The notes beneath the pieces were generated by a model. The model ran no database searches and was not told the DNA's origin. It worked only from the letters and a program-made list of their open reading frames with translations. A stretch of 45,002 nt of DNA. Source: a virus. This document shows, one piece after another, positions 1-45,002 of the stretch (its first letter is position 1; each line of letters starts with the position of its first letter). Made by a program: the position numbers and the translations under genes. The DNA is taken from positions 163,907 to 208,908 of IMG/VR virus record IMGVR_UViG_3300043786_000977; one strand, written 5' to 3'.

Positions 1-1
1 A

Positions 2-187
2 ACCACCCTGGACATGATTCGCTTACTGCGCCAGATGGGCGTGACGCTCGACGTGAAACTCGAAGCAAAGATCGAGACAGCAGCAACTGAACAACAGGCA
101 GTGCTATCCCAGGCACGGGCGCTAAGGTTCGGTAAGAAGACTACGCCGGCTCCCGTTAAACGCAGTCACAAGAAGAAGGTCAAATGA
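2..187 (+). CDS. C-terminal end of an unidentified protein (5' truncated)
   Basis: The frame is open from the window edge to TGA at 185-187 and encodes the last 61 residues of a protein. It has an amphipathic helix-like stretch (RLLRQMG...) and a very basic tail rich in Lys/Arg (KRSHKKKVK at the end), which would suit nucleic-acid contact. Its stop overlaps the start of the next gene as ATGA, the junction seen throughout this genome, which supports the frame. The family cannot be recognised from this fragment. Confidence 0.7.
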   Translation, partial: TTLDMIRLLRQMGVTLDVKLEAKIETAATEQQAVLSQARALRFGKKTTPAPVKRSHKKKVK

Positions 188-1683
188 TTCTGCGTCACTT
201 CCAACCTAAGCGAGTTGGATACGGCTGGCCGCAGTCTGAACTGATCCGGCTCAAAGAGGAATATGCACGTGGTGCTTCCATAGCAGAAATGATGTGGTTG
301 CACCAACGTGATGCTGATACGCTACGCATGCGTATAGTGGCACAGGGGTGGGATCCGGACAGAGATGATATTGACACGCCTTATCCATTTACTAATGACC
401 ATGGTATGGTCGAGTATCTGTACCCTGACGGTACCATCCACAGTAGTAGGCAGCACAAGCGGACAAAGCTTGATGTATTACGAACCGGGCGGCCGCGGGC
501 GAAGGTGGTAGTCTCGGCAGATGTCCACATGGGGAGTATTGGTCAACAGTTTGAGGCGGGGTACAATGAAGTACTGAGCACGATTAAGACCGCTGCGACC
601 CAGTCTAGCTTGTCTCACTTGATTGTGAATAGGGGTGATAGTCACATGTCCTGGGAACAGCGGTTAGCACCAGTCGTCTCTAGTGCAACGGGGTGCCACG
701 ACTCCGTGGACGAAGAGGCACTGATTTCAGATATCATGCTCACGCTTACGAACGAACGGCTGTTCTACGATACCGTGCGTCCTATCCTTGTGGCAATGTC
801 ACACGAGTTCCACGAGCAAGGCCGCTTGCGCTCAGCTATAGTGTTTCTACCTGTAGTGAAGTGGTGGATGCGATATAACCCCAAGAACTATTGTGGTCTC
901 GGCTATCGTGTCGCTTCTGAGTGCCCTACATGGGATGCACAAGGTCTAACGACAGCTATAACCGCTGAACGCATGTTAGAGCTTGCGGAGTGTATACACT
1001 CCCAGTATCTCGAAGAGGTACGCACGGAGGCAACAATGTCGGGTGTCGTTTTCGTAGACCTAGATGCACTGTGCGCTGGTGTCGAGTTACGAGCGCCTGA
1101 CGGGTTCAATGTGCTACCTTCGTTAAGAGACCGCCCCAAGGTCGTAGAGGTGTCTGCGGAAAGCGAAGCCTTTCGCCAAACGCATTTGGGTATTGACCCA
1201 ACGATGGATGAGCAGGTTGATAGCTTGACGGCGGGTGTCGTCGAGTGTGTGGGAGAGTTGGAAGAACTAGAGGCCGGTCTTAGAAAAGATCTTGGCCGCA
1301 AGACAAGGAGAAGATCAATGAGTGAAGTTATGTTGAACAAGGAATCGGTAATGGCGACGGCCATGAAGAACAAGGCAGCGAATCAGGCGGCAGTTGCCGC
1401 GGCCATCGAGGAAGCCAAGGAGAAGATCACCAAGTACGCCGCGGCGCTCGCCGAGGCATTGGCCCTGGGTGACATTCGCAAGTGCAAGGTCATGCCGCCC
1501 GTGATCGACGTGGTGGCAAACCATGCCGCCAAGTTCGATAAGCTGATCACGCTGGTCGTGCACGTCAACGGTACCGAAGTGCCTCCGTCAGCGGACATGC
1601 TGTGGCTCCTGATCGATCCCAATGAGTTGAACGTACCGACGCAGCGCAAGGTCACGTTCGATCTGGTTGACGCAAGGGGCTAA
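184..1683 (+). CDS. Hypothetical 499-aa protein with N-terminal HTH-like segment and possible nested C-terminal product
   Basis: ATG overlaps the upstream stop (ATGA). Residues about 17-56 resemble a small helix-turn-helix module (ELIRLKEEY, then GASIAEM, then LRMRIVAQGW). Further on, D113-V-H115 after the strand VVVSA and G151-D152 after HLIVN recall the first metal motifs of calcineurin-like phosphoesterases. The later GNH and GHxH motifs are not evident, so I do not assign that function. Residues 379-499 differ in character: an Ala/Glu/Lys-rich helix then a beta-rich tail, with much more G/C in third codon positions. An internal AAGGAG at 1305-1310 sits 7 bases before ATG 1318 in the same frame. 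The locus may therefore make both a 499-aa protein and a 121-aa C-terminal protein, or be two genes fused by loss of a stop. Confidence 0.75.
   Translation: MILRHFQPKRVGYGWPQSELIRLKEEYARGASIAEMMWLHQRDADTLRMRIVAQGWDPDRDDIDTPYPFTNDHGMVEYLYPDGTIHSSRQHKRTKLDVLRTGRPRAKVVVSADVHMGSIGQQFEAGYNEVLSTIKTAATQSSLSHLIVNRGDSHMSWEQRLAPVVSSATGCHDSVDEEALISDIMLTLTNERLFYDTVRPILVAMSHEFHEQGRLRSAIVFLPVVKWWMRYNPKNYCGLGYRVASECPTWDAQGLTTAITAERMLELAECIHSQYLEEVRTEATMSGVVFVDLDALCAGVELRAPDGFNVLPSLRDRPKVVEVSAESEAFRQTHLGIDPTMDEQVDSLTAGVVECVGELEELEAGLRKDLGRKTRRRSMSEVMLNKESVMATAMKNKAANQAAVAAAIEEAKEKITKYAAALAEALALGDIRKCKVMPPVIDVVANHAAKFDKLITLVVHVNGTEVPPSADMLWLLIDPNELNVPTQRKVTFDLVDARG
1305..1320 (+). promoter_or_regulatory. Strong internal ribosome binding site and in-frame ATG
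   Basis: AAGGAG (1305-1310), a 7-base spacer and ATG (1318-1320) lie inside the 184-1683 frame and in the same frame. This is as good as the best gene starts in the window. It coincides with a sharp change in codon composition, so it is probably a real start for a separate 121-aa product. Confidence 0.55.
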
Positions 1684-1685
1684 TT

Positions 1686-2033
1686 GTGGCACCACAAGAT
1701 CTGCTTAGTAACGCTGTCGGTGTCCTGAATGCGTTTATTCAGGACATCGCAGCGGTTGGCGTCGAGCACACAGGCGAAGTCTGGCCTGACTTAGTACCGA
1801 CCTACCGGGATGCTGTGATTGTGTTCAATCGCATCGTCAAGGAGGTACCGTTGTGCCGCTGTGCCAATTGTAACACGTTCTGGTCACAGGACGTGGTAAC
1901 GCCTTTGGGGTGTGTAGTTGACCTCAATCAACGACTTGATCCTGGAGGTGAAGTGCCGTGCGGTGAATGTCCTAGATTCAAATGCCGGGCACTAGTGTAT
2001 CTCGTTAAACCTATTGAGGTGGAGGAACCATGA
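1686..2033 (+). CDS. Small zinc-ribbon-like hypothetical protein
   Basis: The 115-codon frame starts at GTG 1686, two bases after the upstream stop. The C-terminal half holds CRCANC and CGEC...C cysteine clusters about 40 residues apart, spaced as in a zinc ribbon. The N-terminal half (about residues 5-50) looks alpha-helical. It overlaps the next gene by ATGA, implying translational coupling. Family and function are not recognised. Confidence 0.75.
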   Translation: MAPQDLLSNAVGVLNAFIQDIAAVGVEHTGEVWPDLVPTYRDAVIVFNRIVKEVPLCRCANCNTFWSQDVVTPLGCVVDLNQRLDPGGEVPCGECPRFKCRALVYLVKPIEVEEP

Positions 2034-2455
2034 AAGAGTATGATCGGGCTAGTTTTGATGCGGCCTTCAAGGACAAACCGTTGACCATGAACAACTTGTT
2101 CGTATTTATGCTGCGCAATACGAGCGATGAAAACGGTCAGCCAGCACCGGGTCTCATCCTGGCCTCGTATCTCAGCATGCTTCACACGTTGACCGTGAAG
2201 CTGATCGATGCGTGGCCTGAGGCACTGAAGACGACGAAACCGGAGTTCACGGGGTATGTGGTTTCCCTGGCGTACTACCTGGGTATGTTGTCTGCTAATA
2301 CCAAAGACTTGGACAAAGAGTCATGGGCAGCGTCGGTGACACACTGGGCTGATAAGATGCTCGGGGACGAACCCGGACGTCATGCCGTGGTCATGGAGTT
2401 GGTTAACGCCCGCGTGGAGGTCGATAAGCTGTACGTCGAGCCGGCACAGACGTAG
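2030..2455 (+). CDS. Hypothetical helical protein, 141 aa
   Basis: ATG overlaps the preceding stop (ATGA) and GAGGTGGAGG just upstream is a good ribosome site. The protein looks alpha-helical and neutral, with no Cys pairs, signal peptide or membrane span. It ends the first transcription unit: a hairpin with a T run follows within 40 bases. I do not recognise the family. Confidence 0.8.
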   Translation: MKEYDRASFDAAFKDKPLTMNNLFVFMLRNTSDENGQPAPGLILASYLSMLHTLTVKLIDAWPEALKTTKPEFTGYVVSLAYYLGMLSANTKDLDKESWAASVTHWADKMLGDEPGRHAVVMELVNARVEVDKLYVEPAQT

Positions 2456-2470
2456 TTCATATCAGGTGTT

Positions 2471-2493
2471 GTACGACAGGCTGTCGTACTTTT
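2471..2493 (+). terminator. Intrinsic terminator
   Basis: GTACGACA (2471-2478) and TGTCGTAC (2482-2489) form a perfect 8-bp stem with a 3-base loop, followed by TTTT. It lies between the stop at 2455 and the start at 2549. Confidence 0.7.
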
Positions 2494-2548
2494 GAAAGTC
2501 GCTGGACGTGTGTTTGGCGCAAATGGTTAAACAAAACGGAGGTATTCA

Positions 2549-3532
2549 GTGAGCGTAGCAAAGACGACGAAGACGACGAAGACGATGGATCTCCTGGTCG
2601 CGTTCGAGGGCGCCTGTGTAATGCGGGGGCTCGTCATCACGCGTGCCGTCGAGGAGTATGTAGCGACGACCGAAGCCGCGATGGTTGGTCTGCATGGCTG
2701 GGGTAAGTTGGATCGTGGATTGAAGCCGCAGATCCAGGCATTGATTCCCATCCTGGAAGCCGGTCGTGCTGCACATGTGCAGTATCATGCCCGGGTCTTG
2801 GGACTATGCGCGATTCATCACGTGGAAACACTCAAGGCTGCGAGCGAGACATTCGAGCAGGATCCTGCCGTTGTGCAGCACAACGCACACTACGGGAAGC
2901 AGCTCATACTGGCGACGCCCGCCGAATTGGAGGGTCTGCCGGACTACACGGGCAGCGAGACGTTGCGTGCGCAGGTGTGTGATGCCTTCATCGCCCAGTT
3001 GAACGAAGCGTTAAGCCTGACGACCTCCACTACGCTCGGGAAGATCGCCAAGATGGTCAAGGGCCTGCACAAGGCCATTTCGTGGCTTCCGGAAGAGCTG
3101 ACGCCCAAGGCCCACGAGATCCTGGGTACCTATGCGGCGGCATGGTGCAATGAAATGCTTGTGACACCCATGCTGCGTGACGATCAGAAGGTCACCGTGG
3201 AGAAGACCAAGATACTCTGGGGTGCATGTCAGGAGAACATGGCCCAGGGTATGGCGCCGGACGAGGCGTTGTCACGCTCGCTGATGAAACTCAGTTTCTC
3301 AGCGATGACGGAAGCCCTCTCCGACATGTCGGGGGGAAGCCTCAGGTCCATGCTGGGCCTGTTGGATGCCTGTACGAAGCCGGGGGATGATGCGGAAGGA
3401 GGCCTCAAGAGGATGATATCCATGATGGATGACATCATGAAAGAGATGCCGCCGCAGGATCAGCCGACGCGTGACCCGGCGGTAGTGGATGCACCGCCGC
3501 TGCGTTTCGTGGAGAGTGCAAACCCGGTCTGA
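2549..3532 (+). CDS. Hypothetical 327-aa helical protein
   Basis: GTG start at 2549 with CGGAGGT about 7 bases upstream. After a Lys/Thr-rich start (KTTKTTKT, encoded by a 9-base repeat) the protein is almost entirely predicted alpha-helix, with no Cys motif, signal peptide or membrane segment. It ends in a Pro/Asp-rich tail (about residues 300-320). Codons strongly prefer G/C in third position compared with neighbours, which often marks a highly expressed gene. It stands alone between two strong terminators (2471 and 3550), so it is probably a monocistronic unit. I do not recognise the family. Confidence 0.85.
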   Translation: MSVAKTTKTTKTMDLLVAFEGACVMRGLVITRAVEEYVATTEAAMVGLHGWGKLDRGLKPQIQALIPILEAGRAAHVQYHARVLGLCAIHHVETLKAASETFEQDPAVVQHNAHYGKQLILATPAELEGLPDYTGSETLRAQVCDAFIAQLNEALSLTTSTTLGKIAKMVKGLHKAISWLPEELTPKAHEILGTYAAAWCNEMLVTPMLRDDQKVTVEKTKILWGACQENMAQGMAPDEALSRSLMKLSFSAMTEALSDMSGGSLRSMLGLLDACTKPGDDAEGGLKRMISMMDDIMKEMPPQDQPTRDPAVVDAPPLRFVESANPV

Positions 3533-3549
3533 GCAATCACTGGGGGACG

Positions 3550-3587
3550 GGGCATGGGAGGTAACACTCCCATGCCCTGCTTCTTAT
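3550..3587 (+). terminator. Intrinsic terminator with 11-bp perfect stem
   Basis: GGGCATGGGAG (3550-3560) pairs perfectly with CTCCCATGCCC (3567-3577) around a 6-base loop, followed by a T-rich tract (TGCTTCTTATT). It sits 18 bases after the stop of the preceding gene. Confidence 0.85.
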
Positions 3588-3588
3588 T

Positions 3589-3852
3589 ATGACATTAACA
3601 AAAATACCCCGGCCTATAAGAGATCGTTTAGTCACGCTGCTCGGTGGCGTCAAATGCACGCACCCCGTGTCCGGTGTTGACTTTTCACAATCTGCATCAT
3701 GTACCGATCGTGTAACGCGTGCCACCAGGACGTGGCATACGCTCAGTGGCAAGGAACGCCTCAGTTATTTACATACTGTACACATGGCGTACCTTGAAGA
3801 GTTGAGGGACCTCGCTGCGGTGATGTGTCATACAGCAAGTAGTGAAGAGTAG
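3589..3852 (+). CDS. Hypothetical 87-aa protein
   Basis: The frame follows directly after the terminator hairpin and has no visible Shine-Dalgarno at ATG 3589, so the start is uncertain. The product is mixed: a basic N-terminus (RPIRDRLV), two Cys in the middle, then a helical C-terminus. Family unknown. The next gene has a good ribosome site at 3861-3866. Confidence 0.5.
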   Translation: MTLTKIPRPIRDRLVTLLGGVKCTHPVSGVDFSQSASCTDRVTRATRTWHTLSGKERLSYLHTVHMAYLEELRDLAAVMCHTASSEE

Positions 3853-3872
3853 CTTAAACCAAGGAGATGTGT

Positions 3873-4043
3873 ATGCCGCAAGAACTCAAGTGCGCTACAT
3901 GCAGGGATATGGAAGCGCGTATAGGATGCGGTGTTAAGACAGCGGTGAAGGCGGATGGGCATCGTTGTCTGCTACGCAGACGTGGCGTTGGGATTTATGT
4001 ACAGAAAGGTACGGTACCGTCATGGTGTCCAAAACTGCGGTAA
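3873..4043 (+). CDS. Small Cys-containing protein, 56 aa
   Basis: AAGGAG at 3861-3866 lies 6 bases before ATG 3873. The 56-residue product has CATC near its start (C7, C10), then C19, C32 and C52, and a basic RRR patch, which suggests a small zinc-binding protein. It overlaps the next gene by 22 bases. No family recognised. Confidence 0.6.
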   Translation: MPQELKCATCRDMEARIGCGVKTAVKADGHRCLLRRRGVGIYVQKGTVPSWCPKLR

Positions 4044-4273
4044 GCTATCCGCCCATCAAACCAGGTACGGCAGTCGTTACACTCAGTCCTGACCTCAGTG
4101 AACAGAATGAATGGACTGAGGCAGGTTGGCTCGCTCGTCGTTGGGGTGTTGAAGGTACTGTGTTGGCCCACAGTGACTCGCACGGTTTGTGTTATCACGT
4201 GCAACACGCTGATGGTTCGGATGCGTGGTATAACCCTTCTGAAATTCAGGTGGTGCAGCGCGATGAAGCCTAA
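4022..4273 (+). CDS. Hypothetical 83-aa protein, beta-rich
   Basis: ATG 4022 is preferred over an upstream in-frame alternative at 3965 because it leaves a smaller overlap with the preceding gene and has AAAGGT upstream. Short strands with a WLARRWGVEGTV segment and a HADGSDAWYNPSEIQ ending look like a small SH3/KOW-like barrel as seen in many phage accessory proteins. That fold is an inference. It overlaps the next gene by 11 bases. Confidence 0.6.
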   Translation: MVSKTAVSYPPIKPGTAVVTLSPDLSEQNEWTEAGWLARRWGVEGTVLAHSDSHGLCYHVQHADGSDAWYNPSEIQVVQRDEA

Positions 4274-4427
4274 ACTACGTCTCATAAGTCATGGGACCAA
4301 GACCTCAAAGAAGGAAACGGCGCGACTTGTTAAAGCAGGTACCTTCGTAAACGGTACGACGTTTGCACACCGTGTAGGGTGGTATGTTCATCCGGATACC
4401 AAGGGGCAGCAAAGGAGAATGAGGTGA
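4263..4427 (+). CDS. Small basic protein, 54 aa
   Basis: ATG 4263 lies inside the end of the preceding gene and the stop shares one base with the next ATG (TGATG at 4425-4429). It is strongly basic (KPKLR, KTSKKE, a C-terminal QQRRMR), so nucleic-acid binding is possible. No family recognised. Confidence 0.5.
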   Translation: MKPKLRLISHGTKTSKKETARLVKAGTFVNGTTFAHRVGWYVHPDTKGQQRRMR

Positions 4428-4816
4428 TGGGTTACGATCATTCAGACTGTGCAGCACTGGTTGGGTTTTGTAAGTGCGATGTGTGTGTGGCAGCAAGGAT
4501 GCCAAAACAATGCATAAAGCATACTGCGGCTACTAACTTGGATATGTGGCACCTCTGGACAATTCGAGCAGAGAGCTTAGCAGAACTGGCTTACCATAGA
4601 AGAGATATGGAAGATATGGGGTTTATTGTCGGTCCAATCGAAGTGTCAAAAGGTTGGCGTGAGCATTGTCTACCGTGCGGATGGTATTTCTTCTCAGCAC
4701 GTATAATTAAGCATGTTCTAGCCAAACACATTTTTGAAGCACTTTGTGCGTGGGATCGCGTATTTGGAGAATTACCTCCTGTTCCAACAAGCAATGGAGA
4801 ATGCTGTAATGACTAA
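4427..4816 (+). CDS. Cys-rich hypothetical protein, 129 aa
   Basis: ATG 4427 follows AAAGGAG (4411-4417) and overlaps the previous stop by one base; an upstream in-frame ATG at 4379 lacks comparable support. A Cys cluster near the N-terminus (FCKCDVC, then C at about 28) and single Cys at CLPC later suggest one or two metal sites. Trp-rich helices fill the middle. Function unknown. Confidence 0.7.
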   Translation: MGYDHSDCAALVGFCKCDVCVAARMPKQCIKHTAATNLDMWHLWTIRAESLAELAYHRRDMEDMGFIVGPIEVSKGWREHCLPCGWYFFSARIIKHVLAKHIFEALCAWDRVFGELPPVPTSNGECCND

Positions 4817-5060
4817 GAAAAAGAACAAACTGCCACGGCGCTGGCCATCACGTTATCCGCTGGTGATATTCAAAGGACCGACGGGTACCTTGTACCCCGA
4901 GTGTATGTTCTGTCACGGTACAGGACGCAAGTGGCTTAAGTTCAGTGACTCGGATTCACCCGATGCCGCAGCCATGCACCAGACAAAGCACAAGTGCGGG
5001 CACTGTAAGGGCCTCGGATATGATTTAAACGGGCGCGTTATCGTGAAGGAGGTTCCATGA
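4809..5060 (+). CDS. Small protein with DnaJ-type double CxxCxGxG zinc finger
   Basis: ATG 4809 has GGAGA 8 bases upstream; further in-frame ATGs lie upstream but inside the preceding gene. After a basic N-terminus (KKKNK) come CMFCHGTG (about residues 33-40) and CGHCKGLG (about 63-70). These are two copies of the CxxCxGxG motif that forms one zinc site in the DnaJ Cys-rich domain. No J domain (HPD) is present, so it is a stand-alone zinc module, perhaps a protein-binding or regulatory factor. It overlaps the next gene by ATGA, with AAGGAGGT just upstream of that start. Confidence 0.75.
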   Translation: MTKKKNKLPRRWPSRYPLVIFKGPTGTLYPECMFCHGTGRKWLKFSDSDSPDAAAMHQTKHKCGHCKGLGYDLNGRVIVKEVP

Positions 5061-5212
5061 CTATTGCCTGTATTTGCTGCGGTGTGCTAGAAGTGCCGTT
5101 GTTGCTTGGCATCTTAGGTGCCGTTATTGCTGGCCTGCGTAAGTTACGCCGTATGTGTGACAAGAATGGGTGCAAATGTGCGTGTCACGACGCGCATAAG
5201 GAGGAGCAATGA
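5057..5212 (+). CDS. Small membrane protein with Cys-rich ends, 51 aa
   Basis: The start is coupled to the preceding gene (ATGA) and preceded by AAGGAGGT, among the strongest ribosome sites here. It has CICC at residues 5-8, one hydrophobic segment (about residues 9-27), a basic stretch, then CDKNGCKCACH. A single-span membrane peptide with a possible metal-binding tail fits. It overlaps the next start by ATGA. Function unknown. Confidence 0.65.
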   Translation: MTIACICCGVLEVPLLLGILGAVIAGLRKLRRMCDKNGCKCACHDAHKEEQ

Positions 5213-5526
5213 GACTGGATGATATCGCATTGGAGTTTCCGCGGCTGCGTAACGCAGATGTACGTGGTATGGCAGTCAGGTATCCTAAAGACGGTTTACC
5301 CTATGACGCAACCGGACCGCAACCCGGTGATAAGGTGTATGTGCAGTCGACCTGGATGGCCGGCATATGGTTTGCCAAGGAACGTAATCAGACGCACGGG
5401 CGTATATGGCCTTATACGGGTGCGGTTCCCGCACACGCGTTGACGCTACATCCAGACTTCTTTAAGGAGTATAACGTTAAGAAGCCAGCACCCGTGCGCC
5501 GTAAAAGGGAAAGGTGTCAGGTATGA
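5209..5526 (+). CDS. Hypothetical 105-aa protein
   Basis: ATGA overlap upstream and AAGGAGGAG ribosome site. The product carries GDKVYVQSTWMAGIW, a short beta-rich segment, and a basic C-terminus (RRKRER). It lacks Cys pairs and membrane spans. Function unknown; its stop overlaps the next start by ATGA. Confidence 0.7.
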   Translation: MRLDDIALEFPRLRNADVRGMAVRYPKDGLPYDATGPQPGDKVYVQSTWMAGIWFAKERNQTHGRIWPYTGAVPAHALTLHPDFFKEYNVKKPAPVRRKRERCQV

Positions 5527-5864
5527 AGTATATCCAGATAGGCATGATATGCTGCCTCTTTGGCATACTTTTCACTTCACTTAGGCAGCAGGACAAGCCG
5601 AGCATATCACAACCGACAGTGTTGCAGGCGAGTCCGATGCTGTCAGCTGATGCTGCGCCTGTAACGGCGGCACCAAACCAGAAGGAACCCGTGTATGCTG
5701 TTGTCGTGACGGCCTGGAACGAAAACAACAGTTATAGCTGGGAGGTGTACTTCTACCACGCCTCCACACCGGAGGCAGCTCAGAAAGCAGCCATCGGCGA
5801 ATACATGATTACGCATCGAAACTGTCGGAGTCCGATGGCCACGGTACGTGTGTGTCCGGAGTGA
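5523..5864 (+). CDS. Secreted or membrane-anchored hypothetical protein, 113 aa
   Basis: ATG 5523 overlaps the preceding stop. The N-terminus has a hydrophobic segment at about residues 4-19 (IQIGMICCLFGILFTSL), a signal anchor, then a Pro/Ala/Ser-rich linker (to about 58) and a small globular part. The adjacent CC could be lipidated, but the surrounding residues are not a clean lipobox. It precedes the metacaspase gene by 53 bases; both products would lie outside or on the membrane. Confidence 0.65.
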   Translation: MKYIQIGMICCLFGILFTSLRQQDKPSISQPTVLQASPMLSADAAPVTAAPNQKEPVYAVVVTAWNENNSYSWEVYFYHASTPEAAQKAAIGEYMITHRNCRSPMATVRVCPE

Positions 5865-5917
5865 GTTAACTCGTAAGGGCCAATACCAATGAATGTTCGT
5901 AATGAGAGGAACGTTGA

Positions 5918-6787
5918 ATGACAAGGTTTACACAATTGATGGTGATGATGGGGTTCTGCGCGGTCATGGTCGGCTGTCGTACTACTGATAGTTGGCAGCC
6001 ACCCGTAGGTACAGGATCGAGTGCAGTGGCCGTGTGTCTCGGCATTAACGACTACCCGGGTCAGGCGAATGACCTGGGTGGTTGTGTTAATGATGCCCAG
6101 GATTGGGCTTCATGCCTGCAGACGTATGGTTTCGCTACTAAGATCTACACAGATGCTGAGGTAACCAGTTCACTATTCGCTACCCTCCTAACGTATATAG
6201 CGGATAGCGCAGTAAGTGGTGATCGTATCGTGATCACATACTCTGGGCACGGGACACAGGTAAAGGACACTGACGGCGACGAAACTGATCAGCGGGATGA
6301 GGCCCTTTATCTATATGATAACGTTGTCACCGATGACATGATCAAAGAGCATCTGAGTCGTATACCTAACGGCGTATCCGTTACGTTGATATTCGACTCT
6401 TGTTTCAGTGGTAACGCGGTGAGAGCGCTCAATGCGGAGTCTAAGATCAGGTACGTGTGGAAACCATCACCGGCAGGTATAATTGATTATAACGGTAATC
6501 GGTCAGGTGACGTATTCATCATGGATAACACCACGACGGGTGAAATGCGTGAAGTCTACCTGGCTGCGTGCAGCGACACGGAGTATGCGTACGATGCCGT
6601 GTTTAACAGTCGGCCGAATGGCGCGTTCACATACTACGCCCTGAAGTCATTGCTACAGACGCCTGATCCACAGACCTACGTGACGTGGAAGATTTCGCTG
6701 GATAAATACCAGAACGTTATGAAGCAGACGCCTCAATTCGAGGGTCTGCCAACGAACTTGAGTAAACGTGTGTTCCAAACAAAATGA
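5918..6787 (+). CDS. Metacaspase (peptidase C14-like) with lipoprotein-type signal
   Basis: The 289-aa product has a hydrophobic N-terminus ending MVGC20, a plausible though imperfect lipobox, so it may be an acylated envelope protein after Cys20 processing. The rest is a caspase-fold domain: an opening strand VAVCLGIN(DY) at about 37-46, the catalytic His in YSGH111GT, and the catalytic Cys in DSC162FSG. An acidic stretch between them (DTDGDETDQRDEAL, about 117-130) matches the calcium-binding and substrate-pocket segment of metacaspases. Both catalytic residues are present, so it should be active; metacaspases usually cleave after Arg or Lys. A ribosome site GAGAGG precedes ATG 5918. No p10 extension or partner domain follows. 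Its role in a phage is unknown: possible roles are killing of competitors, counter-defence or host-envelope processing. Confidence 0.9.
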   Translation: MTRFTQLMVMMGFCAVMVGCRTTDSWQPPVGTGSSAVAVCLGINDYPGQANDLGGCVNDAQDWASCLQTYGFATKIYTDAEVTSSLFATLLTYIADSAVSGDRIVITYSGHGTQVKDTDGDETDQRDEALYLYDNVVTDDMIKEHLSRIPNGVSVTLIFDSCFSGNAVRALNAESKIRYVWKPSPAGIIDYNGNRSGDVFIMDNTTTGEMREVYLAACSDTEYAYDAVFNSRPNGAFTYYALKSLLQTPDPQTYVTWKISLDKYQNVMKQTPQFEGLPTNLSKRVFQTK

Positions 6788-6797
6788 GGAGAAGACA

Positions 6798-7760
6798 ATG
6801 CCTAGAAATGCGATGATTCTGAAGGAGTGTGACATCTGTGGCGCGGATGTCGTGTTGACTCAGCCGGGCGGTGCTGCGCGGTACATGTGCACAAAGTGTA
6901 AGGCCGTGTACTATCACAGCGGCACCCGGGATATGTCCTATCCAAGCCTGTACGATGCCCCACCGTCCAACCAACAGCAGTTCCGCGTCATGCACAGTCA
7001 GCTGTTGGCAGCTATGGCTGCGGCGGGAGGGATGAGGAAGGTCGATACACTGTCGCACTTGCGCCACGATGCTGATTATTACATGCGTGCGTTGACGGGT
7101 AGCGTTTTTACCTACAACGATGTGGTACAGTGGCGTCGGTCAGATCACGCCAACTGGCAGTACGGCATCGTCAAGGGTTACGATCCGGCACAGAGCCTAT
7201 TCTGTGTGGAAACGGGAAACAACACCGTGTTGTGGCTCGATCATACCCAGGTCCGCGTGAGCACGCAGTCTATGCCTCAGCCTGTGGTGGCCCCGCCCTC
7301 CAAGGCAAAGGAAGCCCGCACGTCGAAGAGTCAGGCCCGTGCTGTGAAGCTGCGTGTGCGTGCGCCCGCGTATCCGGGGTCTTGTTATATGGCAGCGCCG
7401 ATACCGGTATTGCCATCTACCCTCACGGTCTGGACGTACCAGCTTGCCGGGGGTAAGTCAACACCTATCAAGACAGAGATCCCGTTCAATACGACAAGAT
7501 GGACTCCAGTATCTGGTGTTTCGTGTGTGGTGTACTTCAACCCGCACCAGAACACGTACCATGTCTTCGCAGAGAATTCGGGGGCAATGCTGGGTACGGG
7601 CAAGAACAGACGCGACCTGATGCGTCGGGTAAGACGTGAACTATGGGAGTCGTCACCGGAAGACGTACTGCATGAACTGGAAAAGGCCACTGTCGTGTGT
7701 AACACGCAGGCAGTACCCGTGCCGTTGGATGTGTTCTTCAATCGTGTGTTTGCCGATTGA
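6798..7760 (+). CDS. Hypothetical 320-aa protein with N-terminal zinc ribbon
   Basis: ATG 6798 is chosen because GAGGAGA lies 5 to 11 bases upstream; an upstream in-frame ATG at 6768 lies inside the metacaspase gene. Residues 11-40 form a zinc ribbon (CDICGAD ... CTKCKAVY). Residues about 100-165 look like a small SH3/KOW-like barrel (VVQWRRSD..WQYGIVKGYD..LFCV). Then comes a Lys/Arg/Ala-rich linker and a C-terminal domain. A terminator follows immediately, so it closes the unit containing the metacaspase. Function unknown. Confidence 0.8.
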   Translation: MPRNAMILKECDICGADVVLTQPGGAARYMCTKCKAVYYHSGTRDMSYPSLYDAPPSNQQQFRVMHSQLLAAMAAAGGMRKVDTLSHLRHDADYYMRALTGSVFTYNDVVQWRRSDHANWQYGIVKGYDPAQSLFCVETGNNTVLWLDHTQVRVSTQSMPQPVVAPPSKAKEARTSKSQARAVKLRVRAPAYPGSCYMAAPIPVLPSTLTVWTYQLAGGKSTPIKTEIPFNTTRWTPVSGVSCVVYFNPHQNTYHVFAENSGAMLGTGKNRRDLMRRVRRELWESSPEDVLHELEKATVVCNTQAVPVPLDVFFNRVFAD

Positions 7761-7775
7761 CATCTGGTTATAAGC

Positions 7776-7827
7776 CGGGTGGCCTATGCTCGGTGCATAG
7801 GTCACCCGTAGCTTTTCCCTTTTATCT
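7776..7827 (+). terminator. Intrinsic terminator
   Basis: A 14-bp stem with one G-T wobble: CGGGTGGCCTATGC (7776-7789), loop TCGGT, GCATAGGTCACCCG (7795-7808), followed by T-rich sequence (GCTTTTCCCTTTT). It is 15 bases after the preceding stop. Confidence 0.85.
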
Positions 7828-7846
7828 GTCAGAAAGGAATCCGAGT

Positions 7847-8044
7847 ATGAAAGAAGTACAAGTGGAAGTCGATATACCTGAACTGCGCAGGTTCACCCGG
7901 CGTGATCTGTTTGCAGCTGTGGCGCTTCATGCTGCATTGTCAAAGGGTATGACTCACCGAGTTGCGGTTGATATTGCAGAGAAGTCAGCACGTCTTCTGT
8001 GCGAATGTCTGCCCGCCGAGGTGGATGAAACAGCTGCGGGGTAA
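7847..8044 (+). CDS. Small helical phage protein, 65 aa
   Basis: AAAGGA lies 9 bases before ATG 7847; upstream in-frame starts fall in the terminator. The segment TRRDLFAAVALHAAL followed by a helix with conserved small residues resembles the common phage LRDYFAAxAL module, also seen in the gene at 17873-18106. That relationship is weak. Function unknown. Confidence 0.65.
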   Translation: MKEVQVEVDIPELRRFTRRDLFAAVALHAALSKGMTHRVAVDIAEKSARLLCECLPAEVDETAAG

Positions 8045-8046
8045 CT

Positions 8047-8250
8047 ATGGGTATTAAAGTAACATATACGAGTACGGGCAGCCCAGGTGCTGGAAAGCGT
8101 TGGTACGTATGGACAGAGATCAAGCCCCGGACGTGGCGCAAGGAACGGCTGGCCACATACGTACGACACTTGCAAGAACAAGGACATCATGAACAAGTTT
8201 CATTTGTATTGTCGCGGGCAATACGGAAAGGATACAGATTACGGACATGA
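8047..8250 (+). CDS. Small basic hypothetical protein, 67 aa
   Basis: Starts two bases after the preceding stop and ends in an ATGA overlap with the next start. The product is basic, with WYVWTEIKPRTWRKERLA in the middle and a basic C-terminal helix. Function unknown; position in a tight gene string is the main support. Confidence 0.6.
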   Translation: MGIKVTYTSTGSPGAGKRWYVWTEIKPRTWRKERLATYVRHLQEQGHHEQVSFVLSRAIRKGYRLRT

Positions 8251-8441
8251 AAACAAAGGCCAGTGATTTCTCAGTTGGTGATCCCGTGACATATGTTCCG
8301 CATCATGCCCATGGAGATGTGAACCATCCGGATTGTGAACAGGGTCACGTGTCGACGATCAAGGAAGGCATCGAAGATCGAATCTGGGTACGTTTCAAGG
8401 CTGCCACAGGTGCCTGTTGTGACATCGAGAACATTCAGTAA
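8247..8441 (+). CDS. Small phage module protein with VGDxVTYVPxHAHGD motif
   Basis: ATGA overlap upstream. The sequence VGDPVTYVPHHAHGD followed by NHPDCEQG, then a strand ending IWVRF, is a pattern I recognise from many small phage and prophage hypothetical proteins, probably a small beta barrel. No biochemical role is known to me. Two Cys near the C-terminus (ACCD) are variable in such proteins. Confidence 0.75.
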   Translation: MKTKASDFSVGDPVTYVPHHAHGDVNHPDCEQGHVSTIKEGIEDRIWVRFKAATGACCDIENIQ

Positions 8442-8454
8442 AAGGAGACAAGGG

Positions 8455-8883
8455 ATGAGTATGAAAAGACAAATGACTGAAGAGGATTTGCGAGACAAGG
8501 GGATGCCGTTCAAGTGCAACAACTGCGGACAAAAGCCAATGTTGGACGACGTAATAAAGCACGGAGCCGAGTGCCAGGTGTGTGGGGACGAAGTGATCAC
8601 CTACACGCTTGAAGCCGCAAAGTTAATAAGACAGCTGTTGGCTGTTCCCACCGCCCGTGTGCCACCTGTGGACTCTGTTCATCTCCTCCCGCACCCGACG
8701 GATGTACGTCTAGATCTTCATCGCGTGCGTCCAGAAGACAACTGGCAGTTTATGTTGCGCGTAAACAATGTTGTGTTCACTATCGGCCCAGAGTGTAAGA
8801 CGCTGCAGGAAGCGCAGGATATACGGACCGCATTTAAGAAGGCATTGTTTGACCTACAGTGTACTTTTATAAACGCAAACTGA
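8455..8883 (+). CDS. Zinc-ribbon hypothetical protein, 142 aa
   Basis: AAAGGAGA lies 7 bases before ATG 8455. Residues about 20-43 form a treble-clef or ribbon-like Cys4 site (CNNCGQ ... CQVCGDE). The remainder is a linker with Pro residues and a C-terminal alpha/beta segment. Function unknown; the next gene follows after 9 bases. Confidence 0.75.
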   Translation: MSMKRQMTEEDLRDKGMPFKCNNCGQKPMLDDVIKHGAECQVCGDEVITYTLEAAKLIRQLLAVPTARVPPVDSVHLLPHPTDVRLDLHRVRPEDNWQFMLRVNNVVFTIGPECKTLQEAQDIRTAFKKALFDLQCTFINAN

Positions 8884-8892
8884 GGTTTTGTA

Positions 8893-9702
8893 ATGAGCAA
8901 GAAAACAGATCAGGTTAGTCGTATCCAGTTGTGTGATGTAAAACCCCCGCAGGACTGGATGCAGGTAACCTGTGGGGTGTCACAGTTATATGATATGTAC
9001 TGGAATGCACTCTTTCAGGCATTTGCACCTGTGAGCGTATACAGTATAGGGTTGCCAGTTACCAGTTTCGATTACCTCGTAAGGAACCTGAAGCCTGGCA
9101 AGGATGCACAGGCGACTGCTACCTGGTGGTCGTGCAAACTCAGTTTTAGCGGTAAGCAAGTTACGCCCCTATCGTTTGCTGAAACGGCGCACGGCTGTAT
9201 CAATCAGCGACGTAAGTACACCGATGCCCCGTACATCTGTCACCCGATAGCCGTGGCTGACATTGTTGCAAGTGTCCCGCACACAGATAACATGCTCGCA
9301 GCAGCCTTGTTACATGATACGGTTGAGGATACGCCGGTTACACTACATGAGATCCGTGAATATTTTGGACCCGACGTCGCGACACTGGTTGAGATGCTGA
9401 CTGATGTAAGTAAACCGTCAGATGGCAACAGAGCTGCACGCAAGGCAATTGACCGTGCGCATACTGCAAAGGCAAGTCCTGAAGCGATGACAATCAAGTT
9501 GGCAGACTTGCTGGATAATACACGTAGTATCGTGGAACACGATCTGAATTTCGCCCGCGTGTATCTTCGAGAGAAGTTAGATCTCTTGGATGTGCTAGGG
9601 GCGGGAGATAAGACGTTATATCAACTGTGCTGGGAGACGGCAACAGCTGGTATGAGAAAGGTGGCGGACGCCGATGAACAACGGCAAGCCGAAGCGCAGT
9701 GA
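8893..9702 (+). CDS. HD-domain hydrolase of the MESH1 / SpoT-hydrolase type, probable (p)ppGpp hydrolase
   Basis: Of 269 residues, 1-90 are an unassigned N-terminal region and about 95-230 are an HD domain. Key residues match the small alarmone hydrolase (MESH1) and RelA/SpoT hydrolase pattern: H100 with QRRK, PYICH117P, LLH141D142TVE145D146T, a LTDVSK segment at 169-174, and KLAD205. These provide the metal ligands and the catalytic Glu-Asp pair, so the site appears complete. No synthetase, TGS or ACT domain is present. The expected reaction is removal of the 3' pyrophosphate from (p)ppGpp, which would counter the host stringent response; hydrolysis of another nucleotide is an alternative. 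The ribosome site is GAGG before ATG 8893. Confidence 0.85.
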
Positions 9703-9738
9703 TATTCATTTTTAACCACAACACAGAAGGATCGACAC

Positions 9739-10041
9739 ATGACAGTAGAACTCCACTCTAAATACATGCACGGTAACCACAACATCGAGATTGTCCAGTA
9801 CGCCATGGGTGGCAACTGCATCCGCATTACCGACGCCTTGGATGGCAGTCCCGCTGCTACAGCAACAGTGTGCATCCCCGAGGCTCCGCTGCCTCCTGGG
9901 CAAGTGTGGCTCAAGGGCTGGTCGGAGAATGAAGGTCTGCCTGAGGCCCTCGCTGCGGCCGGCGTCGTAGAACTGCTGACACAGGTCTATCGGTGCGGTC
10001 ACGCATACGCCCAGTTGGCCCGCTTGTTAGTAAAGGAGTAA
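9739..10041 (+). CDS. Hypothetical 100-aa protein
   Basis: AAGGAT lies upstream of ATG 9739. The first two-thirds look beta-rich with GGNCIRITD and ATATVCIPEAPLPPG segments; the end is a helix. AAAGGAG inside its last codons serves the next gene. No known family recognised. Confidence 0.75.
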   Translation: MTVELHSKYMHGNHNIEIVQYAMGGNCIRITDALDGSPAATATVCIPEAPLPPGQVWLKGWSENEGLPEALAAAGVVELLTQVYRCGHAYAQLARLLVKE

Positions 10042-10046
10042 GACGA

Positions 10047-10307
10047 TTGGAAGCTAGTAATCAGCCCGTTTTAACCGTAGATCAGGCAGACAAGTTAATG
10101 CGTCGGGCAGAGCACGAGGTTTGTTACGGCGCCAAGAGAGCAGTGGAGATGTATCTGCCGGTGTATGCACAGGAAGCAGCGTTCTATCTGTTTCGCAAGT
10201 GCGCAGAGCATTATGGACTCAGTGAATCTGAGATCTTGAAATGCAGGGATATCATGGATCAATTTGGAATGTTGGAAGAACAGGAGAAGAAACATGGGAG
10301 CGTATAG
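10047..10307 (+). CDS. Hypothetical helical protein, 86 aa, TTG start
   Basis: The proposed TTG start at 10047 lies 8 bases after AAAGGAG (10032-10038). An upstream in-frame ATG at 9993 would overlap the preceding gene by 49 bases and has no ribosome site. The product is alpha-helical with a few Cys (C29-like, C60s). Function unknown. Confidence 0.65.
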   Translation: MEASNQPVLTVDQADKLMRRAEHEVCYGAKRAVEMYLPVYAQEAAFYLFRKCAEHYGLSESEILKCRDIMDQFGMLEEQEKKHGSV

Positions 10308-10419
10308 AGCGAGTCCGAAATCGACGAAGATCAAGAACGGATGCACCCGGACTAAGAGGAGTTCGGGGAACATCGGTTCTGCGATTGCCAAACAGCGAGC
10401 ACGTCGTCGTGCTAAATAA
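10294..10419 (+). CDS. Very basic 41-aa protein
   Basis: ATG 10294 follows CAGGAGAAG and overlaps the preceding gene by 14 bases. The product has about a third Lys/Arg and ends in KQRARRRAK, like a small nucleic-acid-binding or packaging peptide. It has no recognised family. Confidence 0.55.
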   Translation: MGAYRASPKSTKIKNGCTRTKRSSGNIGSAIAKQRARRRAK

Positions 10420-10436
10420 CCTGAGGAGAAAAAGCA

Positions 10437-10796
10437 ATGTCGACAGTGACCGTTGAACAGATAGCTGCCATTCGTTGCGCCTATGCGGACTTAATAGGCG
10501 CTAGGCAGGCGCAAGAACAGATGGACTTCGGAGCCCATGATTGGAAGGCACACGACCTTTCGATAGCTGAACTCGAAACCGAATTCCCGTTTGTACTCGA
10601 GCCGGTTCATGAGGCCCCACCTATAAGCAAGGGTCAGATTGATCCTGACGATGCACCGGAGGGTTGTATTGCGGTTCCGTATACTGACTGTGGCACTTGT
10701 GCACTTACTGATATAAAAGATTGTCACAAAGGGGAGTGCTTCGCCGACGAACGTAAGGACGGTCGGTCAGTTCAGTTTAAACGACGAACGGAGTAA
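10437..10796 (+). CDS. Small phage protein with C-terminal Cys cluster, 119 aa
   Basis: GAGGAGAAA lies before ATG 10437. The C-terminal 45 residues contain DCGTCAL ... DCHKGEC followed by RKDGRSVQFKRR. I recognise this layout from a common phage module (C-x2-C, C-x4-C, then R-x-DG-x2-V-x-F), probably one metal site. The N-terminal 70 residues are helical. Function unknown. Confidence 0.75.
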   Translation: MSTVTVEQIAAIRCAYADLIGARQAQEQMDFGAHDWKAHDLSIAELETEFPFVLEPVHEAPPISKGQIDPDDAPEGCIAVPYTDCGTCALTDIKDCHKGECFADERKDGRSVQFKRRTE

Positions 10797-10801
10797 CCAA
10801 T

Positions 10802-11020
10802 ATGAACTGCACCATCTGTGAGAAACCAATCGTTCTTGTGCCTAGTGCACAGGAACGAGCCCGCAAGGATATGGCCGGACACCCGGCAAGTTACTACATC
10901 AAGCTCTTCACCACGCACACGGCTTGCTTTCTGCGGAAACGGAAGGAAGAAACGTCAGCGTTGATGAAGAGAATAAGGGAGCAGCAAGCACACGATACCG
11001 TTGTGGTTAACCTAATGTGA
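10802..11020 (+). CDS. Small phage module protein, CTICxKPIVLVPSAxERARKD type, 72 aa
   Basis: The gene begins 5 bases after the previous stop. The sequence opens with a CTIC knuckle and KPIVLVPSAQERARKD, then a YYIKLFTTHTAC segment and a charged helix. This combination is familiar from other phage genomes, where it is annotated only as hypothetical. It could be a small zinc-binding fold with the second half of the site near C41. Confidence 0.75.
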   Translation: MNCTICEKPIVLVPSAQERARKDMAGHPASYYIKLFTTHTACFLRKRKEETSALMKRIREQQAHDTVVVNLM

Positions 11021-11033
11021 AGGAGATAACAGC

Positions 11034-11423
11034 ATGAAACATTGCTATACGATGATCTGTGTAATCTGTATCTATCTACTGGTTCCGACAACGCGGGCCG
11101 GTAACACCGACGACATTGCGCGGCTCAATCTTGCCACCAACGTGATGGCGATGCTGATGACGTCGATGGCGACAAATGGGATACATTACGTTCTGGAGGC
11201 GACAAACTTTCCCTACGGCGTAGAGTATATGGTCACCCGGGGCACCCTGACCAATGTGGTTAAGCAGCTACTTGCCGAGGGACATGTCTGTGCCATCATG
11301 GGCGGACACAGGTGGGTAATCACGCAGGCTGTAGCCACTGGACCAGATGGTGGGTACATGTACCGGCGCAGATGCGAAATCTGCAATAAGTGCGAAGTAA
11401 AAGAACCCGGTACGTGGAAGTGA
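11034..11423 (+). CDS. Secreted hypothetical protein with signal peptide, 129 aa
   Basis: GAAGGAGA precedes ATG 11034. The N-terminus is a signal peptide: a short charged start, a hydrophobic core at about 5-17 (YTMICVICIYLLV), and a probable cleavage after TRA22. The mature part has a C-terminal Cys group (RRRCEICNKC). It would be exported to the periplasm or surface. Function unknown. Confidence 0.7.
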   Translation: MKHCYTMICVICIYLLVPTTRAGNTDDIARLNLATNVMAMLMTSMATNGIHYVLEATNFPYGVEYMVTRGTLTNVVKQLLAEGHVCAIMGGHRWVITQAVATGPDGGYMYRRRCEICNKCEVKEPGTWK

Positions 11424-11434
11424 AGGAGGTAACC

Positions 11435-11605
11435 ATGTTAATAGATGAGACCCCTTTGACTATTACGAAAGCTGACTTCTGTGCCGGCACATTAGCATTC
11501 TTTTGTGTTATTGTGCTGATCATTGGTATATGCCTGTCCTTGCACGGGGGCTGTGCGGATCAGCATCCGGTACCACAACCCGCGGGCCTGATCGAGAGTG
11601 ATTAA
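11435..11605 (+). CDS. Single-span membrane protein, 56 aa
   Basis: GAAGGAGGT lies 6 bases before ATG 11435; this beats an upstream in-frame start at 11390. One hydrophobic span (about residues 17-36, FCAGTLAFFCVIVLIIGICL) is followed by a short GGC and Pro-rich tail. Topology N-in is likely. Its stop overlaps the next ATG (TAATG). Confidence 0.7.
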   Translation: MLIDETPLTITKADFCAGTLAFFCVIVLIIGICLSLHGGCADQHPVPQPAGLIESD

Positions 11606-11769
11606 TGACTGCACGCAAGAAGCAGATCCTTAAACAAGTCCAGAAGGAACAGATGAAACGTGCTGCCTTCCGGATACAGATGAAAAACAGAAACAGGAGA
11701 AGTCATGAGCAAACCGAAAGCACCCGGTCGCGGGTATCGTTGGCTCCGGTCCACCGAGACACTGCGTGA
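11605..11769 (+). CDS. Possible small basic protein, 54 aa
   Basis: ATG 11605 overlaps the preceding stop in the TAATGA arrangement. The first 32 residues are a strongly basic helix (TARKKQILKQVQKEQMKR...). The last 65 bases overlap the next gene in another frame, so the true product may be mostly the helix. There is no independent ribosome site close by, so support is positional. Confidence 0.4.
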   Translation: MTARKKQILKQVQKEQMKRAAFRIQMKNRNRRSHEQTESTRSRVSLAPVHRDTA

Positions 11770-12058
11770 GACTGATGAATACAAAGTCAACGACGGTTGG
11801 CGGCCCACTAGTTGGCCAGGACAGAAAGCAGACGATTGTTGGACATATCGTCGCAAGATCAAACCCAAGCCCCACAAGGTCCCTAGACCCCCGCGGTTGT
11901 CAACCCTCTGGCGGCGTGTCGAGCAGATTGGTCTTGCCCTTCGCAAGAACCACATCGCGCTCGTCCGCCTGACACGGAGAGAAGCAACACTCGGTAATAA
12001 GTTTAATATAGCTCACGAGGCCCATCGTGTGGCGAAACGAAACCAGGAGGCACAATGA
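11705..12058 (+). CDS. Phage module protein of the YRxLxxxExLxxxDE...YRR type, 117 aa
   Basis: CAGGAGA lies before ATG 11705. Residues about 11-52 (GYRWLRSTETLRETDEY ... WTYRRK) match a small module repeated in the gene at 16208-16513 and common in phages: Y-R-x-L, an acidic turn, W, then YRR. A basic helical C-terminal half follows (RLSTLWRRVEQI...), possibly nucleic-acid binding. It overlaps the next start by ATGA. Confidence 0.75.
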   Translation: MSKPKAPGRGYRWLRSTETLRETDEYKVNDGWRPTSWPGQKADDCWTYRRKIKPKPHKVPRPPRLSTLWRRVEQIGLALRKNHIALVRLTRREATLGNKFNIAHEAHRVAKRNQEAQ

Positions 12059-12456
12059 GAAGACGATACCCACTTTCACCCGAACAGAAAGCAGAACGTA
12101 TACGCCGCATTGACGCGGCTAAAGCGTTAGGCTGGAAAGGTCCATGGCGCTTTGGTAACGAGCACCTTCACGGCACCCCACCTAATGGCAAACGCACAGA
12201 TGCCGAAGGAGACCATGTTCCGGAAGAGGAGACCCCTCAAGCCCGTCGCCTGTGCCTCTACCACGAAGGCATACGCCAACGGGCACACGAATTCGATGAA
12301 ATGCGCGATGCCATTGTGGCGTTCGCGAACGGGCAGGAATGGGCTGATAAGTCATGGAAAGAACAACCGCACATCAAGCGGCTATTCGACATTGCCAAGG
12401 CGATCCCTACGTCGGAGTCTCCACATGGATCCAGCATACAAAACCCGGCCCCGTGA
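12055..12456 (+). CDS. Hypothetical 133-aa protein
   Basis: ATGA overlap and CAGGAGG ribosome site. The N-terminus is basic (RRRYPLSPEQKAERIRR); the centre is an acidic linker (EGDHVPEEE); the C-terminal half is helical. It overlaps the next gene by 32 bases. No family recognised. Confidence 0.7.
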   Translation: MRRRYPLSPEQKAERIRRIDAAKALGWKGPWRFGNEHLHGTPPNGKRTDAEGDHVPEEETPQARRLCLYHEGIRQRAHEFDEMRDAIVAFANGQEWADKSWKEQPHIKRLFDIAKAIPTSESPHGSSIQNPAP

Positions 12457-12778
12457 GGTCTGGTCACGCAAGCAATGTCTTGCGGCGGTCAAGCACCGTC
12501 ACACCGACAGCTACGGATCCAAAGGCCCCGCCGGTCTGATCCAAGGCAGCGCTGATCCATACCCTCAGTATGGCACCCAGCGATTCAACGGCGGGATCAT
12601 AGCCGGTGATGTGTGGTACACCATAGGTACGCGCTACCCGTGGCCCAAGATCCCCGCCGAGTTCGGTCTCTATCACCTGTGCTCGTGGGGCGTCATCGTC
12701 AGCGCACGTGAAGACGCAGTCCTACGCAAGCTAGATCAACACGAACTCGTCTTGGACGAGGAAGGATACGAGAAATGA
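12425..12778 (+). CDS. Hypothetical 117-aa protein
   Basis: ATG 12425 follows CGGAG by 8 bases; a much longer in-frame frame starting at 12152 overlaps the previous gene entirely and is rejected. The product is rich in Gly, Tyr and Trp in the middle and ends in an acidic helix. The stop overlaps the next ATG (ATGA). Function unknown. Confidence 0.65.
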   Translation: MDPAYKTRPREVWSRKQCLAAVKHRHTDSYGSKGPAGLIQGSADPYPQYGTQRFNGGIIAGDVWYTIGTRYPWPKIPAEFGLYHLCSWGVIVSAREDAVLRKLDQHELVLDEEGYEK

Positions 12779-13227
12779 ACCTGACAACAGAACAAATTGC
12801 GATTCTAGATCACACCACGTACCGTGCTGCCCGTGGTTGCTTCTGCGGAGACAGCCCTGACATGCAGGTACTGGTCGCTGCGGGCCTGATGAAATCGGCT
12901 GGCCGCATCCCTATATGCCCCGATGAATACTTCCGTATAACATTGGAGGGCCTAGCAGCACTTCGTGAGGCTAAGGAAGCCCAGCCGTTGCCCATGCATG
13001 AGGTGTTACTACAACCCAGCGAGGCCCGTAACCCCATCTACATTGAGTACTACGCGCACGCGGCCTGTGATTGTTACAAGATCGATGTGCCGTGGACTAA
13101 GTTTGCTAAGCATACCGTCGTCCTGTGTCGGGAATCGCTCGGCTACGAGCATGCCAAGAAACTGGCGCAAATGGCCATTGGGGAACATCTCGCCGGTGCA
13201 CTAAACCAACCCGTGGAACAGAAATGA
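12775..13227 (+). CDS. Hypothetical 150-aa protein
   Basis: ATGA overlap on both sides. The N-terminal half (residues about 1-65) resembles a winged-helix-like layout: helix, Cys-containing loop GCFCGDS, a VAAGLM helix, strand and an RITLEGLAAL helix. The C-terminal half is a separate alpha/beta piece (YIEYYAHAACDCYKI). A DNA-binding role is inference only. Confidence 0.7.
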   Translation: MNLTTEQIAILDHTTYRAARGCFCGDSPDMQVLVAAGLMKSAGRIPICPDEYFRITLEGLAALREAKEAQPLPMHEVLLQPSEARNPIYIEYYAHAACDCYKIDVPWTKFAKHTVVLCRESLGYEHAKKLAQMAIGEHLAGALNQPVEQK

Positions 13228-13556
13228 ACAGAACTACAAGCATCACACAGGTTATCCTAAAAGGTGTACAAGATGCGGGTGGTGCGCTCTCGATAGCAGA
13301 TATCGATCGCATCGCCCTCACTGCCTTTAAGAAACGAGCTAACAAGCGCCGCGGCGTGAACGTGGAAGTGGCCGAAATGGTTAAACAAGGGCAGCTGCGG
13401 ATCGGTACCGATGGTCTGTATCGTATTCCGAAGACACGCAAGGATGCCTATCCGATTCACATCGGTACGACGTTTTACACACTTCCACCCACTACGGGGA
13501 CCACATGGTTAGATCGCCCCTTACCGCAGGGTAAAACGCACCGGTTTGAGGATTAG
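13224..13556 (+). CDS. Hypothetical protein with possible winged-helix N-terminus, 110 aa
   Basis: ATG 13224 overlaps the preceding stop. Residues about 5-65 show two helices, a third helix with NVEVAEMVKQG and a GTDGLYRI strand, typical of a short winged helix (compare wHTH endings such as G..YR). The C-terminal part is Thr/Pro-rich. A regulatory role is inference. Confidence 0.65.
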   Translation: MNRTTSITQVILKGVQDAGGALSIADIDRIALTAFKKRANKRRGVNVEVAEMVKQGQLRIGTDGLYRIPKTRKDAYPIHIGTTFYTLPPTTGTTWLDRPLPQGKTHRFED

Positions 13557-13560
13557 ACGT

Positions 13561-13827
13561 ATGAAGACACTTCTTCTTCTGCTATTTGCCCCTGGGTATG
13601 ATGCGCAGATGCCCCCGGACGACGACAAGACGTATATCGCCGGGGCCTACGTGTACTCACCCTGGTACAAGCAGTGGCCTGTTGAGCGCACCGTGACAGG
13701 GCGCAGGAAAGCGTATAAGGCTGCACGTTGGGAGGCCCTGATGCTGGACTGGTCTACCGTCAGCCGTATGTGCGGTGTGGACTGGTACCTTAAAGAAGTA
13801 AAGGAGAATCACAATGTCATTCACTGA
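13561..13827 (+). CDS. Hypothetical 88-aa protein with hydrophobic N-terminus
   Basis: ATG 13561 is chosen over an upstream in-frame ATG at 13546 that lies within the preceding gene. The start MKTLLLLLFAPG is hydrophobic but short for a signal peptide. The rest has several Trp and Tyr. It overlaps the next gene by 14 bases. Confidence 0.6.
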   Translation: MKTLLLLLFAPGYDAQMPPDDDKTYIAGAYVYSPWYKQWPVERTVTGRRKAYKAARWEALMLDWSTVSRMCGVDWYLKEVKENHNVIH

Positions 13828-14095
13828 CGGCAAACCGTTCATAGCGACTGAGGCACACTGCAAGGGCAAATGGGGTGGTGTCCCGAATGGATTACACTTC
13901 CGCTGTGCTTTCTGCGGCTACAAGTTCGTACTCGGAGATACAGTCCGTTGGCAATACACCAATGAATACCGCGGTGCTTCCGGCAATCCGCTGGTGTGTG
14001 TTAAATGCGACTGTCCTAAGGACGAACTTATCGCCAAATGGAGAGCCATGCATGAAGAAGCCAACGGGCGCATGTGGTGGTTTACACAAAGGTAG
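13814..14095 (+). CDS. Zinc-binding phage module protein, 93 aa
   Basis: AAAGGAGA precedes ATG 13814. The sequence CAFCGYKF ... GDTVRWQYTNEY ... GNPLVCVKCD is a module I know from many phage hypothetical proteins: a Cys4 site spanning about residues 31-73 with a W-x-YTN strand between the two CxxC pairs. The C-terminus is a Trp-rich helix. Function unknown. Confidence 0.75.
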   Translation: MSFTDGKPFIATEAHCKGKWGGVPNGLHFRCAFCGYKFVLGDTVRWQYTNEYRGASGNPLVCVKCDCPKDELIAKWRAMHEEANGRMWWFTQR

Positions 14096-14099
14096 AACT

Positions 14100-14399
14100 A
14101 TGAGTAAAAGGATCACAGCACCTGGAACAGGCGTACACCCCAGCACCAAATGCAGCCAGTGCAGAATCACCGCGGCGGAAAGTTCCAAGCTACCCTCCGT
14201 AGCGACCGGCATCGACCACCCCGTCTACAACCAGACTAAATCATTCTACCGAAGCGGTGGTTGCAACACGGGCGTACCAGTCACACACATGTGCCCCCGG
14301 TGCCACCGGGAGGAAGCACTGGAAGGCGCCATGCGAGCCATGGACGCCTACGCAAAGAAACACGGCGAGAAAGCACTCGGTAAACTGATGGTCGGATGA
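14100..14399 (+). CDS. Cys4 zinc-ribbon-like hypothetical protein, 99 aa
   Basis: ATG 14100 lies 5 bases after the preceding stop; the upstream in-frame alternative at 13875 is inside the previous gene. It has CSQC at about residues 18-21 and CPRC at about 65-68, followed by an Ala/Lys helix. A terminator hairpin follows 10 bases after the stop. Confidence 0.7.
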   Translation: MSKRITAPGTGVHPSTKCSQCRITAAESSKLPSVATGIDHPVYNQTKSFYRSGGCNTGVPVTHMCPRCHREEALEGAMRAMDAYAKKHGEKALGKLMVG

Positions 14400-14409
14400 C
14401 CACCATACC

Positions 14410-14440
14410 CCCGCCGGCGTCAAACCCGGCGGGCCTCTTT
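14410..14440 (+). terminator. Intrinsic-type terminator
   Basis: Perfect 8-bp GC stem CCCGCCGG (14410-14417) / CCGGCGGG (14426-14433), 8-base loop, followed by CCTCTTT. The T run is short, so efficiency is uncertain. Confidence 0.6.
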
Positions 14441-14464
14441 CACGACAGAAACAAGGAGATCACG

Positions 14465-14953
14465 ATGGACATCATGAAGATGAAATGGAAGATCGACCCT
14501 GACGAACCCTGTCAGATCATCACAGATGAACCTGACGGCGGCTATTGGAACGTGTTCTTGGCTAACGCCTGCCTGCCGGGCGACAGGGACGGACATCAAG
14601 CCGCCGCTGACTTAGTCGCGGAGCACAATGCGCACCTCGAATCCGTATTGGCTGTCAAAACACAACAGCCGAAGTACCGCCTGTACGTTGAAACAGACTT
14701 CGACTTCTCTCTGATATTCCACGGTGTTCTCTATGCCGCTAGTGAGATTGATCTGGGCATCAACGACGTCAAAGAACTTGACGAGATCGTGTTACGGGGA
14801 CCATTCGGAGCACCAGAAGACCCGGAGAAAAGATGGGAATGGGATGAAGCCATGGCGGCGATCCGGGAAAACCCGGAAGAAGACTTCAATAACACCGGTG
14901 GTAATCGCGGTGTTCTGTGGTCAGTGCGGCTACAACAAAGGACAGAACCATGA
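14465..14953 (+). CDS. Phage protein with MKMKW module, 162 aa
   Basis: AAGGAGA lies 6 bases before ATG 14465. Residues about 4-60 (MKMKWKIDPDEPC ... LPGDRDGHQAAADLVAEHNAHL) are clearly homologous to the protein at 22158-22496. The rest (about 70-162) is acidic with several Trp. The shared segment looks like a small alpha/beta domain common in phages. The stop overlaps the next ATG. Confidence 0.75.
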   Translation: MDIMKMKWKIDPDEPCQIITDEPDGGYWNVFLANACLPGDRDGHQAAADLVAEHNAHLESVLAVKTQQPKYRLYVETDFDFSLIFHGVLYAASEIDLGINDVKELDEIVLRGPFGAPEDPEKRWEWDEAMAAIRENPEEDFNNTGGNRGVLWSVRLQQRTEP

Positions 14954-15120
14954 AACAAGGTCTCGCTGGCAGGATCGAGGCTACACAGAACGCGCTGACT
15001 TCCCCGGCGAATATGTCCTGCTCGTACACCCGGAGACGCGGGTACGCGGGTCCGTGTCCTAGTGACAAGAAATGCCCGGCGTGCAAACTGATCAAAGAAC
15101 TGGAGGAAGTGAAACTATGA
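14950..15120 (+). CDS. Small Cys-containing protein, 56 aa
   Basis: ATGA overlap on both sides, with ACAAAGGAC upstream. The product is basic and carries C24, C37, C43 and C46 (KKCPAC), which could form one metal site. Function unknown. Confidence 0.6.
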   Translation: MKQGLAGRIEATQNALTSPANMSCSYTRRRGYAGPCPSDKKCPACKLIKELEEVKL

Positions 15121-15584
15121 ACAAGATCGACTCGAACAAGATTGACTTGAACACCTGTAAACAGGGTGACAGACTCCACGCCAAGTGTGGGGACGTTTAC
15201 ATCTACAAGGCCAAGAACAGCACAGGCGCGGATTATGCGCACTCGGCCACGATAACTGAACCCTACGGCCACACATGGACCGGAACGTTCACCGACGACG
15301 GGGTATATTGCAGGTTAGTTGATTCCGGCATGAGGAACATCGTGAAGATCGAACACGTTGAATCGGTGGACCTTCCGACTCAGGCGGGTTTCAAAGTCCC
15401 GGCTCTGCGACCGAGGCGTGAAGATTCCCGTGGCCCGGAATACGGGTTCTACGAGGCCCACTTCATCAACGAGGGCACGCGCCATAACTACATCGTGACG
15501 AAGTTCAACCGGGACGGCAAGAAACAATGGGATGTCCTTGTGCATGTCGAGAACTTCTTGGCCTTTATGGCCGATCAACACTGA
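15117..15584 (+). CDS. Phage protein with NKIDLxxxKxGD module, 155 aa
   Basis: ATG 15117 is preceded by GGAGG and overlaps the previous stop. The first 80 residues (NKIDLNTCKQGDRL, a G-x-Y strand, a TDDGVYCR turn, then IVKIE) follow a pattern common in phage genomes and repeated here in the gene at 19813-20088. It is probably a small beta barrel. The C-terminal half is unassigned. Confidence 0.75.
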   Translation: MNKIDSNKIDLNTCKQGDRLHAKCGDVYIYKAKNSTGADYAHSATITEPYGHTWTGTFTDDGVYCRLVDSGMRNIVKIEHVESVDLPTQAGFKVPALRPRREDSRGPEYGFYEAHFINEGTRHNYIVTKFNRDGKKQWDVLVHVENFLAFMADQH

Positions 15585-15592
15585 GGAGCAGC

Positions 15593-15772
15593 ATGAGAAG
15601 ATGTAAGTGTGGCCATGCTGGTGAACACCATCCCAAAAGCTATTGGTGTGGGAAGTTTTGTGGTCGTGGCCCGTGTAATTACCGCAAACGGACAATGGTG
15701 TGCACTTGCGCATATTATCGGCCCGCCAAGGTCCGTAAAAGCGCTGTAGCAGTCCGGGGGAAACCATCATGA
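15593..15772 (+). CDS. Cys/His-rich small protein, 59 aa
   Basis: GAGGAG precedes ATG 15593. It contains CKCGHAGEHH near the start and eight or more Cys in 45 residues (WCGKFC, PCNY, VCTC), which implies two zinc sites or disulfides. It is very basic. It overlaps the next start by ATGA. Function unknown. Confidence 0.65.
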   Translation: MRRCKCGHAGEHHPKSYWCGKFCGRGPCNYRKRTMVCTCAYYRPAKVRKSAVAVRGKPS

Positions 15773-16080
15773 AATATGGAATGCAGCACAAGATCAACCG
15801 AGACCACATCATATGTGAGACGAAGTCTGCTATCGAGACGCTCTGCGCCTTCGCAGGGTATTTGGTGGCACACGTGCCGACCGACAAGGCGGAATTCGAG
15901 CGCACAATGTGGTGCATGGTAGAGTTGCCGAAAGGTAAACCTATCCGTTTCCACAAACCTCTGATTAAACACCGGCAGGTCGAGGTGAATGTCTGCAATC
16001 AGCACCTGGATATGTTGTCACATGCTTACTCAATGTACGAGGCGTGTATGGCAGGTTATGTCAGAGGCGTCGATATCTAA
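15769..16080 (+). CDS. Hypothetical 103-aa protein
   Basis: ATG 15769 overlaps the preceding stop. The product is alpha/beta, with HKINRDHIICETKSAIETL at the N-terminus. No metal motif, membrane span or recognised family. Confidence 0.7.
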   Translation: MKYGMQHKINRDHIICETKSAIETLCAFAGYLVAHVPTDKAEFERTMWCMVELPKGKPIRFHKPLIKHRQVEVNVCNQHLDMLSHAYSMYEACMAGYVRGVDI

Positions 16081-16211
16081 ACAACCAAACAGGCACTCTG
16101 GAACAATTCGCCCAGCGACTGACGGAATCACGTTACCACAAGGCGTATCACATCTTCCTGCCTGCGTTTTATGAATGGGTCAAAACACTAACAAAGGAGA
16201 AGCACACATGA
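16044..16211 (+). CDS. Possible small helical protein, 55 aa, GTG start
   Basis: A frame opening at GTG 16044 inside the preceding gene encodes a protein-like helix (LEQFAQRL, then HIFLPAFYEWVKTL) and ends at TGA 16209-16211, overlapping the next ATG as ATGA. It fills an otherwise empty 127-base stretch (16081-16207). No ATG start and only GAGG upstream, so the true start is uncertain. Confidence 0.35.
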   Translation: MYGRLCQRRRYLNNQTGTLEQFAQRLTESRYHKAYHIFLPAFYEWVKTLTKEKHT

Positions 16212-16513
16212 GTAAAGAGTATCGGACGCTGACCGCTGGAGAAACACTGCAAGCGGGAGATCAGTTCATGTCTATCGGTGTTTGGGTGGGTACCTATGAT
16301 ATAGGTAAAAAAGTACCAAGGGTAGAGCCGGTATACCGCCGACTCTTATCCGCACTTCCGCCAGTCGTCGCAGCACTACGTGATATGATCCTACTCGCTC
16401 AGAGTGAATACCCCCGGACTGAGTGGGAGGAACGCGGTATTACTGAGGCTGTCCGGATTTACCGGGAGACCTATAGGCATACCGGAACTGAACCCGATCC
16501 CCGTGTGGAATAG
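16208..16513 (+). CDS. Phage module protein of the YRxLxxGExLxxGD...YRR type, 101 aa
   Basis: AAAGGAGA lies 8 bases before ATG 16208; an in-frame ATG at 16175 is less well placed. Residues 5-45 (YRTLTAGETLQAGDQ, W, then YRR) match the module in the gene at 11705-12058 and in many phages. A helical C-terminal half follows. Function unknown. Confidence 0.75.
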   Translation: MSKEYRTLTAGETLQAGDQFMSIGVWVGTYDIGKKVPRVEPVYRRLLSALPPVVAALRDMILLAQSEYPRTEWEERGITEAVRIYRETYRHTGTEPDPRVE

Positions 16514-16526
16514 AAAGGACGATAAC

Positions 16527-17081
16527 ATGAAAGCAGTAGGACTGGTAGTGGTTAATGGTGGCGTAGCATACGACTATGCACCGACGCACGTTGACATTCG
16601 GGTTGTTGACGTTGATGGCATTAAGGCTGGCGACGCGAAAGTTCAGTTGCCAATCGGCGTAGGCTTCGAGCACCTGGTAGATCAGGCAGACGTCCGTGAA
16701 TATGTTGACTTCATCTGTCCGCAATGTGGTGCCCTCGCTGGTACTGAGCCTTGTAAGGATGAACAGGACAAACCAAGGCAGAGACTAGTAGTAGTGAAGC
16801 GCCTTACGTACCTCGAATGGGTAGACACGTATAAGCCTGTCACGAACCGGGTGGTGAAGGATGCACCCTACGACGGACACATGTACACTCCAACTGGACT
16901 AGAACTAGCGGTCGTACAGGACCAGTATGACAGGCGCCCGAGATGTGTGTGGACTTTGATAGAGACAGCAGGTGACCACCGTACGATAGTCAACGGTTAT
17001 CGGCGGGTGAATAGTGTCGGGTACTTCGTCACCGAGGAACCCTATTGCACCCGTGTAAAGGTCAGTTTCAACTATGGCTAA
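16527..17081 (+). CDS. Two-module hypothetical protein, 184 aa
   Basis: AAAGGA lies before ATG 16527. Residues 1-40 (LVVVNGGVAYDYAP ... VVDVDGIKAGD) match a stand-alone phage module. A CPQC ... C patch follows at about 66-77. Residues about 88-178 are homologous to the whole product of 18103-18408 (shared KRxxYxxW, YKP, YDG, VWTLI, GYF motifs). The gene therefore looks like a fusion of two orphan modules, one duplicated 1.5 kb downstream. Function unknown. Confidence 0.75.
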   Translation: MKAVGLVVVNGGVAYDYAPTHVDIRVVDVDGIKAGDAKVQLPIGVGFEHLVDQADVREYVDFICPQCGALAGTEPCKDEQDKPRQRLVVVKRLTYLEWVDTYKPVTNRVVKDAPYDGHMYTPTGLELAVVQDQYDRRPRCVWTLIETAGDHRTIVNGYRRVNSVGYFVTEEPYCTRVKVSFNYG

Positions 17082-17274
17082 ATCAAAATGGATTGATCAA
17101 CGGGACATTCCCGCCGCTGGGCGTTACGGAAAGATCAAGACACCGGGATGTGAATGCACCACCCTATTCACGTGTGGTGCGTGCCTCGCTCGTGCACATG
17201 CCCGAAACATGGCGGAACGTGAGGCGTCTCCGTATTGTCGGGACGCCCCTACCCGCCGGAAGGAGACATCATGA
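17074..17274 (+). CDS. Small Cys-rich protein, 66 aa
   Basis: Overlaps the preceding gene by 8 bases. It has CEC ... TCGAC and a later Cys, consistent with a zinc knuckle, in a basic background. The stop overlaps the next ATG (ATGA). Function unknown. Confidence 0.65.
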   Translation: MAKSKWIDQRDIPAAGRYGKIKTPGCECTTLFTCGACLARAHARNMAEREASPYCRDAPTRRKETS

Positions 17275-17648
17275 GCATAGATGCGATGCCCGGCTGTTAC
17301 GGACACGAACAGCGCAAGGCGCGTAAGACCCACAAATGCTGCGAATGCGACGGCATTATTCAGGTTGGTGAACCCTACCACTACCACCATGGTATCTGGG
17401 ACGGTGAAGCGTCGGACTTTAAGGTATGCCTCGACTGTGAGGTACTAAGGCACGAATACGACGCCGACTCACATCCAGACGAATGCACAGCGTTTGGCGA
17501 GTTAAGTGAGACGGTTGCAGGATGCGGCGCGCATGAGAAAGAACTCTTCGTGCGGTTCGTGGAGATTAAACGCAAGCGTGGAGCGTCCGTATCTGACTGG
17601 ATGGCAGAGGATGCTGTTGCATATGCAACGAAAGGCCCCACACCATGA
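17271..17648 (+). CDS. Phage zinc-module protein (ARKxHKCCEC ... CxxC type), 125 aa
   Basis: ATG 17271 follows GAAGGAGA by 6 bases. Residues about 17-60 (ARKTHKCCECDGIIQVGEPYHY, WDG, CLDCEVLR) form a familiar phage module: an RKxHxCxxC start, a Gly-Glu-x-Tyr strand and a distal CxxC, hence one zinc site. A helical region with FGELSE follows. The role is unknown. Confidence 0.8.
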   Translation: MSIDAMPGCYGHEQRKARKTHKCCECDGIIQVGEPYHYHHGIWDGEASDFKVCLDCEVLRHEYDADSHPDECTAFGELSETVAGCGAHEKELFVRFVEIKRKRGASVSDWMAEDAVAYATKGPTP

Positions 17649-17663
17649 CAAGGAGACAGTAAA

Positions 17664-17876
17664 ATGAGCATCAACAAGAAGCAGACCCGCATTACCATAC
17701 CGGCGACGAAGAAGGTGGTACTTGAATTCATCGAGTATCATACCGAATTAAAAGCAAGATGTTTCAAATGTTATTACCAGACACGATCCTGCGGGGACGT
17801 GCCATGTGGTGTCGGCGATCGCATCGACGGGAACACCGGGTATTATCGGGTAGTCAAACAAAAGGCAAGACAGTGA
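17664..17876 (+). CDS. Small hypothetical protein, 70 aa
   Basis: GGAGA lies 12 bases before ATG 17664. The product is basic with four Cys in the middle (CFKCYY ... CGDVPC), possibly a zinc site. It ends in a TGA that overlaps the next GTG start. Confidence 0.65.
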   Translation: MSINKKQTRITIPATKKVVLEFIEYHTELKARCFKCYYQTRSCGDVPCGVGDRIDGNTGYYRVVKQKARQ

Positions 17877-18106
17877 GTAAACCAAATGACGGTGGACCGG
17901 CGTTTCCAGCGCTGTACCCCGTCGAGGATGAGACTGGACGGTTGGGTATGTCCCTGCGCGACTGGTTCGCCGGGCAAGCATTGGCGGGGATACTGGCGAA
18001 TCCAGCGCTTGTAGATGTCAAGGCGGCAAAGTGGGTTGCGTCATATGCCTATGAGATTGCCGACACGATGTTGGCCGAACGTGACAAACCACGGGTGACA
18101 CCGTGA
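17873..18106 (+). CDS. Phage protein of the DGGPAFP / LRDWFAGQAL family, 77 aa
   Basis: GTG 17873 overlaps the preceding stop (GTGA) and aligns exactly with the expected start of the module: DGGPAFP near the N-terminus, MSLRDWFAGQALAGIL, and a helix ending AYEIADTMLAER. I recognise this as a very common small phage or prophage protein of unknown function. The stop overlaps the next GTG. Confidence 0.85.
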   Translation: MSKPNDGGPAFPALYPVEDETGRLGMSLRDWFAGQALAGILANPALVDVKAAKWVASYAYEIADTMLAERDKPRVTP

Positions 18107-18408
18107 GTAAATCAATGCCTGCCTTATGTTCGCAGGTTAAGCGTATGCGCTATGCCACATGGTTGGTACGGTATAAGCCCATTGTAAACTCGTTGGTGGA
18201 AGACGCGTCCTATGATGGTTATATGTTCGAGACCTATGGCGCCGAATTGCAAGTTGTCCAGGCTGCCCGTAAGAAGCACGTATGGACTCTAATCGACACC
18301 GGCCGTAAGCGCCCAACTATAACCAGCGGTTTTCACTTCGTTAACCGCCTGGGTTATTTCCTCACAGAGAAACCCTGCAACGACGAATTCCTAGAAGTCA
18401 GTGCATAA
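18103..18408 (+). CDS. Hypothetical 101-aa protein, paralogue of the C-terminal half of 16527-17081
   Basis: GTG 18103 overlaps the previous stop. The whole protein aligns with residues about 88-178 of the product of 16527-17081: KRMRYATW, RYKPIVN, ASYDGYMF, ELQVVQ, VWTLIDT, NRLGYFLTEKP. Conservation of aromatic and Gly positions suggests one folded domain. Function unknown. Confidence 0.75.
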   Translation: MSKSMPALCSQVKRMRYATWLVRYKPIVNSLVEDASYDGYMFETYGAELQVVQAARKKHVWTLIDTGRKRPTITSGFHFVNRLGYFLTEKPCNDEFLEVSA

Positions 18409-18421
18409 AAGGAGACAACAG

Positions 18422-18565
18422 ATGGACAAGTTAGCGTGTTTAGGTTTGGGCTGGTTCCTTGGGTGTCTTGTGATGACGATCCACTACCACGCAAGCGGAT
18501 TAATTCGTTCGCGCAGTGAATGGTATCGTTATCGCAAGCTGAAAGGGTACACGGTGCCCGAATAA
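18422..18565 (+). CDS. Small membrane protein, 47 aa
   Basis: AAAGGAGA lies about 9 bases before ATG 18422. One hydrophobic segment (about residues 5-20) is followed by a basic aromatic tail (WYRYRKLKGY), typical of a phage inner-membrane microprotein. Function unknown. Confidence 0.6.
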   Translation: MDKLACLGLGWFLGCLVMTIHYHASGLIRSRSEWYRYRKLKGYTVPE

Positions 18566-18581
18566 CTCACGCAGGCGCCAA

Positions 18582-18827
18582 ATGAAGAAAAAGCAAATCA
18601 TCCAAGCCCTTGCGTCTTTTGACGATGAAGACGACGTTGCAATAGGTGACGTCGTCTATCTAGGGACCGTTTGCCGCATCTGCGGAAAGAGGCAATACGG
18701 TATGTCATACATATGCGTATTAGCACCTGGACATAAGGGGCGCTGCTACTGCTCCTGTAAGAACGTATTCTTTGACCCTGATATACCACTGAAGGAGATT
18801 CCACATGAGCGAGACACTGAACATTGA
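18582..18827 (+). CDS. Cys4 hypothetical protein, 81 aa
   Basis: ATG 18582 lies 16 bases after the preceding stop. An acidic N-terminal part precedes CRICGKRQ (about 31-38), C45, and CYCSC (about 55-59), compatible with a zinc ribbon. It overlaps the next gene by 23 bases. Confidence 0.65.
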   Translation: MKKKQIIQALASFDDEDDVAIGDVVYLGTVCRICGKRQYGMSYICVLAPGHKGRCYCSCKNVFFDPDIPLKEIPHERDTEH

Positions 18828-19632
18828 ATGGTTTATATCCGCGCTTCAACACGCTGGATGGCGGGCGCCGCTGGATGCACAACACGACCAAGCGGCAGCC
18901 CTATGGGCCCGGATAACGGAAACCCACAACCGCGAACGCGCTAATCTGATCAAGGAACGGGACGGGTACCGTTACGCTCATGTGTGTGCGGAAGCAGATT
19001 GTGAAACGGTTAAGGAACGGTGGAAGAAGACCGAAGCCGAACGTGACGAGGCACTTGCAGCTAAGGAGCGGTATCGTTTGGAGAACAAGGAACTGCTTAA
19101 AAGTTTATCCGGGTCAGGGTTTACCCGAGAGATGGACTTTTTGAGAAGTCAGCTTACTGCGATGACTGCAGACCGCAACAGGTTTAGGTCCCAGGCAGGA
19201 GAGTTGCACCGCCGACTAAACGAGATGATCGCGGCTAAGGAATTGGCCGAGCGCCGCGTTGAAGATGTAATGTGCATTCAAATGGCGAATTACGGCAATG
19301 CGTCAGCCACACACATGGCCTTATTGGATTGGGCAAAGCTGATAAACGCCGAAGCGACGAACAAACCGCAGGAAACCCCTGCATTGACCATCAAGATCGT
19401 CTGCACGTTCACGGAATCGCCTTCGTTTAACGTTCGACTTCTGCATAATGGGTTAACCTTCTTTTATAACAGCGAGCGTCTACAGGGGAATGAACGCATT
19501 CAGAAGGTCGGAAAGATCCTGGGCATCACGACACTCTCTGTGGGTGAGCACGAGATGCAGATCACACAGGAGCAGTACAACGCCATATGTGACGTTGAGG
19601 TTGGAAGAGAGCAAGGTAAGGAGACAGTATGA
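18805..19632 (+). CDS. Coiled-coil hypothetical protein, 275 aa
   Basis: GAAGGAGAT lies upstream of ATG 18805. Residues about 35-160 are a long charged helix with heptad-like hydrophobic spacing (RERANLIKERDGY ... VKERWKKTEAERDEALAAKERYRLE ...), probably a coiled coil. Residues about 190-265 form an alpha/beta C-terminal domain ending in a short VGEHEMQITQEQY stretch. Function unknown. The stop overlaps the next start (ATGA). Confidence 0.75.
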   Translation: MSETLNIEWFISALQHAGWRAPLDAQHDQAAALWARITETHNRERANLIKERDGYRYAHVCAEADCETVKERWKKTEAERDEALAAKERYRLENKELLKSLSGSGFTREMDFLRSQLTAMTADRNRFRSQAGELHRRLNEMIAAKELAERRVEDVMCIQMANYGNASATHMALLDWAKLINAEATNKPQETPALTIKIVCTFTESPSFNVRLLHNGLTFFYNSERLQGNERIQKVGKILGITTLSVGEHEMQITQEQYNAICDVEVGREQGKETV

Positions 19633-19781
19633 ACACACTCGAAAAGATTAAAGAACAGGGACTCACAGCGGACAAGTTGTTTGAACAGATGGGTAGGCGT
19701 GCGATCAGAAAGGATTGTGGCGGCATCCGTCTGATGTATCGACATACCCGTTTAAACAGGCAGCAGGACAGTTTCTGCTGA
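19629..19781 (+). CDS. Small basic protein, 50 aa
   Basis: AAGGAGA precedes ATG 19629, which overlaps the previous stop. The product is a basic helical peptide (LEKIKEQGLTADKLFEQMG) with a basic C-terminus. Function unknown. Confidence 0.6.
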   Translation: MNTLEKIKEQGLTADKLFEQMGRRAIRKDCGGIRLMYRHTRLNRQQDSFC

Positions 19782-19812
19782 CTTCGTAATCAAACACTGA
19801 AGGAGGACACAC

Positions 19813-20088
19813 GTGAACAAGATTGATCTAAGCAAAGCCAAGCCAGGTGATTGCTTCTGTTGTCGTAACAGGATGGTAATGCGCTTCTTGGGGCCTAACA
19901 CGTTAGTAAACAAGGAGCTGTACCCGTATGCTCTGGAGAAGGTATCTGGACGAGGTGGGGGCTGTGCGTTCACCTACAAGATAGACGGCAAGTATACGCA
20001 ATCGGGATTGGTGTCTCTCTTTGATCTGGTATCAGCTGTCCAGATGTCCACCCTCCAGCACAGGTACGTAAAGCAGAACGGGTACTGA
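19813..20088 (+). CDS. Phage protein with NKIDLxxxKxGD module, 91 aa
   Basis: GTG 19813 follows GAAGGAGGA. The sequence NKIDLSKAKPGD, a CR-rich strand, YPYALEKV, and YKIDGKYTQSG then IVxxV-type ending (LVSAV) parallels residues 1-80 of the protein at 15117-15584. It is a common phage module, probably a small beta barrel. It ends the accessory string before the 320-base control-like region. Confidence 0.75.
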   Translation: MNKIDLSKAKPGDCFCCRNRMVMRFLGPNTLVNKELYPYALEKVSGRGGGCAFTYKIDGKYTQSGLVSLFDLVSAVQMSTLQHRYVKQNGY

Positions 20089-20411
20089 TCACCCCTAAGC
20101 TTAACACTCACAGGTACCCCGCACAGGTACCTGTGACATATTGGCATACCTGTGACATATTGTCACACCTGTCGTCACATGTGCACTTACCCGGTAGGTG
20201 TTCATTTATGTACAGGCATATAACAGGTTAATAGACAGCCCCGGCCTCACTGGTACAGTAAACATTTGGGGGTATGAGGAACCAAAACCCAAAACCCTTA
20301 ATCGTATACCGTTATACGTTATAACAGGTACAAGGTCTGGTATATCCGTTAGTGACTGGCATGATGATCGGATATAACCAATAGGTAAAACAAAGGCAAA
20401 GGAGGCAAGCA
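20089..20411 (+). promoter_or_regulatory. Non-coding region with repeats and palindromes upstream of the MYG1-like gene
   Basis: No convincing gene. Contents: palindrome CACAGGTACCTGTG (20122-20135); three tandem 19-base units starting ACCTGT at 20129, 20148 and 20167, the first two identical for 15 bases; TGTGACA-TAT-TGTCACA (20151-20167), an operator-like inverted repeat; a 6-bp inverted repeat CGTATA/TATACG (20303-20318); and several further ACAGGT(A/T) copies (around 20224, 20324). A strong ribosome site AAAGGAGG ends it. I did not find a consensus promoter. Confidence 0.55.
20129..20185 (+). repeat. Three tandem 19-bp repeats beginning ACCTGT
   Basis: Units at 20129-20147, 20148-20166 and 20167-20185. 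Units 1 and 2 share ACCTGTGACATATTG; unit 3 keeps ACCTGT and CACA-type sequence but has drifted. A 19-base period is close to two helical turns, so protein molecules bound at successive units would sit on the same face. Confidence 0.65.
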
Positions 20412-21275
20412 ATGCTTAAAGCAAAATACAAATACGCTGTTACACACGAGGGACGTGTGCACAGGGACGACCTGATGACCACCGCCATCGTACTGGCATC
20501 GGATGCGGTGACCATGGTTAGCAGGCGTCCCCCGACAGCCGATGAACTGGAAGATCCCGAGGTTCTGGTGTTTGATACGGGCCACCGGCATGAACCGGAA
20601 AAGGGTAACTTCGATCACCATCAGTTGCACGATTCGCACGAAGCCACGTGTGCGTTGTGGATGGTTATGCAGCATATGGGGCTCCACGAGGCCATGATGG
20701 ACCTGTTCTCATGGTACAAGATCACGGCAGTGGTAGACAGCAAGGGTCCGTTCCGTTTCGCTGAATCAGTTGGCGCCCGGTGGGATAACATCTGTGGGTT
20801 GATCGGGCCGTTGGATGACTACTTGTCCGATAAACTGCGCAAGGTGACGACGGTTGACAAGTCCACTGCTCCCTGGCTGGTTGAGGTTGGCGAGTCTGTG
20901 ATGGCTACGGTCAACGGGTACCTGCCGTTCGTACAGAAAGCAGAACAGGGTGCCGTTCGATCGGTTGAGATACGGGACGTACATGGTCTGGTTGCACTGG
21001 ACTGTGACCCTGCGGATATCGAGGCGTATCTTGCTATATGGCGGCGCCGGCTGCAGGCGGCCACAGGTCAGACATATGCGTTCTCGGTCACCCGGGACGA
21101 TCGGGGTCCGGGTCTGTGTCTCTACCGCTATGCGGATGACAAACGGGTCAACTTCCAGCAGTGTACTGGGGATCCGGCAACCGTGTTCGTCCACGCTGGA
21201 GGTTTCCTTGTCAAGACCAAGGAACCAGACATGGACGAAGCCAAACGGTTGATTCTACGGTCAATCAAAGTGTAG
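20412..21275 (+). CDS. MYG1 / UPF0160-type metal-dependent protein
   Basis: The 287-aa product shows the MYG1 pattern: TH12EG14 then VH17RDD20 near the N-terminus, FDTG at 54-57, and FDHHQ at 67-71. These His/Asp residues parallel the DHH-like metal site. Family members are about 300-350 aa; eukaryotic MYG1 acts as a 3'-5' RNA exonuclease, and phage homologues are known but uncharacterised. The rest (about 90-285) is the second lobe, less conserved, ending in a GGFLVKTK segment. An RNA- or nucleotide-directed activity is inferred from family only. AAAGGAGG provides a strong ribosome site. Confidence 0.7.
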   Translation: MLKAKYKYAVTHEGRVHRDDLMTTAIVLASDAVTMVSRRPPTADELEDPEVLVFDTGHRHEPEKGNFDHHQLHDSHEATCALWMVMQHMGLHEAMMDLFSWYKITAVVDSKGPFRFAESVGARWDNICGLIGPLDDYLSDKLRKVTTVDKSTAPWLVEVGESVMATVNGYLPFVQKAEQGAVRSVEIRDVHGLVALDCDPADIEAYLAIWRRRLQAATGQTYAFSVTRDDRGPGLCLYRYADDKRVNFQQCTGDPATVFVHAGGFLVKTKEPDMDEAKRLILRSIKV

Positions 21276-21332
21276 ACGTCGCAGGTACCGGGCGGTATCT
21301 GCGCAAGTAAAACGAAACAAGGAGACTGAATC

Positions 21333-21830
21333 ATGGCAAAGATTACGATTATGCAGTTGGGTGAGGGCTTGGTTACGGACACAGCGACAGGGATGAAAGG
21401 CATGCTCACGCACTGCCATGTCAATCCCATGGGTCACACCATGTACGTGTTCCAGCCCAAAGGCCTCAATCCGGAAACCGGACATCCGCTGGAGCGTACC
21501 TTCATCGACGAATCGCGTATCCAGGGCGGCACGGCGGAAGAGATCGAAGTGCCCACGGAAGCGCTCGGCACGGATGTCGAGGACAAGGCCTCCGGGCTGA
21601 AGGGCAAGGCAGTCGGCCTGGTGGTACACCTGTCCGGCTGTGTGCACATCGACATCCAGCCCACGGGCAGGGTGGCCAAGACTGGCGGTGCGCCGGAACG
21701 TGTGGATGTGGATATCCGCCGGCTCAAGGGTGCCAAGATCCCCGATCTCACGAAGGCCGAACGGGCCAAGGATCAGAAGGTGAAGCCGAGTCCGTCGGCC
21801 ATGCCGAAGGGCAACGCCTGGGGATTCTAA
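21333..21830 (+). CDS. Phage protein with two tandem SH3/KOW-like modules, 165 aa
   Basis: AAGGAGA precedes ATG 21333. Two related halves are visible: DTATGMKGMLTHCHVNPMG ... YVFQP (about residues 14-45) and DKASGLKGKAVGLVVHLSG ... IDIQP (about 84-112). Each has D-x-x-(T/S)G-x-KG, a turn and a strand ending QP. This type occurs singly or in tandem in many phages. A Lys/Pro-rich tail follows. Codons are strongly G/C-ending, suggesting high expression. Function unknown. Confidence 0.75.
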   Translation: MAKITIMQLGEGLVTDTATGMKGMLTHCHVNPMGHTMYVFQPKGLNPETGHPLERTFIDESRIQGGTAEEIEVPTEALGTDVEDKASGLKGKAVGLVVHLSGCVHIDIQPTGRVAKTGGAPERVDVDIRRLKGAKIPDLTKAERAKDQKVKPSPSAMPKGNAWGF

Positions 21831-21854
21831 CCGTATAACAACCAAAGGAGCAGA

Positions 21855-22148
21855 ATGAAACACGAAGCAATCACAGAAGCCTGGGAAGCACGTGACAAGC
21901 GCCACGTCGAGGGCCGCAAGCTCTACGCCGAGGGCGACAAGTGCCGCGCCGAGGGCGACAAGTGCCGCGCCGAGGGCGACAAGCTCTGCGCCCAGGGCAA
22001 CAACCTCTGCGCCCAGGGCAACAACCTCTCCGACGCGGGCGACAACCTCTCCGACGCGGGCGACAAGCTCTACGCCCACGCCGTTATTGAAAAACACGGT
22101 GGCAAGGCCATTATTGACTGGACGACCGGAGAAATCGAGACAGAGTAA
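21855..22148 (+). CDS. Heptapeptide-repeat protein, 97 aa
   Basis: AAAGGAG precedes ATG 21855. Residues 18-73 are eight 7-residue units of the type A-E-G-D-K-L-Y (consensus small-acidic-Gly-Asp/Asn-Lys/Asn-Leu/Cys-x). Gly and Asp/Asn positions are nearly invariant. The flanks are non-repetitive: an N-terminal helix and a C-terminal alpha/beta end (AIIDWTTGEIETE). Similar EGDKL/EGNKL repeats occur in other phage and bacterial proteins of unknown role. Length variation by slippage is likely. Confidence 0.75.
   Translation: MKHEAITEAWEARDKRHVEGRKLYAEGDKCRAEGDKCRAEGDKLCAQGNNLCAQGNNLSDAGDNLSDAGDKLYAHAVIEKHGGKAIIDWTTGEIETE
21906..22073 (+). repeat. Eight 21-bp tandem repeats encoding heptapeptides
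   Basis: Eight consecutive 21-base units in frame, related to CGAGGGCGACAAGCTCTACG with substitutions. Two adjacent units (around 21927-21968) are identical. Because the unit is a multiple of three, gain or loss keeps the reading frame. Confidence 0.85.
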
Positions 22149-22157
22149 AGGAGAACG

Positions 22158-22496
22158 ATGAAAGAGAAAGAAAAGAACGCTGAGCCCGAGCCGATTCCGA
22201 AGCTTGAGCACATGAAGATGCGGTGGAGGATGGATACGAGCCATCCCACGATCGTGCGTATCGTGACGGATGAGAGTGATCCCTGGCACATCTGTCTGAT
22301 GGATATGGGCTTGCCTGGAGATGATGACGGCGAAGTCGCGGCCAAGGCGATCGTGGACCAGCACAACGCCGGGCTTACCAAGACGGCGGTGAACCACGTC
22401 GACGCCTTGCCGGAAGACGAGGCTGGGGCACGCCACAGGACATCGGTGATCCGCCGCACCGGGCTTAAAGTCAAGGCAGCCAAGAAGAAAGGATAA
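22158..22496 (+). CDS. Phage protein with MKMRW module, 112 aa
   Basis: AAAGGAGAA precedes ATG 22158. Residues about 15-75 (MKMRWRMD ... LPGDDDGEVAAKAIVDQHNAGL) are homologous to residues about 4-60 of the protein at 14465-14953. N- and C-termini are charged and probably flexible; the C-terminus is basic (KVKAAKKKG). Function unknown. Confidence 0.75.
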   Translation: MKEKEKNAEPEPIPKLEHMKMRWRMDTSHPTIVRIVTDESDPWHICLMDMGLPGDDDGEVAAKAIVDQHNAGLTKTAVNHVDALPEDEAGARHRTSVIRRTGLKVKAAKKKG

Positions 22497-22499
22497 GCC

Positions 22500-22901
22500 A
22501 TGGGTGCGCCTACCGTTACATGTGCGATCTGCGGCAGTCAGGTTTCGAAGCGTAGCACGATGCTCGTCGAACCTCACGGCCGCATATGTCGTACACATCC
22601 TGAAGTGGAACAACACGAAGCGAAGCTTGCGGAGATGGCAGCTAAGGTCCGTGATGATCGAAAGATCGAGAAAGCACTGCGGTCGCTGCATGTCATAAGC
22701 CTCGTCGAGTACGTCCGTATGGCGGCCTATATGCAGGATGTGGCGCTTGAACTCGTGCTCTCTGCTTTTGCTTGGCGAATACCTCAGTCGATCAGGGCAG
22801 AGGTTGAGCGCCGGGTGAGGGAACTGGGGCCGATCACGCCTAAGGAATACGGGGAAGCAGTGAACATGGCTGCGTACCTGGCGTCCGAGGGCATGGCGTA
22901 G
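22500..22901 (+). CDS. Hypothetical helical protein with N-terminal CxxC, 133 aa
   Basis: GGATAAGCC precedes ATG 22500, three bases after the preceding stop. CAICG at 8-12 and a later C30/H33 could form a small zinc site. The remainder is helical. It is the last gene of the accessory block; a strong terminator follows 6 bases after the stop. Confidence 0.75.
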   Translation: MGAPTVTCAICGSQVSKRSTMLVEPHGRICRTHPEVEQHEAKLAEMAAKVRDDRKIEKALRSLHVISLVEYVRMAAYMQDVALELVLSAFAWRIPQSIRAEVERRVRELGPITPKEYGEAVNMAAYLASEGMA

Positions 22902-22907
22902 AGCCAG

Positions 22908-22936
22908 GAGAAAGGGGTCACACCCTTTCTCTTAAT
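22908..22936 (+). terminator. Intrinsic terminator
   Basis: Perfect 9-bp stem GAGAAAGGG (22908-22916) / CCCTTTCTC (22923-22931) with a 6-base loop, then TTAATT. It closes the accessory block. Confidence 0.75.
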
Positions 22937-23051
22937 TATCAGAGCATACGGGTTATAAGAAATAATGGTACCGATCTATATCAATTAACGTCCACAGATG
23001 TGACGCTCAATTTGGTATGGTGGAGATGTGCCGGATACGAAGAGGTGTTTC

Positions 23052-23150
23052 ATGAGCGTGTTTACCAATCGCAACGGGATCATGTACTATGTGGTCCATG
23101 GACTCGTATTCTTCTCCCGACAGGCTGCACTTGAAGAGTGCCAGCAGTAG
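23052..23150 (+). CDS. Possible microprotein, 32 aa
   Basis: GAGG lies 5 to 8 bases before ATG 23052 and the frame ends at TAG 23148-23150. The sequence MYYVVHGLVFFSRQAALEEC has normal protein character, resembling a strand-strand-helix. Too short for confidence; it could be the only gene of the transcript that ends at 23263. Confidence 0.4.
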   Translation: MSVFTNRNGIMYYVVHGLVFFSRQAALEECQQ

Positions 23151-23159
23151 GGTACGATA

Positions 23160-23263
23160 AGCCGACCTGGCTCCCTGAACTCAATAGGCCAGTACAAACC
23201 GCAAACGATGAAGGGTTAGTTTGCGGCCGACAATCCCGACACCTGTCGGGCTTCTTTCTTTTT
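23160..23263 (+). ncRNA. Candidate structured RNA ending in an intrinsic terminator
   Basis: Three consecutive hairpins: AGCC/GGCT (23160-23172), CCGCAAAC/GTTTGCGG with a 12-base loop (23199-23226), and CCCGAC/GTCGGG with loop ACCT (23235-23250) followed by a long T-rich tract. It may be a small RNA, or the 3' untranslated end of the 23052 gene. No known RNA family recognised. Confidence 0.4.
23235..23263 (+). terminator. Intrinsic terminator
   Basis: CCCGAC (23235-23240), loop ACCT, GTCGGG (23245-23250), then CTTCTTTCTTTTT. It insulates the promoter 12 bases downstream. Confidence 0.8.
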
Positions 23264-23274
23264 AGCTATTGCAG

Positions 23275-23303
23275 TTGACATTGATGCATAGATAACATAG
23301 GAT
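23275..23303 (+). promoter_or_regulatory. Sigma70-type promoter for the virion gene block
   Basis: TTGACA (23275-23280), 17-base spacer, TAGGAT (23298-23303). The -35 is a full consensus match and the -10 matches at four of six positions. Placed right after a terminator and 46 bases before the first virion gene. Confidence 0.7.
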
Positions 23304-23349
23304 GTAAACATTGTATTGGGCCATATAGGCTCTAACCCGGAGGATTAAC

Positions 23350-23952
23350 ATGAGTCAAGCATTACCGACAGCAACACCTGAACAGATTCTGGAATTCAAG
23401 AAGGGTGCTGCTGCCCGTTACAAGGAACAAGGTATCAGTCCGGCTGATGCCACCCGTCTATTCGACGCACATATGTCGAAGCTGGCCAACGATCTCGGTT
23501 TAACGAGTAAACCGTTGAGCCCCAAGGCACAGAAGATTGCTGCAGCGATGAAGACGATCATCAAGCAAGCAAAGCCTAAACATGACTTTACTCTTGCCGA
23601 GGTTGCACGGCAGCGGGCCAAGAAGGGCCCGTGGTGGAAGGTCCAGCGCGTTAAGGGTACAGATGTGAGTGATGAAGAACGCGCTTCAGCTGAGAAATCT
23701 CTCGCAGCCCAGAAGAAGGCTGAAGAAGCCAAGGATAAAGATAAGGATAAAGAAAAGAAACCTGGCCGCATTCGTTCAGCTGCTGTCGGAGCCGGGCGTG
23801 GCGCACTAGCAGGTGGAGCGAGCGGGGTTGCGTTATCCGCCCTCGCCGAACTTCTTCATAGCCGTCGGTATCCCCACGATCCTTTTGCCGGCGCTGGTAT
23901 AGGTGCTGGAGCTGGTGGCCTCATAGGTAGCGTCATCGGCGCAAATAAGTAA
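23350..23952 (+). CDS. Virion-type Gly-zipper protein with N-terminal helical motif, 200 aa
   Basis: CCGGAGGAT precedes ATG 23350. Residues about 14-46 (EFKKGAAARYKEQGISPADATRLF ... KLA) match the N-terminal motif shared with other products of this block. The middle is basic with a KDKDKDKEKK tract (about 135-145). Residues about 150-198 are two Gly/Ala-rich hydrophobic segments (VGAGRGALAGGASGVALSAL; GAGIGAGAGGLIGSVIG) of the glycine-zipper kind that insert in membranes. A minor internal virion protein is the likeliest role. Confidence 0.75.
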   Translation: MSQALPTATPEQILEFKKGAAARYKEQGISPADATRLFDAHMSKLANDLGLTSKPLSPKAQKIAAAMKTIIKQAKPKHDFTLAEVARQRAKKGPWWKVQRVKGTDVSDEERASAEKSLAAQKKAEEAKDKDKDKEKKPGRIRSAAVGAGRGALAGGASGVALSALAELLHSRRYPHDPFAGAGIGAGAGGLIGSVIGANK

Positions 23953-23996
23953 ATACTAATACACCGAAATACGAATAGTTGACACAGGAGTCAAGA

Positions 23997-24629
23997 ATGC
24001 GCATTACCAATATATTACCGAATCCCCGTTACTTCTCTTACGCCAACACCGTAGGCACGACATTGAAGCCGGGTGAGACGTCGATTGAGTTACCGCTTAC
24101 CGCCATTCATAACACGTCACTGTGGAAGGATATCGATGGCGGGTGTGTTAAGCTGACACTCAACGAGGCCGATAAGTTGTTCCTCAACAAGTTACTGCGT
24201 GTAACCGCGGCCGATGCTGTGCCTGAGGTTAAGACCAAAGCGGGTAAACAAACAACACGGCAACGGCGTCAACAACAGGCCAAGCTACAGCGTATAGCCC
24301 GTGAGGCTGAGGCAGCAGAGATAAGGAAGAAGGCGCCCAAGCTGATAAATCCGGGTGGGGCTACAGGGCAGCCTGTCTTCGGTAAAGATACACCGATTCC
24401 CGTTGTAGAGTTAGGCAAGGCCGAGTCACTTGAACAACTCAAGCGGCACAATCACGGTGTCGAACTTAAACGTGCAACGATACCCACCGGGGTACCCAGT
24501 AATCCAGCAGGTTCGGCCGCAGGGCAACCTGTCTTCAGTCCCGGCCCTGGCCCGGGTACGGAGAACAAGGGTATAGGCAAGGCGATACCGACGACCGTTG
24601 ACAACATGAAGCGAGGCAAGCTGGTATGA
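23997..24629 (+). CDS. Hypothetical structural-block protein, 210 aa
   Basis: ACAGGAG lies 7 bases before ATG 23997; an upstream in-frame TTG at 23979 is less likely. Residues 1-75 look like a small beta-rich domain (NILPNPRYFSYANTVG ... LKPGETSIELPL). A basic helical segment (about 85-112) and a low-complexity Pro/Gly region with a repeated GQPVF motif (about 125 and 175) follow. The N-terminal domain layout resembles short neck or head-associated phage proteins, but I cannot name it. Confidence 0.7.
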   Translation: MRITNILPNPRYFSYANTVGTTLKPGETSIELPLTAIHNTSLWKDIDGGCVKLTLNEADKLFLNKLLRVTAADAVPEVKTKAGKQTTRQRRQQQAKLQRIAREAEAAEIRKKAPKLINPGGATGQPVFGKDTPIPVVELGKAESLEQLKRHNHGVELKRATIPTGVPSNPAGSAAGQPVFSPGPGPGTENKGIGKAIPTTVDNMKRGKLV

Positions 24630-25450
24630 GAAAAAGAACCCCGTTAGGCACTAAACCGGGTGCTGTTTGGGGGTCCGAAAAGAGTGGGTATCGTCACGAG
24701 GTACTCCCGGGAGAAGGACCACCCGACAGACTTACAATACCTGTAGCAGCAATAAGTGGACGACAGGCAGGACGTCTAACGCCGGCCGAACGGAAATACC
24801 ACGCAGGAGTATACGAAGTCGTAGATGCAAGAGAGGCAGCAGTACGTATGGCAGCTAGATCAAAAGGACAGTTGAGACCCATCAATGGTGGGCTGGATGA
24901 CGCACAGGTACCCCTGACGCGTAAGCAGGCGCAGCCGCGGCAGGTGATAACCCAACCACAACCGATCATAGGGGACGATACAGAGGTCATTGAATCAAAC
25001 GAACTGGATGCCTTTGAGCCGGGTATGCAGCAGACTGCAGACCCGCGATCCGTGAAGGGCTGGGTGGAGGCGGTACCTGGTTTTGCACAACCACCGAGTC
25101 ATAGGGTGCAGTTACCCGGAACGTATTCCAATCTGGAGGCTCAGACACGGGCAGAACAAAGCATAGGTATACAGCAGAAGTACCTGGCCCAGCGGCGCCG
25201 TATCATGCTTGAGTTGACGGATACGACACTCACTATGTCAGCGATCGACGTGATCGTTAACAAGTACAGCGTAACTGTGCTCTTGCCTCAACTCGCAGAT
25301 GGTGGTACATTTATACCGCGCTGTGGATCCGAATTGACCATATCGATGGCAGACGAGTCCATCGGTTGTTACTTTCCCGGAGCCCACTTCGAGATCCCGC
25401 AGCTGAAACTAATCGGATTGACATTCATCCGTAAGGAAGAAGGTACATGA
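24626..25450 (+). CDS. Hypothetical structural-block protein, 274 aa
   Basis: ATGA overlap with the previous gene. The N-terminal 170 residues are Pro/Gly/Gln-rich and probably extended; the C-terminal about 90 residues look like a compact domain with alternating strands (IDVIVNKYSVTVLLPQL ... ELTISMADESIGCYFPG). It lies two genes before the portal, where neck or connector proteins are common; that role is inference. Confidence 0.7.
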   Translation: MRKRTPLGTKPGAVWGSEKSGYRHEVLPGEGPPDRLTIPVAAISGRQAGRLTPAERKYHAGVYEVVDAREAAVRMAARSKGQLRPINGGLDDAQVPLTRKQAQPRQVITQPQPIIGDDTEVIESNELDAFEPGMQQTADPRSVKGWVEAVPGFAQPPSHRVQLPGTYSNLEAQTRAEQSIGIQQKYLAQRRRIMLELTDTTLTMSAIDVIVNKYSVTVLLPQLADGGTFIPRCGSELTISMADESIGCYFPGAHFEIPQLKLIGLTFIRKEEGT

Positions 25451-25638
25451 TAGACGCAGCCCTGATTCAGGATCTGGCACATGCCACAGGCTGTGCCAGA
25501 GTGCTATCTGCGGATGAGATTAAAACAATCCGGCAGAAGCTGGCCAATGCGTATGTAGATGACATTTTGGATAAGGAGGCACCCGATGGAGAAGCGCAAT
25601 GTAGTGGAAGGCAGGCGGACGCCACCCACCGAACTTGA
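25447..25638 (+). CDS. Small helical protein, 63 aa
   Basis: ATGA overlap upstream. The first 45 residues are helical (LIQDLAHATG ... DEIKTIRQKLANAYVDDIL). The last 53 bases overlap the next gene in another frame, so the C-terminal tail may be less constrained. Function unknown. Confidence 0.6.
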   Translation: MIDAALIQDLAHATGCARVLSADEIKTIRQKLANAYVDDILDKEAPDGEAQCSGRQADATHRT

Positions 25639-25765
25639 CCGTATAGACGGTGACTGGGATAAAGAGGCCTCGGCCGGCATGCAGATAGCCGATAGCCTGA
25701 TGAGTACCATGGGTTATAAGCGTGTCGCTGGCCCGGTGAAGAAAGATACTAAGAAGCGCGACTAA
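25586..25765 (+). CDS. Small charged protein, 59 aa
   Basis: AAGGAGG lies 7 bases before ATG 25586, inside the preceding gene. The product is charged and probably helical with KEASAGMQIADSLM in the middle and a basic tail (KKDTKKRD). It may assist the portal, whose gene follows 9 bases later. Function unknown. Confidence 0.65.
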   Translation: MEKRNVVEGRRTPPTELDRIDGDWDKEASAGMQIADSLMSTMGYKRVAGPVKKDTKKRD

Positions 25766-25774
25766 GGAACATCT

Positions 25775-27721
25775 ATGGCGACCCAAAACGCAATGCGCGG
25801 TTTCTTTAACTGGGATGAGGCGAGTGGTATCACTAAGGCCGGCGCGGGCAAGTACCCGAATCCGTTCTGCGATATCGCAAGCGAATATATCCCCAAGGAT
25901 ATCAAGGAAATCTTCGAGTGGTGCGAATACTTGATGTTAAGTGTCACGCCCTTCCGTACTGTATCCCAACGCGTGGTACGGTACTTCCTGACTGAATTGG
26001 TACTGGAAGGCCAGTCCGATAACGAGCGTGAGCAGTACGAAGACTTCTTGAATGACCAGCTACATATCCTGCAGCAACTCGCTGAAATCGGCGACGATTA
26101 TATGTGCTACGGGCAATCATTCATCAGCATATACTTCCCCTTCGACCGGTTCCTTATCTGTCCCCAATGCAATACGACCTATCACGTCGCAACACTGCAG
26201 TATAAGTTTGAGCGTACCAAGGGTACCTTTAAGGTACACTGTCCGCGGTGTGACGCACAGGTTGAGATGCGGCGTGAAGACAGGCGCAGTTCTGATACGT
26301 CCCGGGTTAAACTGATTCGCTGGAACCCTAAGGAAATACGCCTGCGCGTACATCCGATCAGCGGGCATATCGAGTACTACCTCAAGCTGGACAGCGAGTT
26401 CGTAAGCAAGATTCTGGACGGCGAGCCGTTCTATCTGAACGAAACACCGTGGGCGATCATTGACGCTTGTATCAAGAGCGATAAGTCCAAGAAGGAGTAC
26501 CTGTTTAAGTTCAAGGATGATTCGATTTATCATCTACGGTGCAGCACCCTGGCCGGCTTACCCATCAAGGGTTGGGCCATCCCGCCTATTCTGCCCAACT
26601 TCAAACTGGCCTACTATGTGCAGTTACTACGCCGGTACGACGAGGCCATCGCCTTGGATTTCATTATACCGTTCCGTATTCTGTTCCCGAACAACACATC
26701 GCCCCAGGGGCAAGACGCATTGTCTGCGATCAGCATGTCATCCTTTATCGGACACATGCAGGGCATGATTAACGCCAAGCGCAAGAACCTGACGGATATA
26801 CAGGTATCACCGTTCTCGATCGGTTACGAGATGTTGGGCGGCGAAGCGAAGACACTGGCACCCAAGGACAATATAGCCTTGGCTGTAGATGAACTGTTGA
26901 ACTCGTTGGGTTATCCGGCTGAGATGTATAAAGGTACCCTGGCCTTCCAGGCGTTCCCCGTTGCCTTGCGGCTATTCGAGAAGCAGTGGAACAGTTTGGT
27001 AGATGGTTATGACGACTTTCTTTCGTGGTTATTGAAACGGTTATCACGTCACTTCATGTGGGGTGAGATAAAGGGATCGTTGCGCAGCGTTACCTTGGCT
27101 GACGATATCGAACGTAAGGCCTTATCCTTGCAGGGTGCGGCCGGCGGCGATGTGTCCAAGCAGACGGCTTATCGGCCTATGGGCATCGATTACATGGAAG
27201 AACAGAAGCGTGTGGTGGAGGAACAGGAAGCCATCCAGAAGTTGCAGCAGGAAGCCATGGCCCGTCAACAGGCCCAGGCTGGCCAGCCGCAGGGTGGGCA
27301 GGAGAGCGGTCCGTCGTACGGCGCGACACCCGGAGACGTACAGGAACAGGCCAAGGCTTTGGCCCAACAGCTGTTGCTACAGACACCAGAGACTATGCGT
27401 CGCGGTGAACTGATCAAGATCAAACACAGCAACCCCACGCTTCACGCGCTGGTGTTGCAGGCGATGGATGAGATGCGTAAAGAGATGGCGCGACAGGGTC
27501 AGGCCCAGATTATGGAACAGGCCAAGTCCGCGGAGATCATCGGTTTTGGTCCTGCGAATACGTTGCCGAGTCCTATTCGTATTGGTCTGCTTGTAGCTGA
27601 CCAGTTAACCGAATTCGGACCACATGAACTACGTAAGATGGCTATGGACATTCGTGATAAGATACCCCATGCGGATGAGGCATTCCGTTATGTCTATCGG
27701 CGTATGATGGGTTGGGCATAA
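25775..27721 (+). CDS. Portal protein with inserted zinc ribbon
   Basis: The 648-aa product has the size and layout of large-myophage portal proteins: an N-terminal alpha/beta wing, a central helical region, and a long Gln-rich C-terminal helix. Most telling are LAVDELLNSLGYP followed by a LFEKQWNSLVDGYDDFLSWLL helix (about 370-420), typical of the portal stem and core. An unusual feature is a Cys4 ribbon, C129-P-Q-C132 and C156-P-R-C159, inserted in the wing. Residues about 480-530 are a Gln/Ala-rich helix and flexible stretch. The portal forms the ring through which DNA enters and leaves the head. Assignment is by pattern, not by search. Confidence 0.75.
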   Translation: MATQNAMRGFFNWDEASGITKAGAGKYPNPFCDIASEYIPKDIKEIFEWCEYLMLSVTPFRTVSQRVVRYFLTELVLEGQSDNEREQYEDFLNDQLHILQQLAEIGDDYMCYGQSFISIYFPFDRFLICPQCNTTYHVATLQYKFERTKGTFKVHCPRCDAQVEMRREDRRSSDTSRVKLIRWNPKEIRLRVHPISGHIEYYLKLDSEFVSKILDGEPFYLNETPWAIIDACIKSDKSKKEYLFKFKDDSIYHLRCSTLAGLPIKGWAIPPILPNFKLAYYVQLLRRYDEAIALDFIIPFRILFPNNTSPQGQDALSAISMSSFIGHMQGMINAKRKNLTDIQVSPFSIGYEMLGGEAKTLAPKDNIALAVDELLNSLGYPAEMYKGTLAFQAFPVALRLFEKQWNSLVDGYDDFLSWLLKRLSRHFMWGEIKGSLRSVTLADDIERKALSLQGAAGGDVSKQTAYRPMGIDYMEEQKRVVEEQEAIQKLQQEAMARQQAQAGQPQGGQESGPSYGATPGDVQEQAKALAQQLLLQTPETMRRGELIKIKHSNPTLHALVLQAMDEMRKEMARQGQAQIMEQAKSAEIIGFGPANTLPSPIRIGLLVADQLTEFGPHELRKMAMDIRDKIPHADEAFRYVYRRMMGWA

Positions 27722-27761
27722 GGTACCGCCAGTAACGGTCAAATGGATAAGGGAGGATGAT

Positions 27762-27824
27762 ATGCGCAGATATTGTTGGATCTTCGGTGTGATTCTGGTA
27801 GCCGGTATAGTGCTGGTGAGCTAG
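27762..27824 (+). CDS. Tiny membrane peptide, 20 aa
   Basis: GGGAGG (27751-27756) lies 5 bases before ATG 27762. The product is a short basic start (MRRYC) followed by one hydrophobic span (WIFGVILVAGIVLVS) and a TAG stop. The strong ribosome site and pure transmembrane character argue for a genuine microprotein. Confidence 0.5.
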   Translation: MRRYCWIFGVILVAGIVLVS

Positions 27825-28023
27825 TCAAAAAGGGACAAGCTTGGCAAGACGGAGACGGTGCTCATGAAGGAACTCTGAAGGCTAGCGGACAACACAGCTC
27901 GGCAGGGGCTGGATAACACCAGGCGGGATTTCGTACTTGAAGTACCAAGCAAAACGGTATAATGTAATCATACAGTTTGGTTCTACACGTAATACCGTGC
28001 GTCGAGAGATCTGGAGATAAGAC
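27825..28023 (+). promoter_or_regulatory. Intergenic region with promoter and inverted repeat
   Basis: About 200 bases without a gene. It ends with TTGAAG (27937-27942), a 15-base spacer and a perfect TATAAT (27958-27963). The -35 element is embedded in GTACTT-G-AAGTAC (27933-27945), a perfect inverted repeat that could be an operator or hairpin. The first 100 bases (27830-27930) are G-rich and could fold, but I do not recognise a tRNA or known RNA family. Confidence 0.5.
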
Positions 28024-28515
28024 ATGTTAATGATTGGCGGCAAGACTGACCAGGGACACACTATACATTTGATCGTCGGACCTGAGAGTGAGTTCTACAT
28101 GGATATCCATGGTACACAAGCCATAGATATCACGCAGTTACTTGTGGCCATGAACGGCACCAAGAAGGTAGTACTTTCGTTGACACGCAGTAAGAGTGAA
28201 GTTCAGACGTCACAGCAAATGATCGCTGCTGAGATACCGCACCTTAATTCATTCGGGCAGGTGCGCACGGTTAAACCCACAGAAGGACCAGACCTCGATA
28301 CTATCCTGAGTCAGCCGGCGAACCCACAACCTGTAAAGAAGCCGATCAAGTCCGTTATAGGTCGGTGCAGTTATTGCGGTACACCGGATAGCACACTGAT
28401 GGACATTCCGAATTTCAAGATCTGCAAGTCGTGCATACAGATTGAGCTAGGTAAGTCGCGCTCGCAAAGTGACCAACAGGTAACAGCGGAAGCCGACAAG
28501 GTACGTGGAGAATAG
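28024..28515 (+). CDS. Hypothetical protein with C-terminal zinc ribbon, 163 aa
   Basis: CTGGAGAT precedes ATG 28024. The N-terminal half is a small alpha/beta domain (GGKTDQGHTIHLIVG); a Pro-rich linker leads to a Cys4 site CSYCG ... CKSC at about 118-140. It is the first gene behind the 27958 promoter. Function unknown. Confidence 0.75.
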   Translation: MLMIGGKTDQGHTIHLIVGPESEFYMDIHGTQAIDITQLLVAMNGTKKVVLSLTRSKSEVQTSQQMIAAEIPHLNSFGQVRTVKPTEGPDLDTILSQPANPQPVKKPIKSVIGRCSYCGTPDSTLMDIPNFKICKSCIQIELGKSRSQSDQQVTAEADKVRGE

Positions 28516-28517
28516 TC

Positions 28518-29168
28518 ATGACCCAATACAGTGGTTTGTTATACGCAATGGAACGACAGGAGAAACGCGCTTTCCTTGACGGTTATGAGGCGTGGCAGAA
28601 CCGTAATCCCGTAGCTAGTACGGCAGCTTACTTTCTACCTTTCGGCGTGGGCTCGGCACTAAGCTTAGCCGATGCCGGTCGTTCATTCTCCAAGGGTAAT
28701 ATAATGGGCGGCATCGGTAACACGCTGTTGGCCGGTGCCTCCTTCATCCCGGGCGGCGGGATCCTCGGTCAGGGCATTGTGAGAGGCGGTAAAGCAATAG
28801 CCAGGTTGCTGAGACTCGGGAAAGCCGGCGGCCGGCTCAGCAGAGTGGCTGCGGCGGGTAGTCGAGTTGCGCCTAAGATTATAAATGCAAACAACCGTAT
28901 GGCAGGATTTACGGCACCGATACGTGGTTGGAAACCGACGACAGCTGCTGTAGGCTTGACTGTAGGTGGTGGTATGATGGAGGCGGGGCAGGGTGGTGGT
29001 ACTCCGTATGGGCCAGGCAATTATCACGGGCCTAATCTCAATGCTCGTATGGCAGAACCCTTCGACGAGGCAGGATTCTTCACACCACGCAGTGGGCCAC
29101 CGATGTTCCGGGGCCTAGCCGCGTTCAATCCAGGTGCAAACAGGAATACGTTACCATTTGGCGGATAA
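28518..29168 (+). CDS. Gly-rich, probably membrane-interacting virion-type protein, 216 aa
   Basis: GGAGA lies upstream of ATG 28518. The protein has hydrophobic Gly/Ala/Ser segments at about 38-55 (YFLPFGVGSALSLADAG), 65-95 (GGIGNTLLAGASFIPGGGILGQG) and 150-160, separated by basic stretches. It ends in a Gly/Pro-rich tail. The composition matches phage internal virion proteins implicated in membrane penetration. Role inferred from composition and position. Confidence 0.65.
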   Translation: MTQYSGLLYAMERQEKRAFLDGYEAWQNRNPVASTAAYFLPFGVGSALSLADAGRSFSKGNIMGGIGNTLLAGASFIPGGGILGQGIVRGGKAIARLLRLGKAGGRLSRVAAAGSRVAPKIINANNRMAGFTAPIRGWKPTTAAVGLTVGGGMMEAGQGGGTPYGPGNYHGPNLNARMAEPFDEAGFFTPRSGPPMFRGLAAFNPGANRNTLPFGG

Positions 29169-29172
29169 ACCC

Positions 29173-29565
29173 ATGTTGTTACCTTCTGACATAGCTGGGC
29201 TGTTTAAACGGGCATCGGACTACGATACCAGTTTCAGTGGTGGTTCTCGTAGTCCCGGACTTCCTACGTTGGCAGACCTGGTACAGGCTGTGCGCCAGGA
29301 CCGCGGTTTAACACCCGGGGAACAGGCACAGTTGCTTAGTCAGGTCCGTTCATTGGTGGGCAATGCGTCAGCGAATACCGATCTAGCTGCACTAGTTCAT
29401 AAGGGACTGGGTGCCGGTTTGGGTTATCTGGTTGGTAAATACTTCGGAATGGGGATGATGGGTCGGTTGGTGTCTGCGGCTGCCGGTTTCGGCCTCGGAC
29501 GTGTTCTGTATAACAAACTGAATGAACCGCCGAACCCGTATAGGGGATACAAGATCCTAGGTTGA
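29173..29565 (+). CDS. Gly-zipper virion-type protein, 130 aa
   Basis: ATG 29173 follows the previous stop by 4 bases; no clear ribosome site, so coupling is likely. The N-terminal part has an IAGLFKRASDY helix; the C-terminal half is two Gly-rich hydrophobic helices (GLGAGLGYLVGKYFGMGMMG, LVSAAAGFGLGRVLY). Function unknown. Confidence 0.65.
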   Translation: MLLPSDIAGLFKRASDYDTSFSGGSRSPGLPTLADLVQAVRQDRGLTPGEQAQLLSQVRSLVGNASANTDLAALVHKGLGAGLGYLVGKYFGMGMMGRLVSAAAGFGLGRVLYNKLNEPPNPYRGYKILG

Positions 29566-29584
29566 ACAATGAAAGGGTTGAACA

Positions 29585-29887
29585 ATGAAGGCATTCGTGT
29601 TATTGTTACTTGTGATGGCGGCAGGTTGTGCGACGCAGGGTCGTTTAACAGGCGCCGATCTCGATCTGCGTGACCCGCAACAGATTGAGGCTGGACGTAT
29701 GGACGCATTAACGCCATACTTGACGCAGGTGGGTATACCGAATACGGACGAGTTGGTAAAGGATCCTAAACCACGGGCTACACTCATCTGGTGGGAAAAG
29801 ATTCTGGAACAACTGCCGTTAATGAAGTGCAGGTTCCGTTTGATAGTTATCGAATGGAAAGACGATGTGCCCGTGAAAGCACAATAG
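29585..29887 (+). CDS. Small lipoprotein, 100 aa
   Basis: AAAGGGTT lies upstream of ATG 29585. The N-terminus is a typical lipoprotein signal: MKAFVLLLLVMAAGC15 with Ala-Ala-Gly before Cys. The mature part is about 85 residues with a WWEKILEQL helix. A small envelope lipoprotein in a late region could act in lysis (spanin-like) or superinfection exclusion, but no Pro-rich spanin pattern is evident. Confidence 0.7.
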   Translation: MKAFVLLLLVMAAGCATQGRLTGADLDLRDPQQIEAGRMDALTPYLTQVGIPNTDELVKDPKPRATLIWWEKILEQLPLMKCRFRLIVIEWKDDVPVKAQ

Positions 29888-29923
29888 CGTTTACGGGAAT
29901 GGTACAAACACAAGGAGAAGGCG

Positions 29924-30355
29924 ATGATTGACATAAAAAAGCTGAGTAACAACGACCTAGCGTATATCGAGGGTTTCATCAAGACGTGTGCCGATAAGGG
30001 TGTAGACCCTGAACCCATGCTCGCCAAGTTGGCAGGCGAAGAACCACCGGCCGAGGATAAACCCGCGTCGAAAGCCAAGTCAACAGTGAAGCGTGTGGCA
30101 GGCGGTGCAGGTAAAGGTGCATTGGCCGGCGGCGCTATAGGTGCTGGACTTGGCGCCGTCGGAGGCGCGGTCGCAAAGGCGGGGATCAACAGCCGGCTTA
30201 AACAAGCGCCAGGGATGCGGGCTTATGCACGATCACACAAGGGTGAAGTGCTTGCAGGGTATCTGAAGGCCATGCTACAAGGTGGCACAGGTGGCGCGCT
30301 GTTGGGTGCAGCTGGTGGTGCAGTAACGGGCGGTGCTGTTCGCGCTGTATCGTAA
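29924..30355 (+). CDS. Gly-zipper virion-type protein with shared N-terminal motif, 143 aa
   Basis: AAGGAGAAG precedes ATG 29924. Residues 11-40 carry the clearest copy of the shared motif: AYIEGFIKTCADKGVDPEPM then KLAGEE. A charged linker follows, then two Gly/Ala-rich hydrophobic segments (about 58-85, 115-140) rich in GxxxG, typical of membrane-inserting zippers. Likely an internal virion component. Confidence 0.7.
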   Translation: MIDIKKLSNNDLAYIEGFIKTCADKGVDPEPMLAKLAGEEPPAEDKPASKAKSTVKRVAGGAGKGALAGGAIGAGLGAVGGAVAKAGINSRLKQAPGMRAYARSHKGEVLAGYLKAMLQGGTGGALLGAAGGAVTGGAVRAVS

Positions 30356-30366
30356 GGGGATAGTTT

Positions 30367-30723
30367 ATGGCGACACAATACAGAGAAGTACTGGAGCCTC
30401 AGGAGCGCCTTGCCGCATTTCGGCTTGGCGCTTGTCTGAAGTTTGCTTCAATTGGTGTGCGTCCGTCTGAGATCGACGCCTTCGTCAAACAGGCCGGCCC
30501 GGGTGCGACATCTGCATTGTTTTCGCCGACGGGTGCAGCTAAGATGGTTGCGACTGTAGCGATACTCACGGGAGTACCGCTTGGTGTTGCAGCACATGTG
30601 ATTGGTAAGCGTATCACGGGTGCACGCGGTCGGGAGAAGGAACTGCAAAGTCAGATTGGATACTATCGTAATGCATCACAGCAACTCGAGACCGGGTTGG
30701 CGGGTGCACAAACATCGATGTAA
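30367..30723 (+). CDS. Virion-type protein with shared N-terminal motif and membrane span, 118 aa
   Basis: AAGGGGAT precedes ATG 30367. Residues 15-44 (LAAFRLGACLKFASIGVRPSEI ... KQAG) are a diverged copy of the shared N-terminal motif. One hydrophobic span lies at about 58-80 (MVATVAILTGVPLGVAAHVIG). A C-terminal amphipathic helix follows. Function unknown. Confidence 0.65.
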   Translation: MATQYREVLEPQERLAAFRLGACLKFASIGVRPSEIDAFVKQAGPGATSALFSPTGAAKMVATVAILTGVPLGVAAHVIGKRITGARGREKELQSQIGYYRNASQQLETGLAGAQTSM

Positions 30724-30732
30724 GGATTCAAT

Positions 30733-31101
30733 ATGTTAGCAGGTATGCAGGGAACAGGGCTGTCTATGTTTAGTTCGATGGCTGCACCTAATCTCGGGCC
30801 TTCGCCCGAGGAGATGGATGCCGAACGGCAACGGATACTGTTTAAGAAAAACGTTCAGTTGAAGGCGCATCATGTACGTATTTTCGATCTGCATGATCCT
30901 GCTGACGTGAAGGCATACGAGAAGCAGATGAAGATTCTGATCGCCGGGGTGCAGGCAAAGAGTCATGTGATCTGGGATAATGATCGGCAGTTGGTGACAC
31001 GCAAGGGTGAACAAGGATGGCAGCGATACATGGAGTGGAGTGAGTTTGTCTTGAATGAGGAAGCCACAGCCCCAGTCGGTGTCGCAATTGAAGGGAAATG
31101 A
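30733..31101 (+). CDS. Hypothetical 122-aa protein
   Basis: AAGGAT precedes ATG 30733. An unstructured start with Met/Ser leads into an alpha/beta region (VQLKAHHVRIFDLHDPADVKAYE) and a Trp-containing helix. It lacks Gly zippers, unlike its neighbours. Function unknown. Confidence 0.7.
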   Translation: MLAGMQGTGLSMFSSMAAPNLGPSPEEMDAERQRILFKKNVQLKAHHVRIFDLHDPADVKAYEKQMKILIAGVQAKSHVIWDNDRQLVTRKGEQGWQRYMEWSEFVLNEEATAPVGVAIEGK

Positions 31102-31102
31102 T

Positions 31103-32575
31103 ATGCAAAAACAAGGGATGGGTACTGTAACACGGCATGCGATCGGCGGGGCTGCGATCGGTGGCGGTGCAGCTGCACTCGTAAATCTGGTTCATATGAT
31201 TAACCAGATGCGTGAGGCACGAGCCAAGGCATTGAAACCTACAGAGACAGACGAGAACACAATCGTACTGACACTGCCCAATAAGCGTGCCGAGATTAAC
31301 GATAAGCATACCAAGGTCACGTCTGTTGAGGGACCCGAGTCTGCGGACTTCGTGCTTAATCGTAAAAATGGACAGAGTCGGCGTATGGGCAGCATGCAAT
31401 TCGGTCCACGCCTATGCTCTACGGACAAACAGGCAGGCATGAACCCCGGTTGGCAAACACTCACAGCGTCGGCCTTGGCCGGGTTAGGTGGCGGTGTCGG
31501 TGGTTATATGCTGGTCAACAAGTTATATGAGCTGCAACGGGCACGACGTCTGCAACAGGATCTGGACGCGGCCAAGAAGGAATATATGGATCTGCTCTCG
31601 GGTAACGCGGTCAAGGGCGCCTCCTGTATCGAGAACGCGTTCGGTTGGCAGGTACCCGGTGACGAGAAGCAAGCTGGTTCCACTTTTGGTCTAGTAAACT
31701 ATCCATTGGCTGCAATGGCCCTTTTATCGGTCCTTGGTGCTGGTGCGACCGGTTATATCACGAAGCGTATCCTAGATGAAAAGTTCAGGGCCGTACAGGA
31801 TAAGTCACTGGATATACCGAAAGTGAAGCGTATTGTTTTCCGTAGCGCACCTGCCACTGACCAGGATCCGGAGAAGGTTGCTTCGGTCGAGGACAGTGAA
31901 GCGATCATGGGTGGCCTCATGGTCATGATGGACCGTGTTTCCGGAACAGATCGTTTTACCGGTTCGCCAGAATTGCAACCTGTCCTTGAGAAGATCGGTA
32001 TGACCAAGGAAGCTCTGGTGAAGGAGGCTGGTGATTGGGACACGCTTTATAATCATTTAGAGCAGGCGCCTGATCTACGCAAGGCACTCTACGGTTTGTA
32101 TACGCGGTACACATCTAATCCCGTTACCGGTTTTTTTAAGCGGCTTGCGTTGAACGTCCCCGCGGTTCAACGCAAGGCTGATCAACGTCTGTACTCTATG
32201 TTGGACACGATGCGTAACCAGATGCCGCGGGGCGGTATGAAGTGGCAACCGGCGGTACCGCAGACCGGCATGCAGCCTAAAGTCGCACAGGATGCGACAA
32301 TTACCCCGTCACCTCTTGTAGCTCTGGCGTCAGGTTTGTTCGGTCGTACTGTAGGTCAAGGCCTGACTGACAATGAACGGACACCCGAGGAAATGGCGCA
32401 GTTAATCGTAGCTGCCCAGGAACAGGCGGCAAACCGGCGTCGTATGCAGGGTACCAAGGTCCGTGATGACGTAAAGGTAGACGGCGCAGATCCTAAGGCT
32501 AAGACGTATGTGATCAAGAACAGGGCGGCAATTCAAGCCCTGGTAAAACGACTGGCCGCTGAAGGACAGGTATAA
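31103..32575 (+). CDS. Large virion-type membrane protein, 490 aa
   Basis: ATG 31103 follows GAAGGGAA by about 5 bases and the previous stop by one base. Three hydrophobic Gly-rich segments are visible: about 12-32 (AIGGAAIGGGAAALVNLVHM), 112-132 (LTASALAGLGGGVGGYMLV), and 205-225 (YPLAAMALLSVLGAGATGYI). The KQAG tetrapeptide occurs twice (before the second and third spans) and KEAG once later. The C-terminal 250 residues are helical and soluble-looking. It may be an internal head or ejection protein; the exact family is unknown to me. Confidence 0.7.
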   Translation: MQKQGMGTVTRHAIGGAAIGGGAAALVNLVHMINQMREARAKALKPTETDENTIVLTLPNKRAEINDKHTKVTSVEGPESADFVLNRKNGQSRRMGSMQFGPRLCSTDKQAGMNPGWQTLTASALAGLGGGVGGYMLVNKLYELQRARRLQQDLDAAKKEYMDLLSGNAVKGASCIENAFGWQVPGDEKQAGSTFGLVNYPLAAMALLSVLGAGATGYITKRILDEKFRAVQDKSLDIPKVKRIVFRSAPATDQDPEKVASVEDSEAIMGGLMVMMDRVSGTDRFTGSPELQPVLEKIGMTKEALVKEAGDWDTLYNHLEQAPDLRKALYGLYTRYTSNPVTGFFKRLALNVPAVQRKADQRLYSMLDTMRNQMPRGGMKWQPAVPQTGMQPKVAQDATITPSPLVALASGLFGRTVGQGLTDNERTPEEMAQLIVAAQEQAANRRRMQGTKVRDDVKVDGADPKAKTYVIKNRAAIQALVKRLAAEGQV

Positions 32576-33049
32576 ATGCGTGATCGTACAATACAGTATA
32601 GCCGTGTAACGGAGATCGTAACCAAGTGGGCGCAACAGGCAGAAGAACAACCTCTGCATGCTGACGAGAAGTTGCGGCGTAAGGAGCGTGTACGGCGCAT
32701 ACTCGGTACCATGTTGGGCGCGGGTTACGGTACACTGGCAGGTGGTTTCGTCGGGGGTCAGGTGTTGGGCCGCGGTCCCGGGTTCGACCGGCAACGGGCT
32801 GTTAAAGGCATGCTGCTTGGCCTGATCGGTGGTGGTAGTCTTGGTTATGCAGGCGGCGCCGCTGTGAATAAGATTCAGCGCTATACAGGGGATCATAGAC
32901 CACAGCCTCAATCACAGACCATTCAGATCATCGTGCCGCCGGATAGCAATATCGTACAACGGGCGGCAGATGCAATGGATGATGGACAGGGGTCCAAGAC
33001 AGCGGCAGTGTTAAGAAAACGTTTTAGGAGGTTCCTAAGTAGCGTATGA
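32576..33049 (+). CDS. Gly-zipper protein, 157 aa
   Basis: ATG directly abuts the preceding TAA. A basic N-terminus (about 1-42) is followed by two Gly-rich hydrophobic segments (about 43-65 LGTMLGAGYGTLAGGFVGG; 80-100 GMLLGLIGGGSLGYAGG) and a soluble tail ending in a basic helix. Same composition class as its neighbours. Confidence 0.65.
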   Translation: MRDRTIQYSRVTEIVTKWAQQAEEQPLHADEKLRRKERVRRILGTMLGAGYGTLAGGFVGGQVLGRGPGFDRQRAVKGMLLGLIGGGSLGYAGGAAVNKIQRYTGDHRPQPQSQTIQIIVPPDSNIVQRAADAMDDGQGSKTAAVLRKRFRRFLSSV

Positions 33050-33288
33050 ATAATGACAGCGATGCTTCACCACAAGAATTGACGCAGGTGCCTGATGATG
33101 ACCAACCTCCTCTTGTTAACAATCGTATTCGGGGTAGCCTGGATCGATTGGTTCATTTATGGCAAGAAGGGCGACGCTCTGATAGATCGATCCCCTTGGC
33201 TCATATTTTGGGCATGCGGGGAGGCTTCATTGGGCGTAGTAGCGGGCTTTGTGGTATGGGACGCTTACCAGTCACGGGAATGGTTTAG
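33046..33288 (+). CDS. Possible overlapping frame, 80 aa
   Basis: ATG 33046 overlaps the preceding stop in the usual ATGA form, but only its first 17 or so codons are free of the membrane-protein gene that starts at 33095 in another frame. The sequence lacks clear protein character after that. It may serve only to couple translation to the downstream gene. Confidence 0.25.
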   Translation: MNNDSDASPQELTQVPDDDQPPLVNNRIRGSLDRLVHLWQEGRRSDRSIPLAHILGMRGGFIGRSSGLCGMGRLPVTGMV

Positions 33289-33388
33289 GATAGTCGGCGT
33301 ACTCGGAGCGACAGTTGTCGGCTGCGCGTTAGGTATAATCACCAGTAGGGTAATCGATTGGAAGAAATGGAGGATGCGACATGGATAA
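33095..33388 (+). CDS. Three-span membrane protein, 97 aa (holin-like topology)
   Basis: Three hydrophobic helices are visible: about 3-22 (TNLLLLTIVFGVAWIDWFIY), 35-58 and 65-85, with a basic C-terminus (WKKWRMRHG). Size and topology resemble class I holins, but no endolysin gene is adjacent, so this is only a possibility. The ribosome site is weak (CAGGTG 6 bases upstream). It overlaps the next gene by 8 bases. Confidence 0.65.
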   Translation: MMTNLLLLTIVFGVAWIDWFIYGKKGDALIDRSPWLIFWACGEASLGVVAGFVVWDAYQSREWFRIVGVLGATVVGCALGIITSRVIDWKKWRMRHG

Positions 33389-34310
33389 ACAAGCATACAT
33401 ACGGGGCGTGTTAACAAAGTACGCCGAGCAGAAGCAAGCAGCAGGGTGGGGAGCCGTAGGCAGGGGTATTGGTCGGGTGGTCGGCGGATGGGGCGATGAT
33501 GCGGTACGTGCCGCCACAAAGCCAGGTATCGGGTCACGGATCGGTCAAGCCGTTGCAGCCAAGGCACCAATGGCTGGAAGTGCACTAGACCGCATCCTTG
33601 CACAGTCTAAGGGCCTAACCAGTCGCCTTATAAACGATCCTGGTTTGCGGAGTTTCTTGGCCCGTCACGGTACTCAGGCAAGCACGGGTGCACAGGCTAT
33701 GGGGTCAGAGTTTATGCGGGGCATGGGACGGGCGGTACGTCCGTTCAGTAATAGTGCTGCGGACCAATTGTTTGCCCGTCAGATTATCAGTCCTGAGGTC
33801 CTAAAGTACATCGCAAGTCATGTGCCTCAAGCAACAGGGGCACGTAGTTTGCGCAGTGCATTCAGTCTTCCGAATATTGGTTTTCAGGCAGGACGGTATT
33901 CACCACTTGCTGCCGCGTTAAGTATAGGCAATCAAATCGGCGCCAGCGGCAACCCTGACAAGTACGCCGCGGCTCCCGATAACGATCGAGCATTGACGGG
34001 TAATATCCTGGGTGGTCTGGGTGGTTTATCTGTAGGTAGTAATGCCGGGCAGTTACTGGAGTCGGGCGTGGGGGCACAGGCCGCGGGTGGTAACTTCCTA
34101 GGCGGAGTCAGGCATGCGGTACGAAATCCAGTGCAAGCACGTAAGCTAAATACGGCCGAGTTAGTGCGGGCCATACTCATGAAGGACAAGCACACTTTAA
34201 GAAAGTTGATGGGCGCTAAGTTAGGTGGTTTGGCCTTGGCGGGTGCAGGTATCTACGGTGGTATCCGTGGCGGCGGTGCATTACAACGGAAATTGCGTCA
34301 ACCGAAATAG
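33381..34310 (+). CDS. Gly/Ala-rich virion-type protein, 309 aa
   Basis: GGAGGA lies 7 bases before ATG 33381. It begins MDKQAYIRGVLTKYAEQK, a short form of the shared N-terminal motif. The body is rich in Gly, Ala and Arg, with weakly hydrophobic Gly-zipper stretches at about 225-245 (GNILGGLGGLSVGSNAG) and 285-300 (GGLALAGAGIYGGIRGGG). Probably an internal capsid protein. The first 17 bases of the gene are exactly repeated at 43824. Confidence 0.7.
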   Translation: MDKQAYIRGVLTKYAEQKQAAGWGAVGRGIGRVVGGWGDDAVRAATKPGIGSRIGQAVAAKAPMAGSALDRILAQSKGLTSRLINDPGLRSFLARHGTQASTGAQAMGSEFMRGMGRAVRPFSNSAADQLFARQIISPEVLKYIASHVPQATGARSLRSAFSLPNIGFQAGRYSPLAAALSIGNQIGASGNPDKYAAAPDNDRALTGNILGGLGGLSVGSNAGQLLESGVGAQAAGGNFLGGVRHAVRNPVQARKLNTAELVRAILMKDKHTLRKLMGAKLGGLALAGAGIYGGIRGGGALQRKLRQPK

Positions 34311-34312
34311 AC

Positions 34313-35194
34313 ATGAATCCCTTACTTCTACGTTATCTAAAGTTGCTCAGTGGTTCAGGTATACGTACCTCGAAGGCCACGGGTGCGCCTATTGGTAAAG
34401 AGGTAGCGAAGACAGTTGGTACACAGTTGGGTACGGCTGGTGCTATTGCAGGTCTAGGTTACGGTGGGAAGAAAGTGGTAGAACATTATCCCGAACTCAA
34501 GGATATGTTGGACAACGTATTTCACAAGAGTCGCATCGGCCGCGTGATGGACGGACTCGGTATAAAGACGAGTCAATATCAATATCAAGATCCGGACACA
34601 CAATTACGGACGTCGTTGTTGAGTTTGCTCGCCGGTGGTGTACCTGCTGGATTAGGTCAGTTTGCGCACGAGACGTTACCGGACTTGAAGCCACGTGAGC
34701 GTATTGCCAAGCGTATACTTGCGCTATCACAGAAGCACCACAAAGGTGTTATAGAGGGCAGTCAGTACGCCTTCGATTCAAATACACGTAAGATTCACTC
34801 ACCAGATGGTCTCAAAGGTAATGTCGGAGCTATTGCTCATGAGGCAGGACATGCGATGGATCCGGTACTCAAGCGTACTGGACGTCTTCACAATATATTG
34901 CGCGGTGCTGGAGGTTTCGCAGGTAGTTGGGGTGCGATGGCAGCTTCTGATCGTGATACAGCACGGAACTACGCACTTGGCGGCAGTGCGCTTGCCTTAC
35001 CCACTTTAGCGCACGAGACCTATGCAGGAATCAAAGGTATGCAGTTGTTACGTCAGACATCACGGAAGATACCAACCAAGGTTTTGCTACGTGCCATGAG
35101 CGGACTACCATCTTATGCAGGTGCAGCCCTAGCACCTTTGGCAGTTTACGGCACCCGGTCAGCATTGGGAGGCTTCGGAGATAAAAATGATTAG
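34313..35194 (+). CDS. Probable virion-associated zinc metallopeptidase (HEAGH), 293 aa
   Basis: Starts 2 bases after the preceding stop. The core motif is AIAH176EAGH180AMD, a perfect HExxH zincin signature in a helix. LAHE235TYAGIKGM 55 residues later offers a candidate third ligand (Glu), giving a gluzincin-like arrangement. Gly-rich hydrophobic stretches lie before the site (about 35-50, 100-115) and after it (about 195-212 and 265-285), so it may be membrane-embedded or internal. Role could be head maturation or action on the host envelope during ejection. It overlaps the RNA polymerase gene by 8 bases. Confidence 0.65.
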   Translation: MNPLLLRYLKLLSGSGIRTSKATGAPIGKEVAKTVGTQLGTAGAIAGLGYGGKKVVEHYPELKDMLDNVFHKSRIGRVMDGLGIKTSQYQYQDPDTQLRTSLLSLLAGGVPAGLGQFAHETLPDLKPRERIAKRILALSQKHHKGVIEGSQYAFDSNTRKIHSPDGLKGNVGAIAHEAGHAMDPVLKRTGRLHNILRGAGGFAGSWGAMAASDRDTARNYALGGSALALPTLAHETYAGIKGMQLLRQTSRKIPTKVLLRAMSGLPSYAGAALAPLAVYGTRSALGGFGDKND

Positions 35195-38100
35195 TACACC
35201 ACCGGCATCGCCATTACCATCACACTTGCGGGATTTCGACGATACCGACAAGGCACGGGAACTGATTTATTCCGGTGCCCTGGATGCGGTATCGAAACGT
35301 TTTCCTGTCGAAGATGACGAGTATCGCGTTGAGTTACACAAACCACGATATACCGGGGTTCAGACCTATTCGCTGGAGCAACAGAAGCAGGCGCTGATGA
35401 AGGAGCGTCGTCTGACTACACCGATCACGGGTACCTGGAAACTGGTGCACAAGCCCACGGGTGCTGTGCTGGATGAGCGTGAGGATGTCGTGATGAATGT
35501 GCCCTATTACACGCAGCGGGGTACTTTCATTCACGGCGGTAACGAGTACAGTGTTGTGAACCAGGCACGCTTGCGTCCTGGCGTGTACATTCGGCGCCAA
35601 CGTACGGGTGAGATAGAAGGCCACGTCAACGTCAAGTCGGGTTCGGGTAAACCATTCCGCGTGCAGCTGGAACCCAACACTGGTGTGTTCAAGTTACACG
35701 TGGGGCAGTCCAACGTACCGCTTTATCCGTTAATGCGTGCCGTAGGTGTCACGGATCAGCAACTGATCAAGGCGTGGGGTGCTGACCTTGTGGCAGCCAA
35801 TATCAAGAAGCAGGATCCGCGGTCAATCGCGAAGTTGTATGATCGCTTCGCCGGTTATAAAGCTGAACCTGGTATAGATGAAGCGGGTCAGACAAAGTAT
35901 CTTCGAGATTCATTACCGTTATTTGAGTTGGACGAGGATGTCAACGCACGTACGCTCGGTCTTACAGGAGCTAAGGGTGTAACGCCTGATGTACTCCTGC
36001 GTATGACTTCGAAGATGTTGGGTGTATCGCGTGGCGAAGAGGATCCGGATGATCGTGACTCTCCACAGTTCAGTCATATCTACGGCGTGGAAGATCTCAT
36101 ACGTGAACGTATTGATAAGGATGCGGGTAAGCTGACACAGAGTATGCTGCGCAAGGTACGGCGTTCGCGTAATCTCCAGGCTGTGCGCCGTGGTGCCTTG
36201 AACTCTTATCTCGATAGCCTGTTGTTAGGCTCAGGGCTGGCAATGCCTTTGGAGGAAACGAACCCGTTGCATACACTTGAGCAGCTGAATCGTATCACCA
36301 AACTCGGTGAAGGCGGTATTGGATCGGCTGAGGCCATTACAGATGAGGCCCGTGACGTTAACTCAGGGCAGTTCGGTTTTGTGGATCCGATCACTGGACC
36401 AGAGGGTTGCCAAGCTTCTTCAATGCAAGTACTTACGTATGATGGTTGGGTATCGTGGCCGAACGTAACTATGGATATGCGTTTGGCATGCAACATTGAC
36501 GGTCAATTGGAATACCATAAGCCTACTGAATTACATGCGTTTGATCACGATGGTTGGATCTATGAGGCCCGTACTAAGCACCTAGCGTTCAGTGTAACAG
36601 GTGATCATAAGATTTGGAATCGTGCGTACGATCCGGGATCCGCGTATCGCTGGGAGCGTGTAGGTGCGTCATTTGAGCGTGATCGGCATATCTGTATAGG
36701 CGGACATTCGCCCGTGTCTGGTTGCGATACTGACTTCGAACTTCCGATTGTCGAGGGTGGTCATGCGCTTAAACTTACGACGACAACCATCCCTATGTTA
36801 CTGTGGGCCGAATTCATGGGGTGGTTTCTAAGCGAGGGTAGCACCTGTGTTAGATCCGACGGACAGATTCAGGTCAGTATCGCGCAACACGATCCGGAGA
36901 ACCAGGAGCGGATACGTCGTGTTTTGACACAACTTCCATTTGAGTTTTCGGAGAATCGAGTTCATGGTGAGTTGCACGCTTTTATAATTGTGCGTAAACA
37001 GCTTGGAGTGTATCTGCAACAGTTCGGTCGTTCTGCAGACAAGTATATTCCACAGTATTTGCTTGATGCCAGTATTGAAGCCCGTAAGGTGTTGTTGTCG
37101 TCTTTGTGCGCGGGCGACGGGCGGCGTAAAGGTTCTACGTACACATATTGCACGACAAGTCATCGACTTGCACTTGATGTTGAGCGTCTTGCGTTTTCGT
37201 TGGGTTACTCCGTACGTGTACGTTTCGAGAAGGACGATCGACCCCAGGCATTACAGGGCGGCACGTGGTGCGTGCATTTGCATCTCACCAAGGAACGCTG
37301 TGTCCTAAAACGTCATATGTCTCGTCGTCCTTACACTGGAAAGGTTTACTGCGCCACGGTACCCGGTAGTCAACTGTATGTACGTTTGGGTGACTACGGT
37401 GGGCACTGGTCCGGGAACATGAACATCGGTATTGACGTGCGTGCAGCCTATCGTACGTTCAAGGGTAACGATAACAACATGTACGCCGAGTTCAACGACA
37501 TAGGTACGGGGAAGCCCGTTTATCTGCGCCCTGACGAAGCCGCGTCACGTGTCGTGGCATTTCCCGGGCAAGACCCCAAGGCGGCTACGATATACGCTAT
37601 GCGTCGTGGGAAGGTTGAACGTGTACCGCGGGCGGAAGTTGACCTCGCTGTACCTTCGTTCGCACACATGATGTCCAGTCATACCAATCTCAATCCGATG
37701 CCGACAGCTGTACAAGCCGGTCGTCAGTTCTACGGTGCCAAGTTCTGGAGCCAGTACATGCCACAAGTGGCAGGTGAGGTACCTCTTGTTGACTCGCTCA
37801 TGCCTGATGGCAAGACGACGTGGACTGAGCACTACGGGCGCAAGGTGGGTACGTTAAAGAGTGACGTGGGTGGTACGGTCGTTAAGGTGACTGATAAGGG
37901 TGTGACCGTCATGGATGCCGATGGTAAAAAGCATCTGAACGAGTTGGTGAAGGACTTCCCGTTTAATCGGTTGACAGGTATCAGTTACTTCCCGACTGTA
38001 AAAGTAGGTGACCAAGTCAATGTTGGTGATATGGTTGCCCACTCTAATTTCACGGACTCTAAAACAGGGGCGTTGAATCTTGGCCGCAATTTGCGTACAG

Positions 38101-40586
38101 CCATCATCCCGTACAGGGGACACTCGTATGAGGATGCTTACGTGATCTCCAAGACCGCGGCTGATAAGCTGGCTTCGGAGCGTTTACAGGGCTTCGATCT
38201 GGATGCACGCCACGGTGTCGAGATGGGACGTAACAAGTACATCTCTGCATTCCCGCGTGCGTATACGACGGAGCAGATAGATAATCTGGATGATGATGGC
38301 GTGGTTAAACCCGGTACTGTGTTGAAAAAGGGTGACCCGATCGCTTTAGCCGTAGGCCCGCGTCTACTTACAAGCGCCGACGCCCAGTTAGGTAAACTGC
38401 ATAAGGTATTACGAAGTGCCTATACCGATAAGTCATTGACATGGGATTACTCAGGCCCGGGCACAGTTACGGATGTCGCACTGACACGGAACGGTGTTCG
38501 TGTGAATATAAAGAGCACACCGCCTGTAAGCCAAGGTGATAAACTGTCGACACGCTTCGGACTGAAAGGTGTTGTTGGTACCATTTTGGATGACGATAAG
38601 ATGCCCAGGGATCCAGTAACCAATCAGCCCTATGAACTGTTACTGAATCCGATGGCCGTACTCTCACGCGTGGCGCCGAACCAGATCATGGAAATGGCGC
38701 TCGGTAAGATCGCAGCTAAGACAGGCAAGCAGGTTCGTATACCCCAGGAGCCACCACCAGAGGGTTGGATGAACTGGGTACAGGCGCAACTCGACGAAGC
38801 AGGTATAAAGGATTCTGCGGATATCTTTGATCCGGAGAGCGGTAAGACGATCCGTAACATCGGTGACGGTAGCGTATACGTGTCCGCCTTCCATCACTTG
38901 GCCGAGAAGAAGTTATCGAGCCGCGGTGACATCGGCAGTTATTCAGCTGACGAACAGCCAGCCCGCGGTGGTAGTACCGGGGCAAAGAAGTTTTCACAGA
39001 TGGACGTTAACGCGGCCCTGGCTCACGGGGCGACAGATGTCATCAAGGACGTGATCACCATTCGTGGTACCAAGAACGAGGAGTTCTGGAAGGCCCTTAA
39101 ACTTGGCCGGCCGCTACCTGAACCCAAGGTGCCGTTCATATACGACAAGTTCCTGAATACCTTACGTGCCGGTGGGATCAACGTTGTAGAGAAAGGCGAC
39201 ATGACACAGTTGTTGCCTATGATGGACGACGACGTTAAACAGTTGTCGAAGGGTGTTGTGACCAGTAGTGATATGGTTGATTCTGATTTTGAACCGATGG
39301 CTGGTGGTCTCTTCGATGTCGGACGTACAGGTGGTATGGCAGGTAACCGGTGGACACATATCGAGTTGCCTGAACCACTCCCTAACCCCGTAATGGAAGA
39401 ACCGATCCGTCGTTTGCTCGGGCTCAAGATACAGGATATGGAAGATATCGTGGCTGGGCGTAAGGAGTTGAATGGTCAAACGGGTGGCGGTGCGTTAAAG
39501 GCTGCACTTGAGAAGATAGACCTGGATGCCATGATCACAGAGCACAGGCAGAAGGTACGGGTACTGCGTGGTGCTAATCGCGATAACTCGGTAAAGGTGT
39601 TGGGCTATCTTGCCTCTGCCAAGGAGCAAGGTATTCATCCCGCGAAATGGATCATCAGCAAGGTACCTGTATTGCCACCTGTCTTCCGTCCTATTTCGCG
39701 TATGGGTGACGTAGCCTTGTCTGCAGACTTGAATGAGCTATACCGTGACGTGTTGGAGAGTTCTAAGACATTCAAGGAACTCAAACCAGATCTGCCAGAT
39801 TCCGAGTTGGCAGATGAACGCTTGAACATATACAACTCTGTGCGTGCGGCATACGGCTTCGGCGATTCGATTACACCTGAGGGTCGATCGAAGCATCTTA
39901 AGGGCGCCGTACGTCAAGTCATCGGTACGTCTCCGAAGTTCGGGTTGTTCCAGTCCAAGGTTATATCAAAGCCGGTTGATGTTGTGGGACGTGGTGTGGT
40001 TATACCCAACCCCAACCTGGATATGGATCAGCTCGGTATTCCTGCCGATTCGGCGTGGACATTGTACAAGGACTTCGTGATGCGCGCCCTCGTTCGCCAC
40101 GGGTACCCGGCGATACGTGCAGCCGAAATGCTTGAGAACCGAACACCGGAAGCCAAGGAGATGCTGGAGAAGGAAATGTCAACACGGCCGGTGATTATGG
40201 ATCGGGCACCGACGTGGCATAAATTCAACCTGTTGGCGTTCTACCCGCATATCGTTGAGGGTCATACGCTCCAGGTCAGCCCATTGGTGACCAAGGGTTT
40301 CAATATGGACTTCGACGGAGACCAGGCCAACTTCCATGTACCGGTCTCAGATAAAGCCGTCAGCCAAGCGACACGTAAGATGCTACCGTCAGCAAATCTA
40401 TTCAGCTTAACGGATCTACAGTCGGTCCGGCATGCACCGTCAATGGAGATGACATACGGACTGTACCAACTTACACGGGAACAAACGAAGAAACCGACAC
40501 GTGTATTTAAGACAGCAAAGGAAGCAAGGGCAGCATATAAAGCGGGAGAAATCGCCGCGAACGATCCAATTGAAATACTTGCCTGA
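35187..40586 (+). CDS. rpoB: RNA polymerase beta fused to N-terminal beta-prime, with intein
   Basis: This 1799-aa protein is two RNAP subunits in one chain. Beta homology: the RGTFIHGG ... LRPGVY segment (about 113-133), ETNPL ... ITKLGEGG of the rifampicin region (357-376), DPITGPEG (400-407), HSYEDAYVIS (979-988), GDK1119LSTRFGLK1127G with both active-site lysines, and GDIGSYSADEQPxGG near the C-terminus. Beta ends near residue 1333. Beta-prime follows without a stop: WTHIELPEP, LPVLPP-type VPVLPPVFRP, the lid/rudder region, and the catalytic loop NMD1708FD1710GD1712Q, whose three Asp hold the Mg. The Cys4 zinc site normally at the beta-prime N-terminus is missing. The chain stops about 90 residues after the catalytic loop; the rest is encoded at 41969-43816. 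Residues 408-744 are an intein. Position among virion genes suggests a packaged polymerase, which is inference. Confidence 0.92.
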   Translation: MISTPPASPLPSHLRDFDDTDKARELIYSGALDAVSKRFPVEDDEYRVELHKPRYTGVQTYSLEQQKQALMKERRLTTPITGTWKLVHKPTGAVLDEREDVVMNVPYYTQRGTFIHGGNEYSVVNQARLRPGVYIRRQRTGEIEGHVNVKSGSGKPFRVQLEPNTGVFKLHVGQSNVPLYPLMRAVGVTDQQLIKAWGADLVAANIKKQDPRSIAKLYDRFAGYKAEPGIDEAGQTKYLRDSLPLFELDEDVNARTLGLTGAKGVTPDVLLRMTSKMLGVSRGEEDPDDRDSPQFSHIYGVEDLIRERIDKDAGKLTQSMLRKVRRSRNLQAVRRGALNSYLDSLLLGSGLAMPLEETNPLHTLEQLNRITKLGEGGIGSAEAITDEARDVNSGQFGFVDPITGPEGCQASSMQVLTYDGWVSWPNVTMDMRLACNIDGQLEYHKPTELHAFDHDGWIYEARTKHLAFSVTGDHKIWNRAYDPGSAYRWERVGASFERDRHICIGGHSPVSGCDTDFELPIVEGGHALKLTTTTIPMLLWAEFMGWFLSEGSTCVRSDGQIQVSIAQHDPENQERIRRVLTQLPFEFSENRVHGELHAFIIVRKQLGVYLQQFGRSADKYIPQYLLDASIEARKVLLSSLCAGDGRRKGSTYTYCTTSHRLALDVERLAFSLGYSVRVRFEKDDRPQALQGGTWCVHLHLTKERCVLKRHMSRRPYTGKVYCATVPGSQLYVRLGDYGGHWSGNMNIGIDVRAAYRTFKGNDNNMYAEFNDIGTGKPVYLRPDEAASRVVAFPGQDPKAATIYAMRRGKVERVPRAEVDLAVPSFAHMMSSHTNLNPMPTAVQAGRQFYGAKFWSQYMPQVAGEVPLVDSLMPDGKTTWTEHYGRKVGTLKSDVGGTVVKVTDKGVTVMDADGKKHLNELVKDFPFNRLTGISYFPTVKVGDQVNVGDMVAHSNFTDSKTGALNLGRNLRTAIIPYRGHSYEDAYVISKTAADKLASERLQGFDLDARHGVEMGRNKYISAFPRAYTTEQIDNLDDDGVVKPGTVLKKGDPIALAVGPRLLTSADAQLGKLHKVLRSAYTDKSLTWDYSGPGTVTDVALTRNGVRVNIKSTPPVSQGDKLSTRFGLKGVVGTILDDDKMPRDPVTNQPYELLLNPMAVLSRVAPNQIMEMALGKIAAKTGKQVRIPQEPPPEGWMNWVQAQLDEAGIKDSADIFDPESGKTIRNIGDGSVYVSAFHHLAEKKLSSRGDIGSYSADEQPARGGSTGAKKFSQMDVNAALAHGATDVIKDVITIRGTKNEEFWKALKLGRPLPEPKVPFIYDKFLNTLRAGGINVVEKGDMTQLLPMMDDDVKQLSKGVVTSSDMVDSDFEPMAGGLFDVGRTGGMAGNRWTHIELPEPLPNPVMEEPIRRLLGLKIQDMEDIVAGRKELNGQTGGGALKAALEKIDLDAMITEHRQKVRVLRGANRDNSVKVLGYLASAKEQGIHPAKWIISKVPVLPPVFRPISRMGDVALSADLNELYRDVLESSKTFKELKPDLPDSELADERLNIYNSVRAAYGFGDSITPEGRSKHLKGAVRQVIGTSPKFGLFQSKVISKPVDVVGRGVVIPNPNLDMDQLGIPADSAWTLYKDFVMRALVRHGYPAIRAAEMLENRTPEAKEMLEKEMSTRPVIMDRAPTWHKFNLLAFYPHIVEGHTLQVSPLVTKGFNMDFDGDQANFHVPVSDKAVSQATRKMLPSANLFSLTDLQSVRHAPSMEMTYGLYQLTREQTKKPTRVFKTAKEARAAYKAGEIAANDPIEILA
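36408..37418 (+). mobile_element. Intein with LAGLIDADG homing endonuclease inside the beta subunit
   Basis: Residues 408-744 (337 aa) of the polymerase protein break PEG/NIG, one of the most conserved beta motifs. Visible intein blocks: Cys408 then VLTYDGWVSW (block A), VT471GDH474KIW (block B), FMGWFLSEG (543-551) and LLSSLCAGDG (636-645) as the two endonuclease motifs with acidic residues E550 and D644, VYCATVPGSQLYVR (block F), and a WSGN744 end (block G). The penultimate residue is Gly, not His. The next extein residue is Met, not Cys/Ser/Thr, so classical splicing is doubtful. Removing it would give a 1462-aa polymerase chain with an intact motif PEG-M-NIG. Confidence 0.9.
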
Positions 40587-40594
40587 GGTTAGTC

Positions 40595-40623
40595 TTGCAA
40601 AAGTGAGACCAGGGTTGTACTAT
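40595..40623 (+). promoter_or_regulatory. Sigma70-like promoter between the two RNA polymerase genes
   Basis: TTGCAA (40595-40600), a 17-base spacer, TACTAT (40618-40623). Four of six matches in -35 and five of six in -10. It starts 9 bases after the stop of the polymerase fusion gene. Confidence 0.6.
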
Positions 40624-40658
40624 TGTGTTGGTTGATGGCTAAAGAAAGGGTTCATACT

Positions 40659-41147
40659 ATGGTTAAACTAGATCGTGCATTGTTAGCAGAAGTCAAGCGG
40701 GCCTTCGTCCCACAACCTGGTGGCGGTGGTGAACCGGTTGCTGGAGCGAGTCAGATGACCGCAGGAATGGGTGCTCCGATGGGCGCGCCCCCGGGCGGTG
40801 ATCCAGCGGCTGCGGGCGGTGCTATGCCTGCTCCTATGCCTCCCGCGGGCCTCGATCCTGCAATGGCGGGAATGATGGGCGGTGGCGGGGCAGCACCGGA
40901 TCAGGGAATGACAGGATCATCACAGTTGAACCTCACTGTTGACGACCTGATCAAGTTGTTCAAGGTCTTCCAGCGGAACTCGGGTGGTGGCGGGGCGCCA
41001 GCAGCGGCACCAGCCGCAGCGCCGGCAGCAGCAGCTCCGCAAGGTGGTGACCCGCGTATTGATCGTCTTGTGACTATACTGGAACAGGCGCTCGGACAAG
41101 GTGGCGGAGGTGGCGGGGGCAGTGAGTTTGACAGCCAGCAGGCGTAA
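40659..41147 (+). CDS. Pro/Ala/Gly low-complexity protein, 162 aa
   Basis: ATG 40659 is chosen because AAAGAAAGG lies 8 bases upstream; in-frame ATG 40635 is an alternative. A short basic helix (LLAEVKRAFVP) begins it. Then long Gly/Pro/Ala/Met-rich stretches surround a short helix (LNLTVDDLIKLFKVFQ, about 98-113), and a second helix (RIDRLVTILEQAL) precedes a poly-Gly run. Likely a flexible virion scaffold or linker. It lies in the gap between the two polymerase genes. Confidence 0.7.
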   Translation: MVKLDRALLAEVKRAFVPQPGGGGEPVAGASQMTAGMGAPMGAPPGGDPAAAGGAMPAPMPPAGLDPAMAGMMGGGGAAPDQGMTGSSQLNLTVDDLIKLFKVFQRNSGGGGAPAAAPAAAPAAAAPQGGDPRIDRLVTILEQALGQGGGGGGGSEFDSQQA

Positions 41148-41160
41148 GGCAGATTAACCT

Positions 41161-41442
41161 ATGGCAACAAAGGCACAACATGTGATCGTTCATGGTGGTG
41201 ACATCCGGAAGCCCCCGCTATTGGACAGTGCCGAACCACGGTTGGTTGTATTCAATGATACAGAAGGTTTACCGATGGCATTCTTTGCGCGGTTACCTGA
41301 TAATCTTTGGGGCCTGGCGACACGCGGTGATCCCGATTGGGCTGAGATGCTTGTTAAGTATGGATTGGTCGGAATGCATGCTGGAACAAAACCACAAGAT
41401 GTTATTACAGATGGCGTAGCGCCTTTTATAACGGAGGAGTAA
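41161..41442 (+). CDS. Hypothetical 93-aa protein
   Basis: Starts 13 bases after the preceding stop. The product is a compact alpha/beta protein (LVVFNDTEGLPMAFFARLPDN). It has no metal motif or membrane span. GGAGG in its last codons serves the next gene, so the three small genes are probably co-expressed. Confidence 0.7.
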   Translation: MATKAQHVIVHGGDIRKPPLLDSAEPRLVVFNDTEGLPMAFFARLPDNLWGLATRGDPDWAEMLVKYGLVGMHAGTKPQDVITDGVAPFITEE

Positions 41443-41444
41443 CA

Positions 41445-41942
41445 ATGGCACCAAATGACGATAGTAGCAGAATCATACATCACAACAAACTGGCTGCGAT
41501 TCGAGCAGAGATCTCAGCTAGTGGGCTATCGCCAGAGATTTGTGATTTAATGCAGACGAAGATCGACGATGCTGATCTGATCTATAGTCTATCACAGATA
41601 GAGGCCCCGTCTGCCGAGGAGATTGTCCAAAATGTGCGGACTATTGCCCGATTACTTAGCGATAAAATCTCAACTGACGTGCGACATGAAGTAAGGTCAC
41701 AGGCAAAACTAAGGGCGACGATTATTGAAGCCGTTCAGTCTTCTGTTCCGGGTTCGGTTACTTCAGCTTTTTCAAACCTAACTGAATGTCCTGTGCGTAT
41801 TAAGCGTCAAGCTTGCACATGGCGCGATACGTTAAAGATGGCTGTCGGTAAAAGTCCACTTGCAATTGCACTCATAGTAGCAGCGTTGGCTCTTTCCGGT
41901 CATTTGAATTGGGTAGCTAAACTGATCGGACTTGGTCTGTGA
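41445..41942 (+). CDS. Tail-anchored helical protein, 165 aa
   Basis: GGAGGAGTAAC precedes ATG 41445. Residues about 15-105 are helical with heptad-like spacing. One C-terminal hydrophobic segment (about 138-152, LAIALIVAALALSG) is followed by a short tail, the topology of a tail-anchored membrane protein. Function unknown. Confidence 0.7.
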   Translation: MAPNDDSSRIIHHNKLAAIRAEISASGLSPEICDLMQTKIDDADLIYSLSQIEAPSAEEIVQNVRTIARLLSDKISTDVRHEVRSQAKLRATIIEAVQSSVPGSVTSAFSNLTECPVRIKRQACTWRDTLKMAVGKSPLAIALIVAALALSGHLNWVAKLIGLGL

Positions 41943-41968
41943 TCCTCACATTCTCAGGTTAATATATA

Positions 41969-43816
41969 ATGCGAACCACTGTCGGTCAACTGCTTGTCAA
42001 CGACGCACTCCCGGAAGAATTCCGGGATTACACACGTGTATTGACTAAGGGCGACACCGATAAGTTATTGGCCGCTGTTGCAAAGACGCGGCCAGATGAT
42101 TATCGTGATATTTCACACAAGCTGGTACAGCTTGGGCGTAACGCAGCGTTCGAAGAAGGTACTACCTTGCGTTTGGGCGATCTACGAGCCCCTGTTGATA
42201 AGGCGGAGTTGTTAGATCATATCACGCAACAGGAAGACCGGATTACCGCAGATAAGACCATGACGCCGGCCGATAAGCAGGAAGCACGGGAGACCGTGTA
42301 CTCTGAAGTCAATGATGCTTTGAAGAAGATGACCATGGACGCGTCTCTGGCTTCCGAGAATCCGTTTGCCTTACAGGTGAAGTCCAAGGCACGTGGTAAT
42401 CCCGATCAGTTGGCAGCCATGCTTACGACGCCTGGTGTATACCAGGACGCCAAGGACAATATCATACCCGTGTTCATACGTCACAGCTACGCCGAGGGTC
42501 TACAACCCCACGAGTACTGGGCAGCCACGTACGGGGCGCGTAAGGGCGTTATATCCTCGAAATTCGCCACTCGTCAAGCCGGGGCTCTTGGGAAGTTATA
42601 CGGTATGGCCGTAATGGATTCTGTCGTCACCCAGGACGATTGTGAATCCCCGTATGGTATACCGGTAAAAGCGGACGATAATGACAATCTAGGTTCGGTT
42701 TTATCGCGTCCCGTCGCCGGATTTACCGCGGGGACGGTAATAGATAAGCATGTTATGGCTGCGTTGCAGAGTAAGAAGATCGATCAGATCGTTGTGCGTT
42801 CGCCTATTACTTGTACGTTATCCAAGGGTGTATGCAAACACTGTGTGGGTCTACGGGAAGGCGGCGAGTTCCCGCCCATTGGGTACCACATCGGATTGAA
42901 TGCCGCGTCTGCGATGGCAGAACAGATTGCCCAGGCATCGCTCAACGTAAAGCACTCCGGAAAGAAAGCTAAGGGTCAGACGACCTACTCTGGTTTTAAC
43001 GTCATCAAGAATCTATCCACGGTACCGCAGACATTTCCGGATCGTGCGACAGTCGCCGAACGCGACGGTAAAATCACTAAGGTTGCTGAGGCGCCACAGG
43101 GTGGTTATCACGTCTACATCGACGACGAGGAACACTACGTCCCGGCCGGTATGGACCTGCACATCAAGGAAGGGGATACGGTTGAGGCCGGTGATCAGTT
43201 GTCGGACGGTATCGTCAATCCTTCAGACGTTGTACGTTTGAAGGGTTTGGGGGAAGGCCGGCGATACTTTGCAGAACGGTTGACACAGGCATTCCGTGAA
43301 ACCAATTTCGGGGTGAACCGCCGTAATGCTGAGGTCCTGGCACGTTCGATCGTGAATCACATACAGGTCGACGACGACGGTGCCGCGGGCGAACATCTAC
43401 CGGGGGATGTTGTTACATACGGATCATGGGCCTACGGATATCGGCCGCGCAAGGATGCGAAGCGTTTAACGCCCAAGGCTGCGCTGGGGCAGTACTTGGA
43501 AGAACCCGCCATGCATTATACGGTCGGTACCCGTGTCACAAAAAATATGGCGAATATGTTACAACAACAAGGGACACAGGATATACTTACACACACGGCA
43601 CCTGTGGGTGTTTCGCCTGTGATGATGTCTGTTGTTAAAACGCCCGAGTATACGGATGACTGGATGGCACGTTTGAGTTCAACCTACTTGAAGACACGGT
43701 TGCTGGAAGATGTACACGCCGGCGCCAAGTCAAACGTACACGGGATTCATCCGATCCCGGGTATTGCGAAGGGCACGGAGTTCGGACAGCAAAAGGGTAA
43801 GACGTTCACGTACTAA
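41969..43816 (+). CDS. rpoC: RNA polymerase beta-prime, C-terminal half (trigger-loop subunit)
   Basis: The 615-aa product continues beta-prime where the protein at 35187-40586 stops. Markers: TTVGQLL near the start (TTVGR segment of beta-prime), SKARGNPDQLAAM of the bridge helix (about 140-152), the trigger loop G189ARKG193 ... and QDDC225. All four ligands of the second beta-prime zinc site are kept: C225, C282, C289, C292 (ITC, GVCKHC). The later SIGEPGTQL-type segment is diverged (MAEQIAQASLNVKHSG). The split point lies near that between cyanobacterial RpoC1 and RpoC2. At 615 residues it is shorter than the bacterial equivalent and lacks large insertions. Confidence 0.9.
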   Translation: MRTTVGQLLVNDALPEEFRDYTRVLTKGDTDKLLAAVAKTRPDDYRDISHKLVQLGRNAAFEEGTTLRLGDLRAPVDKAELLDHITQQEDRITADKTMTPADKQEARETVYSEVNDALKKMTMDASLASENPFALQVKSKARGNPDQLAAMLTTPGVYQDAKDNIIPVFIRHSYAEGLQPHEYWAATYGARKGVISSKFATRQAGALGKLYGMAVMDSVVTQDDCESPYGIPVKADDNDNLGSVLSRPVAGFTAGTVIDKHVMAALQSKKIDQIVVRSPITCTLSKGVCKHCVGLREGGEFPPIGYHIGLNAASAMAEQIAQASLNVKHSGKKAKGQTTYSGFNVIKNLSTVPQTFPDRATVAERDGKITKVAEAPQGGYHVYIDDEEHYVPAGMDLHIKEGDTVEAGDQLSDGIVNPSDVVRLKGLGEGRRYFAERLTQAFRETNFGVNRRNAEVLARSIVNHIQVDDDGAAGEHLPGDVVTYGSWAYGYRPRKDAKRLTPKAALGQYLEEPAMHYTVGTRVTKNMANMLQQQGTQDILTHTAPVGVSPVMMSVVKTPEYTDDWMARLSSTYLKTRLLEDVHAGAKSNVHGIHPIPGIAKGTEFGQQKGKTFTY

Positions 43817-43823
43817 GGTGATT

Positions 43824-43922
43824 ATGGATAAACAAGCATATTGGTGAGACAAAACGTCACATCATCATTGCATTGTATATGCCGAGTGTGATATAGATAG
43901 AGTATTCGGAGCTAAGGAGTAA
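43824..43922 (+). pseudogene. Interrupted remnant of an MDKQAY... gene start
   Basis: ATGGATAAACAAGCATA at 43824-43840 repeats exactly the first 17 bases of the gene at 33381, with AAGGTG upstream as ribosome site. After MDKQAYW the frame meets TGA (43845-43847); beyond it the frame continues 24 more codons, including YAE, to TAA 43920-43922. It is either a decayed copy of a virion gene start or a 7-residue leader peptide. Confidence 0.45.
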
Positions 43923-43925
43923 GAT

Positions 43926-44201
43926 ATGACAGCACAAGAACAGGCGTACCAAGCAGGTTTTCAACAGAAGTGCGCCGAGCGCGGCGTGGATCCAGTCGCT
44001 TTGATCAAGTGGGCACAGGCAGTGGCTCCAGATCCCGATACTACTCTCGACGGCAAACGCCCGCTCAACCCGCGCTTACCTGATAACGTGATGTTCCGGA
44101 ATCCTCCGGTTAAAGGGACCAATGTACTGGGACGTACAGTCGCGCCGACGGCCACAAAGAAAGCACCGCAGCTTGCACCTAAATTACCAGTACGGAAGTA
44201 A
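43926..44201 (+). CDS. Small virion-type protein with shared N-terminal motif, 91 aa
   Basis: AAGGAG lies 7 bases before ATG 43926. Residues 5-31 (QAYQAGFQQKCAERGVDPVAL ... KWAQ) are the closest match to the copy in the protein at 29924. The rest is Pro/Lys-rich and probably unstructured. It may be a carrier of the motif with a flexible tail. Confidence 0.7.
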   Translation: MTAQEQAYQAGFQQKCAERGVDPVALIKWAQAVAPDPDTTLDGKRPLNPRLPDNVMFRNPPVKGTNVLGRTVAPTATKKAPQLAPKLPVRK

Positions 44202-44213
44202 GGAGACAGAGAT

Positions 44214-45002
44214 ATGACAAAGACTTTCAATTCATTGTTGGCGCAGGTACCAAAGAGCCTGGAGCCTTTTGGTTACGTCAAGCAGGCAGGGCCTGGGGGC
44301 GTCGAGAGCCCTGACGAGAACCAACTAGAACAGGACTTCTCACGGTTGGCGTATATGTTCGTACAGGATCGTGCGTCGCCATTGATGAAGTATATGCTGG
44401 GCTTCGAGGTCGTTAACCGTGAGGAAGACGGCTCAAGAGCGGTAGGTCTGTTTGGCTTCAAGATCGGCAAGGACTATTACTATGTCCCGGCCTTCTTCGT
44501 GAACAACCAGATCAAGGGTGTGGATCTTCTATTCTCCAAGCGCACGAACATGTTCGTACCTCTCCAGGAAGACTGGATCAATTATATCGTCAATCGCCAG
44601 ACGATCGAACTCGGCGGACAGGCCGAGGATAAGGTACAACGTGACTTTGAGAATCCGAACTTCGATTTCTTATCACGGCCACCTATCGGACCGAAGACGG
44701 CCGAAGCACCCTGGTCGTTCAAGGAAGCATGGTACCAGCTCCAGATGCAGTTAAATGAAAAACTGGAGAAGGATGCCGCGTTCCAGGAGGCCTGGGGCGG
44801 TCTCGTATGCAGCATAATGAACAAGGACCTACCGTTTGAAAAGACAGGCGAAGCGAGCCCGTTGAAGACGTGGCTCGAAAAGCGCGGCGGACCTAAGGCA
44901 GTAAGTACGTTCCTGAATACGTTAACCAGGAATCCCAAGTACGCCAACGCCGCCCTTACATTTTACCCATCAGTCGAGTCCCTGTACGTGCATCAGTTCG
45001 CG
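44214..45002 (+). CDS. Hypothetical virion-block protein, N-terminal 263 aa (3' truncated)
   Basis: AAGGAGA lies about 7 bases before ATG 44214; the frame remains open to the window end. The protein has YVKQAGPGG at about 21-29, identical in KQAGPG to the protein at 30367, then a compact alpha/beta domain (LGFEVVNREEDG ... GLFGFKIGKDYYYVPAFF) and helical, Trp-rich parts. Size and position suggest a large structural protein, but I do not recognise the family. Confidence 0.75.
   Translation, partial: MTKTFNSLLAQVPKSLEPFGYVKQAGPGGVESPDENQLEQDFSRLAYMFVQDRASPLMKYMLGFEVVNREEDGSRAVGLFGFKIGKDYYYVPAFFVNNQIKGVDLLFSKRTNMFVPLQEDWINYIVNRQTIELGGQAEDKVQRDFENPNFDFLSRPPIGPKTAEAPWSFKEAWYQLQMQLNEKLEKDAAFQEAWGGLVCSIMNKDLPFEKTGEASPLKTWLEKRGGPKAVSTFLNTLTRNPKYANAALTFYPSVESLYVHQFA

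Follow-up and report, generated by a model that had tools for sequence, protein, structure and literature searches.

Prokaryotic metacaspases are widespread and their roles are largely unknown. The locus studied here raises the question whether a phage encodes such an enzyme together with a signal for the bacterial envelope, and what the enzyme would do there. The window, i.e. the whole stretch of DNA that was analysed (45,002 nucleotides), is the final 45 kb of a 208,908-bp record (a 209-kb phage).

The metacaspase gene, its fold and active site

The features of the gene and its product were located as follows.

5918..6787, + strand: metacaspase gene, 289 amino acids (open reading frame list, translation, Pfam)
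6026..6742, + strand: Peptidase_C14 domain, residues 37-275 (Pfam match, model, fold comparison)
6248..6250, + strand: catalytic His111 (invariant across 39 sequences)
6401..6403, + strand: catalytic Cys162 (invariant across 39 sequences)
6296..6337, + strand: D127, D139 and D140 of an incomplete cation site (alignment with the ligand list of PMC9622860)
6425..6538, + strand: low-confidence linker, residues 170-207 (AlphaFold2 model)

The protein is a single-domain metacaspase with p20-like and p10-like parts. Residues 37-275 matched PF00656 (Peptidase_C14) with 75.6 bits at a cut-off of 21.4, and the metacaspase was the only match of this profile across the whole 208,908-bp record. No PHROGs family was found for the protein. 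The complete His/Cys dyad, which had been noticed earlier in the sequence alone, was confirmed in the alignment of 39 relatives, where His111 of YSGHG and Cys162 of DSCFSG are invariant. C56, D59, S109 and D160 are likewise invariant in this alignment and, as in TbMCA2, would form the pocket for a basic residue. The phage metacaspase presumably cleaves after Arg or Lys.

By sequence, the nearest solved structures were GSU0716 of Geobacter (3bij, E=4e-19) and plant and yeast metacaspases. The AlphaFold2 model, built with 39 relatives, had a pLDDT of 79 and a pTM of 0.78 and was confident in the p20-like and p10-like parts; Lys and Arg residues of the linker that joins the two parts (residues 170-207) could serve as self-cleavage sites. 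In the Foldseek comparison with the PDB, the model matched metacaspases at a probability of 1.00, GSU0716 and the plant and yeast enzymes being nearest in fold, and the best structural matches among viral proteins were giant-virus metacaspases. The lack of a caspase fold, named in the sequence-only reading as an outcome that would overturn it, was thus not what structure prediction and comparison with C14 proteins returned. The assignment to the C14 metacaspases with a caspase fold is firm.

The calcium ligands of the Candida metacaspase include Asp198, Asp214 and Asp245, and the metal ligands of TbMCA2 are Asp173, Asp189, Asp190 and Asp220 (PMC9622860). D127, D139 and D140 of the phage protein align with Asp198, Asp214 and Asp215 of CgMCA-I, respectively, and the position of Asp245 is taken by R169. 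As three of the four aspartates are kept with R169 in the fourth position, the site falls short of a complete eukaryotic one, and the previously proposed acidic calcium-binding-like segment holds for these three residues but not for the fourth. Arg in this position is usual in most prokaryotic relatives of the 39-relative alignment. A calcium-independent orthocaspase is known from a cyanobacterium (PMC7475262).

The N-terminal leader

Three features were identified at the start of the gene.

5904..5910, + strand: Shine-Dalgarno-like GAGAGGA, 7 bases 5' of the ATG (read from the sequence)
5918..5974, + strand: predicted signal peptide, residues 1-19, with the lipobox VMVG at its end (pattern, antisense control)
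5975..5977, + strand: Cys20, predicted lipidation site (pattern match)

The N-terminus before the C14 core consists of MTRFTQLMVMMGFCAVMVG, CRTT after the predicted cleavage point, and a short spacer. The lipobox, V16-M17-V18-G19 ahead of C20, is preceded by R3 and a hydrophobic stretch and fits the PROSITE-type pattern, with an unusual Met in the -3 position where Leu is classic. The leader was called by pattern and ribosome-site criteria; in the 205 kb scanned, a lipobox combined with ATG and Shine-Dalgarno was found in 4 of 407 sense-strand ORFs vs 0 of 480 antisense ORFs. Two of the remaining sense-strand matches resemble good small lipoproteins and one does not. When the first 35 residues were shuffled, the pattern still arose in 3% of cases, and composition therefore carries much of the lipobox signal. 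The lipobox-like MVGC of the sequence-only reading was upheld by the pattern fit, the ribosome site and the antisense control. Judged from these sequence features, export of the protein is quite probable, and lipidation on Cys20 is probable as well.

Further lipoprotein-like genes of this phage, of no known family, occur at 29585-29887 of the window and at 19031-19261 of L109. Another one, also without a known family, lies outside the 205 kb lipobox scan at 1939-2460 of L111 (record position 161939).

Among 94 homologue ORFs, a lipobox was detected only in L013, a phage contig in which a portal gene follows, and a start codon was present at most 14 residues from the core in 89 of them. The leader is probably an envelope-targeting signal which nearly all homologues lack. 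A C-terminal transmembrane segment was present in L010, L027, L033, L070 and L077; membrane tethering recurs in this way, yet with an anchor of this kind the domain would stay cytoplasmic. A Pseudosulfitobacter plasmid C14 protein of 656 aa carries a Sec-like signal, and therefore the export of C14 proteins has a precedent.

The leaderless state of nearly all relatives and the C-terminal anchors that keep the domain of some near relatives inside are the grounds for a cytoplasmic enzyme, made from an internal start or held by an N-terminus that is a mere membrane anchor, which would act on host or defence proteins within the cell. Possible internal GTG starts do occur near residue 37. However, there is no ATG there, a good ribosome site is situated 5' of the annotated ATG, and the hydrophobic stretch is followed by the lipobox cysteine, so that we regard a cytoplasmic site of action as distinctly unlikely.

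The phage record and the surroundings of the gene

The genes next to the metacaspase, and the probable end of its operon, are listed below.

5523..5864, + strand: small upstream protein with a hydrophobic N-terminus, possibly exported, of no known family
6798..7760, + strand: downstream gene, 320 amino acids, weak N-terminal zinc-ribbon, 10 bases past the metacaspase
7776..7808, + strand: terminator-like hairpin of 14 pairs, probable operon end (consensus scan only)

The record is a genuine phage, and the phage origin of the gene is well supported. The portal-like and multisubunit RNA polymerase proteins occur in the gene order of Salmonella phage Arash, to whose proteins they are about 27-31% identical, and a simple gene caller placed 234 of 237 genes on one strand. 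The codon usage of the metacaspase, 0.122 per codon, is average for the phage (0.103 +/- 0.052), and the GC content of the gene is 49.9% compared with 52.1%. Host DNA or misassembly, which had been put forward as a possible refutation of the phage metacaspase, is an unlikely source of the gene and was rejected on the strand, codon usage and operon evidence. The host is probably Gram-negative, since the distant relatives of the phage are Salmonella and Vibrio phages. Neither the downstream gene nor the RNA polymerase, used as query, retrieved a phage close enough for an analysis of synteny or selection. Rfam and tRNA scans gave no matches in the window.

The fused RNA polymerase ORF of the window (35187-40586, 1799 aa) exceeds the Arash protein in length. 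Weak LAGLIDADG and intein-like matches at residues ~406-681 suggest an intein within this ORF, and in Vibrio phage D181 the same match carries the annotation of a homing endonuclease.

No lysis gene adjoining the metacaspase was identified in the window phage. An exported 144-aa protein is encoded 6.4 kb upstream (record 163025-163459; L111 3025-3459), and its K-x-E-N-G-x-x-GRE motif is conserved and common to two other phage contigs. The protein was considered as a wall hydrolase and dropped, as Pfam, PHROGs, the PDB and a predicted model all gave no recognisable family or fold; due to this, no lysis cassette is claimed for the window phage.

The link to regulated death and defence drawn in the sequence-only reading found no local support, with no recognised defence partner beside the gene; three neighbouring genes were compared and none gave a match. 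In PADLOC, the caspase profile alone matched (E=1e-10), and a known anti-phage system was rejected.

Two other genes in the vicinity were recorded. A DUF7788/DUF2828 protein (L111 350-1843; record 160350-161843), encoded upstream at a distance of about 8 kb, contains DRSGSM, a motif that is typical for domains of the vWA type. About 2 kb downstream, an HD_4-domain hydrolase of the RelA/SpoT-like type is encoded at 8893-9702 of the window; in a 485-kb phage, a similar-looking HD protein (L003 5643-6395) and the metacaspase are about 4 kb apart.

Relatives and phylogeny

Metacaspase relatives were found on about 26 distinct contigs in the IMG/VR scans and in one 485-kb huge-phage record in GenBank. 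The scan of genome contigs resulted in 201 bacterial matches, the best of which were from Desulfobulbaceae, Competibacteraceae, Thauera, Zoogloea and others. With these contigs, phage metacaspases as such are not unique; the leader, however, is present in nearly none of the relatives. In the literature searched, no paper dealt with a phage-encoded metacaspase. What is new is the lipoprotein leader on an enzyme of known fold in tailed phages.

In the tree, the window protein belongs to a set of 15 (support 98/97) of which 11 are viral, together with L116, L117, L118, L008, L128, L004, L010 and Calditrichota/KSB1 enzymes. Its branch is long, and its exact position within the set is not fixed by the tree. 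At least three switches between bacterial and viral labels are forced by well-supported branches. These label changes, and the scatter of relatives over bacteria and phages, would fit a recently acquired host gene without a function for the phage. The phage-like codon usage, the shared strand, the 10-base gap to the next gene, the intact dyad and the long branch inside a mainly viral group all speak against such a pickup, which is accordingly the least probable of the explanations considered.

In one phage contig (L017 4801-6792), the metacaspase ORF is split just past the active-site SGHG by an apparent intein, which begins with CFAGDT and ends with VHN ahead of S.

Neighbourhoods of the phage relatives

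A wall hydrolase was found within four genes of the metacaspase in five of the ~26 contigs. In L005, the metacaspase has a tail fibre gene on one side and, on the other, an endolysin with an ORF that overlaps it. In L116, it is located 22 bases 5' of an N-acetylmuramidase, with a tail sheath later on; in L117, a GH25 lysozyme and one gene precede it, and in L125, an SLT enzyme and a lipoprotein-like gene. The weak relative of L019 is followed by two small genes, which by eye resemble spanins, and by a holin and an endolysin. Four of the ~26 are at most one gene away from a wall hydrolase, compared to the one or two expected at a baseline of ~5%; the linkage is suggestive only, since this baseline is our own estimate and the neighbours for testing were chosen by eye. 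Two lipoprotein-like genes stand directly upstream of the metacaspase in L118. The genomic setting of the relatives is suggestive of late or lysis functions. Because most phage relatives are leaderless, their location in lysis modules is no proof that they act at the envelope.

The metacaspase is in or near the terminase/portal block in L006, L009, L010, L126 and L013, and elsewhere in L007, L011, L008, L015 and others. The former location would agree with a protease that is part of the virion or takes part in maturation and cuts structural proteins of the phage. In the window phage, however, the metacaspase is ~19 kb from the portal-like gene and the export signal would take the enzyme away from the site of head assembly, which makes this function improbable.

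Some unusual genes were encountered on the same contigs. In the large phage contigs L008 (10857-11375) and L015 (10820-11272), a macro-domain-like gene is located directly 3' of the metacaspase, called by a weak Pfam match in L015 and by eye in L008. L008, a 476-kb phage contig, also encodes a 1119-aa protein with a Cas12f1-like TNB domain (16293-19649), and the C-terminal part of the L006 portal protein (2083-4161) matches an ADP-ribosyltransferase family (phrog_3895).

Proposed role

Our tentative reading, preferred to each rival but at less than even odds, is that a captured bacterial metacaspase was re-targeted as a periplasmic lipoprotein and acts late as an Arg/Lys-specific envelope protease which assists lysis. 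A bacterial-type single-domain metacaspase would have been taken up by phages and, in this phage, gained a Sec signal peptide and a lipobox. The enzyme would be exported, lipidated at Cys20 and kept in the envelope, facing the periplasm, of a host that is probably Gram-negative; cations outside the cytoplasm may activate it there. Its substrates would be envelope proteins, cut after Arg or Lys, and it would most likely act at a late stage of infection to aid lysis. The C14 fold, the invariant dyad and pocket residues, the phage record, the lipobox, the near-absence of a leader in relatives, the relatives beside wall hydrolases and the lipoprotein-like genes upstream of the metacaspase in L118 and L125 count for this reading, and the many phage relatives in packaging or replication blocks and the window gene without an adjoining lysis gene count against it.

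The chief rival is superinfection exclusion, because a receptor can be blocked by a periplasmic phage lipoprotein, as T5 Llp shows: a periplasmic lipoprotein protease made early would block rival phages by cutting their receptor in the outer membrane or an injection factor. Small phage lipoproteins achieve such a block without proteolysis, e.g. T5 Llp on FhuA (PMC9586334). The location of the metacaspase among small genes of unknown function, outside any recognised lysis cassette, also agrees with exclusion, which is nevertheless rather unlikely, as the relatives are mostly in late modules. It counts further against exclusion that no exclusion lipoprotein is known to be a protease. The lysis role is somewhat more likely. 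A wider generalisation, that phage metacaspases form a class of proteases which act on the envelope in lysis or exclusion, re-aimed here by lipoprotein export and activated by the cation-rich periplasm, is possible but doubtful.

If the phage metacaspase is sent to the envelope, it would add a proteolytic step to the toolkit with which phages open or seal the bacterial envelope, and it would be tractable by experiment, with lysis time or exclusion as a clear phenotype.

Comparison with known systems

The phage protein resembles the prokaryotic single-domain metacaspases, or orthocaspases, such as GSU0716 (3bij) in its domain, dyad and p20-/p10-like parts, and shares with most prokaryotic metacaspases the Arg in the fourth cation position. 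In contrast to it, the cytosolic enzymes of Desulfobulbaceae, Thauera and Zoogloea are bacterial and have neither a signal peptide nor a lipobox. The Pseudosulfitobacter plasmid protein has a Sec-like signal peptide before its C14 domain, as predicted here, but it is a non-phage protein without a lipobox and with a long extra C-terminal part.

Giant-virus metacaspases are known, and a part in the death of the host cell has been proposed for them (PMC10327091). Those of Fadolivirus and Yasminevirus are also virus-encoded and have the caspase fold at ~20% sequence identity; their viruses, however, infect eukaryotes. Other IMG/VR phage C14 proteins (L005, L008, L010, L013, L116-L118 and others) belong to the same family and to tailed-phage contigs, but are leaderless or C-terminally anchored, with a lipobox only in L013. 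T5 Llp and the o-spanins are phage-encoded, lipidated and located in the envelope, as is predicted for the metacaspase in lipidation and location; these proteins are small and non-enzymatic, whereas the phage metacaspase has a protease domain.
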